Shown here in pieces: positions 1-64,000 of a stretch of DNA of 64,000 bases; position 1 is the stretch's first letter, and the number at the start of each line of letters is the position of its first letter. The notes beneath the pieces are model-generated. The model searched no databases. It was given only the letters and a program-made list of their open reading frames with translations, and was not told where the DNA came from. The stretch is from Anaerolineales bacterium (lineage in GTDB: Bacteria; Chloroflexota; Anaerolineae; Anaerolineales; Villigracilaceae): the NCBI GenBank assembly GCA_030583925.1, contig CP129482.1, positions 1-64,000 on the forward strand, written 5' to 3'. The position numbers and the translations under genes are program-made.

Positions 1-697
1 GCGCGCAAAACGGCGCGATGTGTTCAAGATCGAAATTTCGGATACGGTTCAAGCCAAAGGAAAAATAGCCGAGATTTTGAGTTTGGCGCAACAGAAAAAG
101 ATTCAGGTGGTGAAAGCGCCGCGCGCGCGGCTGGATAAAATCCACGAACACAATCAGGGAATTGTCGCGGAGGTGAGCAAGTATCCGTATGCCGATCTGC
201 TTGACATCTTCGAGAACGCACGCAAAAAAGATGAACCTCCGTTCGTGCTGTTGCTCGATTCGTTGAACGACCCGCAGAATTTCGGCGCGCTGATTCGCAC
301 AGCCGAGGCGGTGGGTGTGCATGGCATCGTCATTCCGCTGGCGCACACGGTGGAGGTCACGCCTGCGGTGGTCAACGCGTCGTCGGGCGCGAGCGAGCAT
401 CTGCTCATTGCGCGCATGAATTTGTCACAGGCGATCGACGCGTTGAAAGAGGAAAATGTTTGGGTGGTCGGGTTGGATCAGGACGGGGAAACGGTCGGCG
501 CGAAGACAACGCGTCACTTTAGTGGGGCAACCGCACTCGTGGTCGGAAGCGAGGGCGAGGGCATCCGTCAACTCACGCGGGCGAAATGCGACATCGTTTT
601 GAAACTTCCGATGCGCGGGCAAGTCGAATCGTTGAACGCGGCGGTGGCGGGGTCGGTGGCGTTGTATCTGGCGTATTTGGCGAGAAAGGGTGGTTGA
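1..697 (+). CDS. rlmB: 23S rRNA 2'-O-ribose methyltransferase, RlmB/TrmH (SPOUT) family, 5' end missing
   Basis: The reading frame is open from the first base of the window, in frame from position 2. The codons before the GTG at 20 read as Arg/Lys-rich sequence that fits the usual family N-terminus (leucine-rich start, then RRDVFKI), so the gene begins upstream of this window. The GTG at 20 is probably internal. SPOUT motifs are visible: NPQNFGALIRTAEA (motif 1), LVVGSEGEGI (motif 2) and LPMRGQVESLNAAVAGS (motif 3, the SAM-binding trefoil knot). A substrate-binding N-terminal part containing GKIAEIL and RARLDKI precedes them. The family methylates the 2'-O of a guanosine in 23S rRNA (G2251 in E. 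coli). The exact target cannot be told apart from other TrmH-like enzymes, but length and motif spacing fit RlmB best. Confidence 0.85.
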   Translation, partial: RAKRRDVFKIEISDTVQAKGKIAEILSLAQQKKIQVVKAPRARLDKIHEHNQGIVAEVSKYPYADLLDIFENARKKDEPPFVLLLDSLNDPQNFGALIRTAEAVGVHGIVIPLAHTVEVTPAVVNASSGASEHLLIARMNLSQAIDALKEENVWVVGLDQDGETVGAKTTRHFSGATALVVGSEGEGIRQLTRAKCDIVLKLPMRGQVESLNAAVAGSVALYLAYLARKGG

Positions 698-700
698 GTA

Positions 701-778
701 GACCTGCGTGCGGTGCGCTGAGCCTGTCGAAGTGATCTTCGCAGGTCGTACACTTGCACCTGCATGCAAGTGCAGGTG
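701..778. repeat. Cluster of inverted repeats, including two mutually exclusive hairpins
   Basis: GACCTGCG (701-708) pairs with CGCAGGTC (740-747). Just downstream, CACTTGCA (751-758) pairs with TGCAAGTG (765-772), while CACCTGCA (757-764) pairs with TGCAGGTG (771-778). The last two stems share bases, so only one can form at a time. A TGAGCCTGTCGAAG repeat core sits at about 719-732. No T-run follows, so this is not a classical intrinsic terminator. Confidence 0.6.
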
Positions 779-832
779 TCGAAACCACCCATAAGCAACG
801 CAGTTCTTGTTACAAGTGAATCCTTGAACATC

Positions 833-869
833 GTTGGTTTCGATACGGGCTTCGCCCTACTCAACCAAC
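833..869. repeat. REP-like hairpin upstream of the glycosidase
   Basis: GTTGGTT (833-839) pairs with AACCAAC (863-869), and inside it GGGC (847-850) pairs with GCCC (854-857) around a TTC loop. The element ends about 12 bases before the glycosidase ribosome-binding site, so it would lie in that gene's 5' leader. Confidence 0.55.
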
Positions 870-889
870 GGAGCATATTTGGAGATAAC

Positions 890-2215
890 ATGCCTCAAGC
901 AACCTATCATTTCCCGCGCGGATTTTTATGGGGGACGGCAACCTCGTCGCATCAAGTGGAGGGGAACAACACGAACAATCAGTGGTGGATGTGGGAACAA
1001 ACGGGTCACACCGACGGGACGTCTGGTCTCGCCTGCGATTGGTGGGGCGGACGCTGGAGGGAAGACTTCGACCGCGCCGCGGAGACTGGGCAAAACGCGC
1101 ATCGCTTCTCGGTGGAGTGGAGCCGCATCCAGCCGACGCCCGACACGTGGGACGAAGACGCGCTCGAACGTTATCGCGCCATGTTGCGCGGACTCCGCGA
1201 ACGCGGCATGACAGCGATAGTCACGCTACATCATTTTTCTGATCCGCTGTGGTTTTATGAAATGGACGGTTGGGAGCACGACGACGCGCCGATGCTGTTC
1301 GAGAAATTTGTCCGCAAAGTTGTGGAGGCTTTGAAAGAATATTGTTCGCTGTGGTGCACGGTCAACGAGCCGAACGTCTATACTTTGAGCGGATACGTGG
1401 CAGGCTTGTTTCCCGCCAAACGCCATGGACTGAATGTTGCCAAACGTGTGCAGGCAAATTTACTACTCGGTCATGCCGCGGCTTATCACGCCATCCACGA
1501 GATTCAAAAGGAGGCGCAGGTCGGTTACGCGTTGCATTATCGCCCGATGGCGGCGCGCAACAAATGGTCGCCGCTCGATCGGTTGATGCGGAACATCCAG
1601 TACAACGGCATCAACATGGCGTTCCCCAGCGCGATCAGCGCTGGAGTGATGAAATCGCCGATGGGCAATGTGCGTATCCCCGAAGCGAAAGGGACGCAGG
1701 ATTATCTCGGTCTAAATTACTATTCGGTGGATACGATTGCATTCGACATCACAAGACCACAAGAATTATTTGGCAAGCGATATTATCCCGACGATTCAGA
1801 TTTCAGCGAGACGAAGTTCATCGCCAACATCCCCGAAGGGATTTTCGACACGATCAAGTGGGCAACGCGGACGTACCCAAACCTTCCGCTCTACGTCACC
1901 GAGAACGGAGTGGAAGACGCGGACGACAAGATGCGTCCGCGTTACATCGCCCAGCATATCCATCAAGTTTGGCGCGCGGTCAATTTCAACTTCCCCGTGA
2001 AGGGATATTTCCACTGGTCGCTGGTGGATAACTTCGAATGGGAGCGCGGCTGGACGCAACGCTTCGGTCTATGGGGGGTGGATGTTGAAACGCAAAAGCG
2101 TATCAAACGCCCGTCTGTGGATCTGTACGCGGAGATCTGCAAGGAGAACGGGGTGTCAAGCGAGATGGTGCAGAAGTATTGTCCCGAGGTGTTTGATAAG
2201 TTGTTTCCTGTGTGA
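890..2215 (+). CDS. Glycoside hydrolase family 1 (beta-glucosidase/beta-galactosidase type)
   Basis: A 441-aa enzyme of normal GH1 length. The ATG at 890 is chosen because GGAG lies 6-9 bases upstream and the protein then begins with the family's usual start (FPRGFLWGTATSSHQVEG). The frame is open further upstream, to 764, but that part crosses the repeat hairpin. The acid/base glutamate is Glu160 in VNEPNVY and the nucleophile is Glu338 in LYVTENG. A substrate-site tryptophan region (HWSLVDNFEWERGW) is also present. These are retaining glycosidases that hydrolyse beta-glucosides, beta-galactosides or similar sugars, here with no signal peptide, so cytoplasmic. The exact sugar specificity cannot be read from the sequence. 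The short gap to the next gene suggests possible co-transcription with the kinase. Confidence 0.9.
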   Translation: MPQATYHFPRGFLWGTATSSHQVEGNNTNNQWWMWEQTGHTDGTSGLACDWWGGRWREDFDRAAETGQNAHRFSVEWSRIQPTPDTWDEDALERYRAMLRGLRERGMTAIVTLHHFSDPLWFYEMDGWEHDDAPMLFEKFVRKVVEALKEYCSLWCTVNEPNVYTLSGYVAGLFPAKRHGLNVAKRVQANLLLGHAAAYHAIHEIQKEAQVGYALHYRPMAARNKWSPLDRLMRNIQYNGINMAFPSAISAGVMKSPMGNVRIPEAKGTQDYLGLNYYSVDTIAFDITRPQELFGKRYYPDDSDFSETKFIANIPEGIFDTIKWATRTYPNLPLYVTENGVEDADDKMRPRYIAQHIHQVWRAVNFNFPVKGYFHWSLVDNFEWERGWTQRFGLWGVDVETQKRIKRPSVDLYAEICKENGVSSEMVQKYCPEVFDKLFPV

Positions 2216-2247
2216 AAACGTTGGAACGTTTGAAGGTTGAAATGTTT
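2215..2247. repeat. AACGTT-type short repeat between glycosidase and kinase
   Basis: The intergenic bases consist of an AACGTTGGAACGTTTGAAGG-like motif. A related string (GTTGCACGTTTGAAGGTTAG) occurs inside the GlyA-GcvT gene at about 61170-61195. It fills the whole gap between the two genes, leaving no room for a separate promoter. Confidence 0.4.
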
Positions 2248-2249
2248 TG

Positions 2250-3248
2250 ATGTATCTCCCAGCCGATTTTGTTTCAACAGTCAAAAATACATTTGGCGAA
2301 GACGGGGAAAAATTTCTTGCCGACCTGCCCTTGTTGATTAATGAAGCTTCGACGAGATGGGGGTTGAGGAACGTCCAGCCTGTTTCGAATCTCTCGTACA
2401 ATTTTGTGGCGTACGCGACATCACCCTCACCCCTAGCCCCTCTCCCAAAGGGAGAGGGGAATGTCGTCCTCAAAATCGGCGTGCCGCGCGGTGAATTGAC
2501 GAGCGAGATAGCGGCGTTGCGACTCTTCAACGGCGAGGGCGCGTGCCGTTTGATCGATTGCGATGAGCCAAAGGGATTTTTATTGCTGGAACGATTAAAG
2601 CCAGGGAGGATGCTCGCCGAGGTGGAAGACGACGAGGAGGCGACGCGCATCGCGGCGGAGGTGATGAGGAGGATATGGGCGCCTCTTGAAAATGTCACCC
2701 TGAGCGACAGCGAAGGGTCTTTACCAAAACCACAGGGACTCTTCGGTCGCGAAGAACGCTCCCTCAGAGTGACAAACAAGTTTATTCTTTTGTCCAAATG
2801 GTTCGACGGCTTGAAACGCTTACGGAAAATGTTTGATGGGAAAACGGGTCCGCTGGATGCGAAACTTGTGGAGCGGGTTGAACGGTCTACGAAGGATTTC
2901 TTTGCGGAGAATCATCAGCCCGTGTTGATGCACGGAGATTTCCATCACTACAATGTTCTCTCGTCTGAGCGGGGATGGTTGGCGATCGACCCAAAGGGAG
3001 TGATCGGTCCCGCGTGCTATGAGGTGGGTCCGCTGATGCTGAATCCGTGGGGAACGTTGATGGATAGAGTCAGCCCTAAATTGGTGAAGAAGCGGGTGGA
3101 CATCCTGCACGAGTTTTTGGGGTTCGAGCGCGAGCGCATCCTGGAATGGAGTCTGGCGCACGCGGTTCTATCCGCTTGGTGGGGAATCGAAGACAATACA
3201 GGCTGGGAGTATTCGCTGGCTTTCGCAAAAATGATCGCTTCCCTTTAA
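2250..3248 (+). CDS. APH(6)/hydroxyurea-type phosphotransferase with two in-frame repeat insertions
   Basis: A protein kinase-like small-molecule phosphotransferase of 332 aa. The Brenner motif HGDFHHYNVL (catalytic Asp) and the following WLAIDPKGVIGPACYE are hallmarks of the streptomycin 6-kinase/hydroxyurea kinase family (APH_6_hur). The ATG at 2250 is preferred over the TTG at 2247. The protein is interrupted twice by translated repeat DNA. Residues of about 58-71 (SPSPLAPLPKGEG) come from the palindrome at 2424-2460, and residues of about 149-175 (VTLSDSEGS to REERSLRVT) come from the element at 2694-2773. Removing both leaves about 292 residues, close to my recollection of the family's usual size. 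Whether it still folds is uncertain: the first insert lies in the N-lobe and the second before the catalytic loop. The substrate is unknown, and real aminoglycoside resistance is not implied. Confidence 0.8.
   Translation: MYLPADFVSTVKNTFGEDGEKFLADLPLLINEASTRWGLRNVQPVSNLSYNFVAYATSPSPLAPLPKGEGNVVLKIGVPRGELTSEIAALRLFNGEGACRLIDCDEPKGFLLLERLKPGRMLAEVEDDEEATRIAAEVMRRIWAPLENVTLSDSEGSLPKPQGLFGREERSLRVTNKFILLSKWFDGLKRLRKMFDGKTGPLDAKLVERVERSTKDFFAENHQPVLMHGDFHHYNVLSSERGWLAIDPKGVIGPACYEVGPLMLNPWGTLMDRVSPKLVKKRVDILHEFLGFERERILEWSLAHAVLSAWWGIEDNTGWEYSLAFAKMIASL
2424..2460. repeat. Palindromic repeat family B inside the kinase gene
   Basis: The core CTCTCCCAAAGGGAGAG is a perfect palindrome around AAA, preceded by CCCTCACCC. 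Related copies are at 25628-25702, 26938-26984 and 61607-61641. Here it is read through in frame. Confidence 0.8.
2694..2773. repeat. Palindromic repeat family C inside the kinase gene
   Basis: An 80-base element starting GTCACCCTGAG and ending CTCAGAGTGAC, so its ends are inverted copies of each other. It is translated in frame as part of the phosphotransferase and has no other copy in this window. Confidence 0.7.
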
Positions 3249-3278
3249 AAAGAACGACCTCCCATTGGGAGGTCGTTC
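3247..3278 (-). terminator. Intrinsic terminator of the 49-aa membrane protein gene
   Basis: GAACGACCTCCC (3252-3263) pairs perfectly with GGGAGGTCGTTC (3267-3278) around ATT. On the minus strand the stem is followed by a run of five T (complement of 3247-3251). On the plus strand no T-run follows, so it terminates the minus-strand gene and at most slows the kinase transcript. Confidence 0.8.
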
Positions 3279-3294
3279 AGGGAGGTTGTTGCTG

Positions 3295-3444
3295 TTATCT
3301 GCCCAATAAGGCAAATACGGCATACGCGAGGGCGAGCACACCGGCGATGGTTCCAGCCGCAGGCAACGCCACGAACGCGCCGATGCCGACCCAGAGGAAG
3401 TATAACCACATGCACCAACCGGAAATTGTCGAAGGTAATTTCAT
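3295..3444 (-). CDS. Small hydrophobic membrane protein (49 aa)
   Basis: A short gene on the minus strand. The ATG at 3444 is chosen because AAGGAGAG lies just upstream of it; the longer frame from 3522 lacks such a site. The product MKLPSTISGWCMWLYFLW continues into two closely spaced hydrophobic segments separated by a small-residue stretch (VALPAAGTIAG), ending AVFALLGR. That predicts one helical hairpin in the membrane. It has its own intrinsic terminator and points away from the exporter operon. I do not recognise a family. It could be a small membrane regulator or a stress-associated hydrophobic peptide; the ribosome-binding site and dedicated terminator argue that it is a real gene. 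Confidence 0.65.
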   Translation of the reverse strand: MKLPSTISGWCMWLYFLWVGIGAFVALPAAGTIAGVLALAYAVFALLGR

Positions 3445-3514
3445 TTTTACTCTCCTTGAGTAAGATGGATTTTGACCGTCCGTGTGGGCGATTCTAATTA
3501 CGATAACCCTAATC

Positions 3515-3545
3515 TTGTTCATCGGTTACGGCTTGGTGGTAGAAT
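3515..3545 (+). promoter_or_regulatory. Possible promoter of the ABC exporter operon
   Basis: TTGTTC (3515-3520) and TAGAAT (3540-3545) resemble -35 and -10 boxes with a 19-base spacer, slightly long. Transcription would start near 3552, giving a short leader before the start codon at 3573 or 3594. Confidence 0.4.
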
Positions 3546-3572
3546 TTGGGCGTATTTCGCGGTACGAGAATC

Positions 3573-5354
3573 ATGCCGCGAGATTTTTTTGCCATGACCA
3601 CACTCTCTGCCCCTGCTGAATTTTCGTTGTATAAACAACAATCGTACGACCGCACCAGCCCAGCGCGCTGGGTGTGGTCGCACGCTTCACGTCATGGATG
3701 GATCATTGTCATGTTGGTCCTCGGCGCGGCTGGCAACGCCGGTCTCGCAGCAGTGGTGCCAGTGCTGACGGGCGACGCGTTCAACGCGATGCTCCAATCC
3801 AAGCCCGATACCAGCGTGTTACTACCGCTGGCGTTGATCATCGGCATCTCGCAAATCATTCGCGGCGTGTTGCAATTGGGACGCAACTTCGGCGCGGAGT
3901 TGCTCGCGCAAAAAATGGAACTGCAAGTGCGCGATGAGTTGTATCTCTCTTTGCTCGGCAAGAGCATGACCTTTCACAATTTACAGCCGGTCGGCGACAC
4001 CATGGCGCGTTCCACCAACGATGTGCGCGAGGTCAATTACATGTTCAGCCCGGGCGTCAATCTCGTGGTTGGCTCGTTCATTTTCATCCTCATGCCCATC
4101 TTCGTGGCGGGACGTTATCACCCGTCGCTCGTCCTCACGCCAATCGTTTTCATCGTCCTATATTTTTTCTTCCTTGCCCGTTATTTGAAAACTCTGGCGC
4201 CGATCACCGACGACGTGCGCGCTTCGTTCGGAGTGATGAACACGCATCTCTCTGAATCGTTGGATGGGGTGGAGGTGGTCAAAGGCGCCTCGCAGGAGAA
4301 CGCCGAGGTGGATAAATTCGTGATGAACGCCAGCCGAGTGCGCGACGCCTTCGTCAAACAGGGAGACCTCGAGGGACGGTACGTCGCCATGCTTTTGCTC
4401 GGTTCAGCCTACGCTTTTGGCCTGTTTCACGCCCTCATCCTTTTCCACAATGGACAGATCAACGTCGGCGCGGTGGTGGCATATTTCGGCTTGCTCCGTC
4501 TGCTGGAGTTTCCCACGTTCACTTCCACGTTTGCGTATTCGCAGATCTCGCTTGGGCTTTCGAGTGCGCGCCGTATTCTGGAGTTGATGAACCGCGAAAC
4601 CAACCTCGACCAGAACAAACAAGGCTATGCTGGGACGATCCGAGGCGAAGTGGAGTTTCGAAATGTAGGCTTCGCGTATGCGGATGAAGATACTCTGGAG
4701 GATATTTCCTTCAAGGTGAAGCCCGGTCAAACCGTCGCCATCGTCGGGCAGACCGGCGCAGGGAAGACTTCGCTCGTTAAACTTATCAACCGCACTTACG
4801 ATTCAACGCAAGGGCAAATCCTTGTAGACGGCGTGGATGTACGCGACTGGAATCTTGCCGCGCTCCGCTCGCAGATTTCGATGATCGAGCAGGATATTTT
4901 CCTGTTCTCTCGTTCCGTCAGCGACAATATCTCCTTTGGGAAGCCGGATGCGACCCAACCGGAGATCGAAGCGGCGGCGAAATCCGCGCAGGCGGATGAT
5001 TTCATCCAATCCTTCGATAAAGGCTACGAAACCATCGTTGGCGAGCGCGGCACGACACTCTCCGGTGGGCAACGTCAACGCATCGCGCTGGCGCGAGCCT
5101 TCCTCACCAATCCGCATATCTTGATCTTGGATGATTCCACCTCTGCGATCGACTCCGACACCGAAGACAAAATCCAACGCGCCATCTCCAACGCCGCGCG
5201 CGGACGCACCACTTTCATCATCACGCACCGCCTCTCGCAGATCCGCTGGGCGAATCTCATCATCGTCCTCCGCAAGGGACGCATCTCCGCCATCGGCTCG
5301 CACGATGAATTAATGCAAACCTCCGAGGCGTATTCGAGGATATTTCGCGAATAA
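3573..5354 (+). CDS. ABC exporter half-transporter, subunit with degenerate ATPase site
   Basis: An ABC exporter half-transporter: an N-terminal six-helix membrane domain (about residues 40-330) followed by an ATPase domain. Walker A is GQTGAGKTS, the Q-loop is SMIEQDIFLF, the signature is LSGGQRQR and the H-loop is ITHRLSQ. The residue after the Walker B aspartate is Asp (LILDDSTSAID, codon 5133-5135) where an active site normally has Glu. Such a change marks the degenerate site of heterodimeric exporters such as TM287/288 and BmrCD. The next gene encodes the complementary subunit, so the two probably form one heterodimer that exports drugs, lipids or peptides. Start codons at 3573 and 3594 are both possible, neither with a strong ribosome-binding site; the longer open frame from 3546 would start with TTG. 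Confidence 0.9.
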   Translation: MPRDFFAMTTLSAPAEFSLYKQQSYDRTSPARWVWSHASRHGWIIVMLVLGAAGNAGLAAVVPVLTGDAFNAMLQSKPDTSVLLPLALIIGISQIIRGVLQLGRNFGAELLAQKMELQVRDELYLSLLGKSMTFHNLQPVGDTMARSTNDVREVNYMFSPGVNLVVGSFIFILMPIFVAGRYHPSLVLTPIVFIVLYFFFLARYLKTLAPITDDVRASFGVMNTHLSESLDGVEVVKGASQENAEVDKFVMNASRVRDAFVKQGDLEGRYVAMLLLGSAYAFGLFHALILFHNGQINVGAVVAYFGLLRLLEFPTFTSTFAYSQISLGLSSARRILELMNRETNLDQNKQGYAGTIRGEVEFRNVGFAYADEDTLEDISFKVKPGQTVAIVGQTGAGKTSLVKLINRTYDSTQGQILVDGVDVRDWNLAALRSQISMIEQDIFLFSRSVSDNISFGKPDATQPEIEAAAKSAQADDFIQSFDKGYETIVGERGTTLSGGQRQRIALARAFLTNPHILILDDSTSAIDSDTEDKIQRAISNAARGRTTFIITHRLSQIRWANLIIVLRKGRISAIGSHDELMQTSEAYSRIFRE

Positions 5355-5444
5355 TGTCATTGCGAGGGAGCGGAGCGACCGAAGCAATCTCCCCTTTTTG
5401 CGAGGAGATTGCTTCGGCGGAAGAACGCCGCCTCGCAACGACAT
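5355..5444. repeat. Palindromic repeat family A, copy 1
   Basis: Begins TGTCATTGCGAGG and ends CCTCGCAACGACA, with inner arms GAAGCAATCTCC and GGAGATTGCTTC. It fills the gap between the two exporter genes. Other copies are at 38974-39063 and 41181-41233. Confidence 0.85.
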
Positions 5445-5454
5445 CTGAGGATTT

Positions 5455-7272
5455 ATGGGTTTTTTCACCGGACTCGCAGACGAAAAATACGACCGCCAAT
5501 ATACCGACCGTGAACTGACGCGGCGCATCGTCGGTTATTTCAAGACGCAAACCCGACGGTTCGCATGGGTGATCAGCCTGGTCGCCGTTATCGCCTTGAT
5601 CGGCGCGGCGCTGCCGATCGTCGTCTCGCGTATGATTGACTTGCTCAAAGAGCAACCGACCTTCACCGCCATCAGCCTGGTTGGGCTGGCTGTGTTGTTC
5701 ATCGGTATCGGCTTGTGGGGCTTGAACTGGGCGCGACGCAGTCTCGTGGTGCGCGCGGTGGGAGATGTGGTACTCGATCTGCGTACGCGCGCCTTCCGCG
5801 CCGCCGCCGAACACGACCTCTCGTTCTACGACCAATTTTCCTCGGGACGCATCGTTTCGCGCATTACTTCGGACACCAATGACTTCGGTCAACTGGTCGT
5901 CATCGTCACCGATGTCGGCGCGCAGATGGTCCAAGCCGTTATCCTCGGCGTAGTGCTTTTCCGCACCGACTTGAAATTATCGTTGATGCTGATGGCTTTT
6001 CTACCCGTCATTTTCGCGGTGGCTTTGGGATTCCGCGCGATGGCGCGCCGCGTCACCAAACGCGGCATGAAAGCGATGGCAGACGTGAACGCCGCCATCA
6101 AAGAGACGATCAGCGGTATTTCCATTGCCAAGAATTTCCGTCAGGAAGAAAGCATCTTCAAATCGTTTGAAGAATCGAACCAGCAATCGTACCGTGTCAA
6201 CGTCCAGCGCGGTTTCGTGTTGTCACTCGTCTTCCCAACGCTCAACGCGTTGGGCGGTATCTTCGTCGCGATCCTCGTTTATGTGGGCGGTTTCAGCGCG
6301 GCGGCAGGCATCGTCACGGTGGGCGCGTGGTATCTCTTCATTATGAGTCTCGACCAGTTCTTCTTCCCCGTGTTGAATCTTTCCGCGTTCTGGGCGCAGA
6401 TCCAAGCCGGGCTATCGGCGGCGGAACGCGTCTTCGCGTTGATAGACGCCGACCCGAACGTGGTGCAGACCGATTCAAACGATGTGCCGCCTCTCAAAGG
6501 ACAGATCCATTTCGACGATCTGCATTTCCGTTATACGGATAAAGAGCCGATTCTTTCCCGCTTCAACCTGCTCATCCAACCCGGCGAGACGCTCGCCCTT
6601 GTAGGACACACCGGCGCGGGGAAGTCGTCCATCGCCAAGTTGATCGCGCGCTTCTACGAATTCCAACAGGGGCGCCTGCTTGTGGACGGTCATGACATTC
6701 GCTCCTTCGATCTCGCGCAATACCGCAAACAACTCGGTATCGTTTCGCAAGTCCCGTTCTTGTTTTCAGGGACGGTGGCGGACAACATCCGTTATGCCGC
6801 GCCGAATGCCTCCGACGGTGAGATGCTTGAAATGGCGCGCAAGATCGGCGAAGGCGAATGGTTGGAAACGCTTCCTAATGGAATCCAGACCGAAGTGGGA
6901 GAAAGAGGCGGGCATCTTTCGATGGGTCAGCGTCAACTCGTGGCGTTGATGCGCGTCCTCATGCAAAAGCCCGCCATCTTCATCCTAGATGAAGCCACTG
7001 CCAGCATTGATCCGTTTACCGAGTGGCAGATCCAACAGGCGTTGAATCTCATCCTGAAAAATTCGACGAGCATCTTGATCGCGCATCGGCTATCAACGGT
7101 GAAAGCCGCCGACCGAATTGTTGTGATGGAAAAGGGAAGTATTATCGAAGAGGGAAATCACGAAGGCTTGCTTGCAGGCAGCGGACATTACGCCACGCTG
7201 TACAACACGTATTTCAGGCATCAAAGCCTGGCGTATGTGGAGAAGGCGAAAGAGTTCATCGGCGACGATTAA
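5455..7272 (+). CDS. ABC exporter half-transporter, subunit with canonical catalytic glutamate
   Basis: A 605-aa partner of the preceding exporter subunit. The ATG at 5455 follows a TGAGGA ribosome-binding site. The membrane domain occupies about residues 35-330 and the ATPase domain the rest: Walker A GHTGAGKSS, Q-loop GIVSQVPFLF, Walker B plus catalytic Glu513 (FILDEATASID) and H-loop IAHRLST. The signature motif is LSMGQ (Met490) where LSGGQ is usual. In a heterodimer this weak signature would face the Asp-type site of the first subunit, so the two changes fall in the same composite ATP site. The other site is fully canonical. The gene is followed directly by a strong terminator, which closes a two-gene operon. 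Confidence 0.92.
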   Translation: MGFFTGLADEKYDRQYTDRELTRRIVGYFKTQTRRFAWVISLVAVIALIGAALPIVVSRMIDLLKEQPTFTAISLVGLAVLFIGIGLWGLNWARRSLVVRAVGDVVLDLRTRAFRAAAEHDLSFYDQFSSGRIVSRITSDTNDFGQLVVIVTDVGAQMVQAVILGVVLFRTDLKLSLMLMAFLPVIFAVALGFRAMARRVTKRGMKAMADVNAAIKETISGISIAKNFRQEESIFKSFEESNQQSYRVNVQRGFVLSLVFPTLNALGGIFVAILVYVGGFSAAAGIVTVGAWYLFIMSLDQFFFPVLNLSAFWAQIQAGLSAAERVFALIDADPNVVQTDSNDVPPLKGQIHFDDLHFRYTDKEPILSRFNLLIQPGETLALVGHTGAGKSSIAKLIARFYEFQQGRLLVDGHDIRSFDLAQYRKQLGIVSQVPFLFSGTVADNIRYAAPNASDGEMLEMARKIGEGEWLETLPNGIQTEVGERGGHLSMGQRQLVALMRVLMQKPAIFILDEATASIDPFTEWQIQQALNLILKNSTSILIAHRLSTVKAADRIVVMEKGSIIEEGNHEGLLAGSGHYATLYNTYFRHQSLAYVEKAKEFIGDD

Positions 7273-7275
7273 CGA

Positions 7276-7305
7276 AAAAACGGACGGCAAACGCCGTCCG
7301 TTTTT
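7276..7305. terminator. Bidirectional terminator between exporter and importer operons
   Basis: ACGGACGGC (7280-7288) pairs with GCCGTCCGT (7293-7301), flanked by AAAAA on the left and TTTTT on the right. It can end the exporter transcript on the plus strand and the permease transcript arriving on the minus strand. Confidence 0.85.
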
Positions 7306-7358
7306 GTTTGGTTTCGACTTTCTTACCCGTATGCAGGAACAAGTTCCGGCGCTCCAGA

Positions 7359-8306
7359 TTAGCTCACATGCGCCAAGCGCGGGTCGAGCGCGTCGCGCAG
7401 ACCGTCGCCCAATAAATTGAACGCAAGCACCGTCAGCATGATCGCCAGACCGGGGAAGAACACAAGATGAGGCGCGGTGAACACTTGATTGCGTTCTGCG
7501 CCAAGCATGGCTCCCCATTCCGGCGTTGGGGGTTGCGCGCCAAGCCCAAGGAAGGAAAGAGCGGCAGAATCCAAGATGGCGGTGGCAATTCCCAAGGTCC
7601 CCTGCACGATGAGCGGAGTCAATGCGTTGGGAAGGATCCGCTTAAACAGGATTTCATAGGTGTTGCCGCCGAGCGAACGCGTTGCCGAGACGTAATCGGT
7701 CTCGCGGATGGAAAGCACGCTTCCGCGCACGACGCGCGCGTACGCAGGGATGGAGACAATACCGATCGCTATCAACGCATTGATCAGCCCGGGACCGAGG
7801 ACGGTCACGATGGCGATCGCGAGCAATAGCGACGGAAACGCCAATAAAACATCCATCACGCGCATGATCGCGTTGTCCACCCATCCGCCGAGATAGCCAG
7901 CGAGCGAACCGAGGACCGTGCCGATGATGATCGCAAACGTTACGGTAGCCAACCCGATCACGAGGCTGAGCCGCGCGCCATAGAGCAAGCGGCTGAATTC
8001 GTCGCGGATGACGCCATCCAAGCCCAAAATATGTTGAGGTTGGTCGGCAGGACATCCAAACGCGTGGATACAAGGCGGTTGGCGTTTTGTAACATCAGAA
8101 GGATAATCCTTGATGTCCAGCATGGATTTCGTTGGGTCGTAAGGGGCAAGCCAGTGCGCGGTTAACGCGATAATGATCAATATCCCGAGGATGGTCATGC
8201 CGAGTACCGCAGATTTGCGGCGGAACAGCCGCTTGCGGGTTACGCTCCACAGGCTGACGGAATCTAGTGAGGCATCGGTGTCTAATTTTGCAATAGCAGT
8301 TTGCAT
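7359..8306 (-). CDS. ABC importer permease, DppC/OppC type
   Basis: The second inner-membrane subunit of a peptide/nickel-type ABC importer. The N-terminus has a short cytoplasmic segment, then a first membrane helix (AVLGMTILGILIIIALTAHW) and a periplasmic part beginning APYDPT. The binding-protein-dependent transport domain follows, with the EAA-loop region around VSATRSLGGNTYEILFKRILPN that docks the ATPase. ATG at 8306 is chosen; a TTG at 8312 would overlap the stop of the upstream permease. The two permease genes are thus effectively contiguous and translationally coupled. No ATPase genes (DppD/DppF) follow before the terminator, so they must be supplied from elsewhere. Confidence 0.9.
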   Translation of the reverse strand: MQTAIAKLDTDASLDSVSLWSVTRKRLFRRKSAVLGMTILGILIIIALTAHWLAPYDPTKSMLDIKDYPSDVTKRQPPCIHAFGCPADQPQHILGLDGVIRDEFSRLLYGARLSLVIGLATVTFAIIIGTVLGSLAGYLGGWVDNAIMRVMDVLLAFPSLLLAIAIVTVLGPGLINALIAIGIVSIPAYARVVRGSVLSIRETDYVSATRSLGGNTYEILFKRILPNALTPLIVQGTLGIATAILDSAALSFLGLGAQPPTPEWGAMLGAERNQVFTAPHLVFFPGLAIMLTVLAFNLLGDGLRDALDPRLAHVS

Positions 8307-8308
8307 GG

Positions 8309-9388
8309 TCAACTCAATCGAATGCGCGGGTCAAGGTAGGCGTACGAAATATCCACAAGCAGGTTTACGATAACGAAGATGATCGCGATTACGACGGTAA
8401 ACGCCTGAACAATTCCGTAATCGCGGGCGGTGATCGCCTCATAGAGAATTCGTCCCATGCCGCTTAGGTTGAAGACGGTTTCGGTTAGTACCGCGCCGCC
8501 CAGCAACCCTCCCAGTGAAAGACCGATGATGGTGACGAGCGGAAGCAACGCGTTTCGGAAAGCGTGCTTCATGACAACCGCTCTTTGTCTCAACCCTTTG
8601 GCGCGCGCAGTGCGGATGTAATCCTGTCCCAGCACTTCCAGCATCGCCGAACGCGACATGCGAGCGATCAATGCCATTGGGATGGTGGATAGGGCGACGG
8701 CAGGCAGGATCATGTGCTTCACGGCATCCTTGAACACTTCCCAATCACCGGCAAGAATGCTGTTTAAGATGTTCATGCGCGCGATGAAGTCTGCCGCGTT
8801 GTATCCAAACGTGCCTTTGGTTAATTGCAGATTCCAAACCTCAAAGAACGGATCGGGAATCAAGCCGGGCGAAAGGCGCCCGGAAGGCGGTAGTTGAAAG
8901 ATCGTATCTTTTAATGATAACGAGAAAAAATATGCCAGCATTAGACCCAGCCAGAATACCGGCATGGAAACGCCAATGTTTGCCCACAACATCGTAACGA
9001 CATCCACCCATGAATTATGACGGACGGCTGAAAGAATGCCGAGCGGAATCCCTACAAGGATGCTGATGGATAATGCCGCAATGCTCAATTCAATGGTAAT
9101 GGGCAGGCGTTGCATAAGGATTTCAGTGACCGGCAGAGAGTATCGGAAGGATCTGCCGAAGTCGCCTTGAAGAATCTCCCCCATGTAAACAACGAATTGG
9201 ACCGGGATGGGCTTATTCAACCCGTGACGTTCGAGAAACTGATCGCAAACTTCATCCGTCGCTTTCTCGCCCAGCATAGCGCGGCACGGATCGCTTGGAA
9301 TCAGGCGCGCCAGTGAGAATGTGGCGAATAAAATGCCGACGAGTACGGGAATGCTGAGAAGGATTCGGCGCAGGATGTAGGTTGTCAT
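8309..9388 (-). CDS. ABC importer permease, DppB/OppB type
   Basis: A 359-aa membrane subunit that starts with the characteristic TTYILRRILLSIPVLVGI segment and continues with the DppB-type periplasmic region. Several hydrophobic segments follow, and the EAA-loop region (TARAKGLRQRAVVMKHAFRN) contacts the ATPase. It is slightly long for the family because of a segment between two helices (about residues 165-215) that contains LPPSGRLSPG. Together with the DppC-type partner it forms the channel for peptides or another solute chosen by the binding protein encoded just upstream. A perfect hairpin lies between the binding-protein gene and this gene. Confidence 0.92.
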   Translation of the reverse strand: MTTYILRRILLSIPVLVGILFATFSLARLIPSDPCRAMLGEKATDEVCDQFLERHGLNKPIPVQFVVYMGEILQGDFGRSFRYSLPVTEILMQRLPITIELSIAALSISILVGIPLGILSAVRHNSWVDVVTMLWANIGVSMPVFWLGLMLAYFFSLSLKDTIFQLPPSGRLSPGLIPDPFFEVWNLQLTKGTFGYNAADFIARMNILNSILAGDWEVFKDAVKHMILPAVALSTIPMALIARMSRSAMLEVLGQDYIRTARAKGLRQRAVVMKHAFRNALLPLVTIIGLSLGGLLGGAVLTETVFNLSGMGRILYEAITARDYGIVQAFTVVIAIIFVIVNLLVDISYAYLDPRIRLS

Positions 9389-9398
9389 TGGAATTTTT

Positions 9399-9435
9399 TA
9401 CATCCCCGGCAAGTGAGATCCCTGCCGGGGATGTA
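9399..9435. repeat. Intercistronic hairpin between binding protein and permease genes
   Basis: TACATCCCCGGCA (9399-9411) is perfectly complementary to TGCCGGGGATGTA (9423-9435) around an 11-base loop. On the minus strand the stem is followed by A-rich sequence, not T, so it is more likely an mRNA-stabilising or partial-stop hairpin. Such hairpins commonly raise binding-protein levels above permease levels. Confidence 0.75.
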
Positions 9436-9463
9436 TTTCTATAATTGGATCGGTGAGTCAGGC

Positions 9464-11191
9464 TTACTGCGGGGCGTTGAGGAATTGACCGAACAGATAT
9501 GTCCAGTATTCGAACGCACCGGTGTTGCCCTTGTGGAGCGGGTTCGCCGCGTCCCATTGTACAGCGTAGGACATCACCACATCGTTGGCGTCGAGCGCGG
9601 AGCCATCGTGGAAGGTTACGCCCTGGCGCAGGTGGAAGGTCCACTCGGTCAGGTCGGCGCTCGCTTCATAGGATTCAGCCAAGCCGCCGGTTTCGGTGGC
9701 GGTGCCGCCGATTTCGTAGGACAGCAGAGGCTCAGTCACCTGCTCGCAAGCGCGCAGGGATTCGCCGTCGGTTTCATCCGCGCAGTAAAGCGAGATGGGC
9801 TCGGCATTTTGCATCCAAACGAAGGTGTCTTGTCCGGGGATGCCCATCACCGCGAAGATTTCGGTGCTGAGCGGGCTGGCGTGCGCGCCTTCAACCGTGG
9901 CTTTATACGCCGCGGCATTACCGCCATGCGCGACGGGGATCATCGGCACGTGCAGTTTGATCGCGTTGTTCGCGGCTTCGTAGAAGGGCTCGCGCGCGGC
10001 TTCATCAGCCAGTTGCGCGCCTTGGGCGAGATTATCGGTGATATCGGCGAAGGGTTTGCCGAACGAATCGAAGGCGGCGGCGCTGAAGTGCGCGTCGAGG
10101 AAGTTCACCACATCCGGGAAGTCGGCGCCCCAACCCAACAGCCACAGACCGTCGAGTGAGCCGGAGTTCGCCGCGTCAATGAACGCGCCGGATTCCATCA
10201 CGTTAATTTCGACCGTCACGCCTAGGTTTTCCTTCAACTGCGCCTGAATGTCCTGCGCCACAACGCTCGGGTCGGGCAGGTAACCGCGCACGACATCGCG
10301 GTAATGCAGTTTGATGGTGGGGAAGGGGTTGGATGCGCCATAGCCAGCCTGTTCGAGCAGGGCTTTGGCGGCGTCCACGTTGAAGTCGTACCATGACTCA
10401 CCGGCACAGCCGTTCGGGATGGCGCAAGGCGTAAAGTGTGAAGCGACTTCGGATCCGGGGGGATAGAAGCGATCCACGATGCGTTGGCGGTCAACCGCCT
10501 GCGCAAACGCCTGGCGCACCAGTTCATTATCGAACGGCGCGATCGTATTGGTCATGCCGATGTACATGACGTTCAACGCTTGGCGGGGGAATAGTTTCAG
10601 GTTGGCATCGCTTGTGACCGTGTCGAAATCATCCGGTCCAACGTTATCAATGCCGTCTACGCTGCCAGATTGGAGCTCAAGCAAGCGCTGGGCAGATTCC
10701 GTGCCCCAGCGGAACACGAGCGTCTGGCTCTTGGCAGGCTCGCCCCAGTAATTGTCGTTGCGGGTGAACACGATCTGATTGCCGCGGTCCCACGATTCGA
10801 TCATGTACGGACCGGTGCCGATCGGGTGTTCGAGCAATTCGCCGGTTCCGCCAGTGGATTCAAGATATTCACTCGGCTGGATTCCAAGCGACGAGAACGC
10901 CACTTTCGCAGGGACGGCTGGATCGGGAGCGCACAGCGTGAGCTTCACCGTGAATTCATCCACCGCTTCGATGGATTTCATGCCGCCGCCGTAATCACAG
11001 CTCGGGGCTTCCACTTTCATGCCTTCGTAAGGGGCTGCGGGGGCTTCGGTTGCGGGGGCTTCCGTAGCCGGCGCCTCGGTTGCCGGCGCTTCGGTCGCGG
11101 CGGGAACTTCGGTCGCCGCAGGTCCGCATGCCGCAAGGATCATGCTCGCGAGAACGAGCAATGCTAGTACATGTAACAGGTTTCGTTTCAC
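9464..11191 (-). CDS. Solute-binding lipoprotein, SBP family 5, apparently circularly permuted
   Basis: A secreted lipoprotein: signal peptide, lipobox ILAAC with Cys22, then a low-complexity ATEAP-repeat linker to about residue 53. GTG at 11191 is the start, with GGAGGAG upstream. The mature part resembles peptide-binding proteins but in rotated order. It opens at about residue 74 with IEAVDEFTVKLTL and GTGPYMIESW (125-134), which normally follow the first 120-150 residues. It continues through GWGADFPDVVNFLD (353-366), normally near the C-terminus. It then ends with CEQVTEPLLSYE (482-493) and WTFHLRQGVTFHDG (517-530), which normally sit near the N-terminus. All segments are present once, so this looks like a circular permutation with intact fold parts. 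It should feed the two permeases downstream. The ligand cannot be read. Confidence 0.85.
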   Translation of the reverse strand: MKRNLLHVLALLVLASMILAACGPAATEVPAATEAPATEAPATEAPATEAPAAPYEGMKVEAPSCDYGGGMKSIEAVDEFTVKLTLCAPDPAVPAKVAFSSLGIQPSEYLESTGGTGELLEHPIGTGPYMIESWDRGNQIVFTRNDNYWGEPAKSQTLVFRWGTESAQRLLELQSGSVDGIDNVGPDDFDTVTSDANLKLFPRQALNVMYIGMTNTIAPFDNELVRQAFAQAVDRQRIVDRFYPPGSEVASHFTPCAIPNGCAGESWYDFNVDAAKALLEQAGYGASNPFPTIKLHYRDVVRGYLPDPSVVAQDIQAQLKENLGVTVEINVMESGAFIDAANSGSLDGLWLLGWGADFPDVVNFLDAHFSAAAFDSFGKPFADITDNLAQGAQLADEAAREPFYEAANNAIKLHVPMIPVAHGGNAAAYKATVEGAHASPLSTEIFAVMGIPGQDTFVWMQNAEPISLYCADETDGESLRACEQVTEPLLSYEIGGTATETGGLAESYEASADLTEWTFHLRQGVTFHDGSALDANDVVMSYAVQWDAANPLHKGNTGAFEYWTYLFGQFLNAPQ

Positions 11192-11313
11192 GTTTCTCCT
11201 CCTAGAGAAATATAGTTTGGATTCTTTTCGTACGGGGAGTTAAGCGGATATAAATTACTTTGAGAGGCGTGCCTCCTTCCGGGTAATGGGCAGATTATAC
11301 AGCAAAAGGAAAT

Positions 11314-12429
11314 TTAGTAAACAGGCAACGGAGCGCCCAAGCCATTTAACGCTACTTGAGAGGGGTTTTTATGCCATAGACCTGGCGTTTTTGCCCCGCA
11401 TTTTTGGCATTTCCCGTCGCCGGTAACGTGATATTCTTGAATGATGTAGCCCCGTCGTTTGACTAAGCGGAAGTTGCACTCCGGGCAAAACGTATCTTCA
11501 TACTCTTCCACCTGCCCCGGTAGATTCCCTGCGTACACAAATCGCAGACCCGCTTCGCGTCCGATCTCCGCCGCGCGCAGGAGAGTCTTGGCGTCTGTGT
11601 TATCGGGGTCGGTCATCTTGTAATCTTTGTGGAACGCGGTTACATGCCAGGGGATGTCTCCTGAAACGCCCGCGATGAAGCGCGCCGCGTCCCACAACTC
11701 TTCGTTTGAATCGTTGAAGCCGGGAATGGTCAGCGTGACGATTTCCACCCACAGACCCATTTCATGTGCGCGCTTGATTCCATCCAGTGTGTTTTGCAGA
11801 ACGCCGCCGAGTTTACGATAATTCTTATCCTGCATACACTTCAAATCTACTTTATACGCAGAGATGTACGGTCTGATGTATTCCATCACTTCGGGAGTGT
11901 TATTTCCGTTCGAGACGTACGCGCACATCAGCCCCGCTTTCTTCGCCTCTTTGAAAATCTCCACTGCCCACTCACTCGTGATCAACGGCTCGTTATAGGA
12001 AGAGACAACGATCGAAGCCTTCGTTTTTCTGGCGTAGTCCACCATCCCTTGTGGAGAAATCTTGCGGATGTAATTGATCGATTCGTCCGACGATGGGTCG
12101 CGCATGGCTTGGGAGGTCAGCCAGTTCTGGCAATAACCGCAATGGAAGTCGCAACCAAGCATCCCAAACGTCAACGCGTTGACGCTGGGCAAAACATGGA
12201 AGAACGGTTTCTTTTCCACGGGGTCGCTTTGAAGGGCGGCGACATATCCATGCGGCACGCGCAACTCTCCCCGTCGGTTGAAGCGCACCTGACAAATCCC
12301 GCGCCTGCCCTCGCGGATCACACAGCGATGTCCGCAAGCGAAACATCGCACTTCATCGTTGGGAAGTTTTTCATACAGTTCCCCCGTCGCCGTTAATTGA
12401 TCGAGAACATCGCCAATCGAGCCGGGCAT
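11314..12429 (-). CDS. AmmeMemoRadiSam-type radical SAM protein
   Basis: A radical SAM enzyme with the CX3CX2C cluster motif CDFHCGYC (Cys94, Cys98, Cys101). It is related to pyruvate formate-lyase activating enzyme. An N-terminal Cys cluster (CFACGHRC, then GICQVR) and a C-terminal Cys-rich ribbon (CPECNFRL and CQKCG) frame the core. That is the pattern of the radical SAM member of the AmmeMemoRadiSam group, whose substrate is not established. PFFHVLP just before the core is typical. The partner genes (AMMECR1 and Memo-like) are not in this window. The ATG at 12429 is used; a GTG directly before it (12432) is an alternative. It is divergent from mobA, with about 30 bases between them. Confidence 0.85.
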   Translation of the reverse strand: MPGSIGDVLDQLTATGELYEKLPNDEVRCFACGHRCVIREGRRGICQVRFNRRGELRVPHGYVAALQSDPVEKKPFFHVLPSVNALTFGMLGCDFHCGYCQNWLTSQAMRDPSSDESINYIRKISPQGMVDYARKTKASIVVSSYNEPLITSEWAVEIFKEAKKAGLMCAYVSNGNNTPEVMEYIRPYISAYKVDLKCMQDKNYRKLGGVLQNTLDGIKRAHEMGLWVEIVTLTIPGFNDSNEELWDAARFIAGVSGDIPWHVTAFHKDYKMTDPDNTDAKTLLRAAEIGREAGLRFVYAGNLPGQVEEYEDTFCPECNFRLVKRRGYIIQEYHVTGDGKCQKCGAKTPGLWHKNPSQVALNGLGAPLPVY

Positions 12430-12448
12430 CACCTCTCGCTTTCACCTT

Positions 12449-12454
12449 TATAAT
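12449..12454 (+). promoter_or_regulatory. -10 box for a probably leaderless mobA transcript
   Basis: A perfect TATAAT lies six bases before the ATG at 12461. Transcription would start at or next to the A of the start codon, leaving no leader and no ribosome-binding site, and none is visible. Confidence 0.55.
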
Positions 12455-12460
12455 ACACCC

Positions 12461-13063
12461 ATGCTCACGGTTTGTATACAGGCTGGCGGCGAGTCTGCGC
12501 GCATGGGCGAAGACAAAGCGCTCAAAAAATTTCTTGGACGTCCATTGATCCAACGCGTGATCGAAAGACTCGCGCCCATTGCGGATGAACTGATCGTGAC
12601 GACCAACCGCCCCGCAGATTTCTCCTTCGTGGATGCACGCCTCATACCGGACCTCAAGCCGGGTCGCGGCGCCTTAGGCGGACTCTACACCGCGATCGCT
12701 TCCGCGTCGCATCCGCTTGTTGCTGTTATTGCCTGTGATCTGCCGTTTGCCAACGCTTCATTGATTGAAGCGTCAACCAAAATCATTGACGCTGAAAACG
12801 TTGACCTTGTCATCGCCAAAGGCGAGGAGGGGTATGAGCCGCTTCACGCCCTCTATCGCCGCGCGACTTGTTTGCCGGTAATTGAATCAGCGATCAATTC
12901 CGATGAGTGGCGGGTGGTTTCGTGGCTTCCGCAAGTCAATGTGCGCGTGTTGACCGCCAGCGAAATCAAATCCGCAGACCCGCGCGGTCTCGCGTTTTGG
13001 AACGTGAATACCCCCGAAGAGTTTGCCCAAGCGGAAGCGATCGCCAATAATCAAAATCCCTGA
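12461..13063 (+). CDS. mobA: Molybdenum cofactor guanylyltransferase (MobA family)
   Basis: A 200-aa nucleotidyltransferase. The N-terminal signature AGGESARMGEDKAL binds GTP; conserved LIPDLKPGRGALGGLYTA and ACDLPF (metal-binding Asp) follow in the usual order. MobA attaches GMP to molybdopterin to make the guanine dinucleotide form of the cofactor. A related alternative is a MobA-like nucleotidyltransferase acting on another cofactor. A molybdenum oxidoreductase gene is 3 kb downstream, but that family usually uses the simpler molybdopterin form, so a direct link is not certain. The stop codon lies inside a bidirectional terminator shared with the convergent uspA. Confidence 0.85.
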   Translation: MLTVCIQAGGESARMGEDKALKKFLGRPLIQRVIERLAPIADELIVTTNRPADFSFVDARLIPDLKPGRGALGGLYTAIASASHPLVAVIACDLPFANASLIEASTKIIDAENVDLVIAKGEEGYEPLHALYRRATCLPVIESAINSDEWRVVSWLPQVNVRVLTASEIKSADPRGLAFWNVNTPEEFAQAEAIANNQNP

Positions 13064-13087
13064 AGGTCAGAAGCCTTCAGGGATTTT
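13053..13087. terminator. Bidirectional terminator between mobA and uspA
   Basis: ATCCCTGAAGG (13056-13066) pairs with CCTTCAGGGAT (13074-13084), with AAAA before and TTTT after. It overlaps the mobA stop codon and lies five bases before the uspA stop, so it serves both convergent genes. Confidence 0.85.
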
Positions 13088-13091
13088 ATGT

Positions 13092-13514
13092 TTATCGGAC
13101 GATCAACACCGGGCAGGGCGCGTGCGAGACTACTTTTTGACTCGTACTGCCTAAAAGCAGACCTACCAATCTTCCCAACCCGCGCGAGCCCATTACGATC
13201 AAGTCGCTTTTTCTGTTGTTAGCGACTTCGATGATCGCCTCCGCCGGTTGACCTTCGAGGATTCCGCTTTGTATTTCGCACGGAACTTCGCCGATCTCTG
13301 CAACCGCATCGGCTAGGATTTTTTCCGCTTCGCCTTTGCGGGCGGTGATCGCGATCTGCATATTCGGCTCGCCCAAGTACATGGGGATTGGATCATAGAC
13401 CACGACAACCCGCAACTCCTGCGGCTTGATAGTACGGGCTAATTCAGCCGCTTTGCGCGTGGCTCGTAGAGCATGTTCCGAGCCGTCTACCGCCAGTAAG
13501 ATTCTTTCGAACAT
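13092..13514 (-). CDS. Universal stress protein, UspA family
   Basis: A single-domain UspA protein of 140 aa. The start MFERILLAVDGSEHA holds the first strand and the Asp of the nucleotide site. The ATP-binding signature near the C-terminus is complete: VMGSRGLGRLVGLLLGSTSQ matches the G-2X-G-9X-G-S/T pattern, followed by APCPVLIVR. It is therefore an ATP-binding type UspA, expected to be cytoplasmic and induced in stasis. AGAAAGGAG precedes the ATG, and a TATAGT box lies further upstream, so it has its own promoter divergent from the cysteine-desulfurase-like gene. Confidence 0.92.
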   Translation of the reverse strand: MFERILLAVDGSEHALRATRKAAELARTIKPQELRVVVVYDPIPMYLGEPNMQIAITARKGEAEKILADAVAEIGEVPCEIQSGILEGQPAEAIIEVANNRKSDLIVMGSRGLGRLVGLLLGSTSQKVVSHAPCPVLIVR

Positions 13515-13582
13515 GGTTTCTCCTTTCTCTACGGTACAATCACTATAGCATCTTCGTGTAAGATTCCTATAGGAGAATTTTT

Positions 13583-14845
13583 ATGTCACTCGATATATCC
13601 GCCGTTCGCGCGCAATTCCCCGCCTTGCAGCGCAAAGTCATATTTTTTGATAACCCCGGCGGGACGCAGATCGCTCGACCCAGCCTCGACCGTATCAATA
13701 AATATCTGGTCGAAAGCAATGCCAACCATGAAGGCGCGTTCGAAACGAGCATCCAATCGGACGCGGTCTTGGACGAGGCGCATCGCGCCATGGCGGACTT
13801 TTATAACGCCGCCTCTCCGCAAGAGATTGTTTTTGGCAATAACATGACCACCCTTACCCTCCATATCAGCCGTTCGATCTCGCGTGAATGGAAGGAAGGC
13901 GATGAGATTGTATTGACCAAGCTCGACCACGATGCCAACGTAACTCCGTGGATATTAGCCGCCCAAGATAAAGGAGTAAAAGTCAATTGGGTGGATTTCG
14001 ACGTCGAAGATGGGACGCTCAAACTTGGCGACCTACAAAAAACGCTGGAAAGAAAACCGAAATTGCTGGCGGTCGGTTATGCGTCGAATTCGCTTGGGAC
14101 AGTAAACCCGATTTCAAAAATTATCCAAATGGCGCACGACGCGGGAACGCAAGTGTATGTAGACGCCGTTCAATACGCTCCGCACGGTCCCATTGACGTG
14201 CAGAAACTGGACTGCGATTATTTGGTCTCATCGGCGTATAAATTTTTCGGTCCGCATGTGGGCATTTTATATGGCAAACAGGAATGGCTTGAAAAATTAT
14301 TTGCCTATAAAGTACGCCCCGCGACCAATCAACTACCGGGGAAATTTGAAACCGGCACCCAGAACCACGAAGGTATCGCTGGAGTCCTGGGCACTGTCGA
14401 ATACTTCGAATGGCTTGGCAGGGAGTTCGGAGGCGAGTTCGCGGCGGCGCTGGCGGGCGAGGGCTACGCGGGCAGGCAATTGGAACTCAGGAAGGCAATG
14501 TCAGCCATTCATGCGTATGAACTGGAACTAGCGGGCGCGCTTCTCTCCGCGCTCGAAGCGATCCCCGGCTTGCGGCTGTATGGGTTGACCGACGCGCGTC
14601 GTTTGAATGAGCGCGTCGCCACGTTTTCATTCCGTTTGAAAGATAAGCATCCCCGCGCGGTGGCGGAAAAATTAGCCAAAGAGGGAATTTACGTATGGGA
14701 TGGAAACTACTATGCGCTCAATGTATCGGAACGGCTAGGCGTGGAAGAGCATGGCGGCATGGTGCGTGTGGGCGCGGCGCATTACAACACGCTCGAAGAA
14801 GTGGCGCGCCTACAAGACGCTTTGGTAAAAATAGGAACCTCATAA
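13583..14845 (+). CDS. Cysteine desulfurase-like class V aminotransferase (TIGR01976-type)
   Basis: A 420-aa PLP enzyme. FFDNPGGTQ at the start is typical of the cysteine-desulfurase-like subfamily. His of LDHDAN stacks on PLP, Asp of YVDAVQYAPHG binds the PLP nitrogen, and Lys of SSAYKFFGPHVG forms the Schiff base. The C-terminal domain ends with HGGMVRVGAAHYNT. Members of this subfamily are annotated as cysteine desulfurase-like, but their substrates are mostly unproven; no obvious catalytic-Cys loop of IscS type stands out to me. TATAGGAG precedes the ATG. It stands alone, between uspA and marR. Confidence 0.85.
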   Translation: MSLDISAVRAQFPALQRKVIFFDNPGGTQIARPSLDRINKYLVESNANHEGAFETSIQSDAVLDEAHRAMADFYNAASPQEIVFGNNMTTLTLHISRSISREWKEGDEIVLTKLDHDANVTPWILAAQDKGVKVNWVDFDVEDGTLKLGDLQKTLERKPKLLAVGYASNSLGTVNPISKIIQMAHDAGTQVYVDAVQYAPHGPIDVQKLDCDYLVSSAYKFFGPHVGILYGKQEWLEKLFAYKVRPATNQLPGKFETGTQNHEGIAGVLGTVEYFEWLGREFGGEFAAALAGEGYAGRQLELRKAMSAIHAYELELAGALLSALEAIPGLRLYGLTDARRLNERVATFSFRLKDKHPRAVAEKLAKEGIYVWDGNYYALNVSERLGVEEHGGMVRVGAAHYNTLEEVARLQDALVKIGTS

Positions 14846-14855
14846 AGAAATTGCT

Positions 14856-15284
14856 CTATGATTGATCCGCGCCGTTGACTTGATCGCCTGATAATCGTTC
14901 GATCAAATTCCGAAGTTCGGGCAGCATACGGCGTAGTTCTTCTTTATGGGTGGATGATAATCGTTCAAGAAGCCTTGAACCCTGCGGAGAAAGCGTCACA
15001 TAGACTTGCCGCCGGTCGGCGCGCGACGGTTCGCGCTTAAGCAGTCCTTGCGCCATGAGCCGGTCAACCAAACCAACCGCGCTGTGATGGCGGATTTGCA
15101 TCCGTTCGGCTAGTTCTTTGATGGTGAGTTTGTTCTGCGCGGCTTTGATGGCTAACAATGCCTGATGCTGTTGAGGCGTCAGTCCCGCTGATTGAGCCGC
15201 CTCCTCGCTGAAACGCAGGAATTGTCTCATCGCGTAACGGAAAGCCGCCAGAGTTTCATATTCTGTTTTCGTAATGCGCGGCAT
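14856..15284 (-). CDS. MarR-family transcriptional regulator
   Basis: A 142-aa winged-helix regulator. The start at 15284 is preferred because GAGGAGG lies directly upstream; the frame extends to 15323. The DNA-binding core reads LTIKELAERMQIRHHSAVGL (recognition helix), then LVDRLMAQGLLKRE and the wing with DRRQVYVTLS. Dimerising helices flank it. The gene is divergent from the cytochrome b/Mo oxidoreductase gene, and a palindromic operator lies between them overlapping both promoters. Self-repression and control of the Mo enzyme are the natural inference. The ligand is unknown. A few bases separate its stop from that of the convergent cysteine-desulfurase-like gene. Confidence 0.9.
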   Translation of the reverse strand: MPRITKTEYETLAAFRYAMRQFLRFSEEAAQSAGLTPQQHQALLAIKAAQNKLTIKELAERMQIRHHSAVGLVDRLMAQGLLKREPSRADRRQVYVTLSPQGSRLLERLSSTHKEELRRMLPELRNLIERLSGDQVNGADQS

Positions 15285-15326
15285 TGCGCCTCCTCGTCTC
15301 TCATGTGAAAATAAGATTTCCATTGA

Positions 15327-15351
15327 ATTATATCGTAATACGATATATAAT
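15327..15351. promoter_or_regulatory. MarR operator between two divergent -10 boxes
   Basis: A palindrome with 9-base arms (15329-15337 and 15339-15347, core ATATCGTA-A-TACGATAT) has the size of a MarR dimer site. TATAAT reads on the plus strand at 15346-15351 (toward the Mo oxidoreductase) and on the minus strand at 15332-15327 (toward marR). A bound dimer would cover both. Confidence 0.8.
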
Positions 15352-15422
15352 GCCGCGAGATATTAGGCGCTATCGGATCAACGGGGATTTCAAGCCGCCT
15401 TTAAGTTCAGAATGGAGTATCA

Positions 15423-17159
15423 ATGTTAACCTCTCATACCAATAAAATGTCTCAAGCGCCGCTTGAGATGAATCTAAACGCCGCCACGGATCATGTTGAT
15501 TTGGAAGGCTGGATGCCTCCTCAGGAGGGGATTGCGCCGTCCATGCGCGTCGGCCGCGCGTGGATAAATATTTTGTGGATAATTCCTCTCGCGGTGGTCT
15601 CTCTGATCTTGATGATCGTCGTTGCGCAGCAACTGCGAACGTTTCCAGCCGTGCAGGAATTTATTCAACGTTATCCCGGCGATGCGTCTCCTGTCCCGGT
15701 GACTTCGGGTTTCCCGTTGTGGCTCAGGGTACAGCATTTCTTCAATTTTTTCTTTATGTTGTTTATTATTCGCGCCGGCATTCAAATTCTGGCTGATTTT
15801 CCGCGCCTTTTCCTGCGGCGGGATTGCACGCCGGGGTCCGAATGGTTCCATTTTCAACGCAGTGTCCCGCAAGACCGGCTGTGGACATCCAAAGATGATT
15901 CGGTGACGCTTCCCAAATGGCTTGGCATCCCGGGCATCCGTCACTCGGTGGGGTTGGCGCGCTGGTGGCATTTTTCCTTCGATCTGCTGTGGGTGCTGAA
16001 CGGACTGGTCTTCTATGTTCTGATCTTTTCCACTGACCAATGGAGGCGGATCGTGCCAACGAGTTGGTCTGTCTTCCCCAATGCGCTCTCGACTCTCATC
16101 CAGTATTTTTCCTTGCAGTTTCCTGTGGAGCATGGCTGGCTGGTCTATAACGGCTTGCAACAATTGGTTTATTTCATCACTGTGTTTATCGCCGCGCCTT
16201 TGGCATTCATAACGGGCGTATTGCAAGGACCGGCATTTTCCAATCGGCTCGGCTTGATTGCGAAGGTCCTGAACCGTCAGTTGGCGCGGACGATCCATTT
16301 TGCCGTACTCTGCTGGTTCCTCTTTTTCATTTTCGTTCATACCACGTTGGCGCTCATCACGGGAATGCGCGGGAACTTGAATCGGATATTCTTGGGAATT
16401 AATGACGTCTCCAGTTGGAACGGGGTTGGGGTCTACCTGCTGGTGTTGGCATTGCTCGCGACGATTTGGTTTCTGGCATCGCCTTTCACCATTCGATACG
16501 CGCGTAGACTTCAAAAAGCGGGCGAAATGCTGGTGGGCGGGATCAAATCTTTGGCTGAACTCTGGGAGCCAAATACCACTTATTCAGAGAGGGATATCTC
16601 GCCCTATTTTTGGGTGAATGGAACGCTCCCAACGTCCAATGAATACAACGCGCTTCAAAAGAATGATTTTGTCAATTACAAGTTGCGCGTCGGCAGGTTG
16701 GTAGAAAACCCGCAAACGTTTTCTTACGAAGAACTTAAAGCCATGCCAAAACAAGAGCAGATTACGAAACACTTCTGCATTCAGGGCTGGTCTGGTGTGG
16801 CGAAGTGGGGAGGCGTTCCTGTGCGGCACATTCTTGAGATTGTGAAGCCGAAGCCTGAGGCTCGTTATGTGGTCTTTTATTCCTTTGCGGAAGGAGCCGA
16901 TGGCGGTTTATACTACGACGTTCACTCCATGAGAAATATGCGTTATAAATTGAGTCTTCTCGCTTATGAAATGAACGGAGAACCGCTCAACTTCCTGCAT
17001 GGCGCGCCCCTGCGCCTGCGTTGTGAGAATCAATTGGGCTTCAAAATGGTCAAATGGATCCAAGCCATCGAGTTGGTGCATGATTTCAAGCATCTCGGCT
17101 CTGGTCAAGGAGGCTATAACGAAGACCATGAGTTTTATGGCAACCATATGCCGATTTGA
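15423..17159 (+). CDS. Membrane cytochrome b fused to a sulfite-oxidase-type molybdopterin domain
   Basis: A 578-aa two-part protein. The first ~370 residues hold six predicted membrane helices with histidines typical of haem b ligands (RVQHFFNFFF, ARWWHFSFDLLW, RTIHFAVLCW, FVHTTLAL). This is the layout of b561-like or formate/hydrogenase b subunits. The last ~180 residues are a SUOX/YedY-type oxidoreductase domain: KHFCIQGWSGVAKWGGV carries the Mo-ligand cysteine, and LRLRCENQLGFKMVKWI is the usual second motif. Haem and Mo centre on one chain suggest electron flow between the quinone pool and a sulfoxide- or sulfite-like substrate. There is no Tat signal. Positively charged loops predict the Mo domain on the cytoplasmic side, which is unusual. 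GGAG precedes the ATG. The MarR operator lies about 75 bases upstream. Confidence 0.85.
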   Translation: MLTSHTNKMSQAPLEMNLNAATDHVDLEGWMPPQEGIAPSMRVGRAWINILWIIPLAVVSLILMIVVAQQLRTFPAVQEFIQRYPGDASPVPVTSGFPLWLRVQHFFNFFFMLFIIRAGIQILADFPRLFLRRDCTPGSEWFHFQRSVPQDRLWTSKDDSVTLPKWLGIPGIRHSVGLARWWHFSFDLLWVLNGLVFYVLIFSTDQWRRIVPTSWSVFPNALSTLIQYFSLQFPVEHGWLVYNGLQQLVYFITVFIAAPLAFITGVLQGPAFSNRLGLIAKVLNRQLARTIHFAVLCWFLFFIFVHTTLALITGMRGNLNRIFLGINDVSSWNGVGVYLLVLALLATIWFLASPFTIRYARRLQKAGEMLVGGIKSLAELWEPNTTYSERDISPYFWVNGTLPTSNEYNALQKNDFVNYKLRVGRLVENPQTFSYEELKAMPKQEQITKHFCIQGWSGVAKWGGVPVRHILEIVKPKPEARYVVFYSFAEGADGGLYYDVHSMRNMRYKLSLLAYEMNGEPLNFLHGAPLRLRCENQLGFKMVKWIQAIELVHDFKHLGSGQGGYNEDHEFYGNHMPI

Positions 17160-17234
17160 AATTCAGGCTTGCAAACTCAACAATAACAAAGGGGATACGC
17201 GCTGGCGAATGCTAACAAATAGGGATAAAGGCTT

Positions 17235-17287
17235 CACGATCGCGGATTGTGCCTTTTACCTGCGGGAAGCACAATTTTTTGATCGTG
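17235..17287 (+). terminator. Intrinsic terminator after the Mo oxidoreductase gene
   Basis: ATTGTGC (17246-17252) pairs with GCACAAT (17269-17275), followed by TTTTTT. Outer arms CACGATC (17235-17241) and GATCGTG (17281-17287) extend the structure. The bases between 17160 and 17235 hold no gene that I can recognise. Confidence 0.75.
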
Positions 17288-17337
17288 CATTAGACCAATA
17301 TTTAAAGATATTTTTATCATAAATATAATAAATATTG

Positions 17338-17346
17338 TGGTATACT
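17338..17346 (+). promoter_or_regulatory. Extended -10 promoter for the FAD oxidoreductase gene
   Basis: TGG followed by TATACT forms an extended -10 element in an AT-rich stretch. No convincing -35 box is seen, as is common with extended -10 promoters. The predicted leader is about 100 bases. Confidence 0.5.
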
Positions 17347-17453
17347 GGCTTTGTGCAATGATAAACGGTTGAATCACTGACCTTTTGGATCTCCTTCCAT
17401 TTGATCTGTGATCTTCAAAATTGCGCGTAACTTATTCTATGAAAGGGTGAATT

Positions 17454-18638
17454 ATGAAAACATACAAGTACTTGATTATCGGAAGCGGCATGACGGCGGA
17501 CGCCGCCGTGCGCGGGATTCGTGAAGTGGATGCGGATAGCTCAATTGGAATGATCGGTTCTGAATCCGACATGCCGTATGGTCGCCCGCCTCTTTCCAAA
17601 GGATTGTGGAAGGGTCGCCCGTTGGAAAAGATCTGGCGCGGGACGGATAAATTCAACAATGTGGATTTTCATCTGGGACGAAAAGCCACCGAACTGGATA
17701 CGACTGCCAAACGCGTCCGCGACGACAAAGGGGAGGAATACGCGTACGAGAAACTTTTGATCGCCACGGGCGGAACGCCAATTCATCTTCCGTTTGGCGA
17801 AGAGCATATTATTTATTATCGCACGCTGAGAGATTATCAGCGTTTGCGCGAACTGACAGAAAAAGGACAACGCTTTTTGGTGATCGGCGCGGGGTTCATC
17901 GGCTCGGAGATCGCGGCGGCGTTGAACATGCAGGGCAAGCAAGTGACGATGATCTTTTTAGAGAATTCAATCGGCGAGAATATGTATCCGCCTGAACTTT
18001 CGCAGTTTTTGAACGACGCGTATCGCAAGAAGGGCGTGGAACTTGTCCCTGCCGAAGGGGTGGCGAATATCGAGGAAACGGGGACCAGCCTCAAAGTCCA
18101 GACGCGAAGCGGACGCGTGTTTGAAGTGGACGGCATCGTAGCGGGGCTGGGAGTCCGCCCGAATGTCGAGTTGGCGAAATCCGCCAATCTTAACGTTGAA
18201 AATGGAATCGTGGTGGACGATCATCTGCTGACCTCCGCGCCCGATGTGTACGCGGCAGGCGATGTGGCGATGTTCCCGCACGCGACGTTGGGCAAAATGT
18301 TCCGCGTGGAGCACGAAGATAACGCGTTGACGATGGGCAAGCAGGCGGGGCGCAATATGGCTGGAGCGAATGAGACTTATACCCATACGCCGCTGTTTTA
18401 TTCGGACTTGTTCGAGTTCGGGTATGAAGCGGTGGGCGAGTTGAGCAGTAAGATGGAAATGGTGACAGATTGGCAAGAGCCTTTCCAAAAAGGGACGGTG
18501 TATTATCTGGATGGCGGGCGTGTGCGCGGCGTGTTGTTGTGGAATGTGTGGAAAAAAGTCAAAGATGCAACTGCCTTGATCGCGGAAGCGGGTCCGTTTA
18601 AGGCGGAGGATTTGATCGGGAGAATTAAAGGGGAGTAG
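17454..18638 (+). CDS. FAD-dependent pyridine nucleotide-disulfide-type oxidoreductase (AIF/ferredoxin-reductase-like)
   Basis: A 394-aa flavoprotein. The FAD-binding fold is at the N-terminus (YLIIGSGMTADAAVRGI) and the NAD(P)H fold in the middle (FLVIGAGFIGSEIAAAL). The second FAD motif is VYAAGDVAMFPH. YGRPPLSKGLW is typical of the ferredoxin reductase/apoptosis-inducing-factor branch, and there is no redox CXXC, so it is not a disulfide reductase. Such enzymes pass electrons from NAD(P)H to ferredoxins, rubredoxins or quinones. The partner is not evident here; the neighbouring Mo/cytochrome enzyme is one possibility, but the two genes are separated by a terminator and a new promoter. AAAGGGTG precedes the ATG. 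Confidence 0.88.
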   Translation: MKTYKYLIIGSGMTADAAVRGIREVDADSSIGMIGSESDMPYGRPPLSKGLWKGRPLEKIWRGTDKFNNVDFHLGRKATELDTTAKRVRDDKGEEYAYEKLLIATGGTPIHLPFGEEHIIYYRTLRDYQRLRELTEKGQRFLVIGAGFIGSEIAAALNMQGKQVTMIFLENSIGENMYPPELSQFLNDAYRKKGVELVPAEGVANIEETGTSLKVQTRSGRVFEVDGIVAGLGVRPNVELAKSANLNVENGIVVDDHLLTSAPDVYAAGDVAMFPHATLGKMFRVEHEDNALTMGKQAGRNMAGANETYTHTPLFYSDLFEFGYEAVGELSSKMEMVTDWQEPFQKGTVYYLDGGRVRGVLLWNVWKKVKDATALIAEAGPFKAEDLIGRIKGE

Positions 18639-18670
18639 ATTGACCTGAACACGCGAAGAGGAAAATAAAA

Positions 18671-19330
18671 ATGAATATCCATGACGATCCTGATGATATC
18701 GAATATCAAAACACAATGAAATTACAGGCGCGCCAAATATCGGACGCGCAATTCCACAAATTCGAAGGTTATGCGGCGGAAATTTTCTCCGCGTTTGGCA
18801 TGGATTTGAATACGCCCGCCACAAAAGACACGCCGCGCCGTTTTATCAAAGCGCTCTTCGACTCCACCGAAGGCTACGATGGCGACCCAAAGTTGCTGCG
18901 CGTCTTCGATACGGAATGCCGCGGCGAGCCTGACTGCCGTTTGAGCCAGGTGGTAGAGGGACCGATTCCCTTCTTTGCGCTTTGCGAACATCACGCGCTC
19001 CCGTTTTATGGCATGGCGTATGTGGGCTACATCGCGCACGAAAATATCATCGGCATTTCAAAGTTGACCCGTTTGGTGAGGCTTTTTGCCAAACGCTTCG
19101 CCGTGCAGGAACGGATCGGTCAACAAATTGCGGATTCGTTGGAAACCATGCTTCATCCGCATGGCGTGGCGGTGTTTCTCGAAGCGCATCATCTGTGCAT
19201 GGAAATGCGCGGCGTGCGCGAGATTTCACCGAAGACGCGCACCACCGTCTGGCGCGGGCATTATGCCGACGACCCAACTCTGCGTTCTGAATTTTTTACG
19301 GCTTGCGGCTTGCAAAGGAATGAAAGATAG
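18671..19330 (+). CDS. folE: GTP cyclohydrolase I
   Basis: A 219-aa enzyme that opens GTP to dihydroneopterin triphosphate, the first step of folate (and possibly pterin cofactor) synthesis. Zinc ligands are in FFALCEHHALPFYG (Cys, His) and in the later HHLCMEMRGV (Cys). The substrate loop HPHGVAVFLEAHH and the C-terminal KTRTTVWRGHY are conserved. The N-terminus before FEGYAAEIF is a short extension. GAGGAAAA lies before the ATG. The next gene starts two bases after the stop, so the two are co-transcribed. A folate link to the GlyA-GcvT protein 40 kb away is biochemical, not genetic. Confidence 0.93.
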   Translation: MNIHDDPDDIEYQNTMKLQARQISDAQFHKFEGYAAEIFSAFGMDLNTPATKDTPRRFIKALFDSTEGYDGDPKLLRVFDTECRGEPDCRLSQVVEGPIPFFALCEHHALPFYGMAYVGYIAHENIIGISKLTRLVRLFAKRFAVQERIGQQIADSLETMLHPHGVAVFLEAHHLCMEMRGVREISPKTRTTVWRGHYADDPTLRSEFFTACGLQRNER

Positions 19331-19332
19331 CC

Positions 19333-20016
19333 ATGGAAAAGAACATTCCAGAACTATGGGAGTGGGCGGAATATTACTGCCCGTGGTGTTACGTTGCGGC
19401 GGTACGCCTGCAAAAAATAGTCCCTGAATTTGAAGGACGGGTTCGTTTGGTGGAAAAGGCGTTTCCGTTGGAAGTCTATGGCGGAGGTCCGCCCGACCGA
19501 ACGGAACTCGAATTGGAAATGTGGCTGGCGGCTCTTCAGGAACCGAAAGCGGTTTTCAAGCCGTTCGGCGACGACTGGCCCACAACCACGCTTCCCGCCT
19601 TCGATGCGGCTTGGTGCGCCTTTCAACAAGGCGAATCCATCGGGCGAGATTTCGACTTGCGGATCCGCCGCGCATTCTTCGCCGAAGGTCGCAACATCGG
19701 CAAGCGCGAAGTTATGCTCGACCTTGCTCACGAAGCGAATCTCGACATGGAACATTTCACCCGTCTCTTCAACAGCGACCAACCCCGCGCCGCCATATTG
19801 GAAGAAGGCAAACTCGGCAAAGAAAAATTTGGCGTGCGCGGCACACCCACCGTCATGTTGAGCGACGGAACGAAACTCCGTCACTCATTGGCGTACGCAA
19901 ACATTCGGAATGGAAAAATCCTGTCCGTCGGGAAAGTTCCCTGTTGCGGCGAAGGCTGTTACCAAGCGACCCGCGAACTGTTTGAAAAGGCATTGCAACA
20001 CGAACCAAAAGATTAA
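19333..20016 (+). CDS. DsbA/FrnE-family thioredoxin-fold protein
   Basis: A 227-aa protein with the active-site motif CPWC near the N-terminus (YYCPWCYVAA) and the cis-proline loop GVRGTPTVML near the C-terminus. A helical insertion lies between them, as in DsbA/FrnE and hydroxychromene-isomerase relatives. No signal peptide is seen, so it should be cytoplasmic, as with FrnE. A second Cys pair near the end (KVPCCGEGCYQ) is notable and might bind metal or take part in redox relay. It starts two bases after folE and probably shares its transcript. Role inferred: disulfide exchange or a stress-related oxidoreductase; substrate unknown. Confidence 0.8.
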   Translation: MEKNIPELWEWAEYYCPWCYVAAVRLQKIVPEFEGRVRLVEKAFPLEVYGGGPPDRTELELEMWLAALQEPKAVFKPFGDDWPTTTLPAFDAAWCAFQQGESIGRDFDLRIRRAFFAEGRNIGKREVMLDLAHEANLDMEHFTRLFNSDQPRAAILEEGKLGKEKFGVRGTPTVMLSDGTKLRHSLAYANIRNGKILSVGKVPCCGEGCYQATRELFEKALQHEPKD

Positions 20017-20041
20017 TGGATGTGATATTTAAGGCGACTTT

Positions 20042-20959
20042 GTGAAACGCTTCTTTCTGGACCTTGAACCTGTTTCTCCTTTTCGGCTGGACCTCACCGT
20101 TTGGGCTCTTCGCCGCCGCCCCGACAACCTCGTTGACCGCTGGGACGGCAAGACGTATCGCCGTGTTCTCGTTAGCGAAAACAATGAGCCGTTTGAAATC
20201 GCAGTGACTCAATCCGGTTCGCAATTGCAAGTTTCAGTTCATTGTCAGCAAGAGAATGAACCGCTCAAGGAGCAAACGGCTTGCGCTCTGGAGCGTTTGC
20301 TCGGAATCAATGTGACGTTAAACGGCTTTTATCGTCTGGCTGAACATGATGACAAGTTAGGACCAGTCGTAGAAAAATTTCGCGGGTTCAAACCGCCGCG
20401 CTTACATTCGCTCTTTGAGACGCTGGTCAATGCCATCGCCTGTCAGCAATTTACTTTGACGATGGGCATTCGCCTGCTCAACAGTTTGATAGAAAGATAC
20501 GGGCTGACGCTCCAAAACGATGACGGCGTCTTCCACGCCTTCCCGCGTCCGCAAGAGTTGGCAAACGCCGATATTGAAGAATTGCGAAAAATGAAATTCA
20601 GTTATCAAAAAGCGCGTTACATCACGGGACTCGCGCAATCCATTGTGCAAGGCGAACTCGACCTTGAGGAAATCAACACGCTGGATGATAAAAATGCAAT
20701 TGAACGTTTATGCAGTTTGAAAGGAATCGGACGTTGGACAGCGGAATATGTTCTCCTGCGCGGGCTGGGGCGCACGCACATCTTCCCCGCCGATGACGTG
20801 GGCGCGCGCAACAATTTGCAGCGCTGGCTCGAACTGCCCGAGAAATTGAATTACGAAACAGTCCATCAAGCCCTACAGCCGTGGAAAGAGTACGGCGGAC
20901 TGATTTACTTCCACCTGCTGTTGAAGAGTTTGTCTGAAAAAAAGATTATTGCTTTTTGA
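20042..20959 (+). CDS. alkA: DNA-3-methyladenine glycosylase II-like (AlkA, HhH-GPD)
   Basis: A 305-aa base-excision repair glycosylase. The helix-hairpin-helix is LKGIGRWTAEYVLL, and the catalytic Asp follows in IFPADDVGAR, as in AlkA (FLPDD). The earlier LFETLVNAIACQQFTL is the usual glycosylase-domain opening. The first ~100 residues form an AlkA_N-like region. It removes alkylated bases from DNA. The start is a GTG at 20042, 25 bases after the dsbA-like stop. It is the third gene of the run starting at folE, and DUF488 follows 11 bases later. Confidence 0.88.
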   Translation: MKRFFLDLEPVSPFRLDLTVWALRRRPDNLVDRWDGKTYRRVLVSENNEPFEIAVTQSGSQLQVSVHCQQENEPLKEQTACALERLLGINVTLNGFYRLAEHDDKLGPVVEKFRGFKPPRLHSLFETLVNAIACQQFTLTMGIRLLNSLIERYGLTLQNDDGVFHAFPRPQELANADIEELRKMKFSYQKARYITGLAQSIVQGELDLEEINTLDDKNAIERLCSLKGIGRWTAEYVLLRGLGRTHIFPADDVGARNNLQRWLELPEKLNYETVHQALQPWKEYGGLIYFHLLLKSLSEKKIIAF

Positions 20960-20970
20960 AAGGAGTAGCC

Positions 20971-21318
20971 ATGTTAAAAACAAAACGCGTGTATGAAAAA
21001 GCCGAATCCAGCGATGGAGTACGCTTCCTGGTCGAACGCCTGTGGCCCCGCGGAATGAAGAAAGAAGCGTTGAAGATGAAAGCGTGGCTGAAGGACGCGG
21101 CTCCCAGCGCCGACCTGCGGAATTGGTTCGGGCATGATCCGCTCAAGTGGGACGAATTTCAAAAGCGCTATCAGGCTGAGTTGAAATCCAACCCCGAAGC
21201 GTGGGCGCCCATCCTGCAAGCCGCAAAACAAGGCGATGTGACGTTGCTCTACAGCGCGCACGACACGGAGCATAATAACGCGCTCGCGCTTAAAAAGTTT
21301 TTAGCCAAAAAGCTATGA
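20971..21318 (+). CDS. DUF488 family protein
   Basis: A 115-aa protein matching the short DUF488 type: it starts with KTKRVYEKAESSDGVRFLV and has ERLWPRGMKKE, FGHDPLKWDEFQKRY and LLYSAHDTEHNNAL. ATG at 20971 is chosen because AAGGAG lies just upstream; an in-frame TTG at 20956 overlaps the alkA stop. Function is unknown for the family. Conserved Arg, His and Asp residues make an enzymatic role plausible. It is the last gene of the closely spaced folE-dsbA-alkA-DUF488 run. Confidence 0.85.
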   Translation: MLKTKRVYEKAESSDGVRFLVERLWPRGMKKEALKMKAWLKDAAPSADLRNWFGHDPLKWDEFQKRYQAELKSNPEAWAPILQAAKQGDVTLLYSAHDTEHNNALALKKFLAKKL

Positions 21319-21457
21319 AGGCGAGGCGATGGGCGCAAAACAAGAAATAGTCATTGGTCGTTCTTTGCGCTATCGCAAAGACGAAACTTGGAATATGGAG
21401 TAAGTTTATCCACGTGAGAATAATTCACAAAAACCACCAACCCAAAGGAGACTCGAA

Positions 21458-21703
21458 ATGAGCGACAGTGTAACCACAACTCTTGATGTGCGCCAAATCC
21501 CCGCGCCTCAAAAACATCCCACCATCTTCCAGACGTTTGCAGATCTGGCGGCAGGACAAAGCTTTATCCTGATCAACGACCACGACCCGAAGCCCCTTCA
21601 TTATCAATTCATGCACGAACATGAAGGGCAGTTCACTTGGGAATATCTCGAACAAGGTCCCCAAGTCTGGCGCGTGCAGATCGGTCGCGCTGCATCAGCA
21701 TAG
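21458..21703 (+). CDS. DUF2249 domain protein
   Basis: An 81-aa single-domain protein. TTLDVRQIPAPQKHPTIF, LINDHDPKPLHYQF and WEYLEQGPQVWRVQIGR match the DUF2249 pattern, a small TusA-like fold often found in denitrification or nitric-oxide-related gene sets. The AAGGAG site is at about 21446. A strong terminator follows. No nitric-oxide or nitrite reductase genes are in this window, so its role here is open. The histidine in PKPLHYQFMHEHEG could be a ligand, but that is speculation. Confidence 0.85.
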   Translation: MSDSVTTTLDVRQIPAPQKHPTIFQTFADLAAGQSFILINDHDPKPLHYQFMHEHEGQFTWEYLEQGPQVWRVQIGRAASA

Positions 21704-21719
21704 TCGAAGAAATATCCGG

Positions 21720-21756
21720 GTGTCCCGAAATGGTTAAACCTTCGGGACACTTTTTC
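21720..21756 (+). terminator. Intrinsic terminator after DUF2249
   Basis: GTGTCCCGAA (21720-21729) pairs perfectly with TTCGGGACAC (21741-21750), followed by TTTTTCTT. Confidence 0.9.
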
Positions 21757-21794
21757 TTATTGCCAAGAGATCGAATTCAGCCAAGGAGTCGAAA

Positions 21795-22112
21795 ATGAAA
21801 ACAGCAAACTTGTTGGAAAACCTGACCTTCAAGGACGAAGCGCACGCCAATCCGTTGCACGTAGACCGGCAAGGTCGCGCGATCCTTTTTACGCTCAAAG
21901 CCGGGCAATCTATCCGCGAGCATAACGCGCCCAGTTCGCCGTTTTTTGTAGTGGTGTTAAAAGGTCAGGGCGTTTTCACAGGCGGCGACGGCGCTGAACA
22001 TGTCTGCGGACCGAACACGCTCCTCGTCTTCGACGCGGGCGAACAACATTCCGTCCGCGCTGTGGATGAATTGGCCTTCGTTGGGTTTTTACACGGCGTA
22101 CAGACCCCGTAG
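21795..22112 (+). CDS. Small cupin-domain protein
   Basis: A 105-aa single cupin barrel. The first cupin motif is seen as LKAGQSIREHNAPSSPFFVV and the second as PNTLLVFDAGEQHSVRAV. Histidines at REH and QHS are the likely metal ligands, though the set is reduced compared with enzymatic cupins. Proteins of this type often sense or bind small ligands or act as simple metal-dependent enzymes. It sits between the DUF2249 terminator and the convergent mevalonate decarboxylase, with only two bases to the latter's stop codon. Ribosome-binding site: AAGGAG at about 21783. Confidence 0.8.
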   Translation: MKTANLLENLTFKDEAHANPLHVDRQGRAILFTLKAGQSIREHNAPSSPFFVVVLKGQGVFTGGDGAEHVCGPNTLLVFDAGEQHSVRAVDELAFVGFLHGVQTP

Positions 22113-22114
22113 AA

Positions 22115-23098
22115 TTATTTGCCGTTTACGATCATCGCCGCGCCGCCGGGGCGCGCGACGAGAATTTTTTCCACGCCGTTTATGGCTCGTAAATTTTTCT
22201 CAATGACGTGCGCTTCCGACTCAAGCGTCAGCACGTGCACGTTCGCGCCGGCGTCCACGGTGTAGCAGGCGGGGAGTCCGCTTGACCGCCAGGCGCGCAC
22301 CGCCTCCATCACGGCGAGCGAAGCGGGTTTCCAGTAATGCAGCGCGGGTGTTGAAGTCATCATCACCGCGTGCATCATATCCGAATCCAATTCAACGATG
22401 GAAGCGAACGCGCTGAAATCTTTTTGGATGATCGCTCTTCGGCAGACCTCAAGCCGACGCGGCGCGTCATCCACACGGGCGGCTTGAAGCGGACTAGTGG
22501 GGGCGACCGCGTGCCCTTCGGTGGATCCGGTCTTCTTGTGCGCCGCGCTGACGACCGCGATCAAATCCACGAGATTCCAATGATCGGGTTCTGCAATCGA
22601 AAAGGCGAATGAATCTTCATCGCTTGCGCCTGCCTGCCACTCGACGAATCCGCTGGGGATGGAGCGCGAGGCGGAGCCGGATCCCCGTCGCGCGAGACGC
22701 GAGAGGTCGCGTTCGCTGAGGTTCAGCCCGGCGGCGGAACTTCCCGCCAGCGCCAACGCGGCAAACGCGGAGGCGGACGAGGCGATCCCCGCGCCGGAGG
22801 GAAAATTATTTTCTGTCAAAACTTCGGCGCGTTCGCCGATGTGCGCCTGTTCCCGAATCAGGTCCAAAATTTCAGAGACGCGTTTCAATCCCGCGCCGGT
22901 CACTTCATGTCCGTTGATGATCAGTTCGTCGAACGGCAGCGACGGCTGAAAACTGACCGTCGTGCGCGTGATTAACCCGTCGAGGTTCATCGAGATTGAG
23001 CCGTTCACAGGCAGGCGCAGCGCGTTATCACGATTTCCCCAATATTTGATGAACGCGATATTTGGATGAGCCAGGGCGGTTATAGTCTGAGTAGTCAT
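22115..23098 (-). CDS. mvaD: Mevalonate-pathway decarboxylase (diphosphomevalonate or phosphomevalonate decarboxylase)
   Basis: A 327-aa GHMP-superfamily enzyme. The start AHPNIAFIKYWGNRD, the ATP loop FPSGAGIASSASAFAALA, GSGSASRSIPSGFVEW and YTVDAGANVHVL (catalytic Asp) fit the mevalonate diphosphate decarboxylase family. It makes isopentenyl diphosphate from mevalonate diphosphate with ATP. Some Chloroflexota (Roseiflexus) have a close relative that acts on mevalonate 5-phosphate and needs isopentenyl phosphate kinase. Sequence reading alone cannot separate the two, and no kinase gene is nearby. Bacteria mostly use the MEP pathway, so this marks a lineage with the mevalonate route. It is transcribed divergently from the FTR1 gene. 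Confidence 0.88.
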   Translation of the reverse strand: MTTQTITALAHPNIAFIKYWGNRDNALRLPVNGSISMNLDGLITRTTVSFQPSLPFDELIINGHEVTGAGLKRVSEILDLIREQAHIGERAEVLTENNFPSGAGIASSASAFAALALAGSSAAGLNLSERDLSRLARRGSGSASRSIPSGFVEWQAGASDEDSFAFSIAEPDHWNLVDLIAVVSAAHKKTGSTEGHAVAPTSPLQAARVDDAPRRLEVCRRAIIQKDFSAFASIVELDSDMMHAVMMTSTPALHYWKPASLAVMEAVRAWRSSGLPACYTVDAGANVHVLTLESEAHVIEKNLRAINGVEKILVARPGGAAMIVNGK

Positions 23099-23254
23099 AC
23101 GATGCAGGAGGACAAAACAACAAGTTCAGTGTACCATGACACTCGCGAACAGATTTCGTTGACATCGCAATTCTCATCTCCCAAAAATCATCAACCTGAT
23201 TGAAAACCGTCATCAACCAAATATTCTTTCAACTTAATGCCGCCACCTAGAATT

Positions 23255-23276
23255 TAGTGAGAATAATCACTATACT
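23255..23276 (+). promoter_or_regulatory. -10 box overlapped by a palindrome, upstream of the FTR1 gene
   Basis: TATACT (23271-23276) is a likely -10 box. TAGTGA (23255-23260) and TCACTA (23267-23272) form a perfect inverted repeat overlapping it, in an AT-rich stretch (GAGAATAATCAC). The position and the iron-transport gene behind it suggest a metal regulator site, but the match to a Fur box is only loose. Confidence 0.5.
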
Positions 23277-23302
23277 CTGCCGTCATTGCCAGAGGAAACG
23301 TA

Positions 23303-25732
23303 GTGATTATCTCAAACAAAAACATTAAACTATTTTTTGCGGCGCTTCTTGTCGTTACTGGATTTTTGAACATACATATCGCCCGCGCCCAAACCGCGCC
23401 CGTGTGGGATTCTGCCCAGCAAATTCGCGACCTCGCCTTTCAAGCCCAAAGCGAGTTATACGAAGCCGCGCGCGCCAGTGATTCATCCGCGCATTATCAA
23501 GCCGCCGCAGACTTAATAGACCAAGCCGCGAAAATTTATCAGACGAGTTTGCAACCTGCGTATCAAGAATCCGCTCCCGAAGCGGACGCGCTGGTTTCGG
23601 ATTCATTGACTCGCGCGCGCGCCGCCGCATTGGATGGAGATTCAGCCACGCTCGCCGCCGCGCGCGGACGCCTCTGGACTGCGCTCTTGCAGGGTAGCCA
23701 AACCCTGACCTTATCCACGCTGAAGGCGGGTGACTCCGCCGCCGCCGCTGAGTGGCTGAGATTGCGCGAGTATCGTACAGCGACTCGCGTCAACACGGTG
23801 GACGATCCGTCAGCGAAGGCGATTGCCAACGTGGAACAGAATCAACTGTCGGCGGAGGAAGCGGCGGACATCATCGCCAACGATTTACGCGACTCATATT
23901 TCTTCCGTCTGCGCGATGCGTTGACTCAAATCGAATCTGCCGCCGAGAAAAATTTCCCCACCCGCGCCGCGGAATGGGCGGGACAGGCGGCGGGATATTT
24001 CTCCATCCTGCAAGCCGACATCCATGAAAAACTCGGCGCGGATGTGACAGTTTCTTTGCATGATTCTTTTTCCGCGCTTGAATCTGCCGCGTTGAATGAA
24101 GATTGGGCGGCGGTGAAAACGCAAGTGAAAAATATCCGCGAGGCGTTGAGTGGCTATCAACCTGTTGAACTCACATCCGCCGAAATTGCCCAGCGCGGAA
24201 AATTGCTTTATCTCTTCACCGATTTGGTGTATGTCGAATATAAAAACGGCGTGCGGGACGGACAGATTACGATTGCGATTGAATATCAGGAAGCGGTCAC
24301 TTTTCGCGGACAAGCCGAAGCGGCTTTTGAAGAATTGCGCCCGTTCATCGCCGAAGCAGACCCCAACTCTGCCGCGCGTTTTGCAGAAATTTTGGACGAA
24401 CTCGAAACCGTCATCGCCAACCTTGGCGACCCGCAGGACGTGAAAGTTTTGACGGATGAAGGCTTGGGCATTATCGAATCCACGTTAAAAGTCAGCGCCG
24501 ATTCAAACGATACATCTGCATCATTTACCATCCTCAATACATTGCTGAATGAACTGCTTGTTTTCGTCCGCGAAGGGCGTTATGAAGACGCGGAACGCAC
24601 GCGCATCGAAGCCTACGCCATCCTTGAAAGCGGACCCGAACAACGGCTCGTGCATCGCGCGCCCATCCTGGCGCGTGAATTGGAAGGCTTGTTCTGGGAA
24701 GGCACCGAAGGGCAAAAAGGCTTGGCGACCTTAATCGCAGACAAAGCCCCAGCGGAAGAAATTGCCGCGAGTGTGAATCAACTCAACGTTAAGTTGGATG
24801 AAGCGGAAGATTTTCTATCCGTTGGCATGAGCGGTTTTCTCGCCGTCATCAACAGCATGGTCATCATCCTGCGCGAAGGTTTGGAAGCAGTGCTGATTCT
24901 CGGCGCGATTCTCGGTTACTTACGCGCCACCGACAGCCCGAAAAAATTCACTGCATGGGTGTATCTTGGCATTGCCGCCGCAATTTTATTAAGCCTTGCA
25001 ACCTGGTGGGCGGCGGAAACGTTTATCACCATCACCGTGGCGGGGCGTGAAATCATCGAAGGCGTGGCGAGTTTAGTGGCGGTGTTGGTGTTGTTCTACG
25101 TCACCAACTGGCTGTTTGAAAAAGTATATGTTGTGGATTGGATCGCTTTCGTCAAAGAGCAGGTCAGCAAGGCGCTGTCCAACGGTTCGGCGCTGGCGTT
25201 GGCGGGCTTGGGCTTCACAGTTGTGTACCGCGAAGGATTTGAAACCGTGTTGTTTTATCAAGCCCTGGCGTTTGACGCTTCGGCAAGTTCAATTTTGTTG
25301 GGCTTTGTCATCGGCAGTTTAATCATCCTCGCGGTGGCTTATGCCATTTTGAAAATGAGCAAACGCCTGCCGCTCAAACCATTCTTTACCGTGACGGGAA
25401 TTTTATTGATGGCGCTTGCCTTCAACCTGATGGGTTCGGGCATCCGCGAACTGCAAGAAGCAGGCGTCATCTCCGCTCATTTGCTGACGTGGATTCCAGA
25501 AAATTTAATTTTGATGGAACTCTTCGGCATCTTCCCCACGCTCGAAACATCGCTCGCGCAAGTTTTATTTTTGATGGTCTTAATCGCCACGTTTGCTTAT
25601 AGCCTGTGGCGTAAGAAAAAGAAAGATGCCCTCACCCTAACCCTCTCCCAAAGGGAGAGGGGACTCTCTTCCCCCAATGGGGGAAAGGCTGGGGATGAGG
25701 GAAAGAATCTCATCACACCCTCAAAGGAGTAA
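23303..25732 (+). CDS. FTR1-family iron permease with long N-terminal extracytoplasmic region
   Basis: An 809-aa protein. A signal peptide (FFAALLVVTGFLNIHIARA) precedes about 470 residues of Ala/Glu-rich helical sequence, probably extracytoplasmic. The FTR1 domain then has about seven membrane helices. Both iron-binding motifs are present: REGLEAVLIL (about residue 523) and REGFETVLFY (about residue 643). FTR1/EfeU permeases move iron coupled to oxidation of Fe(II). The N-terminal helical region may act as an iron-collecting or EfeO-contacting part (inference). The last ~35 residues (DALTLTLSQRERG to the end) are translated repeat DNA (25628-25702). The GTG start at 23303 has AGAGGAA upstream. 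The next gene follows after seven bases. Confidence 0.9.
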   Translation: MIISNKNIKLFFAALLVVTGFLNIHIARAQTAPVWDSAQQIRDLAFQAQSELYEAARASDSSAHYQAAADLIDQAAKIYQTSLQPAYQESAPEADALVSDSLTRARAAALDGDSATLAAARGRLWTALLQGSQTLTLSTLKAGDSAAAAEWLRLREYRTATRVNTVDDPSAKAIANVEQNQLSAEEAADIIANDLRDSYFFRLRDALTQIESAAEKNFPTRAAEWAGQAAGYFSILQADIHEKLGADVTVSLHDSFSALESAALNEDWAAVKTQVKNIREALSGYQPVELTSAEIAQRGKLLYLFTDLVYVEYKNGVRDGQITIAIEYQEAVTFRGQAEAAFEELRPFIAEADPNSAARFAEILDELETVIANLGDPQDVKVLTDEGLGIIESTLKVSADSNDTSASFTILNTLLNELLVFVREGRYEDAERTRIEAYAILESGPEQRLVHRAPILARELEGLFWEGTEGQKGLATLIADKAPAEEIAASVNQLNVKLDEAEDFLSVGMSGFLAVINSMVIILREGLEAVLILGAILGYLRATDSPKKFTAWVYLGIAAAILLSLATWWAAETFITITVAGREIIEGVASLVAVLVLFYVTNWLFEKVYVVDWIAFVKEQVSKALSNGSALALAGLGFTVVYREGFETVLFYQALAFDASASSILLGFVIGSLIILAVAYAILKMSKRLPLKPFFTVTGILLMALAFNLMGSGIRELQEAGVISAHLLTWIPENLILMELFGIFPTLETSLAQVLFLMVLIATFAYSLWRKKKKDALTLTLSQRERGLSSPNGGKAGDEGKNLITPSKE
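25628..25702. repeat. Palindromic repeat family B encoding the FTR1 C-terminal tail
   Basis: CTCTCCCAAAGGGAGAG core preceded by CCCTCACCC, followed by a second palindrome CCCCCAATGGGGG and GGCTGGGGATGAGG. It is translated as the hydrophilic tail of the permease. Confidence 0.8.
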
Positions 25733-25739
25733 AGTACGA

Positions 25740-26924
25740 ATGAAGAAGAATTGGATCGCTTTCCTGACAGGAATCCTGACCCTTAACATCGCCCTCGCCG
25801 CCTGTGCGCCTCAAGCCACGCCGACAGTTGATTCTGCTCCGACAGAATCTGCCGCCGCCCAAGCCGATCTCGGCGCCGTCAAAGCCTACGCCGTGGAACA
25901 GGCGTCCCTGATGAAAGAAGCGACAGCCTCCCTGCGCGCCAACGCCGAAAAATATTACGCCGCCATCGCGCAGATCAAAGCCGACCAGCCCGATGCCAAT
26001 CCCTACGAAGTTTTGTGGGCGAATCATCCCGATGCAACAAAAGCCTTAATCGAAGGGATGCGCGCCGACTGGATGACCGCGCACAATCATTACGAATCGA
26101 ACGAAGGCATTATCGCAGGCGTTCCGTCATTGGCATATTACGATGGCTGGATTGACGCAGGCGCGCCCGCCTCTGAAGACCCCGAAGCCATTCAATGGAC
26201 ATTGACATTGGCAAACGGCACAAAATTGGAAAGCCCTGGCAACCTCTTCCACACCTTAGGCGAACCCATTTTGTACGGGACTGTAAGTGAATACGTCGGC
26301 TTGGCTGTGGACTTAAACGGAGACAGCAACGTGGGCTTAAGCGAAGCCCTGCCCGAAGCCGAAATGCTGCTCGCCACCGCGCAAGCGTTGGACATTGCCT
26401 CTGGTCAAATGTTGGATGCGGTGAACGCCTGGCAACCGACTACGGAAGATGCTTTCATGGCAATGGCGACGATGATCCCCACCATGAACGAATATTTTGA
26501 ACAATGGAAATTATCGTCCTTCGTTTCAGGCGATACCTCCGTGCAAATTAGTTTTGTCGCCGCCAGCCGCCTGCTGGATGTGACAGGCATTTTGCAAAGC
26601 CTCGATTTGACCTATGACAACGTCCGCCCTGTGGTTGGCGCAGTAGACTCCAAACTCGATGAGCAAATCGCCGCAGGCTTTACCGACCTTGTTTCGTATG
26701 TCGGCGATTTATACACAAAGGAAAAGGCTGGCACAGTCTTCACCCCCGAAGAAGCGGATGCCTTCGGCACCGAAGCGCAGGATAAAGCCACCGCGCTCGC
26801 CGCGCTGGTTGTCCAAGCCGCCGCCAAAGCGAACATCACGCTCGACCTCGAAGCGGAAGGCTGGTCTCCTGATGCGCCGCCCGCCATCGAAGCCGTTGCC
26901 CCCGCGCCCGCGCCGATTGAGTAA
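25740..26924 (+). CDS. EfeO/imelysin-like (M75) lipoprotein
   Basis: A 394-aa lipoprotein. ATG at 25740 has AAAGGAG upstream. Lipobox LAAC (NIALAACAP) predicts lipid anchoring. The rest is helical with repeated short helices and the sequence AHNHYESNEG, which resembles the HXXE-type motif of imelysin/EfeO metal sites. The gene position right after an FTR1/EfeU-type permease supports an EfeO-like role: binding iron outside the membrane and handing it to the permease. No EfeB (haem peroxidase) is present. The C-terminal end is Pro/Ala-rich. I rate the family assignment as good, and the iron role as inference from context. Confidence 0.72.
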   Translation: MKKNWIAFLTGILTLNIALAACAPQATPTVDSAPTESAAAQADLGAVKAYAVEQASLMKEATASLRANAEKYYAAIAQIKADQPDANPYEVLWANHPDATKALIEGMRADWMTAHNHYESNEGIIAGVPSLAYYDGWIDAGAPASEDPEAIQWTLTLANGTKLESPGNLFHTLGEPILYGTVSEYVGLAVDLNGDSNVGLSEALPEAEMLLATAQALDIASGQMLDAVNAWQPTTEDAFMAMATMIPTMNEYFEQWKLSSFVSGDTSVQISFVAASRLLDVTGILQSLDLTYDNVRPVVGAVDSKLDEQIAAGFTDLVSYVGDLYTKEKAGTVFTPEEADAFGTEAQDKATALAALVVQAAAKANITLDLEAEGWSPDAPPAIEAVAPAPAPIE

Positions 26925-27199
26925 AATAACCCTCGTTCCTCACCCCTAACCCTTCTCCCAAAGGGAGAAGGGCTGGGGATGAGGGAAGAATACAAAGCAC
27001 TGCCCATTGTTCTCACCACAGAACACACGGAGAGAACGAAGATTTTAAATGTTTTTCTCTGTGGACTCTGTGATCTCTGTGGTAAAGCGGGTTTTTACTC
27101 CACTTAAACCTGATGAGCCAAAACACCTTAATACCCCTTGTGTACCTTTGTGACCCTTTGTGGTGAAGATCACCCCAGTAAAATAAAGTGAGCAGTTCC
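26925..27199. repeat. Repeat-filled intergenic region between the EfeO-like and cytochrome b genes
   Basis: It contains a family B palindrome (26938-26984, CTTCTCCCAAAGGGAGAAG core), then an element of the CACAGAG...CTCTGTGG type (about 27014-27083), then TTGTGTACCTTTGTGACCC-type sequence. I see no gene in it. Whether the cytochrome genes share the iron operon transcript or have a promoter hidden here is unclear. Confidence 0.7.
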
Positions 27200-27763
27200 A
27201 TGATTTCAAACGTAACCGCCAAAACAGCGCAAGTTCAAAATATAAAAACCCGCACATCCCCCGCGAACGCCATCAAGAGCTATCTTTTGCCGTTCATGGT
27301 TCTTTTTGCTGTCGCTATCATCAGCGGATTATTCTATTACCTTGTGCCGCGCTCATGGAATTGGCTCGCCTCACAAACCGCATTGTGGATTCACCTGATT
27401 ACGGGTATTGTCAGTTTCTTTTTTCTAGTCCCGTATGTTTTATCGCATCACAAAGATAAAAAAGAAGCCTTCATCAATCTGCTCTTCGTCTGGAGCGCTT
27501 TTCGCCGCCGCGAAAATGAAAGAGACTGGTCATATCAACAGCGCATCTTCGGTCACATCCTGAATTGGATCATGGCATTGCTCGGATTAAGCGGCTTGCT
27601 TCTCCTCATCCCCAGCATTTTATGGATGAGCGGCACAGTCTGGATGGCAGGTTATTCCGCTTATAAAATTGCCAACCTGGCGCATTTGGGGCTTGCGCTT
27701 CTCTCGCTGGCTTTTATTGGCTTTCATGTCATCCGCAGACCGAAGCGCGTCAAACGACAATAA
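27200..27763 (+). CDS. Four-helix membrane protein, cytochrome b-like
   Basis: A 187-aa protein with four predicted membrane helices: SYLLPFMVLFAVAIISGLFY, a helix at LWIHLITGIVSFFFLV, one at IFGHILNWIMALLGLSGLLLLI, and one at IANLAHLGLALLSLAFIGFH. A histidine sits in or at the edge of helices 2, 3 and 4 (WIHLI, FGHIL, NLAHLG, GFHVI). This is the pattern of a b-type di-haem bundle that exchanges electrons with quinone. ATG at 27200 or GTG at 27188 may start it; neither has a clear ribosome-binding site. Its stop and the next start overlap (TAATG), so it is tightly coupled to the pentahaem cytochrome gene and likely its membrane partner. Confidence 0.7.
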   Translation: MISNVTAKTAQVQNIKTRTSPANAIKSYLLPFMVLFAVAIISGLFYYLVPRSWNWLASQTALWIHLITGIVSFFFLVPYVLSHHKDKKEAFINLLFVWSAFRRRENERDWSYQQRIFGHILNWIMALLGLSGLLLLIPSILWMSGTVWMAGYSAYKIANLAHLGLALLSLAFIGFHVIRRPKRVKRQ

Positions 27764-29301
27764 TGAAAAAATTGCGTATCAACAAGCCAACTCGATTTTT
27801 ACTGATAGGCGGAGTTCTCTCCGCCTTTGCGCTTTTTGCCGCCATTTTTATTTTGCCCAAACCACAAGGCACGGGTCAGGCTATCGGCGCAGACGTTCCC
27901 TTCTACTCCATGCCGTGGGGCGATAATCCCTTCGCGCCAGGCAACATGCAAACCACAGATGGGAAACTGCTCAACAACAAAGACATCCCCTCCGCCGAGT
28001 TCTGCGCCCAATGCCATCAGCAGGAATACCGCGAATGGATCAGTTCCATTCACTCCGTCACGGGACCCGATATTATTTACGAAACCGCCATCAGCAACAA
28101 CGAACTCGCCCACAAGAACCGTCACGGCACGGAGAAAATCCGCTGGTGCGATTCGTGTCACGAACCCGTCAACCTGCTCATGGGTGAGATTAATCCGCTC
28201 CCTGTCGTTGGTCCCAGCCCTGTCACTGCCGAAGGGACGACCTGTATCATCTGTCACACCGCCGTCAGCGCCGACCCGCTGGCAGGTAACGGCGCGATCA
28301 CGCTTGACATCAACAACATCAACAACTACACCGAAGCGCTCATCATGGCGGCGCCCGCCGAACACGCCCGCGATATGCAAGCCAAATCGCATAACCCGCT
28401 CATGGGCAGTTCCGATTTTTGCGGCGCGTGTCACACCGAGATTCGTCCTGTCGAAGTCAACGGCACACAGCCCATGCACTTGCAAAACACATTTGAAGAA
28501 TGGCAGAAGAGCAAGTACGCCGAAAAAAATATCCAATGTCAGGATTGTCACATGCACCCTGACCCAGCGGAGTTCATCTCGCAGTTAAACGAAACAGGTC
28601 AAGTTCCAGAAAGAATCGTTTCGCATCGCTTCGTGGGCGTGAATTATCTGCTGACCGATTCTAATCTGCCATCCAATCTGGTGACTTATCTGCGCGGCGG
28701 ACTTCCGCCTGGCGGCATTTCAACTGATGAGTGGAAAGCCGATCTACTCGAACAAAACCGCCTCATTCTTGACCTTTTACAGACAGCGGCAGACCTCAAC
28801 ATTTCTGCCCCTTCAAGCATTTCCCCCAACTCCGAAGCGAATCTGGACGTGACCATCACCAACAGCGGAGCGGGTCACAGCCTGCCCACAGGACCGCTCG
28901 ACCAGCGTCACATGTGGCTCGAAGTCAAAGTGACTGATGCGGCGGGCAAGGTTGTTTATCACAGCGGTTGGTTCGACGATAAGACAGGGCAAATTGACCC
29001 GAACGCCGTCATCTACCAAAAGATTCTCACCGACAAAAACGGCGCGACCATCTACGAACATATCCTCTTTAACGTGGAAAAATATCACTACACCCGCGAC
29101 CCCATCCCCGCCAATGCCAGCGACACGATTCCCTACAGGTTCACTGTGCCTGCGGATGCGCAAGGTCCGCTCAACGTGGAGACCACCCTCTGGTATCGCC
29201 TCGCCCTGCAAGAGTTCGTCACATACAGTTTGAAACTGGACCTCATTCTCCCGCCTGTGATGATGGAGCAGACGGTGACTGAGATACCGGTGCAAGAATA
29301 A
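27763..29301 (+). CDS. Pentahaem cytochrome c with membrane anchor
   Basis: A 512-aa protein: an N-terminal membrane segment (FLLIGGVLSAFALFAAIFIL) and then five CXXCH haem sites at about residues 81, 129, 161, 220 and 259 (CAQCH, CDSCH, CIICH, CGACH, CQDCH). The EWISSIHS stretch after the first site is typical of cytochrome c554-like multihaem proteins. The C-terminal ~200 residues contain no haem motifs and look like a beta-sandwich (LDVTITNSGAGHSLPTG and following). It would sit outside the cytoplasmic membrane. Overlapping start with the membrane cytochrome gene suggests a quinone-linked pair. Position behind an FTR1/EfeO pair raises the idea that it handles the electrons from iron oxidation (inference). 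Confidence 0.88.
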   Translation: MKKLRINKPTRFLLIGGVLSAFALFAAIFILPKPQGTGQAIGADVPFYSMPWGDNPFAPGNMQTTDGKLLNNKDIPSAEFCAQCHQQEYREWISSIHSVTGPDIIYETAISNNELAHKNRHGTEKIRWCDSCHEPVNLLMGEINPLPVVGPSPVTAEGTTCIICHTAVSADPLAGNGAITLDINNINNYTEALIMAAPAEHARDMQAKSHNPLMGSSDFCGACHTEIRPVEVNGTQPMHLQNTFEEWQKSKYAEKNIQCQDCHMHPDPAEFISQLNETGQVPERIVSHRFVGVNYLLTDSNLPSNLVTYLRGGLPPGGISTDEWKADLLEQNRLILDLLQTAADLNISAPSSISPNSEANLDVTITNSGAGHSLPTGPLDQRHMWLEVKVTDAAGKVVYHSGWFDDKTGQIDPNAVIYQKILTDKNGATIYEHILFNVEKYHYTRDPIPANASDTIPYRFTVPADAQGPLNVETTLWYRLALQEFVTYSLKLDLILPPVMMEQTVTEIPVQE

Positions 29302-29570
29302 AAGACAAACGTGTCCGCTTCGGCGGGGGCGTTTTCAGTTATGCCTTAAACTTTGCCGGTAATAAGCCAAAAATCTGTTTTGGTCAAAGATAAACGCTGG
29401 CTTACGCTGATTCAAAGAAAAAACCCGCGTTCTCTGCGTTTATCTGCATCCTAATAAAGTCCCTTTGAACATTTCTTGCCGCCAGACCGTTTTGCAAGTT
29501 GCGCGGTGTTACTTTTCGCCGATTCTCCGTCATGTACCTTGAATATCCGCACTTTTATGTAGGAGCGCAC
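29302..29570. other. Intergenic region: weak terminator and a degenerate repeat
   Basis: A GC-rich stem around TCCGC-TTCG-GCGGG followed by GTTTT (29308-29336) may terminate the cytochrome transcript. At about 29387-29455 lies an element with imperfect inverted ends (ATAAACGCTGG near the start, CGTTTATCTGC near the end), of the type common between genes in such genomes. I see no gene here. Confidence 0.45.
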
Positions 29571-29675
29571 ATGTTCATTCTAAAAGCCATCGTTTTCGCA
29601 GTGTCCGCCGGGTTGTTGCTTCTGATCGCTCGCTTTGCCGACGAATACTTCCGCCCATATAAACGCAAGGATTAA
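29571..29675 (+). CDS. Possible 34-aa single-span membrane protein
   Basis: A short ORF with TAGGAG eight bases before its ATG. The peptide begins MFILKAIVFAVSAGLLLLIA and ends with a charged tail (FADEYFRPYKRKD), the layout of a one-helix membrane protein with the positive tail inside. No family is recognised. It stands between the cytochrome and SDR genes. The ribosome-binding site and clean hydrophobic-then-charged pattern support it; conservation would be needed to be sure. Confidence 0.5.
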   Translation: MFILKAIVFAVSAGLLLLIARFADEYFRPYKRKD

Positions 29676-29742
29676 GTCAATCTTGAAACAAGGGGGGGGT
29701 CAGCGCGAACGCAGATCTTTTCTTCGTCGTATTTCACTCTGC

Positions 29743-29748
29743 TATAAT
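29743..29748 (+). promoter_or_regulatory. -10 box for a probably leaderless SDR transcript
   Basis: TATAAT ends eight bases before the ATG at 29756, with no ribosome-binding site between them. The transcript would start at or within a base or two of the start codon. Confidence 0.5.
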
Positions 29749-29755
29749 TTCAGCC

Positions 29756-30691
29756 ATGATTCTAGTCACCGGCGCGACCGGGTTCATCGGTCGCGCGCTT
29801 GTGCGTCACCTCTCCGAAACAGGACAAGAAGTGCGCGTGTTATTGCGTCCCTCGCCGAGTTCGCCGCGCCTGCCGAAGGGCGTGCCGGTCGAAGTAGCGG
29901 TAGTCAGCTTGAACGATGAAAGAGGCGTGCGCGCCGCTTTGCGCGGCGTCCATCAGGTGTTTCATCTTGCCAGCGCGGCGGGATACGGACGGCGCGGCAA
30001 CTTGTTCGCGACGGATATCGAAGGGACGCGCAATCTCACCACTGCCGCGAAAGACGCGGGAGTCGAGCGTCTAGTTTTTCTCAGCCACGTCGGCGCGGAC
30101 CGCGCGTCGGCGTATCCCATTCACAAAGCGAAAGGTATCGCAGAGGAATTCATCCGGAAAAGCGGATTGCCATACACGATCATTCGATCTACGATCGTCT
30201 TTGGCGCGGAGGATCGTTTTACGCACAGCATTGCCGCAACACTGCGTTCGGCGCCGTTTTTGTTTCCGTTGCCCGGCGATGGACGCGTGTTGCTCCAGCC
30301 GCTGTGGGTGGAGGATTTGGTCACCGCGTTGGTGTGGGCGTTGCAGAACCCCGCGATGCTCAATGAAACGTACGAGATCGGCGGCGGAGAGTATTTCACC
30401 TTCCGCCAGATCGTTGAAACGCTGATGGCGGTCACGCATACGCGGCGCATTCTTGTTCCACTTTCGTACCCGACCATGCGCGCCTTGTTTGTCACGCTCG
30501 ATCCGCTGATCCCGAACGCGTATATCTCCACGTATTGGCTCGATTATCTCGCCGTCAATCGCACTTGCCCGGTGGATAATCTGCCGCGCGCATTTGGGCT
30601 GATGCCGGCGCGCTTCGGCTACCGGCTCGATTACCTTGCGCGCAAGCCATTGCTTCAACGACTTCAGGAAACCTTGCGTATCTCGCGTTGA
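29756..30691 (+). CDS. NAD(P)-binding SDR (atypical, NDUFA9/epimerase-like)
   Basis: A 311-aa Rossmann-fold protein. The nucleotide motif is LVTGATGFIGRALVRHL at the N-terminus. FHLASAAGYGRRGN and the later HKAKGIAEEFIRKSGLPYTI replace the usual catalytic Tyr-Lys pair: Lys is in HKAKG, with no YXXXK. That puts it in the atypical SDR group (like NDUFA9 or NmrA types), which includes sugar epimerase-like and quinone-related enzymes. VLLQPLWVEDLVTALVWAL and YEIGGGEYFTFRQIVE fit this group. The next gene starts right after its stop, so it likely shares a transcript with the two GNAT genes. The substrate is unknown. Confidence 0.85.
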   Translation: MILVTGATGFIGRALVRHLSETGQEVRVLLRPSPSSPRLPKGVPVEVAVVSLNDERGVRAALRGVHQVFHLASAAGYGRRGNLFATDIEGTRNLTTAAKDAGVERLVFLSHVGADRASAYPIHKAKGIAEEFIRKSGLPYTIIRSTIVFGAEDRFTHSIAATLRSAPFLFPLPGDGRVLLQPLWVEDLVTALVWALQNPAMLNETYEIGGGEYFTFRQIVETLMAVTHTRRILVPLSYPTMRALFVTLDPLIPNAYISTYWLDYLAVNRTCPVDNLPRAFGLMPARFGYRLDYLARKPLLQRLQETLRISR

Positions 30692-30693
30692 TT

Positions 30694-31551
30694 ATGCCTG
30701 CCCTCACGATCAAACTCATCGAATCCCCGGAAGAAATGACCGCTATCGAAGCCTTACAACGCGAGGTGTGGCTCGGCAGTGAAACCGACGTTGTCCCCGC
30801 GCATGTGTTCATCGCCGCGATCCACAACGGCGGGTTGGTATTGGGCGCGTATGAAAACGAAAAACTCGTCGGCTTTGTCTTTGGCTTCCCCGGCTTGGAT
30901 TCCACGCCGGACGGTCCGCGCGCCAAACATTGTTCGCACATGATGGGCATCCTGCCCGGTCACCGCGATTCAGGCGTCGGCTTCGCGCTGAAGCGGGCGC
31001 AATGGCAGATGGTTCGTCATCAAGGTCTCGATCACATCACGTGGACGTACGATCCGCTGCTCAGCCGCAACGCGTATCTCAACCTTACCAAACTCGGCGC
31101 GGTCTGCAACATCTATCGCCGCTCGGAATACGGCGACATGCGCGATGGACTCAACGCGGGTTTACCCTCCGATCGTTTTCAAGTGGATTGGTGGATCAAC
31201 ACCCGCCGCGTCGAACGACGCCTCGGAAAGCGCGCGCGTAAACCGCTGAAGCTGGATGACTTCTCGAAAGCGGACCTCCAACCCCTCTACACGCTTCATC
31301 CCTCGGCGGGGAACTGGGCGCGCCCGCCTGAGCATTTTTCCCATCTTGAAGGACGGCTCGCCCTCGCCGAGATTCCCTCCGATTTCAACGCGCTCAAACA
31401 GGAGGATTTCGCTCTCGCCCGCGATTGGCGCTTCTTCACCCGCGAAGTGTTCGAGACCGCGTTCCACGCCGGTTATATCGCCACCGATTTCATCTTCGAT
31501 AACGACAGAAGTTTCTACGTTCTTTCGCACGGCGAGACCACCTTACAATAA
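30694..31551 (+). CDS. GNAT-superfamily acetyltransferase-like protein (COG3375-type)
   Basis: A 285-aa protein. An N-terminal GNAT fold is visible: ALQREVWLGSETDVVPAHV, then GAYENEKLVGFVFGFPG (core strands) and HCSHMMGILPGHRDSGVGFA (acetyl-CoA loop, in the weak form ILPGHRDSGVG). The pattern matches the poorly studied COG3375 group. The C-terminal ~110 residues are outside the GNAT fold. ATG at 30694 is chosen; TTG at 30688 overlaps the SDR stop. The substrate is unknown. A second GNAT gene follows immediately. Confidence 0.75.
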   Translation: MPALTIKLIESPEEMTAIEALQREVWLGSETDVVPAHVFIAAIHNGGLVLGAYENEKLVGFVFGFPGLDSTPDGPRAKHCSHMMGILPGHRDSGVGFALKRAQWQMVRHQGLDHITWTYDPLLSRNAYLNLTKLGAVCNIYRRSEYGDMRDGLNAGLPSDRFQVDWWINTRRVERRLGKRARKPLKLDDFSKADLQPLYTLHPSAGNWARPPEHFSHLEGRLALAEIPSDFNALKQEDFALARDWRFFTREVFETAFHAGYIATDFIFDNDRSFYVLSHGETTLQ

Positions 31552-31555
31552 TGTG

Positions 31556-32404
31556 ATGGTAACTATTGAGGGGAAAATACGTCTTAAGTGTGTGAAGACG
31601 CCGCGACCCGATATCGAACATTGGTGGGCAGTGGAGGCGATGATCGCCTCGTATAACCACGTCTACAACGTGGTCTACGGGACGCGTTATCAAGAAACCG
31701 GTCCTATCGGCGTATCCATCTACGATACCGCCCCGATCGCTTCCTTCCATTATGAGTTCCTTGCCCTCAGCGCGGACATCCGCAAAGTGACGGATGCCAT
31801 CCGCGCCTACTCGATGCCCGCGGACAAAAATCACATCGTCAATATTTTTCATCCCGCGCCAGTGGATCACGCGCTCAAGGAACATTTTTCAACATTAGGT
31901 CATGAATTTGTCCGCACGGGTCCTATCCTCGGCTATAGCCTGCCATTGAAAGTTAGCACGATCCCGTTGAACATTCACAAAGCAAAAACGTTGAACCAGA
32001 CCGAAGCCGCCAACAACAGCCTCACGACCGAAGGCGAGCGGATCCACGTGCAGACCTTACGCGACAAGCACATCCATAATTTTTACGTCAAAGAGGAAGG
32101 ACAGGCAGTCGGCTGGGTCCAATTGGTGACGAAATATCCGAATGTCGGCTATATCAATCAGTTATACGTGCTGGAGGAATTTCGCAAGCGGCGATTCGCC
32201 TCCACATTGATCCATGCCGCGCATTCGGAAGCGATCAAACTGGGGATGAAGCGCATGGTCGCCATCCCCTCCGATATGTCTCTGCACCTCTTCCGTCGGA
32301 TGGGGTATCGTCCGCTGTTGTTCTTTTCTGCGTTCCGCCCCAAGCCGCGTCGCAAGCCGTGGGTGCATGAACAGCCAAGTTTGCCTCGGTCGCGTCAGGC
32401 TTGA
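31556..32404 (+). CDS. GNAT-superfamily N-acetyltransferase
   Basis: A 282-aa protein with the GNAT core in its C-terminal half: GQAVGWVQLVTKYPNVGYIN, then QLYVLEEFRKRRFASTLIHA (acetyl-CoA loop R-K-R-R-F-A) and MVAIPSDMSLHLFRRMGYRPL. The N-terminal ~130 residues lack a clear GNAT motif and may be a degenerate second GNAT-like domain. The reading frame is open much further upstream (to 31256) across the preceding gene, but ATG at 31556 lies just after that gene's stop and is the sensible start. The acetylated substrate is unknown. A strong terminator follows, ending the SDR-GNAT-GNAT unit. Confidence 0.75.
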   Translation: MVTIEGKIRLKCVKTPRPDIEHWWAVEAMIASYNHVYNVVYGTRYQETGPIGVSIYDTAPIASFHYEFLALSADIRKVTDAIRAYSMPADKNHIVNIFHPAPVDHALKEHFSTLGHEFVRTGPILGYSLPLKVSTIPLNIHKAKTLNQTEAANNSLTTEGERIHVQTLRDKHIHNFYVKEEGQAVGWVQLVTKYPNVGYINQLYVLEEFRKRRFASTLIHAAHSEAIKLGMKRMVAIPSDMSLHLFRRMGYRPLLFFSAFRPKPRRKPWVHEQPSLPRSRQA

Positions 32405-32419
32405 AGAGAAGAAATAAAA

Positions 32420-32455
32420 ACATGAACCTGCCCAAAAGGCAGGTTCATGTTTTTT
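32420..32455. terminator. Intrinsic terminator after the GNAT genes
   Basis: ACATGAACCTGCC (32420-32432) pairs perfectly with GGCAGGTTCATGT (32438-32450) around CAAAA, followed by TTTTT. AAAAA before it makes it work for the minus strand as well, where the large nuclease gene ends at 32532. Confidence 0.92.
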
Positions 32456-32531
32456 CGAGTATCTGCGAGTTACACCGGCGTTGGCATTGAGATCAATCCG
32501 CGTATCCTGCCGCGCCGGTACTATATGATGG

Positions 32532-35500
32532 CTATGGCAGATGGATTCTTATTTCGCAAGCCGTGTCGGTATCTGTGCCGGAGCCGCCGTTGCAGGCATC
32601 GTTACCTGCGCCGCCGTCCAGCGCGTCGTTGCCCGAGCCGCCGCGGACGACATCGTTCTCATCGCCGCCAGCCACGCTATCCGCGCCTGAACCGCCGTCT
32701 ACCACATCCTTGTCCAAGCCGCCGTCCAACACATCTGCGCCGTCGGCGCCGAAGAGCGTGTCCTTACCCTCTTCTCCATACAGCGTGTCGTTCCCCCAAT
32801 CGCCGGAGATAACATCGTGTCCGGCGCCGCCGAGGATGGTGTCGTTGCCCATACCGCCGAAGACCACGTCATTGCCGCCCAGCGCGCACACCGTGTCGTT
32901 CCCACCGAGGGCGAGGATCGTATCGTTTCCGCCGGTCGCCACGATTACATCGTCGCCTGCAGAGCCGATCAGCGTGCCGTAATAGGTTTGCCCGTTTTGC
33001 AAGCCGCCGACGATCTTGCCATTCGCGTCCACGTAGATGGTGGCGTTCTTGCCATGACATTGGGGCAACAGGTTCAAACCGACGACGACCGGGTCGTGGT
33101 CCGATGAGCGATAGGGATCCGCCGCGTAGATGAGATCCTGCGCGGGTTTTTTGAAGGATGTGTCGTAGTCAATCAAGTCGGGCTCATCGGAGTTGATGTG
33201 CCAGTCGGTCATGCCGGTCACCTGCCCAAGCAGGGTGTTGTTTGCCAGCGCGTAATCGAGATAGCCGGTCTGCCCATCGAACACGTACGAATAGGCATCC
33301 TCGCCGTGGAATTGGAAAGCCAGATCGGTGAAGCCTCCGGCGCGGATGGCGTCAATCGATTCTTCTTTGTCATAGGAGTTGAGATCGCCCATGATGAGGA
33401 AGTCTGGGTCGCCGCTGTTGGTCGGGTCGGTGGCGAGCCAATTCACCAATGCGATGGCGGCGTTCTTGCGGGTTTGACTGCAATTGCCTTGCCCGTCGCC
33501 GAGGTCGGGATCGCCAACGTCGGTACAAGCGGAGCCTTTCGATTTGAAGTGATTGACGACAACCGTGAAGCGTTCGCCGGTGGCGAGCTCTTCGAAGGTC
33601 TGCGCCAGCGACGGGCGGCTCTTGGTATCGAGGAAGAGCGGGTCGTCCGTCGAATCGAGTATCTCGAAATTGCCGACCGGGGCTACGGTGGAGGTCTTGT
33701 AGACCAGACCCACGCGGATCGCGTCTGTGCCGATCACGCCCGTGTCAATGTAGGCATAGGTTCCCGCACCGAAGGCGGCGTTGAGTCCTTCCACGATGCC
33801 GTTCGGGTCGCCGAGCGGATTCACGCCAAGGGTATTTTCCAATTCGTTCAAGCCGATCACATCGGCGTTCAAACCGGTCAGCGCGGCGAGCAATTTATCG
33901 TGTTGGCGGGTGAACTCGAGCGGTTGGTTGGAATCGGCGCCGCGGCATTCTACGTTTTGAAGCGGTCCGCATTTATTATCCAATGGGTCGCCGGACGGGT
34001 AATCGAGCGTCAGGAAGAAGTTGAGCGTGTTCATCGAGGCGATGCGCAGGCGCCCACCCACATCTTCCGGCGTGGCGGTGCGCGGGTTGGCGTTGACGTA
34101 ATCGGCGCCTTGCGTCGGTTGGATGCGATAGAGACCGAACGAGTAGTCCATCACGCCGGTCACGTTTGCCACGGTGCTGCCGCCGCGAAACAAGTTCGAA
34201 AGGTCGAACACGTTCCCATTGGGGTGAAGCGCCGGGTCCGGGTTTTGAACCGAGCGTCCGTCGTCGAGCGTGATCTTATCCAGCAGGAAATCCTGAACCG
34301 CTTGCTGTTGCTCGGGTGAGCCGGGCTCGAATTCCGCCGTCGGCGTGAGATGCCGCTCGGAGGTCAACACGATCTCGCCGTACTGGTCGAAGTTGAAGTA
34401 TTCGGAGATGACCAACGCCTGCGGGAAGGTGACGCGCATGCCTTCGTACGCTTCAAAGTCCGTGACGGCTGTTACAGGCAGTGAGAGCGTCGCGGCAGTG
34501 GGGAGCGGGTTGCCGCTGGCGCAATTCAAGAAGTTCGTCACGTTTTTCAATTCGGTCAAACTGTTGAATTCGTCTACCGTGCCTTGAATGCGGACCCGGT
34601 CGCCGACAAGCGGGGTGTTCGCGCTGTTGTAGACGAAGATGCCTTCGGAGGTGGCGGGATTTGCATCGGCATCCGCATCTTCTTCTTGAACATGGAAGCC
34701 GCCGAATTGACCCGTGCCCTGGAAGGAACCGACAACTACGCCTTCAATGGTCACGACGGTATCATCCAACGGACTGGCGAGCCCACTGCCTTGAACATCA
34801 TGAATGAAGGTTGCCGCTTCGCCACAGACGAACGGTTGTGCCGCAGTGGTGAAGTTGAAGTTGTAATCGGCGCCCAGGTTTTGAATCGTACCATCCTGAT
34901 CGGCGACATTCGCCGCGACGATCGTGACGGAGCAAGACTCGACATATCCAAAGTTGACATCGGGGTCGAGGGTATAGTTTTGCGGTCCGCCGCTGACCAC
35001 GGCGGTATGCGCGCCGGTGTTGGCGCAAGAGATGGTGAACCAATTCCCTGTTACCGTGACTGCTTCGCTAAAGTTGACGTCAATGTTGCCGCTGACCGAG
35101 ATGTCGACGGCGCCGTTGGTCGGATTGGTTGTGGCGACCGTCGGCGGAACGTCAACGACGCATCCGCTGGTACCGGAGGAATTTGTCTCTCCGGGGGTGA
35201 TGCAACGAGCGCTGAGGTCAACATTGTTTTGGTTTGTATCTGTGCCGTCTGGGAGGCGCGAGATGCCGAGGTTTATACTCCCCGTAGTACCCGGATCTTC
35301 AAGCCCAACGCCGGAACCTTCAGTATAAGGCGCGCCCGTATTGCCTTCGTAACTTACGGTGTCAACCACTGAGGCGCCCTGCATGAGAGCAACTGCATCC
35401 GGCGCGCCGTTTTGGATAAAGTCGGTGTCTGGGCTATCATCCAAATCGCAGTTCTGAACGGTGGCAGTGTTGGCGCATACCACGAAGTAATCTCCCGCCG

Positions 35501-36620
35501 CCAAATTGATGTTCGGTAGATCAATGGTGTCGTATGTTGCGCCGCCGTTGCCGTTGATGAAAACCAGCGAGTAGGGATCTAAATTCACCGGGCTGGCACC
35601 GGTGTTCTTGATTTCGACAAACTCAGCTGTATCCGTGCTAGGTTGGTCATAGTCAATTTCATTAATGACCAGTGAAACAACAACCGGCGCGCTCACCGTA
35701 TTAAAGCTAAACGCGTAATCCGCGCTCATGGTGTCCGGCGGGTCGTTGGCGTCTGTGTCAGAGACGAGCGCGCTCATGACGGTCACTGTACAGGTTTCGC
35801 TATTGGCGAAATCGGCATCCGGGTTGAGCGTGAAGTTTTGCGGTCCACCGCTGACAACGGCTGTATGCGCGCCGCTCGTTCCGCACGAAACATCGAACCA
35901 ACTGCCGGATACGGCAACATCCTCGCTGAAATTCACGAGGATATCGCTGTCAACCGCGACATTGAGCGCGCCATTTGCAGGGGTTGTAGATGAAACCGAC
36001 GGGGCGGTATCACCGCTGCTGAACGACTGCCCAGTATTTGGGTTTCCAAATGTGTTGGCAGTCGTGGCTGTCCATGTGAAATCGCCGTAATTATCGCCAG
36101 CGCCGGTCAATTGCAGTGAAGAACCAAGAGGCTCAGTGCCAGCCTGACTCACACCAATATCTGTGCTAGTAACTCCATTGGCAACTCCGCCTACTCCGGC
36201 AAAACTTCCCTCATAACTAAGGAACTGCACCAAAGTAGAACCATTTGCCAAGGCAATTCCATCCGGCGAGCCATTTTGTATTCCATTGGAGGGGTAGGCA
36301 AGTACGACTGTTCCGTATCCGCCTTGCTGGTTTGGGATAATTCCGCTCAAGGCATCTGTATCGTATGCCGCGCCATTGGAAGCGTTATAAAGGATGATGC
36401 TCCAGCCGGTAAGGTCTGTCCCTGCGGGACCAGCGATCTCAATGGATTCACCGGCATCTGTCCCGGTATTATCGTAATGAATCTCATTGATAAAAATAGT
36501 AGATGTTGGGTTGTCAAATGAGCGCGGCGCCGCGTAGGCAGGTTGAATCACAGATACCATGCTCGTCAGTAAAGCCACGATCAACGCGAGTGAAAACGTT
36601 CCGGGTAGCAACTTATTCAT
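32532..36620 (-). CDS. Secreted ExeM/NucH-type nuclease with lamin-tail, Ig-like and RTX domains
   Basis: A 1362-aa extracellular protein. ATG at 36620 has GAGGAG upstream and begins a signal peptide ending near PAYAAP. In order: a lamin-tail domain (FINEIHYDNTGTD), a Big_5-type Ig domain (TPANGALNVAVDSDILVNFS), a second lamin-tail domain (LVINEIDYDQPSTDTAEF), a second Ig domain, and an OB-like segment (DTVVTIEGVVVGSFQG). The endonuclease/exonuclease/phosphatase domain follows, with RIASMNTLNFF, GLNELEN, NHFKSKGS, IMGDLNSYD and SSDHDPVVV. The last ~150 residues are RTX nonapeptide repeats (GGNDTILALGGNDTV and so on) that bind calcium. It should digest DNA outside the cell for phosphate or nucleotides. 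Gram-negative ExeM uses similar domains; here the likely host has one membrane. Confidence 0.9.
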   Translation of the reverse strand: MNKLLPGTFSLALIVALLTSMVSVIQPAYAAPRSFDNPTSTIFINEIHYDNTGTDAGESIEIAGPAGTDLTGWSIILYNASNGAAYDTDALSGIIPNQQGGYGTVVLAYPSNGIQNGSPDGIALANGSTLVQFLSYEGSFAGVGGVANGVTSTDIGVSQAGTEPLGSSLQLTGAGDNYGDFTWTATTANTFGNPNTGQSFSSGDTAPSVSSTTPANGALNVAVDSDILVNFSEDVAVSGSWFDVSCGTSGAHTAVVSGGPQNFTLNPDADFANSETCTVTVMSALVSDTDANDPPDTMSADYAFSFNTVSAPVVVSLVINEIDYDQPSTDTAEFVEIKNTGASPVNLDPYSLVFINGNGGATYDTIDLPNINLAAGDYFVVCANTATVQNCDLDDSPDTDFIQNGAPDAVALMQGASVVDTVSYEGNTGAPYTEGSGVGLEDPGTTGSINLGISRLPDGTDTNQNNVDLSARCITPGETNSSGTSGCVVDVPPTVATTNPTNGAVDISVSGNIDVNFSEAVTVTGNWFTISCANTGAHTAVVSGGPQNYTLDPDVNFGYVESCSVTIVAANVADQDGTIQNLGADYNFNFTTAAQPFVCGEAATFIHDVQGSGLASPLDDTVVTIEGVVVGSFQGTGQFGGFHVQEEDADADANPATSEGIFVYNSANTPLVGDRVRIQGTVDEFNSLTELKNVTNFLNCASGNPLPTAATLSLPVTAVTDFEAYEGMRVTFPQALVISEYFNFDQYGEIVLTSERHLTPTAEFEPGSPEQQQAVQDFLLDKITLDDGRSVQNPDPALHPNGNVFDLSNLFRGGSTVANVTGVMDYSFGLYRIQPTQGADYVNANPRTATPEDVGGRLRIASMNTLNFFLTLDYPSGDPLDNKCGPLQNVECRGADSNQPLEFTRQHDKLLAALTGLNADVIGLNELENTLGVNPLGDPNGIVEGLNAAFGAGTYAYIDTGVIGTDAIRVGLVYKTSTVAPVGNFEILDSTDDPLFLDTKSRPSLAQTFEELATGERFTVVVNHFKSKGSACTDVGDPDLGDGQGNCSQTRKNAAIALVNWLATDPTNSGDPDFLIMGDLNSYDKEESIDAIRAGGFTDLAFQFHGEDAYSYVFDGQTGYLDYALANNTLLGQVTGMTDWHINSDEPDLIDYDTSFKKPAQDLIYAADPYRSSDHDPVVVGLNLLPQCHGKNATIYVDANGKIVGGLQNGQTYYGTLIGSAGDDVIVATGGNDTILALGGNDTVCALGGNDVVFGGMGNDTILGGAGHDVISGDWGNDTLYGEEGKDTLFGADGADVLDGGLDKDVVDGGSGADSVAGGDENDVVRGGSGNDALDGGAGNDACNGGSGTDTDTACEIRIHLP

Positions 36621-36890
36621 GCAATTCTCCTCTGAATGGTGCGATGTGGTTTGGGTAAACAAAAACATGCCTCAAAGGCTTGGATGATTGTGAAGTTCGG
36701 ATTTTACGAACGCAAGACACCTCCTCGTGTACTCACAAACGATCCAACAGTATTCCAATTTCCCCGCCCGTCAATTTTAGGTGAAGCGCGGCAAAAAAGC
36801 AAGATAACTTGTAACCTATTGATGAACATTCATGCTTCGTCTTTCGTAGTGCGTAACCGTAGAGTCACATAGCGCGCAATAATTCAAAAC

Positions 36891-36923
36891 GAAAAAACCT
36901 GCTCCCCGATGGAGAAGCAGGTT
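36891..36923 (-). terminator. Intrinsic terminator of the SIMPL-domain gene
   Basis: AACCTGCT (36897-36904) pairs with AGCAGGTT (36916-36923). On the minus strand the stem is followed by a T-run (complement of GAAAAAA at 36890-36896). The bases between 36621 and 36890 hold the nuclease promoter region; I see no gene there. Confidence 0.75.
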
Positions 36924-36947
36924 TACGTCCGGTATGAAACGTGCGTC

Positions 36948-37673
36948 CTATTTGAGTTCGTACGTCACGTTGACAGTCACCGTGAAGGTCAATTGACCGG
37001 GTTGGATCGGCACCGCTGCTGCGGCATCGCCACCGCCGCCTCCGCCGCCCCTGCCTTCGGAGATCGGATAATACTGGCTATCGGCGAAAGTGATCGAACG
37101 AATCTCGCCGACTTGCAAGCCAGCCGCTTCGGCAAGTTCCAGCGCCTTCGTTTTCGCGTCGGTAATGGCATCCGCGCGGGCTTGCTTGAGCGCGGCATCC
37201 TTATCAGCCACATCGAACTGAATGCTGTTGACCGTGTTAGCGCCGGCGGAGATCACCGTATCGAGCAAATCGCCGAGTTTGGTGAGGTCGCGCACAGTCA
37301 CGTAGACCGTGTTGTCCACCGAATAATACTTCTCGCCGGTCGCCTGACCCGTCAAAGGATCGTATTTATCGAAGGGCCAGATGCTGAAACTCGTGGTGCG
37401 GATATCCTTCGCGTCGATGCCGAAGGCGATGAGCGCGTCCATCATCTTCTGAGTTTGAGCGTTGTTTTGCGTCACAGCCTCTGCCGCCGAAGGCAACTCG
37501 GTGTGAACGCCGACATAAATGTACGCGATATCAGGAACAAGATTGGCAGTTCCAGTTCCCACCACGCTGAGGGTGGGCGCTTCAGACGCTGGCGCGCTCG
37601 CAGCAGGCGCGCAGGCGCTGATCACGAGAGCGAACAAGGCGAGCGCAGTAAACAATATGGATTTGGTTTTCAT
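36948..37673 (-). CDS. SIMPL (DUF541) domain lipoprotein
   Basis: A 241-aa lipoprotein. ATG at 37673 has AAAGGAG upstream; the open frame runs back to 37799 but that part overlaps the divergent nurA promoter. Lipobox VISAC (ALVISACAP) is followed by the SIMPL core: LSVVGTGTANLVPDIAYIYV, ALIAFGIDAKDIRTTSFSIW and ALKQARADAITDAKTKALEL. A poly-Gly stretch (GRGGGGGGGD) precedes the last strand. SIMPL proteins are outer-surface or periplasmic proteins of uncertain function; the name comes from a mammalian signalling protein. It is separated from the nuclease gene by a terminator. Confidence 0.88.
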   Translation of the reverse strand: MKTKSILFTALALFALVISACAPAASAPASEAPTLSVVGTGTANLVPDIAYIYVGVHTELPSAAEAVTQNNAQTQKMMDALIAFGIDAKDIRTTSFSIWPFDKYDPLTGQATGEKYYSVDNTVYVTVRDLTKLGDLLDTVISAGANTVNSIQFDVADKDAALKQARADAITDAKTKALELAEAAGLQVGEIRSITFADSQYYPISEGRGGGGGGGDAAAAVPIQPGQLTFTVTVNVTYELK

Positions 37674-37788
37674 TTCATAGTCTCCTTTTATATGATTGCC
37701 AATAGGAAGACGCTCCCTACATCGAAAAGTTCCCGTCACGGCTTGAATTTTAGCCGGTTTGCCTGTACAATCCATGTACATTTGTTCT

Positions 37789-38973
37789 ATGCCAATCAAC
37801 TATCAGGAAGTCTACACACAAATCCAATCCGTTGGCGCGGGCGCAAAGGAAAGACGAAAGAAGAAAGAAGAAGCCCAAGCCCAAGCGCGCGAATTGCTCT
37901 CGCATTTCGACGATAAACTGGATGCGCTGCGCGCCAAAGTGGATTCAGCCAAGGCGCTTGATCCCAACCTCCGCTGCGCGTTCCCACTGGATGAAAACCT
38001 CGCTTCCTCCTTTGACGTTCAGCCTGCTTCAGTTTCCCCAACATTAATCGCCGCTGACGGTTCGCAGATCAACCCCGACCGTCACGGCGCGGTACAGTTT
38101 GGCTTGGTCAATGTGGGCGCGATCATCATGAAGACGAACTCCGGCGCCGCGCCCGAAATTTCCACCGAAAGCGAACTACTCTTCGGCGACGATCTGTTCC
38201 CCAACGGGGCGCCCATGTCGGATGGCGTGGTCGCGCTCAAACGCGACCTCGCCGAGCGGATGAAACTCGACGAACTCTCGAAGCGAATCAAAGACGAGGT
38301 GGTCACTTTCACCGATGGACCGCTCGAATTGTGGGGCGCCAAAGGCGAGGATGCCCAATCGTATTTGGACTTTGTCGAAAAATACAAAACCACCCTCTCG
38401 CGCTTGCAAACGCGCGGTGTAACCACGGCGGGATATGTAGATAAACCCTCCGCAGACCTGGTGATCCGCCTGCTCGAGGTAATGATGGCTGATGATGAAC
38501 AATTGAAAAAATTTAGAGAATTTCATCCCCTACGCGGCGTCAGCGACCGCTGGCTGTATGGAGAAAAAGAGAACCCGCTTTTGAAGCCGGGTCATCGCTC
38601 GGCGGTGTTTAAGATCCAATCCAGTTCGGATAAGACCTACAAAGGCGTACTCGAAATCCATTTCTTCTATCTCAACGTCGGCACAGAGGGACACCCCTGG
38701 CCCGTGCGCGTTGAAATCCCCAAGTGGGTGGTGGATGATAAAGAGAAGTTGAACTTGCTTCATGCCGTTTTGGTCGAGCAATGCCGCATGATGGGAAGCA
38801 GACCGTATCCCTATCTGCTTCATCGCGCCCACGAAACTGCAGTCGTCAAGCATGAAGAAAAACAACAGATCGAGCAATTGCTCACGCTTGAACTCCGCAA
38901 GAACAACGAAGAAGTGGACGACGGCTCGTACAAACAATCTGCGAAAGATTTGCAGGGAAGAGCTCGTAGATAA
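37789..38973 (+). CDS. nurA: NurA-like 5'-3' nuclease
   Basis: A 394-aa protein of the NurA family. LIAADGSQI near residue 95 holds the first metal-binding Asp. VVTFTDGPLELWG holds the second conserved Asp, GYVDKPSADLVIRLL follows, and PYPYLLHRAHETAVV is near the C-terminus. NurA cuts single- and double-stranded DNA 5' to 3' and works with the HerA helicase to resect DNA ends, as known from archaea and Thermus/Deinococcus relatives. A HerA gene lies 2.3 kb downstream with two genes between. ATG at 37789 is preferred over 37759. A TACAAT box at 37765-37770 would give a leader of about a dozen bases. A coiled, charged stretch (KERRKKKEEAQAQAREL) opens the protein. Confidence 0.87.
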   Translation: MPINYQEVYTQIQSVGAGAKERRKKKEEAQAQARELLSHFDDKLDALRAKVDSAKALDPNLRCAFPLDENLASSFDVQPASVSPTLIAADGSQINPDRHGAVQFGLVNVGAIIMKTNSGAAPEISTESELLFGDDLFPNGAPMSDGVVALKRDLAERMKLDELSKRIKDEVVTFTDGPLELWGAKGEDAQSYLDFVEKYKTTLSRLQTRGVTTAGYVDKPSADLVIRLLEVMMADDEQLKKFREFHPLRGVSDRWLYGEKENPLLKPGHRSAVFKIQSSSDKTYKGVLEIHFFYLNVGTEGHPWPVRVEIPKWVVDDKEKLNLLHAVLVEQCRMMGSRPYPYLLHRAHETAVVKHEEKQQIEQLLTLELRKNNEEVDDGSYKQSAKDLQGRARR

Positions 38974-39063
38974 TGTCGTTGCGAGCCCGCAGGGCGAAGC
39001 AATCTCCTCGTTGCAAGCAGATTGCTTCGTCGCAAAGAGCAAGAGCGCTCCTCGCAACGACAT
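38974..39063. repeat. Palindromic repeat family A, copy 2
   Basis: Starts TGTCGTTGCGAG and ends CTCGCAACGACA; inner arms GAAGCAATCTCC and AGATTGCTTC. It begins immediately after the nurA stop codon and ends about 20 bases before the next start. Confidence 0.85.
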
Positions 39064-39082
39064 GATATTAGATGGAGAATTT

Positions 39083-39679
39083 ATGACAACTAAATCAATC
39101 GAAATCGGACGGTTACTCCGCGCAGGGACGACGGGCTTCATCGCCGGGTGCCGCGTGAATCAACTCGATGCGCCGTCGTTTGGCGCGTTGGTGCGCGCGC
39201 CGCTGACGGGCGCCTACCAAATCTTCGGCATCATCCACGACATTCACATTGACGACGATGGGCTGGTGCGGCAACTCGTCACAGCGGATAACGTCAGCGC
39301 GGAGGTGATGCGCGACAACCGCGAGCGGCGCATCGTCCCCGTCGAAATGTCCGTGCTGGCGGTGGGATACGAACAGGACGGGAAGATTTTCCACCTTTTG
39401 CCGCCGCGTCCGCCGCTAAGTTTGGATGTGATCTACAAATGCGACGACAAAGAGGTGACGCGCTTCACGGAGAAGTTTGGCTATTTCAGGCACATCATCA
39501 ACAACAAGGATATCCCCGTCGGCGAAGTGATCGCGGCGCATATTTTGCAGGCGCAGTCCGCGCAGAAGGATAAAGGCTGGCAGGAACGCGCCACGCATGA
39601 GGTTATTACGTTGATGAGGGACGATTACCCGACGCTCATGTCCGTGTTGGGCGCGTTGAGCGATGTCTCTGTTACTTGA
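39083..39679 (+). CDS. Uncharacterised 198-aa protein between nurA and herA (possibly HAS-barrel-like)
   Basis: I do not recognise a family with confidence. GGAG precedes the ATG at 39083; an in-frame ATG at 39062 is an alternative. The first ~130 residues look beta-rich: IGRLLRAGTTGFIAGCRV, FGALVRAPLTGAYQIFGIIH, then RIVPVEMSVLAVGYEQDGKI. A helical C-terminal half follows (VGEVIAAHILQAQSAQ, ERATHEVITLMRDDYPTL). A beta-barrel that starts by contacting a partner is reminiscent of the HAS-barrel found at the N-terminus of HerA, and the gene lies between nurA and herA. So a role as a HerA-NurA accessory protein is a reasonable inference, not a demonstrated one. Confidence 0.55.
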   Translation: MTTKSIEIGRLLRAGTTGFIAGCRVNQLDAPSFGALVRAPLTGAYQIFGIIHDIHIDDDGLVRQLVTADNVSAEVMRDNRERRIVPVEMSVLAVGYEQDGKIFHLLPPRPPLSLDVIYKCDDKEVTRFTEKFGYFRHIINNKDIPVGEVIAAHILQAQSAQKDKGWQERATHEVITLMRDDYPTLMSVLGALSDVSVT

Positions 39680-39721
39680 AACGAACGACTGGCAAGCTCA
39701 GTGTAATTTGAAAAATTAATA

Positions 39722-41137
39722 ATGAAGCCACCAAAACTTTGGACGTTCCTGACACTGACAATCCCAACCGGCATCTTGCTGGCAATACACGCTTATTTAG
39801 GCTCGTTCACTCGATTGATCGCCGACGATTACTGCACGATGTACAACGCGAGAACGTTCGGAGTCTTTGGCACTGCCCTGCTTTGGTATCGCACATGGAC
39901 AGGGGTATACGCCCGGGCGCTCATCAACGAAATTTTGTTGTGGATAGGTCCCTATCACATGTGGGTCATCGTACCCGGCATCCTGCTCATTTGGCTGGTC
40001 ATAACGACGCTTGCATTACGTTTGTTGCTAGAGACAGAAACTCAACCCAACAACAGAGTTTGGGTTTCGTTCTCCTTGAGCATGATTCTTTTGTTCTCGA
40101 TCCTGCTTCTCAGCCCTCGGTTGACGCAGTCGTTATACTGGTGGGGCGGACTCAGCGCATACACCGTTCCACTTATTCTGGGGACGATCTTCTTGATTCT
40201 CTTCCTTCTGATAACACGGCGGGGATGGGATAGGCGATTCATTGTTATTTGGAGGTTGATATCCTTCTTGTTGGCGTTCGGTCTCGGGGGAATTAGCGAA
40301 TCCTTTACGCCGATCCTACTGGTCCTCATAGCCGCCGCCTTCGGTTGGCGATGGCTGAACAACCAACTAATCCTGAAAAGTATCGCTTTTTGGTTCCTCG
40401 GCTCCGCGTTGATCGGAGCCTCGTTCGCTTTGATATTCATGATCAGCGCGCCGGGGAACGCGATTCGGCAAGCCAATTTTCCTCCCTCTCCAGGCATTGT
40501 CGAAATTTTCAGAATCGCCACGAACGGATATTTTGAATTCATCGGTTCTTTGCTCACGCAACCTCCAATATCGGCAGGAGTTCTTGGCGTCTGGCTCGGA
40601 GCGGTATTGATCGGAGGTTTTGCCGCAAATGACCATCCGCCTCGGGTGTGGACGATCCCTGCGGCGCTTCTCTTCGGCATGGCGATTGCCTATCTATGTT
40701 TTCCACCGACGGCGTATGGCATGTCCAACGTTCCTCCGCGACGCGTTCTCATCATCTCTGCGTTTTTCCTTTCCGCAGGGCTGATAACCAGTGGTTACCT
40801 CGCAGGAAAATGGAGTTCGCATCGGATGGTTGATAAGTCCGCTGTGACCGCTGGATTATTGCTTGCTGTCACACTGTTGTTGAGTTATTCATCGTGGGTA
40901 ACATCGCGCACCTTATATGAAAGCAGGCAGACATTTGTTGAATTTGCGAACCTGTGGGATCAAGTGGACGCGCAAATTTTGCAGGCGAAAGCAAATGGAG
41001 ACGAGTCGATCACCATCCCTGCCATGAGCAGTTGGACAGGGCTTGATCGTCCGAATGAGAACCCGAAGTTTTGGGCGACAAAGTGCTATTCAGATTTTTA
41101 CGGGATACAAATATTTGGTCCGCCTTATGGACCGTGA
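39722..41137 (+). CDS. Multi-span membrane protein, DUF6056-like
   Basis: A 471-aa protein with about ten to eleven hydrophobic segments. An acidic motif just after the first helix (RLIADDYCTMYN) and a large outward loop are what DUF6056 and GT-C type glycosyltransferase relatives show. Later the loop SAPGNAIRQANFPPSPG lies between helices and a hydrophilic C-terminal region follows the last helix. The aspartates of ADDYC could act in sugar or lipid-linked sugar transfer, but no activity is proven for DUF6056. It lies between nurA and herA yet has no evident link to DNA repair. Alternative: unrelated insertion into that neighbourhood. Confidence 0.6.
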   Translation: MKPPKLWTFLTLTIPTGILLAIHAYLGSFTRLIADDYCTMYNARTFGVFGTALLWYRTWTGVYARALINEILLWIGPYHMWVIVPGILLIWLVITTLALRLLLETETQPNNRVWVSFSLSMILLFSILLLSPRLTQSLYWWGGLSAYTVPLILGTIFLILFLLITRRGWDRRFIVIWRLISFLLAFGLGGISESFTPILLVLIAAAFGWRWLNNQLILKSIAFWFLGSALIGASFALIFMISAPGNAIRQANFPPSPGIVEIFRIATNGYFEFIGSLLTQPPISAGVLGVWLGAVLIGGFAANDHPPRVWTIPAALLFGMAIAYLCFPPTAYGMSNVPPRRVLIISAFFLSAGLITSGYLAGKWSSHRMVDKSAVTAGLLLAVTLLLSYSSWVTSRTLYESRQTFVEFANLWDQVDAQILQAKANGDESITIPAMSSWTGLDRPNENPKFWATKCYSDFYGIQIFGPPYGP

Positions 41138-41180
41138 CAAGAGTGAATCGCTCATCTTGTTGCGCGATGTGAGCGCATAA

Positions 41181-41233
41181 TGTCGTTGCGTGGGAGATTG
41201 CTTCGTCGGGCTAGCGCCCTCCTCGCAATGACG
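41181..41233. repeat. Palindromic repeat family A, short copy 3
   Basis: TGTCGTTGCG at the start and CGCAATGACG at the end, with one inner GGAGATTGCTTCGTCGG arm. It is a shortened form of the copies at 5355 and 38974. It sits just before herA, with AGGAGA as ribosome-binding site between it and the ATG. Confidence 0.8.
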
Positions 41234-41247
41234 GATTAGGAGAAATA

Positions 41248-42954
41248 ATGGAACAACGAACAAAAATCGGTTATTTGGTTGGCGGTGGGCTCAAGGAAAA
41301 TTTTCGGGTTAGATTAATCGTCTCGCCTCAGGAAATTCAGGAGGGGGCGTTTGTGGTGATTCAATCGGGCGAGTGGAATTATTACGGCATCGTCACGGAT
41401 ATCCAACTCGGGGCGACGGACCCGCGCTTTGCGGATGAGCAGATGGAGGGACGATTCCCGTCGCATATTTCGAAGGCGTTGCATGGACAAACGTTGTACG
41501 CGAATCTCGAAGTGTTGCCGAACCTGATGTTGGAAGTTGGTCCAGAGTTGGGGACGGCTGAACACAAGCAGTGGCAGGGCAAAATCGACGCGGGACTCAA
41601 AGATGAGCCGCGCATACTGCCCGTCAAGAATGTACCGCCGCATCACGCGCAGGTGTTTCTGGCGAACGAAGGCGACATCGCAGAGATCTTCGGCGACCCG
41701 AACGAGAAGAACAACTTCATCATCGGGTACACGCGCGAGCAGAATCATCCCGTGTGCATTGACATGGAAAAGTTCGTGCAGAGGTCGTCGGGTGTGTTCG
41801 GCGCGACGGGCACGGGTAAGTCGTTCCTCACGCGGCTCGTGCTGGCGGGACTCATGCACTACAACAAAGCCTCGGTGTTCGTGCTGGATATGCACAACGA
41901 GTATGGTTTTGACGATGTGGCGTCGGACACGAAAAAAGCCGTGACGGGATTGAAGACCAAGTTCAAGTCGAAGGTAAGAATCGTCGGCTTGGGAGGCGGA
42001 TCAACCATCCGAGGGCAAGTCCCCGATTTTAATTTGGAGATCTCCACAGGCGACATATCCACAAGCGACATCGAAACGTTGATGCGCGAGTTGAACCTGC
42101 GCGAAACGACTCCGACGACGTTGAACGCGTTGTACACGTCGTTTCGGGAGGAGTGGTTTGCAAGATTCAAAGACATGACGCGGGATATGGTCGTGATCGA
42201 AGACGAAAAAGGAAAGAAGAAAGAAGTTCCCGCCGAGGGGAGCGTTGCGGCGTGGGCAAATGAAAACGGAGTCAATGTGGCGGCGGCGGAAGGCTTGCAC
42301 GACAAGTTGCGGCGGCTGTTCAACAAACCGTATATCGTCGAGAAGCCCGCCGCAGATAGCGTGAAGGAGATCATCGCCTCGCTGGAGAACGGTCAGCATG
42401 TGGTGTTGTCGTTCGGCGAACACGAAAGCGATCTGGATTATCTGCTCGTGTCGAATTTGTTGACGCGCAAGATTCGCAACGCGTGGGAGCATAAGACCAA
42501 CGCGTTCCGCACGCATGGCAAAGAGGAGCCGCGCCAGTTGATCATCGTCGTTGAAGAGGCGCACAAGTTGTTGAACCGCGAAATGGCGGCGCAGACGACC
42601 TTCGCCACCATCGCCCGCGAACTCCGCAAGTATTATGTGACGTTGTTAATCGTGGACCAGCGCCCGTCGCAAATTTATGACGAGGTCATGTCGCAGTTGG
42701 GGACGCGCATCTCAGGCTGGCTCGGCGACGAGGACGATATCCACGCCGTGCTCTCGGGTCTCGCGGGACGGGAGGCTTTGCGCGGCATGTTGGCGCGACT
42801 CCAACCGAAGGAGGAAGTTCTCCTGCTCGGCTGGGGAGTGCCGATGCCGCTGCCTGTGAGGTCACGCAGGTATGACGAGGAGTTTTGGAAGGAGTTGCTC
42901 GGCGCGAAAGAGAAGCGTAGCAAGGAGCAGAGTATGCAGGAGTTGGGGTATTAG
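41248..42954 (+). CDS. herA: HerA-like DNA translocase/helicase
   Basis: A 568-aa ATPase of the HerA/FtsK superfamily. The N-terminal ~150 residues form a HAS-barrel (VRLIVSPQEIQEGAFVVIQ). Walker A is GVFGATGTGKSFLTRL, Walker B with catalytic acid is LIIVVEEAHKLLN, and the arginine-finger region follows around TIARELRKYYVTLLIVDQRP. HerA hexamers pump DNA and activate NurA to resect double-strand breaks. In bacteria HerA also appears in anti-phage systems with other effectors. Here a NurA gene is close by, so the repair type is the better guess. Downstream come convergent restriction-modification genes. AGGAGA precedes the ATG. Confidence 0.88.
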   Translation: MEQRTKIGYLVGGGLKENFRVRLIVSPQEIQEGAFVVIQSGEWNYYGIVTDIQLGATDPRFADEQMEGRFPSHISKALHGQTLYANLEVLPNLMLEVGPELGTAEHKQWQGKIDAGLKDEPRILPVKNVPPHHAQVFLANEGDIAEIFGDPNEKNNFIIGYTREQNHPVCIDMEKFVQRSSGVFGATGTGKSFLTRLVLAGLMHYNKASVFVLDMHNEYGFDDVASDTKKAVTGLKTKFKSKVRIVGLGGGSTIRGQVPDFNLEISTGDISTSDIETLMRELNLRETTPTTLNALYTSFREEWFARFKDMTRDMVVIEDEKGKKKEVPAEGSVAAWANENGVNVAAAEGLHDKLRRLFNKPYIVEKPAADSVKEIIASLENGQHVVLSFGEHESDLDYLLVSNLLTRKIRNAWEHKTNAFRTHGKEEPRQLIIVVEEAHKLLNREMAAQTTFATIARELRKYYVTLLIVDQRPSQIYDEVMSQLGTRISGWLGDEDDIHAVLSGLAGREALRGMLARLQPKEEVLLLGWGVPMPLPVRSRRYDEEFWKELLGAKEKRSKEQSMQELGY

Positions 42955-42958
42955 AAAC

Positions 42959-42999
42959 CACCATGAAATTCGAACATGAGATTTTCGATTTTCATGGTG
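42959..42999. terminator. Hairpin between the convergent herA and methyltransferase genes
   Basis: CACCATGAAA (42959-42968) pairs with TTTCATGGTG (42990-42999), with a smaller CGAA/TTCG stem inside. It starts five bases after the herA stop and ends six bases before the methyltransferase stop. T-runs are weak, so it may be a partial terminator for both. Confidence 0.5.
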
Positions 43000-43004
43000 T
43001 CTAT

Positions 43005-44594
43005 TTATTTCTGCTTTGTTTTTGTTGAGCGTCTTTTCTTAACAGGATAGGTGGTTGTTTTGAAAGTTTCTTTCTCGTCAAATAATCGCATTTGCATTGG
43101 TATGCCAGACTGCTCAATAATACTATCTGGAATAGGTAACTTCTCCAATGAACGAGGTTCGACTTTAACTGCCCCGTCCCCATAAGATTTACCTATCAGC
43201 GCAAGATTTGTGCCTATATCTGGATGATTTAGAATTTTCCAAACCCGTTCAATATATTCTTTGTCATCATGTTTGGGGTAAATGCATAGGAAACCAGTAA
43301 GAGGTATTACTTTTGCTGTATTACGGATAAACCTTGAATTACGTCTTCCAAGATAGGCAAATAAGAACGGAGGGATAGTTCTAGATTCCATTCTATACCA
43401 AGGTTTTCTTTGGGAAATGAGAGGTCTTTCAGGAAGACCAAGAACTTCTCCTTTTTCTAGATATTTCTTTACTACATCAGGATAATCGTCAAAAGGTTCA
43501 CCATTGAGGGACAATAACAGTGTAGGTCGTCCTTTTTCTTTTAGTGAATTTATCGTTTCTTTGGTGACTTCCTCTGTTGGGACATCTCGTGTTCTCCCAA
43601 CCGCACGAACAAAATACTTTTCAGGAATCCCTAATTCTTCGACTTGTTCATCTGTTAAAAAGAAGAAATCATTTGCACCTGTTGCAACACCACGAACTAC
43701 TTGGACAAAATCGCCAAGAACATATTTGCTCATTTTCTCTGTAATTGGCGGACGTGACAATCCTGTCTCTACCCCCTCTGATAGACTGCGCTCAATGATA
43801 TTTAGTGATTTTCCTACATTTATCATAAAGCCTGAGCCTACCCATATTTTTAGGGTGTCACTCTGAGATTCGTGGCATTTTACCCAAATAAACTTATCCT
43901 TAGGTTCTGAGTTTTGGATAAAAAAGATCATTGGATTAGTATCCACATTAGGAAAAGGCGATGCGTCAGGCGCAAAAGTGATAACAGCATCTATTTTGTA
44001 ATGTGTGGAAATCCAATACCATAGGTCATTAGCAAATTTACCCTCACACGTATCAGCAGGCATAATAAAAGCCAAACGCCCATCTTTTTCTAACAAAGAC
44101 AATGCGCGTATCAGGAAATAAATATGAAGTCCTGCTCGTCCGTCCAGAACCTTGCCAGTCGTTTGTAAACTCAGTCGTTTGAGTTCTTCTTTGTTCTCCA
44201 TTGAAATTCGATGATGCCGAATATAAGGTGGATTTGCAACAACTGCCGACATTTTGTTTTGCGGAGGATTGAAAACAAAATCCCCAATGATCACGTTTTT
44301 TATGTCTTGTTCAGATAAACCGTAGCCAATGGCTTGTTGTAATGCGCTCGCATCAATGTCCATTCCAGCAAGCGAAGTATATAGATTTTTTTCTTTTGAA
44401 ACTGTTTTTACTGCACGAAAAAACGCTCCCGCACCTACAGCGGGATCGAATACTGTGCTAACCTTCTCAGCCAACACATACTCAACCATAGCTTCTGCAA
44501 TCCAATCAGGCGTCCAAAACTGTCCCTTTTCACGAAGTGATTCTCTTGCTTTGCCAGATGAAGGCAATTTGTAAAAATTATTTTTTTTATCCAT
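43005..44594 (-). CDS. Type II restriction-modification DNA adenine-N6 methyltransferase (gamma class)
   Basis: A 529-aa methyltransferase. Motif X is KGQFWTPDW (residues 23-31), motif I DPAVGAGAFF (50-59) binds SAM, and motif IV NPPY (121-124) is catalytic for exocyclic amino groups. The order X-I-IV followed by a long target-recognition region is the gamma class, as in M.TaqI and Eco57I-like enzymes. The C-terminal half (FVQVVRGVATGANDFFFLT and GFLCIYPKHDD) is the recognition part. It overlaps the restriction endonuclease gene by eight bases, so the two are translationally coupled. Base composition is visibly AT-richer than the neighbours, a sign of horizontal transfer. It protects the host genome from the paired endonuclease. 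Confidence 0.9.
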   Translation of the reverse strand: MDKKNNFYKLPSSGKARESLREKGQFWTPDWIAEAMVEYVLAEKVSTVFDPAVGAGAFFRAVKTVSKEKNLYTSLAGMDIDASALQQAIGYGLSEQDIKNVIIGDFVFNPPQNKMSAVVANPPYIRHHRISMENKEELKRLSLQTTGKVLDGRAGLHIYFLIRALSLLEKDGRLAFIMPADTCEGKFANDLWYWISTHYKIDAVITFAPDASPFPNVDTNPMIFFIQNSEPKDKFIWVKCHESQSDTLKIWVGSGFMINVGKSLNIIERSLSEGVETGLSRPPITEKMSKYVLGDFVQVVRGVATGANDFFFLTDEQVEELGIPEKYFVRAVGRTRDVPTEEVTKETINSLKEKGRPTLLLSLNGEPFDDYPDVVKKYLEKGEVLGLPERPLISQRKPWYRMESRTIPPFLFAYLGRRNSRFIRNTAKVIPLTGFLCIYPKHDDKEYIERVWKILNHPDIGTNLALIGKSYGDGAVKVEPRSLEKLPIPDSIIEQSGIPMQMRLFDEKETFKTTTYPVKKRRSTKTKQK

Positions 44595-45537
44595 TTGCTA
44601 GTTCTCGCAATATCTTTAATGCTTCTGCCCGTAAAATCATCGTTCCACCTTTGAAATGAACATAGGGCAAGATGTGACCGTTCTTGTCTGTAATACTTTT
44701 CGCAACCAGACTAGGCTCTTCATTAGCGTCGCCAAGAGGGTATCCGTAATGATAATAAAGCTTATACAAAGACTTTTTGGTCGTTGCGCCACCTGGGGCT
44801 TGAAATGTTTGTTCTGTCGGAAGTATAAACCCGTCTTCTATTAATCTTTGAGTTTTGTCAAGTGAAATGCCAAACGCCATATCAAAGAAAACATGCCAAA
44901 CGTGAATTGGGACATTATTTATATCTTGCCAAGTTTGTAATGGTTCTCGATCTTCTTCTTTCACTATAATTGTTGGCAATACTGCACTCTTTTTCAAACC
45001 CAATTTACCTTCTAATCTTTTTTGTGGTCTCAATTCAGTCCCATAATCGGGCATCATTGCAGCTTTCCATAAACTGTTTTCGCATTCAACTGCAATAATT
45101 GCCTTTGACAGAATTCCCTGCATATTCTTATCTTCCTCAACTTTAAAGGGTAATTCGGCAGCGCCTCCAAGATTGCTTACCAGCTTTTCAATAGCCGATT
45201 GATCGGTTTTTCTGAATATCAACAAATCTGGACGTTTAATTGCACCCAACCCTGCTGCTTCCAGCCTCTCAAAATATAGCTCAAAAGCCCGTACATCATC
45301 ATCGGGAGCAGTGCTGCTAGGTCCATATGGTATTGCAAAGAATTCCTTGGTTTGATTTACCGCCAAAACAATTCTTTCTTCACTCCATACACCCTGCGAC
45401 CACCGCATTAGAAAATCGCTTCCACGCAGCCTACGAGGATTAAGTAGAAAGCTTGACCATTCAATAGGGGACTGCCCATTGAACTCGAATTCAATGTCTT
45501 CAATACTAACGCTCAACACTTTTTCGAATGGATGCAT
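44587..45537 (-). CDS. Type II restriction endonuclease, possibly AccI-like
   Basis: A 316-aa protein encoded directly upstream of, and overlapping, the methyltransferase gene, so it is the likely cognate nuclease. The sequence RGSDFLMRWSQGVWSEERI, IPYGPSSTAPDDD, KRPDLLIF and IIAVECENSLWKA is what I recall for AccI-family enzymes (recognition GTMKAC). The Asp of RPDLLIF and the acidic residue of VECEN with the Lys shortly after it would form the PD-(D/E)XK-type metal site. Assignment to AccI rests on memory of the family and is moderate. Low GC like the methyltransferase. It probably starts the two-gene transcript. A different specificity is possible. Confidence 0.65.
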   Translation of the reverse strand: MHPFEKVLSVSIEDIEFEFNGQSPIEWSSFLLNPRRLRGSDFLMRWSQGVWSEERIVLAVNQTKEFFAIPYGPSSTAPDDDVRAFELYFERLEAAGLGAIKRPDLLIFRKTDQSAIEKLVSNLGGAAELPFKVEEDKNMQGILSKAIIAVECENSLWKAAMMPDYGTELRPQKRLEGKLGLKKSAVLPTIIVKEEDREPLQTWQDINNVPIHVWHVFFDMAFGISLDKTQRLIEDGFILPTEQTFQAPGGATTKKSLYKLYYHYGYPLGDANEEPSLVAKSITDKNGHILPYVHFKGGTMILRAEALKILRELANG

Positions 45538-45598
45538 GAGAATCTCTCCCGTTACGGATTATACCTTGTACAATTTGTAGTTGCTGTTAAGGTGTAAT

Positions 45599-45616
45599 AG
45601 ATTATTCAAGCCCAGC
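45599..45616. repeat. Direct repeat, copy 1, at the 5' edge of the dpnI-like gene
   Basis: AGATTATTCAAGCCCAGC is identical to 46624-46641. Similarity continues with mismatches for another ~15 bases. In the dpnI reading frame both copies encode DYSSPAQRI. Confidence 0.8.
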
Positions 45617-45629
45617 CCAGCGAATCCGT

Positions 45630-46346
45630 GTGATGACGGAGGAGTGGGTCAGCCGTTCGGGGTTCTGTCCCAATTGTGGGAGGGCGTTGAGTCAATTTGA
45701 GAATAACAAACCCGTCGCTGATTTTTATTGTGGGAATTGCTCGGAAGAATACGAGTTGAAGTCCAAGCACGGGGAGGTGGGAAAGAAAATTGTCGATGGC
45801 GCGTATGCCACGATGATTCAACGTTTGGAGTCAGATAACAATCCCAATTTCTTTTTTCTGACGTACGACAAGTTCACGCTGGAGATACGGAATTTTCTGA
45901 CGATACCGAAGTATTTCTTTGTGCCGTCCATTATTGAGAAACGCAAAGCATTGGCGCAATCTGCGCGGCGGGCGGGGTGGGTTGGCTGTAACATTGACGT
46001 GAGCAACGTCCCAGAATTGGGGAAGATCTTCTTTGTGCGGAACGGCGTCGTCCACAGCAAAGAGGAAGTCCTTGCAAAATGGGGCAAGACCGAGTTTGTG
46101 AAGTCGGCGGTCAATGTGGAAGCGAAAGGCTGGCTGTTGGATGTCTTGTCATGTGTGGAGAAGATAAAGCAGAGGGAGTTTTCGTTGAACGACGTTTACG
46201 CCTTTGAAGGATTCTTGAAGGCGAAACATCCGTTGAATAATAATGTTCAAGCCAAGATACGACAACAACTCCAATTCTTGCGGGATAAGAATGTGATTCA
46301 GTTCCTGGGGCGAGGTCGCTATCGGATGAAGTCGACGGGGGAGTAA
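45630..46346 (+). CDS. DpnI-like methyl-directed restriction endonuclease, 5' end apparently truncated
   Basis: A 238-aa homologue of DpnI, which cuts GATC only when the adenine is methylated. The zinc site (CPNCG and, further on, CGNCS), the catalytic residues in VADFYCGNCSEEYELKSKHG (Asp, Glu, Lys) and the stretches NNPNFFFLTYDKF and RRAGWVGCNIDVS are all present. The C-terminal winged helix (KIRQQLQFLRDKNVIQFLGRGRYR) reads the methylated site. The first start codon is GTG at 45630, followed by ATG. In-frame codons just before it (45600-45629) still read DYSSPAQRIR, resembling DpnI's own N-terminal sequence, but a stop at 45588 blocks extension. So about 20 N-terminal residues are missing or decayed. 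Catalytic and DNA-reading parts are intact. Confidence 0.92.
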   Translation: MMTEEWVSRSGFCPNCGRALSQFENNKPVADFYCGNCSEEYELKSKHGEVGKKIVDGAYATMIQRLESDNNPNFFFLTYDKFTLEIRNFLTIPKYFFVPSIIEKRKALAQSARRAGWVGCNIDVSNVPELGKIFFVRNGVVHSKEEVLAKWGKTEFVKSAVNVEAKGWLLDVLSCVEKIKQREFSLNDVYAFEGFLKAKHPLNNNVQAKIRQQLQFLRDKNVIQFLGRGRYRMKSTGE

Positions 46347-46623
46347 CGATCAATCGGCGCGGGGACCTATCCCCCCGTCGCCTTCGGCGTGCTTCGCGAC
46401 CTTCCCATTTGTAACTTTCCAATTAAATCTAGCAATCCAGTCGCGTCGAGCGGAGGGGATGCGCTCGTTGCATCCCCGTAGACGAGACGCAAACTGCCTT
46501 GCATACTTGCGCTTCGTCTGCGCTTCGCTCCGCTCAGCGCGATAATTTATTGCTAGAATAATTTGTTAATCTGCAATTGGGAAGGGGGCTGGACGGTTGA
46601 TGGTTGTGACGAGGGAAGGCAAA
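46347..46623. other. Intergenic region after the dpnI-like gene
   Basis: I see no gene. It includes short GC-rich inverted patches (for example GGGGATGC and GCATCCCC around 46457-46476) and an AT-rich stretch with TAGAAT and GATAAT that could act as -10 boxes for the lipoprotein gene. A second copy of the direct repeat follows at 46624. Confidence 0.4.
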
Positions 46624-46641
46624 AGATTATTCAAGCCCAGC
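46624..46641. repeat. Direct repeat, copy 2, downstream of the dpnI-like gene
   Basis: Identical to 45599-45616. In the dpnI frame it reads DYSSPAQRI, with the same amino acids as copy 1 but synonymous codon changes in the last four codons. Confidence 0.8.
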
Positions 46642-46751
46642 GCAAAGAATATGTGAGAAAAGAACGCCTCTTGTTAAATTTCCAAACAAAGATTAACATT
46701 CGAAGCGACGCGTACAACAACCAGACCTCCATCCTGAAAGGAAAAAAATTC

Positions 46752-47600
46752 GTGAAGAAACGTCTCCTCGCTTCGTTCTCCGTTCTTATAGTTGCCTCGC
46801 TTGCCTGTACCATCGGCGCCCCCCCTGCGCCTACTCAACCGCCGGTGCAAGACACTGCCCAACCAGCGGCGCAGGATACTGCCGTTCCCACCGCGCTAAG
46901 CGGAACTGCGGTCTCGTTTCAAAATGTTTCGTTCATCCTCCCCAGCGGACTTGCCAGCGGCGCGACCAGCGCGTTGGTCCCTGCTGTGGGCGAAGAAGAG
47001 AGCGGACCGTGGGGCGTCGCGCCGGAGCATGTTGAATTCATCCTAACGGGATATCCGATCCAAATAGGTCTTTTCGAGCCGGTGGTAAAAGTCTATCCCG
47101 CGCAGGATTATGCGGCGGGCAACCCGTGGGCGCAATCGAGTCTACTGCGTTTGCAGGGAATCCTTGCCAGCCCTAACCAACCGCTGACCAACGACAACCT
47201 GCCGACCATTCCGTTCAACGGCGCGGCGGCGCAACAATACGCGGCGCAGGCAAAATTAATCTCGTTCAACGGCGGGAACGGCGTGCGCATGGTTTCGCAA
47301 TACGGCCAATTCCCCGGTCCGATCACGCGGGATAATAGTTTTTATCACTACGAAGGATTAACCGCCGACGGCAAATACATGGTGGCGATCCTCTTCCCGG
47401 TGACGCTCCCTTTGCAATCCACGTCGGATAACCCGTCGGCAGACGGCGTTGTCTATCCCGCCGACATTTCCGATACAGCCGGGCTGACGGCGTATTATCA
47501 AGGCATCACCGACAAACTCAACGCCGCAAGCGTAGACGCTTTCCAACCCTCCCTTGCCCAACTGGATGCGCTCATCCAATCCATAACGATCGTGCCCTGA
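46752..47600 (+). CDS. Secreted lipoprotein of unknown function
   Basis: A 282-aa lipoprotein. GTG at 46752 is the start: AAAGGA lies about nine bases upstream and a signal peptide with lipobox VASLAC follows at once. The open frame extends back to 46563, but that part is repeat and leader sequence. A Pro/Thr/Gln-rich linker (PTQPPVQDTAQPAAQDT) leads to a ~230-residue domain with VSFQNVSFILPSGLASG, VAPEHVEFILTGYPIQ and GGNGVRMVSQYGQFPGP. I do not recognise a family. Sequences of this kind occur in Chloroflexota surface lipoproteins. No hints to a ligand. Confidence 0.7.
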   Translation: MKKRLLASFSVLIVASLACTIGAPPAPTQPPVQDTAQPAAQDTAVPTALSGTAVSFQNVSFILPSGLASGATSALVPAVGEEESGPWGVAPEHVEFILTGYPIQIGLFEPVVKVYPAQDYAAGNPWAQSSLLRLQGILASPNQPLTNDNLPTIPFNGAAAQQYAAQAKLISFNGGNGVRMVSQYGQFPGPITRDNSFYHYEGLTADGKYMVAILFPVTLPLQSTSDNPSADGVVYPADISDTAGLTAYYQGITDKLNAASVDAFQPSLAQLDALIQSITIVP

Positions 47601-47637
47601 CGAAATAACTTCCCATCCACATAGTCACGTTTCATAA

Positions 47638-47675
47638 ACAGACCTCGCTTCCGCGTCGCTGGTAGCGAGGTCTGT
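47638..47675. repeat. Hairpin downstream of the lipoprotein gene
   Basis: ACAGACCTCGCT (47638-47649) pairs perfectly with AGCGAGGTCTGT (47664-47675). No T-run follows on either strand, so it may be a REP-like element or a factor-assisted stop site for the lipoprotein transcript. Confidence 0.55.
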
Positions 47676-47754
47676 CCGTCGATGCTTGCCGAATATCGTC
47701 GCGCACTGAGGCGCTCTTTGAGATGCGAAAAAAGGACGCGATGATTCCGTCTGG

Positions 47755-47760
47755 TAAAAT
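47755..47760 (+). promoter_or_regulatory. -10 box for a probably leaderless gmk transcript
   Basis: TAAAAT ends six bases before the ATG at 47767, with no room for a leader. TCCTCC lies between them, which is not a ribosome-binding site on this strand. Confidence 0.45.
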
Positions 47761-47766
47761 TCCTCC

Positions 47767-48381
47767 ATGTCTGAATTCAATCTTCATCATCCTCAACCGT
47801 TGCTCATCGTCATCTCCGGTCCTTCCGGCGCGGGCAAAGACACCATCATGCAGCGCATGCAAGAGCGCGGACTGCCGTTCCATTTTGTGGTCACTGCCAC
47901 CACGCGTGCCAAGCGCGCCAGCGAGGTGCACGGACGCGACTATTTGTTTGTGACCAACGAAGAGTTTGCGCGCATGATTGACGACGACGAATTGATCGAA
48001 CACGCCATTGTCTACGGCGATTACAAAGGCATCCCGAAACAACAAGTGCGCGAAGCGCTCGCCAGCGGCAAAGATGTGATCATGCGGCTCGACGTGCAAG
48101 GCGCGGAGACCGTCCGCAAAATGGCGCCCGAAGCGCTGATGATCTTTATCACCACCATGACCGAAGAGGAATTAGTGCATCGCCTCGAAACGCGCAAGAC
48201 GGAGACCGCCGATTCGCTTGCCATCCGCATCGCTACGGCGCGCAAAGAACTCAAACGCGTCGAAGCGTTCGATTATGTGATCGTCAACCGCGATTTTCAC
48301 CTGGACAAAACAGTGGACACCATCCGCGCCATCATTGACGCCGAGCATCACCGCGTCAAACCCAGAAAGGTGACGTTGTGA
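47767..48381 (+). CDS. gmk: Guanylate kinase
   Basis: A 204-aa kinase that phosphorylates GMP to GDP. The P-loop is VISGPSGAGKDTIM, the GMP-binding segment VVTATTRAKRASEVHGRDY is in place, and the lid region GIPKQQVREALASGKDVIM and LDVQGAETV follow. Two usual positions differ slightly (for instance HGRDYLFV where many have a VDYHFV pattern), but nothing vital is missing. The stop overlaps the next start in the form GTGA, so the rhomboid gene is translationally coupled. It is an essential nucleotide-metabolism gene. Confidence 0.93.
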   Translation: MSEFNLHHPQPLLIVISGPSGAGKDTIMQRMQERGLPFHFVVTATTRAKRASEVHGRDYLFVTNEEFARMIDDDELIEHAIVYGDYKGIPKQQVREALASGKDVIMRLDVQGAETVRKMAPEALMIFITTMTEEELVHRLETRKTETADSLAIRIATARKELKRVEAFDYVIVNRDFHLDKTVDTIRAIIDAEHHRVKPRKVTL

Positions 48382-49157
48382 ATCAATCCTTCGATGAACG
48401 GCGGGATGAAAACCCCGCTTCGGACTCCCTTCAGCCTGCTTCGGCTCCCCAGACGGTTCGCCTCGCTCTGCCGCAGTCCGCGCCGTACGCGACGTACGCG
48501 ATCATGGCGGTGACGATCCTCGTCTACATTTTGCAACTGGCAAGCCAGGCGTTCCTGCAATTCGACCTGCCGGTTGCGTTGCTGGCAAAATCAAACGAAC
48601 TGATTCGCGATGGTCAAGTTTGGCGGCTGTTAACGCCCGCGCTCGTGCATGGAGGCATCGCACACATCGGTTTCAATATGTACGCTTTGCTAGTGTTCGG
48701 CATTGGGTTGGAGCGGGCGTTCGGTCATTGGCGATTCCTCATCTTGTATGTGCTGGGCGCGTTCGCGGGGAATGTGATGTCGTTCCTGTTCACAGACGCG
48801 GTGTCGGTCGGCGCGTCCACCGCCATCTTCGGTGTGATCGGCGCGGAGTTGGTGTTCCTCCTCCAGAATCGGAAGTTATTCTCGCATCAATTCGGAAGCG
48901 CGATCGGGAACGTGCTCTTCATCATTTTCGTAAATCTCTTTTTGGGGCTGGCTCCCAGCATTGACAACTGGGGTCACATCGGCGGCTTGGTCGGCGGGTT
49001 GATGTTCACCTCGTTCGCCGGTCCGTTGTGGGGCGTGGAGGGGATTCCGCCCATGCTGCAACTCACTGACTGGCGGGAAGCGCGCGAAGTATTCACCGGC
49101 GCGGCAGTGACGGCGGTCATCTTTGTCGCTTTGGCTGTGTGGGGGTTGGTGAGGTGA
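48378..49157 (+). CDS. Rhomboid-family intramembrane serine protease
   Basis: A 259-aa membrane protease. The catalytic Ser is in SVGASTAIFGVIGAEL and the catalytic His in GHIGGLVGGLMF. The L1-helix region LVHGGIAHIGFNMYALLVFG and about six helices fit the family. A ~40-residue cytoplasmic N-terminal part with ASDSLQPASAPQTVRLA precedes the first helix. Rhomboids cleave membrane proteins within or at the edge of the bilayer; the substrate is unknown. The GTG start overlaps the gmk stop. This linkage is probably only a shared transcript. Confidence 0.9.
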   Translation: MNQSFDERRDENPASDSLQPASAPQTVRLALPQSAPYATYAIMAVTILVYILQLASQAFLQFDLPVALLAKSNELIRDGQVWRLLTPALVHGGIAHIGFNMYALLVFGIGLERAFGHWRFLILYVLGAFAGNVMSFLFTDAVSVGASTAIFGVIGAELVFLLQNRKLFSHQFGSAIGNVLFIIFVNLFLGLAPSIDNWGHIGGLVGGLMFTSFAGPLWGVEGIPPMLQLTDWREAREVFTGAAVTAVIFVALAVWGLVR

Positions 49158-49182
49158 TAGTTAAATTGAGTGAAGTAACTTA

Positions 49183-49250
49183 GCCACGGATTTCACGAAT
49201 TTTCACAGATTGTTCTTAATCGGTGAAATCCGTGCACTCCGTGGCTGATT
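49183..49250. repeat. Palindromic repeat family E, copy (CACGGATTTCAC type)
   Basis: GCCACGGATTTCAC at the left and GTGAAATCCGTG...CCGTGGC at the right are inverted copies of each other. Similar elements with ACAGAG/CTCTGT ends lie near 27014 and 55233. Together with the last 30 bases of the rhomboid gene end, it fills the gap before the macroglobulin-like gene. Confidence 0.65.
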
Positions 49251-49251
49251 C

Positions 49252-52200
49252 TTACGGCTTGATCTCAAACACCGTTCCCGCGGACGCGCCTTGCACTTCG
49301 GGGAAGAATGCCTGCCAGGCGTGCGCGGGTAATACGCGGTATTCGCCCGCTTGCAATGGAGTCAACGTGTACGCCAACACGTAGGTTCCGGCGGGGAGGT
49401 AATCGGCGGTGAAAAGGATGCTTTCATCGCGGATTTGCGGAGGGTTGAACAGCCACCAGCCCCAGCCGTCGGCGAACGGATTTTCGTCGTCGAATCGCGC
49501 TTGCACATCGGTTGAGTCAACCGCTTGTTGACTCGTTTCGAGATTCTGGTTGAGGATCTCCGTCCCGGCGGGGATGAAGTCTTCGACCATCACGTAGTAC
49601 GCGTCGTGGGGGAGGGTCAGCGTCAGTTGCGCGGTCAGTTGCTGGTTAGCGTCAAGCCGAACCGTGGAAAGAGCCGGGCATGGACGCGTCGGGCGGCGCG
49701 GCGAATCCGAAGTGTCGGTTTGAGTCTGAGCGCGGCAGGAGGCGTCCAAGTAGACGCGTTCGATCTGCATCCCTTGATCCAGCGGTTGGACGTCTTGCAC
49801 CGGGCGGTTGAGTTGGAGAATTGCATTGTAATAGAGGCGACCAAGCCCGTCTTCGCGATGGATGGTCAGCAAATTCGGCGAGTTGGGAGAGAGGAATTCA
49901 AGTGGGACGGTCGCGGTGAGCGGCGTGACTTGAATGCCGGCGATGTCGCCGTTCGTGAGAGGACTGCCATTGAGTTTGGCGTCGAAGGCGAAATCGGCGC
50001 GCACCTCGCCCATGCCGACCATGGCGGCGTTGAGCGCGAGTATCGCCCACGCGTTATCGTGACCGGCGTTCCACATTTTGTTTGCATCGCGATGCGCGGC
50101 AAGATAGCGGACCGCATTGGGCAAGATCTGATTTGAAGGATCGGTCTGCGCGAGCGCATACACGACGATGGAGGTGGTGTAGATCGTTGAATCTCTGGTG
50201 AAGAAATCGGCGTCCTTCGATTCCCAATGCGCGCTGGACGAGGTGAGCGCGGCTGTGGATTCGAGATTCGAGATCAGGTCACGTGCGCGCGTATCTGTTG
50301 AATTGAATTTATTGAGCGTAAACGTAAGCAGCGCCATGCCCGCCGGGTTCATGCGGTCGCGCTGGTCGTACAAATTATTGAGCGTCGTTTCATCGAACGC
50401 GTTTGCTTGCGCCAGCGCAAATTGGATGAATGCCGCGTCGTCGAGGTTCTTCGCCTCTCCGGCGAAACGGTTCGGCGCTTTGAGACCGCGCAAGAATGCG
50501 CCGGCGCGTTGCAATGCATCTTCGTTCATCGGCGCGCCGGCTTCACGCGCGCGCAACAGCCCGAAGAACACATACGCGGAGATGACGGGATCTGACTCCC
50601 CTGAAAGGGAGGATGACGCCCACCAATTCCAGCCGCCGTCCGCGTTTTGCAGGTAGAAGATGCGGTTCACGCTATCGTTGAGATTCGACTCGACGCGTTC
50701 GACAAGTTTCGGATCGTTCAAGCCTGCGTCGTTTAATGCGCGATAGACTTCGACGTTCGGCAAGATATACGAGACGATCGCCTCCGCGCTGTCTTCGTTC
50801 GGATCGGGCATCGCTTCCAACGCGGACGTGAGATTGCCCGCCAGCGACGGGCTTAACTCCACCGTCAACCCTCCGCTCGTGGGCGTGAACGTGCGCGGGA
50901 GCGAGATGACTTCTTGTTGTGTCGCCGCGCCGCGCAACGATCCGCCGGTGACGAACGCCTGTGGCGAGGTGTATTGCAAAATGGGAAGCGTTCCCCACAC
51001 GGGACGCGTTGAGTCTTGCAACGCCGGATTGCCGATCGTCGTCGCGGTGAAAATCAAATCGGCGGACTCAGCCAAACTTGCCGTGCCCCACCATTCCACG
51101 CGGGTTCGTCCATTTGCCGGAACTTCGACTTGTTGCGTGGCTTTTTCGGGTTCGTCCAGAACGAATCCCTCGCTCTGCAAATTGACGCTGACGCTTAAAT
51201 TGTTCGAAGTGTTGTTGTTGACGACAGCCGCCATCAAAGCGTGATCGTTGCCGACGAGGAAGCGCGGAGTCACAGGTCGGATGAGAAGCGGTTTGGTTGC
51301 CACAACCTCCGTATCCGCCTGACCGACTTTGGTATCCACCGTCAACCCGCGCACGTCAATATTCCACGTGGTGAGCGAATCGGGCAGGGTCATCGTCACT
51401 TGTCCGCGCCCCTCCGCGTTGGTGACGAGCGCCGGGTTCCAATAGGCGGTATCGGGGAACTCTTCGCGCACGAACGGAATTTCTCCATCGCCGCCGCCTC
51501 CGCCACCGCCGCCCAAGTTGGGAGGCTCTCCCGGCTTGTTGAACACCGCCAGCGAAACGCTGGTTTCCATTCCGAGCGGCTGTTCGCTGTAATACTCCGT
51601 AAAAATATCCGCCGAGTTGGGCGGGGCAAGCGCAAGCGTCGCTTCATCCACAACCGCCAGCGAGAACTCGCCTTGCACCGGCTGACCCTGATGATCGGTG
51701 ACCAACACATCAAAGGTCACTTCATCGCGCGGACCGGCTTGTGCCGGGTTCGGCGTAACTTCCACATTCAGTTCCAGCGCGTCCGCCGCGACAGGGATGT
51801 TCACAACCCCATGCCGGAATTCATTATCCTGTCCGAGGACAGTGACCGTCACATACGCGTTCGGCGCGTCTTCTTCGGTGATGTTAAACGAGTATTCCTC
51901 GCCGTTGCCGCTCAACGTGATCACGTCAGAACTGAACACGATGCCGCGTTCCACTGTCACCAGCGCGAGCGAATTCACCGCGAACGGGTTCGGGATGAAC
52001 ACCGTCCCGGTTTCGCCGGGGTTGTATGAATCTTTGCTGGCGGTGAGTTGCAAGGCGTTGTTGTCGAGTTGAAGCCACGCCGCGTCGCCAGAACCGCCGA
52101 CCCAAATTAACGTTTGAGTGCGAGCCTGCCCTGAGCCTGTCGAAGGGTCGCCGGAAACGTCGAGCATAAATGTTCCCGCGTTGGGCGGCACGAACGAAAG

Positions 52201-55188
52201 TCGCGCCCGCCCATCGGGTCCCGTTGCGAGGTCGCTGCTGCTCACCGGCGTATACACAGGCGTATAACTCGGAAAACCGAACTCATCGGTGTCGCGTTCC
52301 CACCGCACTTGTTTGAATTCCGCCGTGAGCGTGTGATCGCCCGACGGATTCTTTTCCCAATCCACTGTCACCACATCGAAGCCCATGGCGGTCTTTGATT
52401 CGCCGATCCACGAATCCGGTTTCAAGCCGATGTAAAAATCTGCGGGATGGACTAGCAACTCGGTCCGCGCGCTGACCGGCAGACCGGACTCATCCTGCAC
52501 GGTGACTTCGAGCGTGACGGTCTGCGCTTCTTCCGACTCAGGGACAGCTGGCACTGGGATGGACAGTTTTCCCTGCGGGTTGGTTTTGCCCTTTCGCTCT
52601 TCTTCCGTTCCTAGATCCGTCCACGGCTTGGCTTCGGAATACCACCTCGTGTTCAACAGCCCGGTCTGATAACCGGGGATGGAAAAATATGCAGGCTGTG
52701 TATACATCGTCCACGTAGTATCAGCATTCCCTGCGGGCGCGCCGAAGTAATATTGCGCGTCCAACGCGGCGGAGGTTGAGTCGCCGCGTTGTATTTCATC
52801 CGTTGGGAAATCCAAACTCAAGGCGATCTCAGGGTTGCGATATTCCGCCACCTGAAAACTGAAATAAAAATTGAATTCCGGGCTGTACATCGAGAAATAG
52901 CCGGGCGCGGCATCCTCGGGCAGTTGAATCTCGCCGTTGAACGTGCCGTATGGCGAAAGGCTCGCATTGATCGTTGCGATCTGTGTGCCGCCCCAATCTG
53001 TCACGCTGAACGGAATTTCAGTGAGCGACGGCAATTCATAACGTCCGTTGAACGCCTGCCGCGCCACGCCGCGGAAATATACCGTTTGCCCGGGACGATA
53101 GATCGGGCGGTCAGTATACAAATAAATTCTTGTTTGCGGCGGCTCTACGAATTGTGAGTAGCCGAAATTCCACGCGTTGAACCCCGAATTCCACGTGTTG
53201 ATTGCCAGCCCGAAATTTTCCTCGCCGGGCGCGCCAACCACCGCGTAGATCGAACCTTCATATGGATTGATCGCGCCCTGCCACAATCCGTTTTTATCGG
53301 TCGTGCCGGAACCCAGCGCGTTGCCCGCGCTGTCGTAGATCACCACTTGCGCGCCGCTGACCGGCGTCTGCGAGGGCAAGTCCACTGCCCACACCAGCGC
53401 CTCCTTCGCGCTCCGCTTAAAAGTGACATTCACCTGACTCGCTACGACAAAATTAACTTCATATCCTACGAATCCACCCGCTCCGCCGGCATGTGGCGCG
53501 AGATTTTCCCTGCGCGCTCGTCCGGGAAACGCGGCATTTCCTTGCGCGTTCATCTGAATTTGCGGCGAGGTAATATCCACGAAATACACGCCCGTCGCTA
53601 ACGGATCGTCGCCCGCAGTGAGATTAAACTCAACCGGTTCGATGTTGTTGGGCTGAAGTTCAAACGGCTGTGTGAACGTCGCGGCGTTTTTCGGCTGGTG
53701 CGCCTTCAACGCGTCGAACGAACTGCTGAGCGCGAAGAAATCCTGCAAGGCTAACGGCTCGATCGCAACGTCCGCCGTTTGGATATTGACCGCGTTGGCA
53801 TGTAACACTGGCTCGTCGGGGCGGATCATCACCGTGCCGCCCGATAGAAAACCCAACGCGGGAGCGAGCGGCGGTGTGGTGAAATCCAAAACGAACGGTT
53901 TGCCGAGCGATTGCCCCCATTGATCCTGAAACGTACCGGCGAGTTCGAGCGTGTACTTCGTCGCGGCAAGAAAATCTCCGTACACCGATAACATCGGTCC
54001 CTGACCGTAATCGTAGGCGTAGGCTTGAAGATTATCCACCGCTGGGGTAACGCGCACTGAAGTTGTGTAATCGCCATCGGTAGGCGGCGCGCTCAATTGA
54101 AATTCCACGTAACTTTGATAGGGGGTTGCCCCGGTCACGTCAAAATCGGGATAGACGCTCAACATCGCGCCGAACTCTTCGCCAAGCGTCACGCCGCCGC
54201 GCGAACGCGCGTCCGCGTCCACTTTCAAGAGATACCCGACATTGCGCGTCAAGGGATCGTCAGGCGTGAAGGTCGCTTCTGTGTCGTCTTCATTCCATAC
54301 GAACGTTCCGCTCACCGGTCCGCTCGTGCCGCTCAACAGAAAATTGGATTGCACGCTCTCCTCATCCATAGGCTGGTTGAAGGTCAGCGTGATCTTTGCA
54401 TCGGGACCGATGGATTTATCCACAGGCGGATTCAACGTGACAACGCGCGGACGCGCGGTGACAAATTTCCACGCGTTCTGCCCGCTTCCATCCAACGGGA
54501 CGCCTGCTACAGTTTTCATCTGCGGATTCAAACTGACAGTATATTCCGTCCCGCCGGACATGGCCGGCTCCGGATAGAAAATGTACGTGCTGGTGTTGAT
54601 CCACTCGCCGTGACCTGACACCGATGGCTGAACGGTGAACGCCGATGGCTGGTTTTCAAAATCTCCGAGAGGAATCACCGGCTGGTTGAACGACGCGACG
54701 ATCGCAGCGTTCACGTCCGCATCGGAGGCGTCGGCTTTGGGCAACATGTTGGTCGCGCGCAAAAAGTCCGCGACGGTGAACGACAATTCAAGCGGTTCAG
54801 CGATCCCCGACCCTGTTGCAGATTGGATGGATGTTGCGATGCCAATATTCAGTTTTGAATTCGGCGTGTACGATTGCGCCGGCGTGTAGAAGAGAGTGGA
54901 TGAATCCTTCCACACGTACGCGCCGGGCGGCAGTCCGCTAAACGCCGACTCCACTGTGGACGGATTCATCGGTTGATTGAAGTAGAACGTGATGGGCGCC
55001 AGATGCCCGATGACGCTATCCAGCGGTGGATCCGTTTCGATGATGGCGGGCGGCGCGGATTGTTGCGGTGATGTTAGCGTGGGAACGACGGGCGTGGAGG
55101 TGGCTTGTCCGGGCAAGCCGGAGCATGAAGCGAGGATTAGGCTGACGAGGATGAACCAATTCAAGGTGAGTCCGAAACGGGTTTTCAT
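49252..55188 (-). CDS. Very large alpha-2-macroglobulin-like lipoprotein without a visible thioester
   Basis: A 1978-aa protein. Lipobox ILASC with Cys22 predicts lipid anchoring on the outer face of the membrane; GAGGAG precedes the ATG. The first ~450 residues are Ig-like Big_5-type units (TDPPLDSVIGHLAPITFYF and similar). Macroglobulin MG repeats follow, with RIYLYTDRPIYRPGQTVYF as a typical MG segment. The A2M core is at AYWNPALVTNAEGRGQVTM and LPDSLTTWNIDVRGLT. The helical thioester domain begins near PDPNEDSAEAIVSYILPN. At that place GCTEQ is usual, and no Cys-Gln pair is seen, so the thioester-forming site is missing. It may still trap or hinder proteases, or work in envelope upkeep. 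Residues around 1014-1021 (PSTGSGQA) come from a repeat. Confidence 0.88.
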   Translation of the reverse strand: MKTRFGLTLNWFILVSLILASCSGLPGQATSTPVVPTLTSPQQSAPPAIIETDPPLDSVIGHLAPITFYFNQPMNPSTVESAFSGLPPGAYVWKDSSTLFYTPAQSYTPNSKLNIGIATSIQSATGSGIAEPLELSFTVADFLRATNMLPKADASDADVNAAIVASFNQPVIPLGDFENQPSAFTVQPSVSGHGEWINTSTYIFYPEPAMSGGTEYTVSLNPQMKTVAGVPLDGSGQNAWKFVTARPRVVTLNPPVDKSIGPDAKITLTFNQPMDEESVQSNFLLSGTSGPVSGTFVWNEDDTEATFTPDDPLTRNVGYLLKVDADARSRGGVTLGEEFGAMLSVYPDFDVTGATPYQSYVEFQLSAPPTDGDYTTSVRVTPAVDNLQAYAYDYGQGPMLSVYGDFLAATKYTLELAGTFQDQWGQSLGKPFVLDFTTPPLAPALGFLSGGTVMIRPDEPVLHANAVNIQTADVAIEPLALQDFFALSSSFDALKAHQPKNAATFTQPFELQPNNIEPVEFNLTAGDDPLATGVYFVDITSPQIQMNAQGNAAFPGRARRENLAPHAGGAGGFVGYEVNFVVASQVNVTFKRSAKEALVWAVDLPSQTPVSGAQVVIYDSAGNALGSGTTDKNGLWQGAINPYEGSIYAVVGAPGEENFGLAINTWNSGFNAWNFGYSQFVEPPQTRIYLYTDRPIYRPGQTVYFRGVARQAFNGRYELPSLTEIPFSVTDWGGTQIATINASLSPYGTFNGEIQLPEDAAPGYFSMYSPEFNFYFSFQVAEYRNPEIALSLDFPTDEIQRGDSTSAALDAQYYFGAPAGNADTTWTMYTQPAYFSIPGYQTGLLNTRWYSEAKPWTDLGTEEERKGKTNPQGKLSIPVPAVPESEEAQTVTLEVTVQDESGLPVSARTELLVHPADFYIGLKPDSWIGESKTAMGFDVVTVDWEKNPSGDHTLTAEFKQVRWERDTDEFGFPSYTPVYTPVSSSDLATGPDGRARLSFVPPNAGTFMLDVSGDPSTGSGQARTQTLIWVGGSGDAAWLQLDNNALQLTASKDSYNPGETGTVFIPNPFAVNSLALVTVERGIVFSSDVITLSGNGEEYSFNITEEDAPNAYVTVTVLGQDNEFRHGVVNIPVAADALELNVEVTPNPAQAGPRDEVTFDVLVTDHQGQPVQGEFSLAVVDEATLALAPPNSADIFTEYYSEQPLGMETSVSLAVFNKPGEPPNLGGGGGGGGDGEIPFVREEFPDTAYWNPALVTNAEGRGQVTMTLPDSLTTWNIDVRGLTVDTKVGQADTEVVATKPLLIRPVTPRFLVGNDHALMAAVVNNNTSNNLSVSVNLQSEGFVLDEPEKATQQVEVPANGRTRVEWWGTASLAESADLIFTATTIGNPALQDSTRPVWGTLPILQYTSPQAFVTGGSLRGAATQQEVISLPRTFTPTSGGLTVELSPSLAGNLTSALEAMPDPNEDSAEAIVSYILPNVEVYRALNDAGLNDPKLVERVESNLNDSVNRIFYLQNADGGWNWWASSSLSGESDPVISAYVFFGLLRAREAGAPMNEDALQRAGAFLRGLKAPNRFAGEAKNLDDAAFIQFALAQANAFDETTLNNLYDQRDRMNPAGMALLTFTLNKFNSTDTRARDLISNLESTAALTSSSAHWESKDADFFTRDSTIYTTSIVVYALAQTDPSNQILPNAVRYLAAHRDANKMWNAGHDNAWAILALNAAMVGMGEVRADFAFDAKLNGSPLTNGDIAGIQVTPLTATVPLEFLSPNSPNLLTIHREDGLGRLYYNAILQLNRPVQDVQPLDQGMQIERVYLDASCRAQTQTDTSDSPRRPTRPCPALSTVRLDANQQLTAQLTLTLPHDAYYVMVEDFIPAGTEILNQNLETSQQAVDSTDVQARFDDENPFADGWGWWLFNPPQIRDESILFTADYLPAGTYVLAYTLTPLQAGEYRVLPAHAWQAFFPEVQGASAGTVFEIKP
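52124..52147. repeat. Palindromic repeat family D inside the macroglobulin-like gene
   Basis: GCCTGCCCTGAGCCTGTCGAAGGG reversed-complement reads in frame as PSTGSGQA. A related TGAGCCTGTCGAAG occurs at about 719-732. Confidence 0.7.
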
Positions 55189-55232
55189 CTTTAACTCCTC
55201 GATGGTGATTATACACGTTGCCGTAGCGCTGT

Positions 55233-55294
55233 GAGGCAGAGTTCACAGAGGTTTTGAGTTTTTCTTTCGAAGAACTCTGTGTTCTCTGTGGCAG
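55233..55294. repeat. Palindromic repeat family E, copy
   Basis: GCAGAGTTCACAGAGG at the left and CTCTGTGTTCTCTGTGGC at the right are inverted copies around a T-rich middle. It lies between the divergent macroglobulin-like and phosphatase-superfamily genes. Confidence 0.7.
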
Positions 55295-55365
55295 GGAAAA
55301 AATTTAACCCGCCCTTTTCGCCGCTCCCATACCTTCTCATTTCCACGAGCGTGAATTCCCTCGGC

Positions 55366-55371
55366 TATAAT
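55366..55371 (+). promoter_or_regulatory. -10 box of the phosphatase-superfamily membrane protein gene
   Basis: A TATAAT lies 13 bases before the ATG at 55385, so the predicted leader is about seven bases, too short for a normal ribosome-binding site, and none is seen. Confidence 0.45.
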
Positions 55372-55384
55372 ACACCGCTGGCTT

Positions 55385-56899
55385 ATGAAAAAGATACTTC
55401 CCTATTTGCATCCTTTCTTCTTCGCGCTCTACCCCATCATCGAACTGCGGAACTTCAACATCGCCTACGTGGATTCAGCGTCGCTCGTGAGACCCATTCT
55501 CGTTTCCCTTTTGTCCACCGCGCTCATTTGGGGGCTGTTGCGCTTGCTCACCCGCGAGTGGACGAGATCAGGCATTGCCACCACATTGATCGTCGTTATC
55601 TTCTTTTCGTATGGTCACATCTTTTTGCAGATTCAATCCACGTTCGGCGAAATGATTCGCCATCGGTATCTTCTGCTTGTCTTCGCCGCGTTGTTTGCGC
55701 TCGCGGTCTGGTTCATCTTCCGGCGGATGAAGAACGCCGATCGGCTTGTCAATTTCCTCACGGTGGCGGGCGCGTTCCTTACGCTTTTTTCGCTGGCGGT
55801 TTCCATTCAGCATGACTTCGCGGTGTATCAATCGGCGCGTGAGGTCCGCGCGGCGATGGAGTCCGCTCGGCAGGAGGCGGACCAGTCGAACGTCGGCGCG
55901 AGACCGGATGTGTACGTCATCCTGCTCGACGCTCACACCAGCGCCTACGCGTTGGACAAATATTTCAACTACGACGAATCCGCCTTCACGAACCGGTTGG
56001 AGGAACTCGGATTCTACGTGGCGCAGTGCGCGCAGAGCAATTATCCCGCCACCAAACTTTCGGTGACTTCGACCTTTTACGCGGACTATCATCGGGAGGA
56101 TACGCTCTTCCCGTTGTATTCGAGTCTCGTCGTCGAGACGCTTCGCGCGCAGGGCTATCGGGTCGTCACCTTTGAGAATCGCTCGCAGGGACATTTTTCC
56201 TTCGGCGAAGACCTGCGGCTTTCGCGCAACCAGATGCTCGCCGGGAAAATTGACCTGACCGGCGGCTTGAGCGAATTTGAATTTCAATTGTTAGAGACTT
56301 CACTGGCGCGACTCCCTTTCGATATGCCCGCGCTGATCCCCGGCTTCGATCTCGCCCAACAAAAAGAGACCGAGTTCTACGAACACTATCAGCAGACGTT
56401 TTTCATCTTGAACGAGTTGAAACGCCTGCCCGCAGAGGTCGAGGGACCGAAACTCGTCTTCGCCCATTTCCTCGTGCCGCATCCGCCGTTCATTTTTACG
56501 GCTGATGGGAAATTCGATTGGAACGAAAATGAAGTGGACGGGTATCTATCGAACGTGGAGTTCATCGACTCGCAGATCACCGGCGTTGTGCAGGAGATCG
56601 TCGCCAAATCGAAGATTCCCCCGGTGATCATTATCATGGGCGATCATGGACCTTCCGGCGTGCCGAGCAAGGACACGCCTCACCTGCGGATGGAGATCCT
56701 CAACGCGTATTACGTCAACGACGCGGCGAGGGCGGATCTGTATCCCAACATTACGCCGGTCAATTCGTTCCGCGTGGTGTTCAACAATTATTTCGGGACG
56801 GATTATCCGCTGTTGGAAGATGTCTCGTATCACGCCGGGCGGTTTGAAGATTTCACCCCTGAGAATGCCGTATCGAATGAATGTATGGGTTCGCGATAA
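55385..56899 (+). CDS. Membrane protein of the alkaline phosphatase/sulfatase superfamily
   Basis: A 504-aa protein. About five N-terminal membrane helices (up to about residue 145) precede a catalytic domain of the alkaline phosphatase superfamily, as in lipoteichoic acid synthases and phosphoethanolamine transferases. PDVYVILLDAHTS holds the first metal Asp. The nucleophile is probably the Thr or Ser in NYPATKLSVTSTF. HFLVPHPPFIF and IIIMGDHGPSGVPS hold the remaining metal ligands. The gene probably modifies a lipid or glycan on the outside of the cell. The exact reaction is unknown. It may be cotranscribed with nothing else; a repeat and a convergent FAH-family gene follow. Confidence 0.85.
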   Translation: MKKILPYLHPFFFALYPIIELRNFNIAYVDSASLVRPILVSLLSTALIWGLLRLLTREWTRSGIATTLIVVIFFSYGHIFLQIQSTFGEMIRHRYLLLVFAALFALAVWFIFRRMKNADRLVNFLTVAGAFLTLFSLAVSIQHDFAVYQSAREVRAAMESARQEADQSNVGARPDVYVILLDAHTSAYALDKYFNYDESAFTNRLEELGFYVAQCAQSNYPATKLSVTSTFYADYHREDTLFPLYSSLVVETLRAQGYRVVTFENRSQGHFSFGEDLRLSRNQMLAGKIDLTGGLSEFEFQLLETSLARLPFDMPALIPGFDLAQQKETEFYEHYQQTFFILNELKRLPAEVEGPKLVFAHFLVPHPPFIFTADGKFDWNENEVDGYLSNVEFIDSQITGVVQEIVAKSKIPPVIIIMGDHGPSGVPSKDTPHLRMEILNAYYVNDAARADLYPNITPVNSFRVVFNNYFGTDYPLLEDVSYHAGRFEDFTPENAVSNECMGSR

Positions 56900-56927
56900 A
56901 GGGGGGGCGGGATAACCCAGCCCCTAC
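56898..56927. repeat. Palindromic repeat family F between convergent genes
   Basis: GGGGGGGCGGGATAACCCAGCCCCTAC. Left and right halves are imperfect inverted copies. A near-perfect relative, GTAGGGGCGAGTCATGACTCGCCC, lies inside the GlyA-GcvT gene at 61727-61754. It overlaps the ends of the convergent genes and may act as a terminator. Confidence 0.6.
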
Positions 56928-57691
56928 GATTCGGTTCGCACTGGATTCTTCAACGAGCCAAGTCCCTCGATCTCCACCTCCACCACCTCGCCGTTCTTTA
57001 ATTCGTTCACGCCCGACGGTGTCCCCGTAAAAATCAGATCGCCGGGTTCCAGCGTCATCACGGACGAGATGTAGGCGACCAACGTGCCGACATTGAACAC
57101 CATGTCGCGCGTGGACGCCATCTGCCGCATCTGCCCGTTGACGCGGCAGGTGATGACCGAATCGGATGGGTCGAAGTCGGTGTCTATCCACGGACCGAAC
57201 GGGCAGAACGTGTCGAAGCCTTTGGCGCGCGTCCACTGGTTGTCCGATTTTTGCAGGTCGCGCGCGGTGACGTCGTTTCCGATGGTGTAGCCCAAAATAT
57301 GTTTCTTCGCGTTCTCGGCCGTGATGTGCCGTCCACGCTTGCCGATGACCGCGACCAGCTCCGCTTCGTGTTCCACTTGCGACGATTGCGGCGGCAGGAT
57401 GATCGTCCCGCCGTTTGCGATCACCGACGATGGCGGCTTCATAAAAATGAGCGGCACCTTCGGCACTTCATTGCCCAACTCTTTGGCGTGCTCCACGTAG
57501 TTGCGACCGACGCACACGATTTTGCCCGGCTCGCACGGGTGAATCAGCCGCACGTCCGCAAGAGGCGTGTTGGCTTCCTGTCTGCGATAGCGCCCGTAAA
57601 TATTCCCGCTGATCTCGCCGACTTTGTCGTCCAACAGCCATCCATATTTTGGTTTTTTTCCGTCTTGGGTTTCATAACGAACGATGCGCAT
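56924..57691 (-). CDS. Fumarylacetoacetate hydrolase family protein
   Basis: A 255-aa protein. ATG at 57691 has GGAGGA upstream; the open frame runs on to 57796, but that part crosses the tRNA region. The FAH core is present: GKIVCVGRNYVEHAKELGNE, then PLIFMKPPSSVIANGG, the metal ligands in VEHEAELVAVIGKRG (Glu) and FDTFCPFGPWIDTD (Asp), and LIFTGTPSGVNEL at the end. Family members act as hydrolases, isomerases or decarboxylases of acylpyruvates or related 2-oxo acids (for example catechol-degradation enzymes). The exact substrate is unknown. Confidence 0.9.
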   Translation of the reverse strand: MRIVRYETQDGKKPKYGWLLDDKVGEISGNIYGRYRRQEANTPLADVRLIHPCEPGKIVCVGRNYVEHAKELGNEVPKVPLIFMKPPSSVIANGGTIILPPQSSQVEHEAELVAVIGKRGRHITAENAKKHILGYTIGNDVTARDLQKSDNQWTRAKGFDTFCPFGPWIDTDFDPSDSVITCRVNGQMRQMASTRDMVFNVGTLVAYISSVMTLEPGDLIFTGTPSGVNELKNGEVVEVEIEGLGSLKNPVRTES

Positions 57692-57721
57692 GTTTCCTCC
57701 GAGCGCAAGTGTATCATGATG

Positions 57722-57727
57722 TATAAT
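57722..57727 (+). promoter_or_regulatory. -10 box upstream of the tRNA-Val locus
   Basis: TATAAT with predicted start near 57734, just before the partial tRNA copy at 57736. Transcription from here would include both the partial copy and the true tRNA. Confidence 0.55.
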
Positions 57728-57735
57728 GGCGGCGC

Positions 57736-57786
57736 GGGCGCTTAGCTCAGTTGGCCGCGAAGCGCCCTGTGGGTTCAGAGCGTCTC
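57736..57786 (+). pseudogene. Broken partial copy of the tRNA-Val gene
   Basis: GGGCGCTTAGCTCAGTTGG (57736-57754) is identical to the first 19 bases of tRNA-Val. A 22-base segment with no counterpart in the tRNA follows. AGAGCGTCTC (57777-57786) then matches the tRNA positions after the D-loop and into the anticodon stem. AAGCGCCC (57760-57767) in the inserted part is exactly complementary to GGGCGCTT (57736-57743). The copy can therefore close into a D-arm-sized hairpin with a rebuilt acceptor stem. No anticodon loop or T-arm is present. Confidence 0.75.
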
Positions 57787-57812
57787 GTTGGCACAAATGA
57801 ATAAGCCCGTTT

Positions 57813-57886
57813 GGGCGCTTAGCTCAGTTGGTTAGAGCGTCTCTTTTACACAGAGAAGGTCAGGGGTTCGAGTCCCTTAGCGCCCA
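57813..57886 (+). tRNA. tRNA-Val (anticodon UAC)
   Basis: All arms close. Acceptor stem GGGCGCT pairs with AGCGCCC, the D-stem GCTC with GAGC, and the anticodon stem TCTCT with AGAGA around loop TTTACAC, giving anticodon TAC. The T-stem AGGGG pairs with CCCTT (with one G-T pair) around TTCGAGT. Discriminator base A follows, then CCT, so the CCA end is not encoded. It reads valine codon GUA (and GUG by wobble). Confidence 0.95.
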
Positions 57887-57890
57887 CCTG

Positions 57891-57927
57891 AAGACCTCCG
57901 AGTTCTTGAAACTCGGAGGTCTTTTCA
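57891..57927 (+). terminator. Intrinsic terminator after tRNA-Val
   Basis: AAGACCTCCGAGTT (57891-57904) pairs perfectly with AACTCGGAGGTCTT (57910-57923) around CTTGA, followed by TTTT. Confidence 0.95.
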
Positions 57928-57988
57928 TTGGAACAAATAACAACCTTGCGCTGTCTTGATTTTCATACTTCATCAACGAGGAATGAAC

Positions 57989-59110
57989 ATGGGACTCAAA
58001 TGGAAAATTTTCATCGGCGGATTTTTTCTTTTGACGGGATGCGCGGGGATTCAACTCCTGCGACTTTATCGCCAACCGCTCGGGCCGACCATCGAACTGC
58101 CTCAAACCATTCAGCCTTTGTCCACGCCGAGGGCGCTTTCCCCGGCGGTAGCGGCGTCCACGACGAATCAGCCGACCCTGAGTCCCGAACCGACGCCGCT
58201 GTGCGGCGCATCCCAGCCTGTGATGAACATCCTAGCCATCGGCTCGGACGCGCGCGGCGATCACTATTTGTACGGCTTGGCAGACATCATCCGCCTCGTG
58301 CGCGTGGATTTCGTCAACGCGCGCGTCACCATCCTCGAAGTTCCGCGCGACCTGTGGGTGGAAATCCCCGGCATTTCGGATCACTATGGCATCACGCATG
58401 GAAAATTAAATCAGGCGTATTTATACGGTAACAAGGGTCTCGGCTATTACGACGGCTCAGGCGAAGGACCTGGCTTGCTGGCGGAAACGTTGAACCTGAA
58501 TTTCGGCGCGCAACCCGAACATTATCTCGCGGTCAACATGATGACATTTGAAAATATCGTCGACGCGATCGGCGGCATTGACGTGTATCTGCCGTACGAG
58601 ATCGATGTGCGGACGAAAGAATACCCCGAAGCCTTTCACATTGACGCGGGACAGCATCATCTCGACGGCGAGACCGCGCTGTGGGTGGCGCGCATTCGGC
58701 AATATCACACGTTCAGCCGCGCCGAGAGTCAAAACATCGTCATGTGCGCCTTACGGGAAAAACTGCTCAGCCCAGCAATCGTCCCCGCCATCCCCAACTT
58801 GGTCCAAACTTTTCAACGCAACGTCCAAACCGACCTCAGCCCCGAACAGATCAATCAACTCGCATGCCTCGCGAATCAAATGAACGGCTCGGATGTCGTC
58901 TTTGCCAGTTTCCCGATTGAACTTTTTGCGAATAAAAGAATCTTCGATCCCCAACTCGGCGCGACCACACAAACTCTCGACGCCGATTTCACTGTGTTGC
59001 GAGATTACATCAGCCGTTTTCAACAAGGCACATGGCCCGACCCGAATCTTGTCATCGAATCCACGCCCTCGCCCGCCGAAGCCGATAAAGAATTTGCCTG
59101 CGGGGAATGA
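57989..59110 (+). CDS. LytR-CpsA-Psr (LCP) family protein
   Basis: A 373-aa membrane-anchored protein. ATG at 57989 is chosen because GAGGA lies seven bases upstream; ATG at 57983 is too close to it. An N-terminal membrane segment (FIGGFFLLTGCAGIQLL) and a Pro/Thr-rich linker (~residues 40-70) precede the LCP domain. Conserved features are MNILAIGSDARGDHYLYGLAD, ILEVPRDLWVEIPG (the catalytic Arg region) and HGKLNQAYLYG. LCP enzymes attach undecaprenyl-linked glycopolymers to peptidoglycan or proteins outside the cell. This fits a cell with a single membrane and a wall polymer. Its charged tail ends with no anchor. It does not sit next to glycan genes. Confidence 0.88.
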   Translation: MGLKWKIFIGGFFLLTGCAGIQLLRLYRQPLGPTIELPQTIQPLSTPRALSPAVAASTTNQPTLSPEPTPLCGASQPVMNILAIGSDARGDHYLYGLADIIRLVRVDFVNARVTILEVPRDLWVEIPGISDHYGITHGKLNQAYLYGNKGLGYYDGSGEGPGLLAETLNLNFGAQPEHYLAVNMMTFENIVDAIGGIDVYLPYEIDVRTKEYPEAFHIDAGQHHLDGETALWVARIRQYHTFSRAESQNIVMCALREKLLSPAIVPAIPNLVQTFQRNVQTDLSPEQINQLACLANQMNGSDVVFASFPIELFANKRIFDPQLGATTQTLDADFTVLRDYISRFQQGTWPDPNLVIESTPSPAEADKEFACGE

Positions 59111-59136
59111 ATCCCCTCAGGGCTAGGATAAGGGTT

Positions 59137-59610
59137 TCAATCCAGCATCGAGATCACTTTCATCGTCGGTTCGTACATCACATTCACCGACATGCCAACC
59201 TGATAATTCGGCGCGCCGAAACGCGGCAGGAGTTTTTCCGTGCCGAGTTGAAGCGTTTCCCCCATGTAATTAAGTTCCAAATCGAAATGGATTTCATCGT
59301 AATAACGGTTGACGGTTGTCCCCGTCGGCTTGATGTTGACGATGCGCGCGGTCATCCGCTCACCGCGTGACAGCGCGAACCGTTTCAACAGCCAACTGAC
59401 GACGGACGAGCCGAAGAGCAACCCCATGGCGATGAACATCATCACAAACATGAGCGCGAAAGAGATAGTAAATGGACTGGTGAGATCTTCGAACGGCGCT
59501 TCTGATGCCCCCTGCTTGGACATGAAAAAGAACATCGTGCAAAAAGGAATCCACATGAGCCCAAAGGCGATCCAACCGAGGGCGCGCATGTAACGAGGAA
59601 TGTGACTCAT
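59137..59610 (-). CDS. DUF3592 membrane protein
   Basis: A 157-aa protein. ATG at 59610 has AAGGAG upstream. Two membrane helices (ALGWIAFGLMWIPFCTMFFF and ISFALMFVMMFIAMGLLFG) are separated by a short outside loop. The C-terminal DUF3592 domain follows: RMTARIVNIKPTGTTVNRYYD and YQVGMSVNVMYEPTMKVISML. Function unknown for the family; it is a common small beta-rich domain on membrane anchors. It converges on the LCP gene. Confidence 0.8.
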   Translation of the reverse strand: MSHIPRYMRALGWIAFGLMWIPFCTMFFFMSKQGASEAPFEDLTSPFTISFALMFVMMFIAMGLLFGSSVVSWLLKRFALSRGERMTARIVNIKPTGTTVNRYYDEIHFDLELNYMGETLQLGTEKLLPRFGAPNYQVGMSVNVMYEPTMKVISMLD

Positions 59611-59748
59611 GGAAACTCCTTGAGGAAAATTTCCTTGATTGTACCCTGAGAAGATTTCACTTGACCCTTCCTCCATCCCGTTCTACAATTCAACTTAATC
59701 TTGTGGTCTGATTGTCTCTTGTCATATCATGAGATGCGTTCCCCTCTG

Positions 59749-59796
59749 ACTATCCGACCACTCGACTATTTGACCACCCAACTATCCGACCAGGAG
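59749..59796 (+). repeat. Three 16-base tandem repeats before the GlyA-GcvT start
   Basis: Units ACTATCCGACCACTCG, ACTATTTGACCACCCA and ACTATCCGACCAGGAG abut at 59749-59764, 59765-59780 and 59781-59796. A further ACTAACAACC leads to the ATG at 59807. GGAG in the third unit is the likely ribosome-binding site. Confidence 0.8.
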
Positions 59797-59806
59797 ACTA
59801 ACAACC

Positions 59807-62800
59807 ATGCCCGACTACCTCTTCCGCGGCTCGCTCGAAAAACTCGACAAGGATGTGTACGAACTGACCCAGCTCGAACAGGAGCGGCAAGCCCGCAAGT
59901 TGATTCTGATCGCCTCCGAGTCCACAGCCCCAATGGCGGTGAGAGAAGCGTTATCGTCGGCGTTTCAAAACATCTACGCCGAGGGCTATCCCGACGAAGA
60001 GACGCGTTGGATGGACGACGACGAAATTCTCGATTACCCGATGCGCCTCGCAAACTATCGCCGCAACAGCGACCCGCGCTATTACAAAGGCGTGGAATAT
60101 GCCGACGTGGTCGAAGCGCTCGCCCGCCGCCGCGCCGCGCAAACCTTCGCCGCGAACGGATATTCAGCCGATCAGATTTACGTCAACGTGCAAGCGCTCT
60201 CGGGCGGACCCGCCAACAACGCGGTCTATCACGCGTTGATCGAGCTCGGCTCCACCGTGATGGGACTCAACCTTCTGCACGGCGGGCACCTCTCGCACGG
60301 CTCGTCGGTCAACCGTTCAGGCAAGTGGTTCAAAGCCGTGCATTACACGATCGATGAAAACGAAAAACTCGATTACGACGCCATCCGCGCGCTGGCGAAC
60401 GAACACAAACCGAAATTGATGATCGCGGGCTATTCATCGTATTCGTGGATGCCCGATTGGAAAAAGTTCAGGGAGATTGCAGACGAGGTCGGCGCGTATT
60501 TGCTCGCAGACATTTCGCACATCGGCGGTCTCGTCGCGGCGGGCGTTGTCCCCTCGCCGATCGGATACGCCCACGTCGTGATGTCCACCACGCACAAATC
60601 CATTGACGGTCCGCGCGGCGCGGTGTTGATGACGACGGACGCGTCCATTGCGAAAAAACTCGATAAAGCCGTCTTCCCCGGCGAGCAGGGCGGTCCGCAC
60701 GTCAACGTCTTTGCGGCTCTCGCGCTGACGTTCAAACTGACCCAAACCAGACAGTTCAAACAACTCCAAGCCCAAACGCTCAAAAATGCGAAAGCGATGG
60801 CGGATCAATTCACCAAGCGCGGACTGCGCGTCCCCTTCGGCGGCACGGACACACACCTCGTCAACGTGGATTGCACGAGCATCGTCGGCGCGGACGGCAC
60901 GAAACTCAGCGGTGACCAAGCCTCGCGCATTTTGGATTTGGCGGGCGTGGTGGTGAATCGCAACACGATTCCGGGCGACAAGAACGCTCTCGATCCTTCC
61001 GGAATTCGGCTGGGTACGCCGTGGATAACTCAACGCGGCTTCAACGAAAAACAGACGCGCCAACTCGCCGACATCATGGCGGATGTTCTGCTCGCCTGCG
61101 CGCCACATTCGGTGGACACGGCGCGAAAAGGCAAGCAACGCCGCGCCAAAGTGGATTTCAACGTGTTGAATGTTGCACGTTTGAAGGTTAGAAAGTTAAC
61201 GGAAAAAGCAGGGATTGATTTCAAATTCAAGAAGAGCGGGTATCCGCACTATTATTTTATTGACGACGTAGGACAATTTGGCAAATTGTCCAACTGGGTA
61301 TTCGAATTGAAAGGTCAACGCGTGCGGCAGATGTTGGATTACGCGGTCTCGTCCGATTTGAGCGCGTTGAAGAAGGGCGAAACGCAAGCGACGGAGATCG
61401 CTACTCCGAAAGGCAAGGTCAAAGCGACACTGAAAAATGTTGACGGCGCGGCGTATCAGTTGTCTGTGCCTGCGAACAAAGCCTCGGTGGTTGCCACGTG
61501 GCTGCGCGATCTGTCCGATGGGTATGTGTCGTTGAACTTGGACGGCGAGAAAGATTTTTCGGCGCGGAGGATTCCGGGTCCGACGGTGGTGAGTGAGGTG
61601 AAGAAGCCCTCACCCCAGCCCTCTCCCAAAGGGAGAGGGGGAAGCGCGGGCGGCGAAAAACCCTGGTTTGTGGGAGTCGGCTCCACGTCCGCGAAAGGAG
61701 CGTTGAGTCCGTTTGTGTGGAATGCTGTAGGGGCGAGTCATGACTCGCCCTTACAAAAGACGGCGTTGAATCAAGTCCATCGCGATCTCGGCGGCAGGAT
61801 GGTGCCGTTCGCGGGTTGGGAGATGCCGGTGCAATACACGGGGATTTACGAGGAACATCTCGCCACGCGGCAGGCGGCGGGGTTGTTCGATGTTTCGCAC
61901 ATGGGCGTGTATGATGTGCGCGGCGCGGACGCGGCGTCGTTCCTCGACGCGGTCTGCGGCAACGATTGCGGCGGGCTGACGCCGGGTGAGTCGTTGTATA
62001 CGCATTTCCTCACGCCCGATGCGGATGTGATCGACGACACGCTTGTGTATCGCCGCGGCTGGGACGATTATCTCGTGGTGGTGAACGCATCCAATGACGA
62101 CAAGGATCGGACTTGGTTGGAGGCGGTGCGCGATGGAAAAGCGTTGATTGACCATGCGCGTCCGTGGGCGCGGACGTTCGGCTACAACGCGGAGATCCGC
62201 AATTTGCGCGATCCGAAAGCGGGCGACGCGATGCGCGTGGACATCGCTTTGCAGGGACCAAAGTCGCGGGAGATTTTGTTTGCGATGGGTGTGGATACGG
62301 AAACACGTACACAGGTAAACAAGTTGAAAAGGACGGAGTTGTGCAACGCGGTAATTGGTAATTTTGATTTGATCGTGTCGCGTACGGGTTACACGGGCGA
62401 GAAGATGGCGTTCGAGTTGTTTGTGCATCCCGACCGCTCCGTTGATTTTTGGAACGCGATTCTGAAAGCGGGCGAGCCGTTCGGCGTCAAACCCGTGGGG
62501 CTGGGAGCGCGCGACTCTTTGCGAACCGAAGCGGGACTTCCGTTGTACGGGCATGAGATGGGGCTTGGGTCGAAGGGTTCCGGCGAACGCGATCTTGGCG
62601 TTGCCGAGGGCGGATTTGGTTCGTACGTGAAAACGTACAAGCCGTGGTTCATCGGGCGGGATGCGTTCGTGGCGCGCGAGAAAGAACGCAAGGGTGTGGT
62701 CGTCCGCTTCACGTTCGACGAGCAACGCGTCCGCATGGCGCACAACGGCGACCCGGTGGTCAACGCGAACGGCGAACGAATCGGCTTCGTCACCTCCTGC

Positions 62801-62950
62801 GCGATCGACAGCGCGAGGTTCATCACCGGTCAGGCGTTTGTGGATTTGAAGTATGCGAAGGAAGGCACGCCGATTCTGATTCATCAAGGCGGCGTGATGG
62901 ATCGTCCCGCTTCGACGGCGAAAGTGGTGAGTCGATTCGCGAAGTTGTAG
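59807..62950 (+). CDS. Fusion of serine hydroxymethyltransferase (GlyA) and glycine-cleavage T-protein (GcvT)
   Basis: A 1047-aa two-enzyme protein. Residues of about 1-450 are SHMT: LILIASESTAP, RYYKGVEYADVVEAL, LADISHIGGLVAAG and the PLP lysine Lys264 in STTHKSIDGPRGA. An insert of ~25 residues (DEETRWMDDDEILDYPMRL) lies between YAEGYP and RYYKG, where other SHMTs have none. Residues of about 465-600 form a middle region of unknown fold (YPHYYFIDDVGQFGKLSNWV). Residues of about 650-1047 are GcvT: RMVPFAGWEMPVQYTGIYEE, AGLFDVSHMGVYDVRG, YLVVVNASNDDKD and GLGARDSLRTEAGLPLYGHE. Both enzymes make methylene-tetrahydrofolate, so joining them could channel one-carbon units. Three repeat elements are translated in frame in and before the linker. 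No gcvH or gcvP is in the window. Confidence 0.92.
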   Translation: MPDYLFRGSLEKLDKDVYELTQLEQERQARKLILIASESTAPMAVREALSSAFQNIYAEGYPDEETRWMDDDEILDYPMRLANYRRNSDPRYYKGVEYADVVEALARRRAAQTFAANGYSADQIYVNVQALSGGPANNAVYHALIELGSTVMGLNLLHGGHLSHGSSVNRSGKWFKAVHYTIDENEKLDYDAIRALANEHKPKLMIAGYSSYSWMPDWKKFREIADEVGAYLLADISHIGGLVAAGVVPSPIGYAHVVMSTTHKSIDGPRGAVLMTTDASIAKKLDKAVFPGEQGGPHVNVFAALALTFKLTQTRQFKQLQAQTLKNAKAMADQFTKRGLRVPFGGTDTHLVNVDCTSIVGADGTKLSGDQASRILDLAGVVVNRNTIPGDKNALDPSGIRLGTPWITQRGFNEKQTRQLADIMADVLLACAPHSVDTARKGKQRRAKVDFNVLNVARLKVRKLTEKAGIDFKFKKSGYPHYYFIDDVGQFGKLSNWVFELKGQRVRQMLDYAVSSDLSALKKGETQATEIATPKGKVKATLKNVDGAAYQLSVPANKASVVATWLRDLSDGYVSLNLDGEKDFSARRIPGPTVVSEVKKPSPQPSPKGRGGSAGGEKPWFVGVGSTSAKGALSPFVWNAVGASHDSPLQKTALNQVHRDLGGRMVPFAGWEMPVQYTGIYEEHLATRQAAGLFDVSHMGVYDVRGADAASFLDAVCGNDCGGLTPGESLYTHFLTPDADVIDDTLVYRRGWDDYLVVVNASNDDKDRTWLEAVRDGKALIDHARPWARTFGYNAEIRNLRDPKAGDAMRVDIALQGPKSREILFAMGVDTETRTQVNKLKRTELCNAVIGNFDLIVSRTGYTGEKMAFELFVHPDRSVDFWNAILKAGEPFGVKPVGLGARDSLRTEAGLPLYGHEMGLGSKGSGERDLGVAEGGFGSYVKTYKPWFIGRDAFVAREKERKGVVVRFTFDEQRVRMAHNGDPVVNANGERIGFVTSCAIDSARFITGQAFVDLKYAKEGTPILIHQGGVMDRPASTAKVVSRFAKL
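61161..61197. repeat. AACGTT-type repeat inside the GlyA-GcvT gene
   Basis: GTTGAATGTTGCACGTTTGA and GGTTAGAAAGTTAAC, related to the element at 2215-2247. It is read in frame as NVLNVARLKVRKL just after the SHMT core. Confidence 0.45.
61607..61641. repeat. Palindromic repeat family B inside the GlyA-GcvT gene
   Basis: CCCTCACCCCAGCCCTCTCC followed by CAAAGGGAGAGGGGG. It is translated as PSPQPSPKGRGG at about residues 601-612, at the border between the middle region and GcvT. Confidence 0.85.
61727..61754. repeat. Palindromic repeat family F inside the GlyA-GcvT gene
   Basis: GTAGGGGCGAGTCA (61727-61740) pairs with TGACTCGCCCTTAC (61741-61754), perfect but for one base. It is translated as VGASHDSPLQ at about residues 641-650, just before the GcvT domain start. 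Confidence 0.8.
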
Positions 62951-63045
62951 GAAACGATACCCTAGATGCACACCGTACGCTGGATGCCAGATTGATTCAA
63001 GCCGCAAAGGAAAAGAAGATACAAGTATTGGAGGTGTCAGAATGA
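62951..63045 (+). pseudogene. 3' remnant of an unknown gene before the antitoxin
   Basis: After the GlyA-GcvT stop, the frame ending at 63045 reads DTLDAHRTLDARLIQAAKEK and ends IQVLEVSE. It has no good start codon of its own. Its TGA overlaps the antitoxin ATG as ATGA, the usual layout of coupled genes. The sequence vaguely recalls a PIN-domain C-terminus, but that is only a guess. It is either the tail of a decayed toxin-like gene or a very short leader ORF. Confidence 0.4.
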
Positions 63046-63263
63046 ATACGTACACATACACAGAAGCGCGTGAAAAATTTGCGAAAGTCCTGGAGCAGGC
63101 GGCGAAGTATGGCGAGGTGCGAATCAAGCGGCGCGATGGTCAGGTGTTTGTCATCAAACCGCAAAAGCGCACAGGGTCTCCGCTAGCGGTGACTGGGATC
63201 AAGTTGAATCTCAGCCGCGACGAGATATTGCAAAGCATCGAGGAAGGACGAAAAGCCTTCTAA
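63042..63263 (+). CDS. Phd/YefM-family antitoxin
   Basis: A 73-aa protein. The start MNTYTYTEAREKFAKVLEQA is the Phd/YefM DNA-binding fold, followed by KYGEVRIKRRDGQVFVI and a helical tail (SRDEILQSIEEGRKAF) that would wrap a toxin. GGAGG precedes the ATG. No intact toxin gene is adjacent: downstream comes AMP nucleosidase, and upstream only the short remnant ending in the overlapping TGA. It may be an orphan antitoxin or act as a simple repressor. Confidence 0.8.
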   Translation: MNTYTYTEAREKFAKVLEQAAKYGEVRIKRRDGQVFVIKPQKRTGSPLAVTGIKLNLSRDEILQSIEEGRKAF

Positions 63264-63362
63264 ACATAGAATCCAAACGGCGAAGGCGCTCAGCCGCGCG
63301 AGGATTTGAGCGTTCGGATAGAGTTGCTTCGGTGATGATAAAAGTAAAGTTCAGGAATTAGG

Positions 63363-64000
63363 ATGAACACAAAGGAAGAGATCGTCCACAATTGGCTGCC
63401 GCGTTATACCGATACCGCGCTCAAGGATTTCGGCAAATACATCTTGCTCGTCAATTTCGAAGATTATTTGCATATGTTCTCGGAATGGTATAACGTCCCG
63501 ATTCGAGGAGCCGAGAAACCCATGCCCAACGTGACGGCGGAGGGCATCACGTTGATCAACTTTGGGATGGGCAGTCCCAACGCCGCCACTGTGATGGATC
63601 TGTTGGGCGCGATCCAACCGCGAGCGTGCCTGTTTCTGGGTAAATGCGGCGGACTCAAGCGAAAGAGCAAAGTCGGCGACTTGATCCTGCCGATCGCCGC
63701 TATTCGCGGCGAAGGGACCTCCAACGATTACTTTCCGCTCGAAGTGCCGGCGCTTCCAGCCTTCAGCCTGCAAAAAGCCATCTCCGCTACGATTCACGAG
63801 TACGGACGCGACTATTGGACCGGCACGGTTTACACCACCAACCGCCGCGTCTGGGAACATGACGATAAATTCAAAGCCTACTTACGCGGTATGCGCGCCA
63901 TGGCAATTGACATGGAAACTGCCACACTATTCAGCGTCGGATTCCACAATGAGATTCCCACCGGCGCGTTACTCTTGGTCTCAGACCAGCCGATGGTTCC
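63363..64000 (+). CDS. amn: AMP nucleosidase-like nucleoside phosphorylase, 3' end outside the window
   Basis: The frame is open from ATG 63363 to the end of the window, so the C-terminus is missing. NFGMGSPNAATVMDLLGAI, CLFLGKCGGLKRKSKVGDLI, LPIAAIRGEGTSNDYFP, YWTGTVYTTNRRVWEHDD, MAIDMETATLFSVGF and GALLLVSDQPM match the catalytic half of AMP nucleosidase (AMP to adenine and ribose 5-phosphate). The ~210 residues visible start with NTKEEIVHNWLPRYTDTAL. The short form without the long N-terminal domain of E. coli Amn is common in other phyla. AGGA with an unusual spacing precedes the ATG. AMP, nucleoside or another purine could be the substrate. Confidence 0.88.
   Translation, partial: MNTKEEIVHNWLPRYTDTALKDFGKYILLVNFEDYLHMFSEWYNVPIRGAEKPMPNVTAEGITLINFGMGSPNAATVMDLLGAIQPRACLFLGKCGGLKRKSKVGDLILPIAAIRGEGTSNDYFPLEVPALPAFSLQKAISATIHEYGRDYWTGTVYTTNRRVWEHDDKFKAYLRGMRAMAIDMETATLFSVGFHNEIPTGALLLVSDQPMV

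Follow-up and report, generated by a model that had tools for sequence, protein, structure and literature searches.

Positions 23303–29301 of the window, which is a 64,000-nt stretch of contig CP129482.1 from an uncultured Anaerolineae bacterium (Anaerolineales bacterium GCA_030583925.1, Villigracilaceae), contain four open reading frames, all on the plus strand. The genes and the associated elements are as follows.

23159..23188, + strand: promoter-like site TTGACA-18-AAAAAT (consensus match 10/12), immediately upstream of the putative operator
23188..23216, + strand: putative Fur-like operator TCATCAACCTGATTGAAAACCGTCATCAA, 115 bp upstream of the FTR1 start
23303..25732, + strand: FTR1/EfeU-type iron permease
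25630..25703, + strand: repeat element extending the FTR1 C-terminus, with a second copy at 26933–26989
25740..26924, + strand: EfeO/EfeM-type M75 (imelysin) iron-binding lipoprotein
26933..26989, + strand: REP-like hairpin in the efeO–cytochrome b gap (inverted repeat, 27-nt arms, 81%)
27200..27763, + strand: four-helix membrane cytochrome b, predicted to be di-haem
27763..29301, + strand: membrane-anchored pentahaem cytochrome c with a C-terminal beta-sandwich domain
29316..29331, + strand: terminator-like hairpin, 15 bp past the end of the cytochrome c gene

This gene content agrees with the initial annotation, which listed FTR1, EfeO, a membrane cytochrome b and a cytochrome c with five CXXCH motifs in the same direction, and the one-base overlap that it reported for the last two genes is exact, the stop of one and the start of the other sharing a single base at 27763 (TAATG). 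For cytochrome b, the ATG at 27200, where the relatives begin, is preferred over the GTG at 27188; counted to this ATG, the gap after efeO is 275 bp, compared to 45–115 bp in most relatives, partly because of the REP-like hairpin. The length of this gap makes a single transcript for all four genes uncertain; no terminator-like hairpin was found within it on the plus strand. The promoter-like site and the terminator-like hairpin are both weak, similar sites occurring in the region at near-chance numbers and at chance frequency, respectively.

The permease, the sole FTR1 copy in the source genome, is a protein of 809 aa with a signal peptide, an N-terminal extracytoplasmic domain of approximately 480 aa, and a membrane domain retaining both REXXE motifs (REGLE at 524 and REGFE at 643). 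It belongs to PF03239 (97.4 bits, cut-off 25.3), scoring below the cut-offs of the narrower NCBI subfamily/EfeU equivalog models TIGR00145 (117.1 vs 303.8 bits) and NF041756 (109.8 vs 255), and its orthologues in nine other cassette genomes are 67–79% identical. The C-terminus is unconserved in most relatives. The short repeat inside the 3' end of the gene was the only match in a blastn comparison with plasmids, and plasmid carriage of the cassette was rejected.

EfeO has a lipobox (LAAC) and matches PF09375 (imelysin/M75) with 31.5 bits against the cut-off of 23.5. Its conserved acidic residues, E119xxE122 and D135/D139, are compatible with the described ExxE metal site (PMC9174327). No cupredoxin domain was matched in it by the Pfam profiles, and hence the protein is EfeM-like.

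Upstream of FTR1, at –98 to –158, the motif TTTTCAACCNGGTTGAAAACNNNTTNCAA is present in ten of twelve Anaerolineae cassettes, being the best match locus-wide in each of them, and resembles the 17-bp Fur-box consensus WTGAAAATNATTTTCAW (PMC545781). At the sites inspected, the other exact matches of this motif in the source genome lie in or beside genes with no recognisable link to iron, and a genome-wide Fur regulon is thus unsupported.

Cytochrome b has four hydrophobic helices, and histidines 65, 83, 162 and 176 are invariant across Chloroflexota and Betaproteobacteria, from which two haems are predicted to be bound. Helices 2 and 4 each carry two of these histidines, an arrangement that resembles the prokaryotic cytochrome b561/Ni-hydrogenase cytochrome b family (PF01292), but the source-genome protein reaches the threshold of none of the Pfam models, PF01292 included, and this model matches just two of eleven family members (best E 9.3e-10).

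The CXXCH motifs of cytochrome c (positions 81, 129, 161, 220 and 259) are all invariant among 35 homologues. A structure model based on 11 rows of close relatives had low confidence (pLDDT 44) and was set aside; the AlphaFold model retained has pLDDT 88.2 and pTM 0.86. Its best fold match is the penta-haem cytochrome c552 of Thermochromatium tepidum (5ze8; E 2.8e-15, TM 0.65 by target length), also linked to it by the profile search (E 4.1e-11), with identity of just 18%. As in 5ze8 and MccSep/ExtKL, the haem domain is followed by a beta-sandwich domain with an H-x-x-P-x-G-like motif; the score with the ExtKL/MccSep model NF040886, 51.9 bits, does not reach the cut-off of 250 bits. We know of no iron permease partner of either the 5ze8 cytochrome or MccSep/ExtKL.

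Among 150 relatives, ten genomes have all four genes adjacent in the order FTR1–EfeO–cytochrome b–cytochrome c, and an eleventh has the last three only, its contig beginning inside efeO. Throughout this set FTR1 (full length, at least 68%), cytochrome b and cytochrome c are either all present or all absent. The same order is kept in a divergent copy of the cassette (52% for FTR1, 47% for EfeO, 41% for cytochrome b and 62% for cytochrome c), and pairwise distances of the four proteins correlate with r from 0.885 to 0.962. The cassette has a patchy distribution across the genus, and in several carriers the flanking genes vary while the cassette is intact, so a lineage-specific accident of vertical inheritance was rejected. 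G094 and G112, the carriers at the level of the order, are MAGs whose estimated contamination is 5–7%, and individual cases may be misbinned.

The second phylum is represented by the Dechloromonas family (Betaproteobacteria), where FTR1 is located three or four genes after the cytochrome b–cytochrome c pair in all five loci complete or long enough to judge. Here cytochrome b, cytochrome c, a transglutaminase and FTR1 are clustered, with FTR1 among MoxR/transglutaminase genes, and in one locus (L125) the two cytochromes are fused; a combined alignment of both cytochromes around the fused protein was dropped, as the cytochrome b rows were misaligned. EfeO was not found in these loci, and thus lies outside the common core of the cassette; together with the distance to FTR1, this makes a looser link possible in Betaproteobacteria. 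The FTR1-linked cytochromes c form one clade (support 100/99). In the FTR1 tree the proteins from Chloroflexota and Betaproteobacteria do not come out as sisters.

The preservation of the four-gene order in other genomes excludes chance adjacency, and a chance neighbourhood is likewise rejected given the exact co-occurrence and the second phylum. The initial annotation had treated FTR1–EfeO and the two cytochromes as one unit, a proposal that depended on co-occurrence outside the source genome; with linkage observed in Chloroflexota and Betaproteobacteria, such a unit is strongly supported by the comparison of gene content and order.

In known FTR1 systems the permease is paired with a ferroxidase (PMC11966278; PMC3832793). 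The suggestion that the known partners are missing from this locus holds: no EfeB, multicopper oxidase (Fet3-like) or cupredoxin was found among the flanking genes scanned with Pfam profiles, no DyP peroxidase was detected by the profile search anywhere in the source genome, and none of 16 carrier genomes matched TIGR01413 (DyP/EfeB), with positive controls in three named genomes. The initial annotation considered only EfeB and multicopper oxidases as partners, leaving out the cupredoxin-type FtrABCD; FtrA/P19, the FtrB cupredoxin and FtrD have no Pfam match in the four genes or the scanned flanking genes either. All described ferroxidase partners of FTR1 use, to our knowledge, oxygen, peroxide or copper.

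With EfeUOB (Escherichia coli; YwbLMN in Bacillus subtilis) the cassette shares the FTR1-family permease and the M75-domain EfeO, and the scheme proposed below, with Fe(II) oxidised outside and ferric iron passing through the permease, would be the same; the differences are the cupredoxin-free EfeO and the cytochromes b and c in place of the DyP haem peroxidase EfeB. FtrABCD/FtrAPBCD (Bordetella, Brucella, Rubrivivax) likewise has additional membrane and periplasmic proteins alongside a permease of the FTR1 type and works with ferrous iron, whereas electrons in the cassette would be carried by haem, not copper. Yeast Fet3–Ftr1 (with Fre reductases) also has a permease with a dedicated redox partner, but there the oxidant is an O2-dependent multicopper oxidase. 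A system of FTR1 and a multihaem cytochrome was not found in the open-access literature searched. Since the pairing recurs in unrelated bacteria, the cassette appears to be a genuine form of a known iron-uptake system that had not been described before.

We propose, with a probability of about 0.5, that the cassette is an FTR1 iron-uptake system with a quinone-linked cytochrome b/c module as its redox partner, replacing EfeB, cupredoxin or multicopper oxidase, and we favour the oxidation direction. EfeO, tethered outside the cytoplasmic membrane, would bind iron and pass it to FTR1. Cytochrome c, presumably loaded with haem and held at the outer face by its N-terminal helix, would give electrons to the iron or take them from it, with the di-haem cytochrome b relaying these electrons through the membrane, either to quinone or from it, possibly within a physical complex. 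In the favoured direction, Fe(II) would be oxidised beside FTR1, the electron going from cytochrome c via cytochrome b to quinone, and the resulting Fe(III) would move through FTR1; the odds that cytochrome c takes this electron are about even. The cytochrome module would then perform the job of EfeB with neither oxygen nor peroxide. The fact that EfeB aids the use of ferrous iron by B. subtilis under microaerobic conditions is counted in favour of this scheme.

The opposite direction, in which menaquinol via cytochromes b and c reduces Fe(III) outside, followed by EfeO binding and import by FTR1, seems unlikely to us, but has several points on its side. The nearest solved relative of cytochrome c, 5ze8, is reportedly low-potential, and position 97 is His in the FTR1-linked clade and Met in most relatives outside it; if His97 is a haem ligand, it would lower the potential, which is no less suited to a reductase than to an iron oxidase. 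When a small membrane cytochrome b is coupled to a multihaem cytochrome c, the pair is often a reductase driven by quinol. Moreover, a reductase is paired with the permease in yeast Ftr1–Fet3–Fre1 (PMC3832793). On the other hand, FTR1 permeases are taken to transport Fe(III) that is either generated on the spot or delivered by EfeO, and a reductase alone would provide no oxidant, with no other ferroxidase gene nearby.

We give similarly little credence to a respiratory module that brings along its own source of iron, where the cytochromes reduce another substrate and FTR1–EfeO is merely co-inherited or co-regulated for the iron need. This would agree with the absence of FTR1 near distant members of the pentahaem family (25–30% identity; loci L123 and L171–L174), including a natural b–c fusion, and with the failure to find EfeO in the betaproteobacterial version; still, a single cytochrome clade accounts for all the linkage to FTR1 in the two phyla, the iron demand of five haems is trivial, and the cassette holds no gene for a further respiratory subunit. 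Least probable of all is the same architecture serving a different metal. The choice of metal is unreadable from sequence, and FTR1-family relatives for other metals have been reported, some thought to handle manganese or lead; the intact REXXE motifs, the retained acidic metal-site residues of EfeO and the putative Fur-like operator all point to iron.

Returning to the oxidative reading, its strongest form is an oxygen-independent FTR1 system where the pentahaem cytochrome oxidises Fe(II) and the electron passes via cytochrome b to the quinone pool, coupling import directly to respiration with no oxygen, peroxide or copper; we put it forward tentatively. FTR1 permeases are widespread, including in organisms of anoxic habitats, and the FTR1–cytochrome b–cytochrome c unit of two phyla is conserved and makes a concrete candidate for driving the permease without any of the three. 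It also offers a defined gene set for testing such a drive, and provides a lead to the function of a pentahaem cytochrome clade that had none.

All four reading frames of the initial annotation were found as given there in an ORF check of the window, and the unit that it proposed, FTR1 and efeO with two cytochrome genes, recurs as a grouping in Anaerolineae relatives and, as FTR1 with the two cytochromes, in the Dechloromonas family. The genes are:

23303–25732, + strand: FTR1, above the Pfam FTR1 cut-off, with two intact REXXE motifs
25740–26924, + strand: EfeO, a lipoprotein with an M75 domain
from 27200, + strand: cytochrome b, for which this ATG is the better start
27763–29301, + strand: cytochrome c, with five CXXCH motifs and a one-base overlap with cytochrome b

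Two further proteins of the window were noted: a molybdopterin-binding oxidoreductase domain joined to a cytochrome b561-type membrane domain (15423–17159), and, by eye, a secreted protein of 1378 residues (32532–36668, – strand) that carries repeated domains and, close to the C-terminal end, RTX-like repeats of glycine and aspartate.

FTR1, cytochrome b, and cytochrome c were searched for in one identical set of 150 relatives. Full-length FTR1 (68–81% identity) is present in nine other genomes, and cytochrome b and a close cytochrome c in ten each; these matches fall in identical genomes, the single one without FTR1 being G083, whose contig begins within efeO. In most of the remaining relatives, the sole FTR1 is a short one with roughly 30–37% identity, and the thresholds applied gave no match to either cytochrome. 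Gene order (FTR1-efeO-cytochrome b-cytochrome c) and strand are constant in carriers, with FTR1-efeO spacing of –4 to 40 bp and a 4-bp overlap of the cytochrome genes in 7/10 of these loci, while flanking genes are unlike between G094, G112, G010/G012/G013, and the G000/G059/G015/G011 group. A genome scan based on cytochrome c added the identical gene set in further Anaerolineae, including a divergent cassette copy (L099/L121), and one match in an uncultured Dechloromonas. The divergent-cassette genome G385 has a second efeO-FTR1 pair (L120:5882–9423; 41% and 35% identity), with no cytochromes within the contig stretch seen. In family-f9 genomes (L078–L081), a long FTR1 (35% identity), in L079 preceded by an efeO-like gene, is followed by membrane proteins and by an apparent ECF-type ATPase and EcfT, and these loci contain no cytochromes.

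In the Dechloromonas family, the pentahaem cytochrome is present in 7/200 genomes. Locus L102, from the uncultured Dechloromonas, comprises, in this order, genes for a MoxR ATPase, a protein which we take to be DUF58-like, cytochrome b, pentahaem cytochrome c, a T2SS-G-like pilin, a TgpA-type transglutaminase, and FTR1. FTR1 lies 3–65 bp after the transglutaminase gene in all five loci with a long enough contig, the contigs of the other two of the seven stopping too early. In L125 (8978–11104, – strand), cytochromes b and c form a single frame of 708 residues, a natural fusion, with FTR1 in the same cluster. No EfeO was found in the Dechloromonas-family loci; therefore, the core common to both phyla is FTR1, cytochrome b, and cytochrome c.

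In the tree of 41 cytochromes c, the FTR1-linked members and four contig-cut loci form one clade (support 100/99), counting as linked G083 (L077), on whose contig only efeO adjoins the cytochrome. The clade splits into Chloroflexota and betaproteobacterial branches, and the FTR1 tree is compatible both with common descent of the pairing and with its having arisen twice. FTR1 is absent from 10–20 kb around the outside cytochromes L123 and L171–L174 (25–30% identity), the short loci L043–L056 being left out of this check. A distant b-c fusion (L171:5318–10925; 695 aa, five CXXCH), outside the linked clade and with no FTR1 nearby, directly follows the gene of a 1194-residue FG-GAP/UnbV-ASPIC/HEAT protein, which suggests a separate clade of the b/c module with another partner. 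Evolution of the four cassette proteins is correlated (r 0.885–0.962), as expected of any co-inherited set, and is no proof of interaction.

FTR1 has an extracytoplasmic domain of about 480 residues N-terminal to its membrane part. A Pfam search found no cupredoxin domain in EfeO of the window; EfeO with M75 but without this domain is the type named EfeM (PMC9174327). Its acidic ExxE and Asp residues do not vary among aligned orthologues. Cytochrome b has four hydrophobic helices and four histidines invariant in Chloroflexota and Betaproteobacteria, His65 and His83 (helix 2), His162 and His176 (helix 4), an arrangement typical of proteins with two b haems. A further histidine, His119, is constant across the close Anaerolineae set and not conserved in Betaproteobacteria. 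Cytochrome c is probably membrane-anchored, as it has a single N-terminal hydrophobic helix without an obvious cleavage site. All five CXXCH motifs, His288, and His372 are invariant in 35/35 aligned homologues; His97, His201, and His433 are invariant, and His400 nearly so, within the linked clade. Residue 97, His in this clade, is Met in 15/19 outgroup rows, so that a haem ligand may have changed here. The AlphaFold model of cytochrome c, with a diverse alignment as input, is good (pLDDT 88.2, pTM 0.86), its sole strong whole-length structural match being the penta-haem cytochrome c552 (5ze8).

A 29-bp motif, TTTTCAACCNGGTTGAAAACNNNTTNCAA, lies 98–158 bp upstream of FTR1 in 10/12 Anaerolineae cassettes, in each of these ten as the top match of the entire locus; as the consensus derives from the same sequences, several of them near-copies, the motif is weaker than it appears. 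It is nevertheless common to loci with unrelated flanks. It resembles a Fur box, the comparison being with the consensus predicted for metal-reducing deltaproteobacteria (PMC545781); none of its further exact matches inspected elsewhere in the genome is at a recognisable iron gene. A scan for terminator-like sites gave none on the + strand in the efeO-cytochrome b gap; one lies 3' of cytochrome c, such sites occurring at chance frequency. The efeO-cytochrome b gap, short in most relatives, is long in the window and holds a REP-like hairpin, whose repeat recurs in the FTR1 3' end (copies at 26933–26989 and, inside the FTR1 coding sequence, 25630–25703). By blastn, a 35-bp core of the repeat is identical to sequence in many enterobacterial plasmids.

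The putative substrate is iron, because both FTR1 and EfeO are present. The yeast FTR1 permease transports ferric iron formed on site by an oxidase, and a corresponding role is predicted for bacterial FtrC (PMC11966278). In B. subtilis, oxidation of ferrous iron falls to EfeB and binding of ferric iron to EfeO, EfeB being important microaerobically and ferric uptake requiring EfeUO only (PMC3832793). The lack of EfeB noted in the initial annotation extends to the 16 carriers searched, with an EfeB-type peroxidase in 0/16 genomes, and, in contrast to known EfeUOB, the cytochrome b/c pair stands in its place. In the simplest reading, the pair would carry out the electron exchange that is otherwise lacking, quinone serving as electron sink. 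We infer this direction of electron flow; under the main rival explanation, the pair would act as a ferric reductase. The association itself is well supported, and the cytochrome-coupled mechanism is a testable hypothesis. The FTR1-cytochrome set is a genuine, conserved, and apparently previously undescribed variant of FTR1-type iron uptake.
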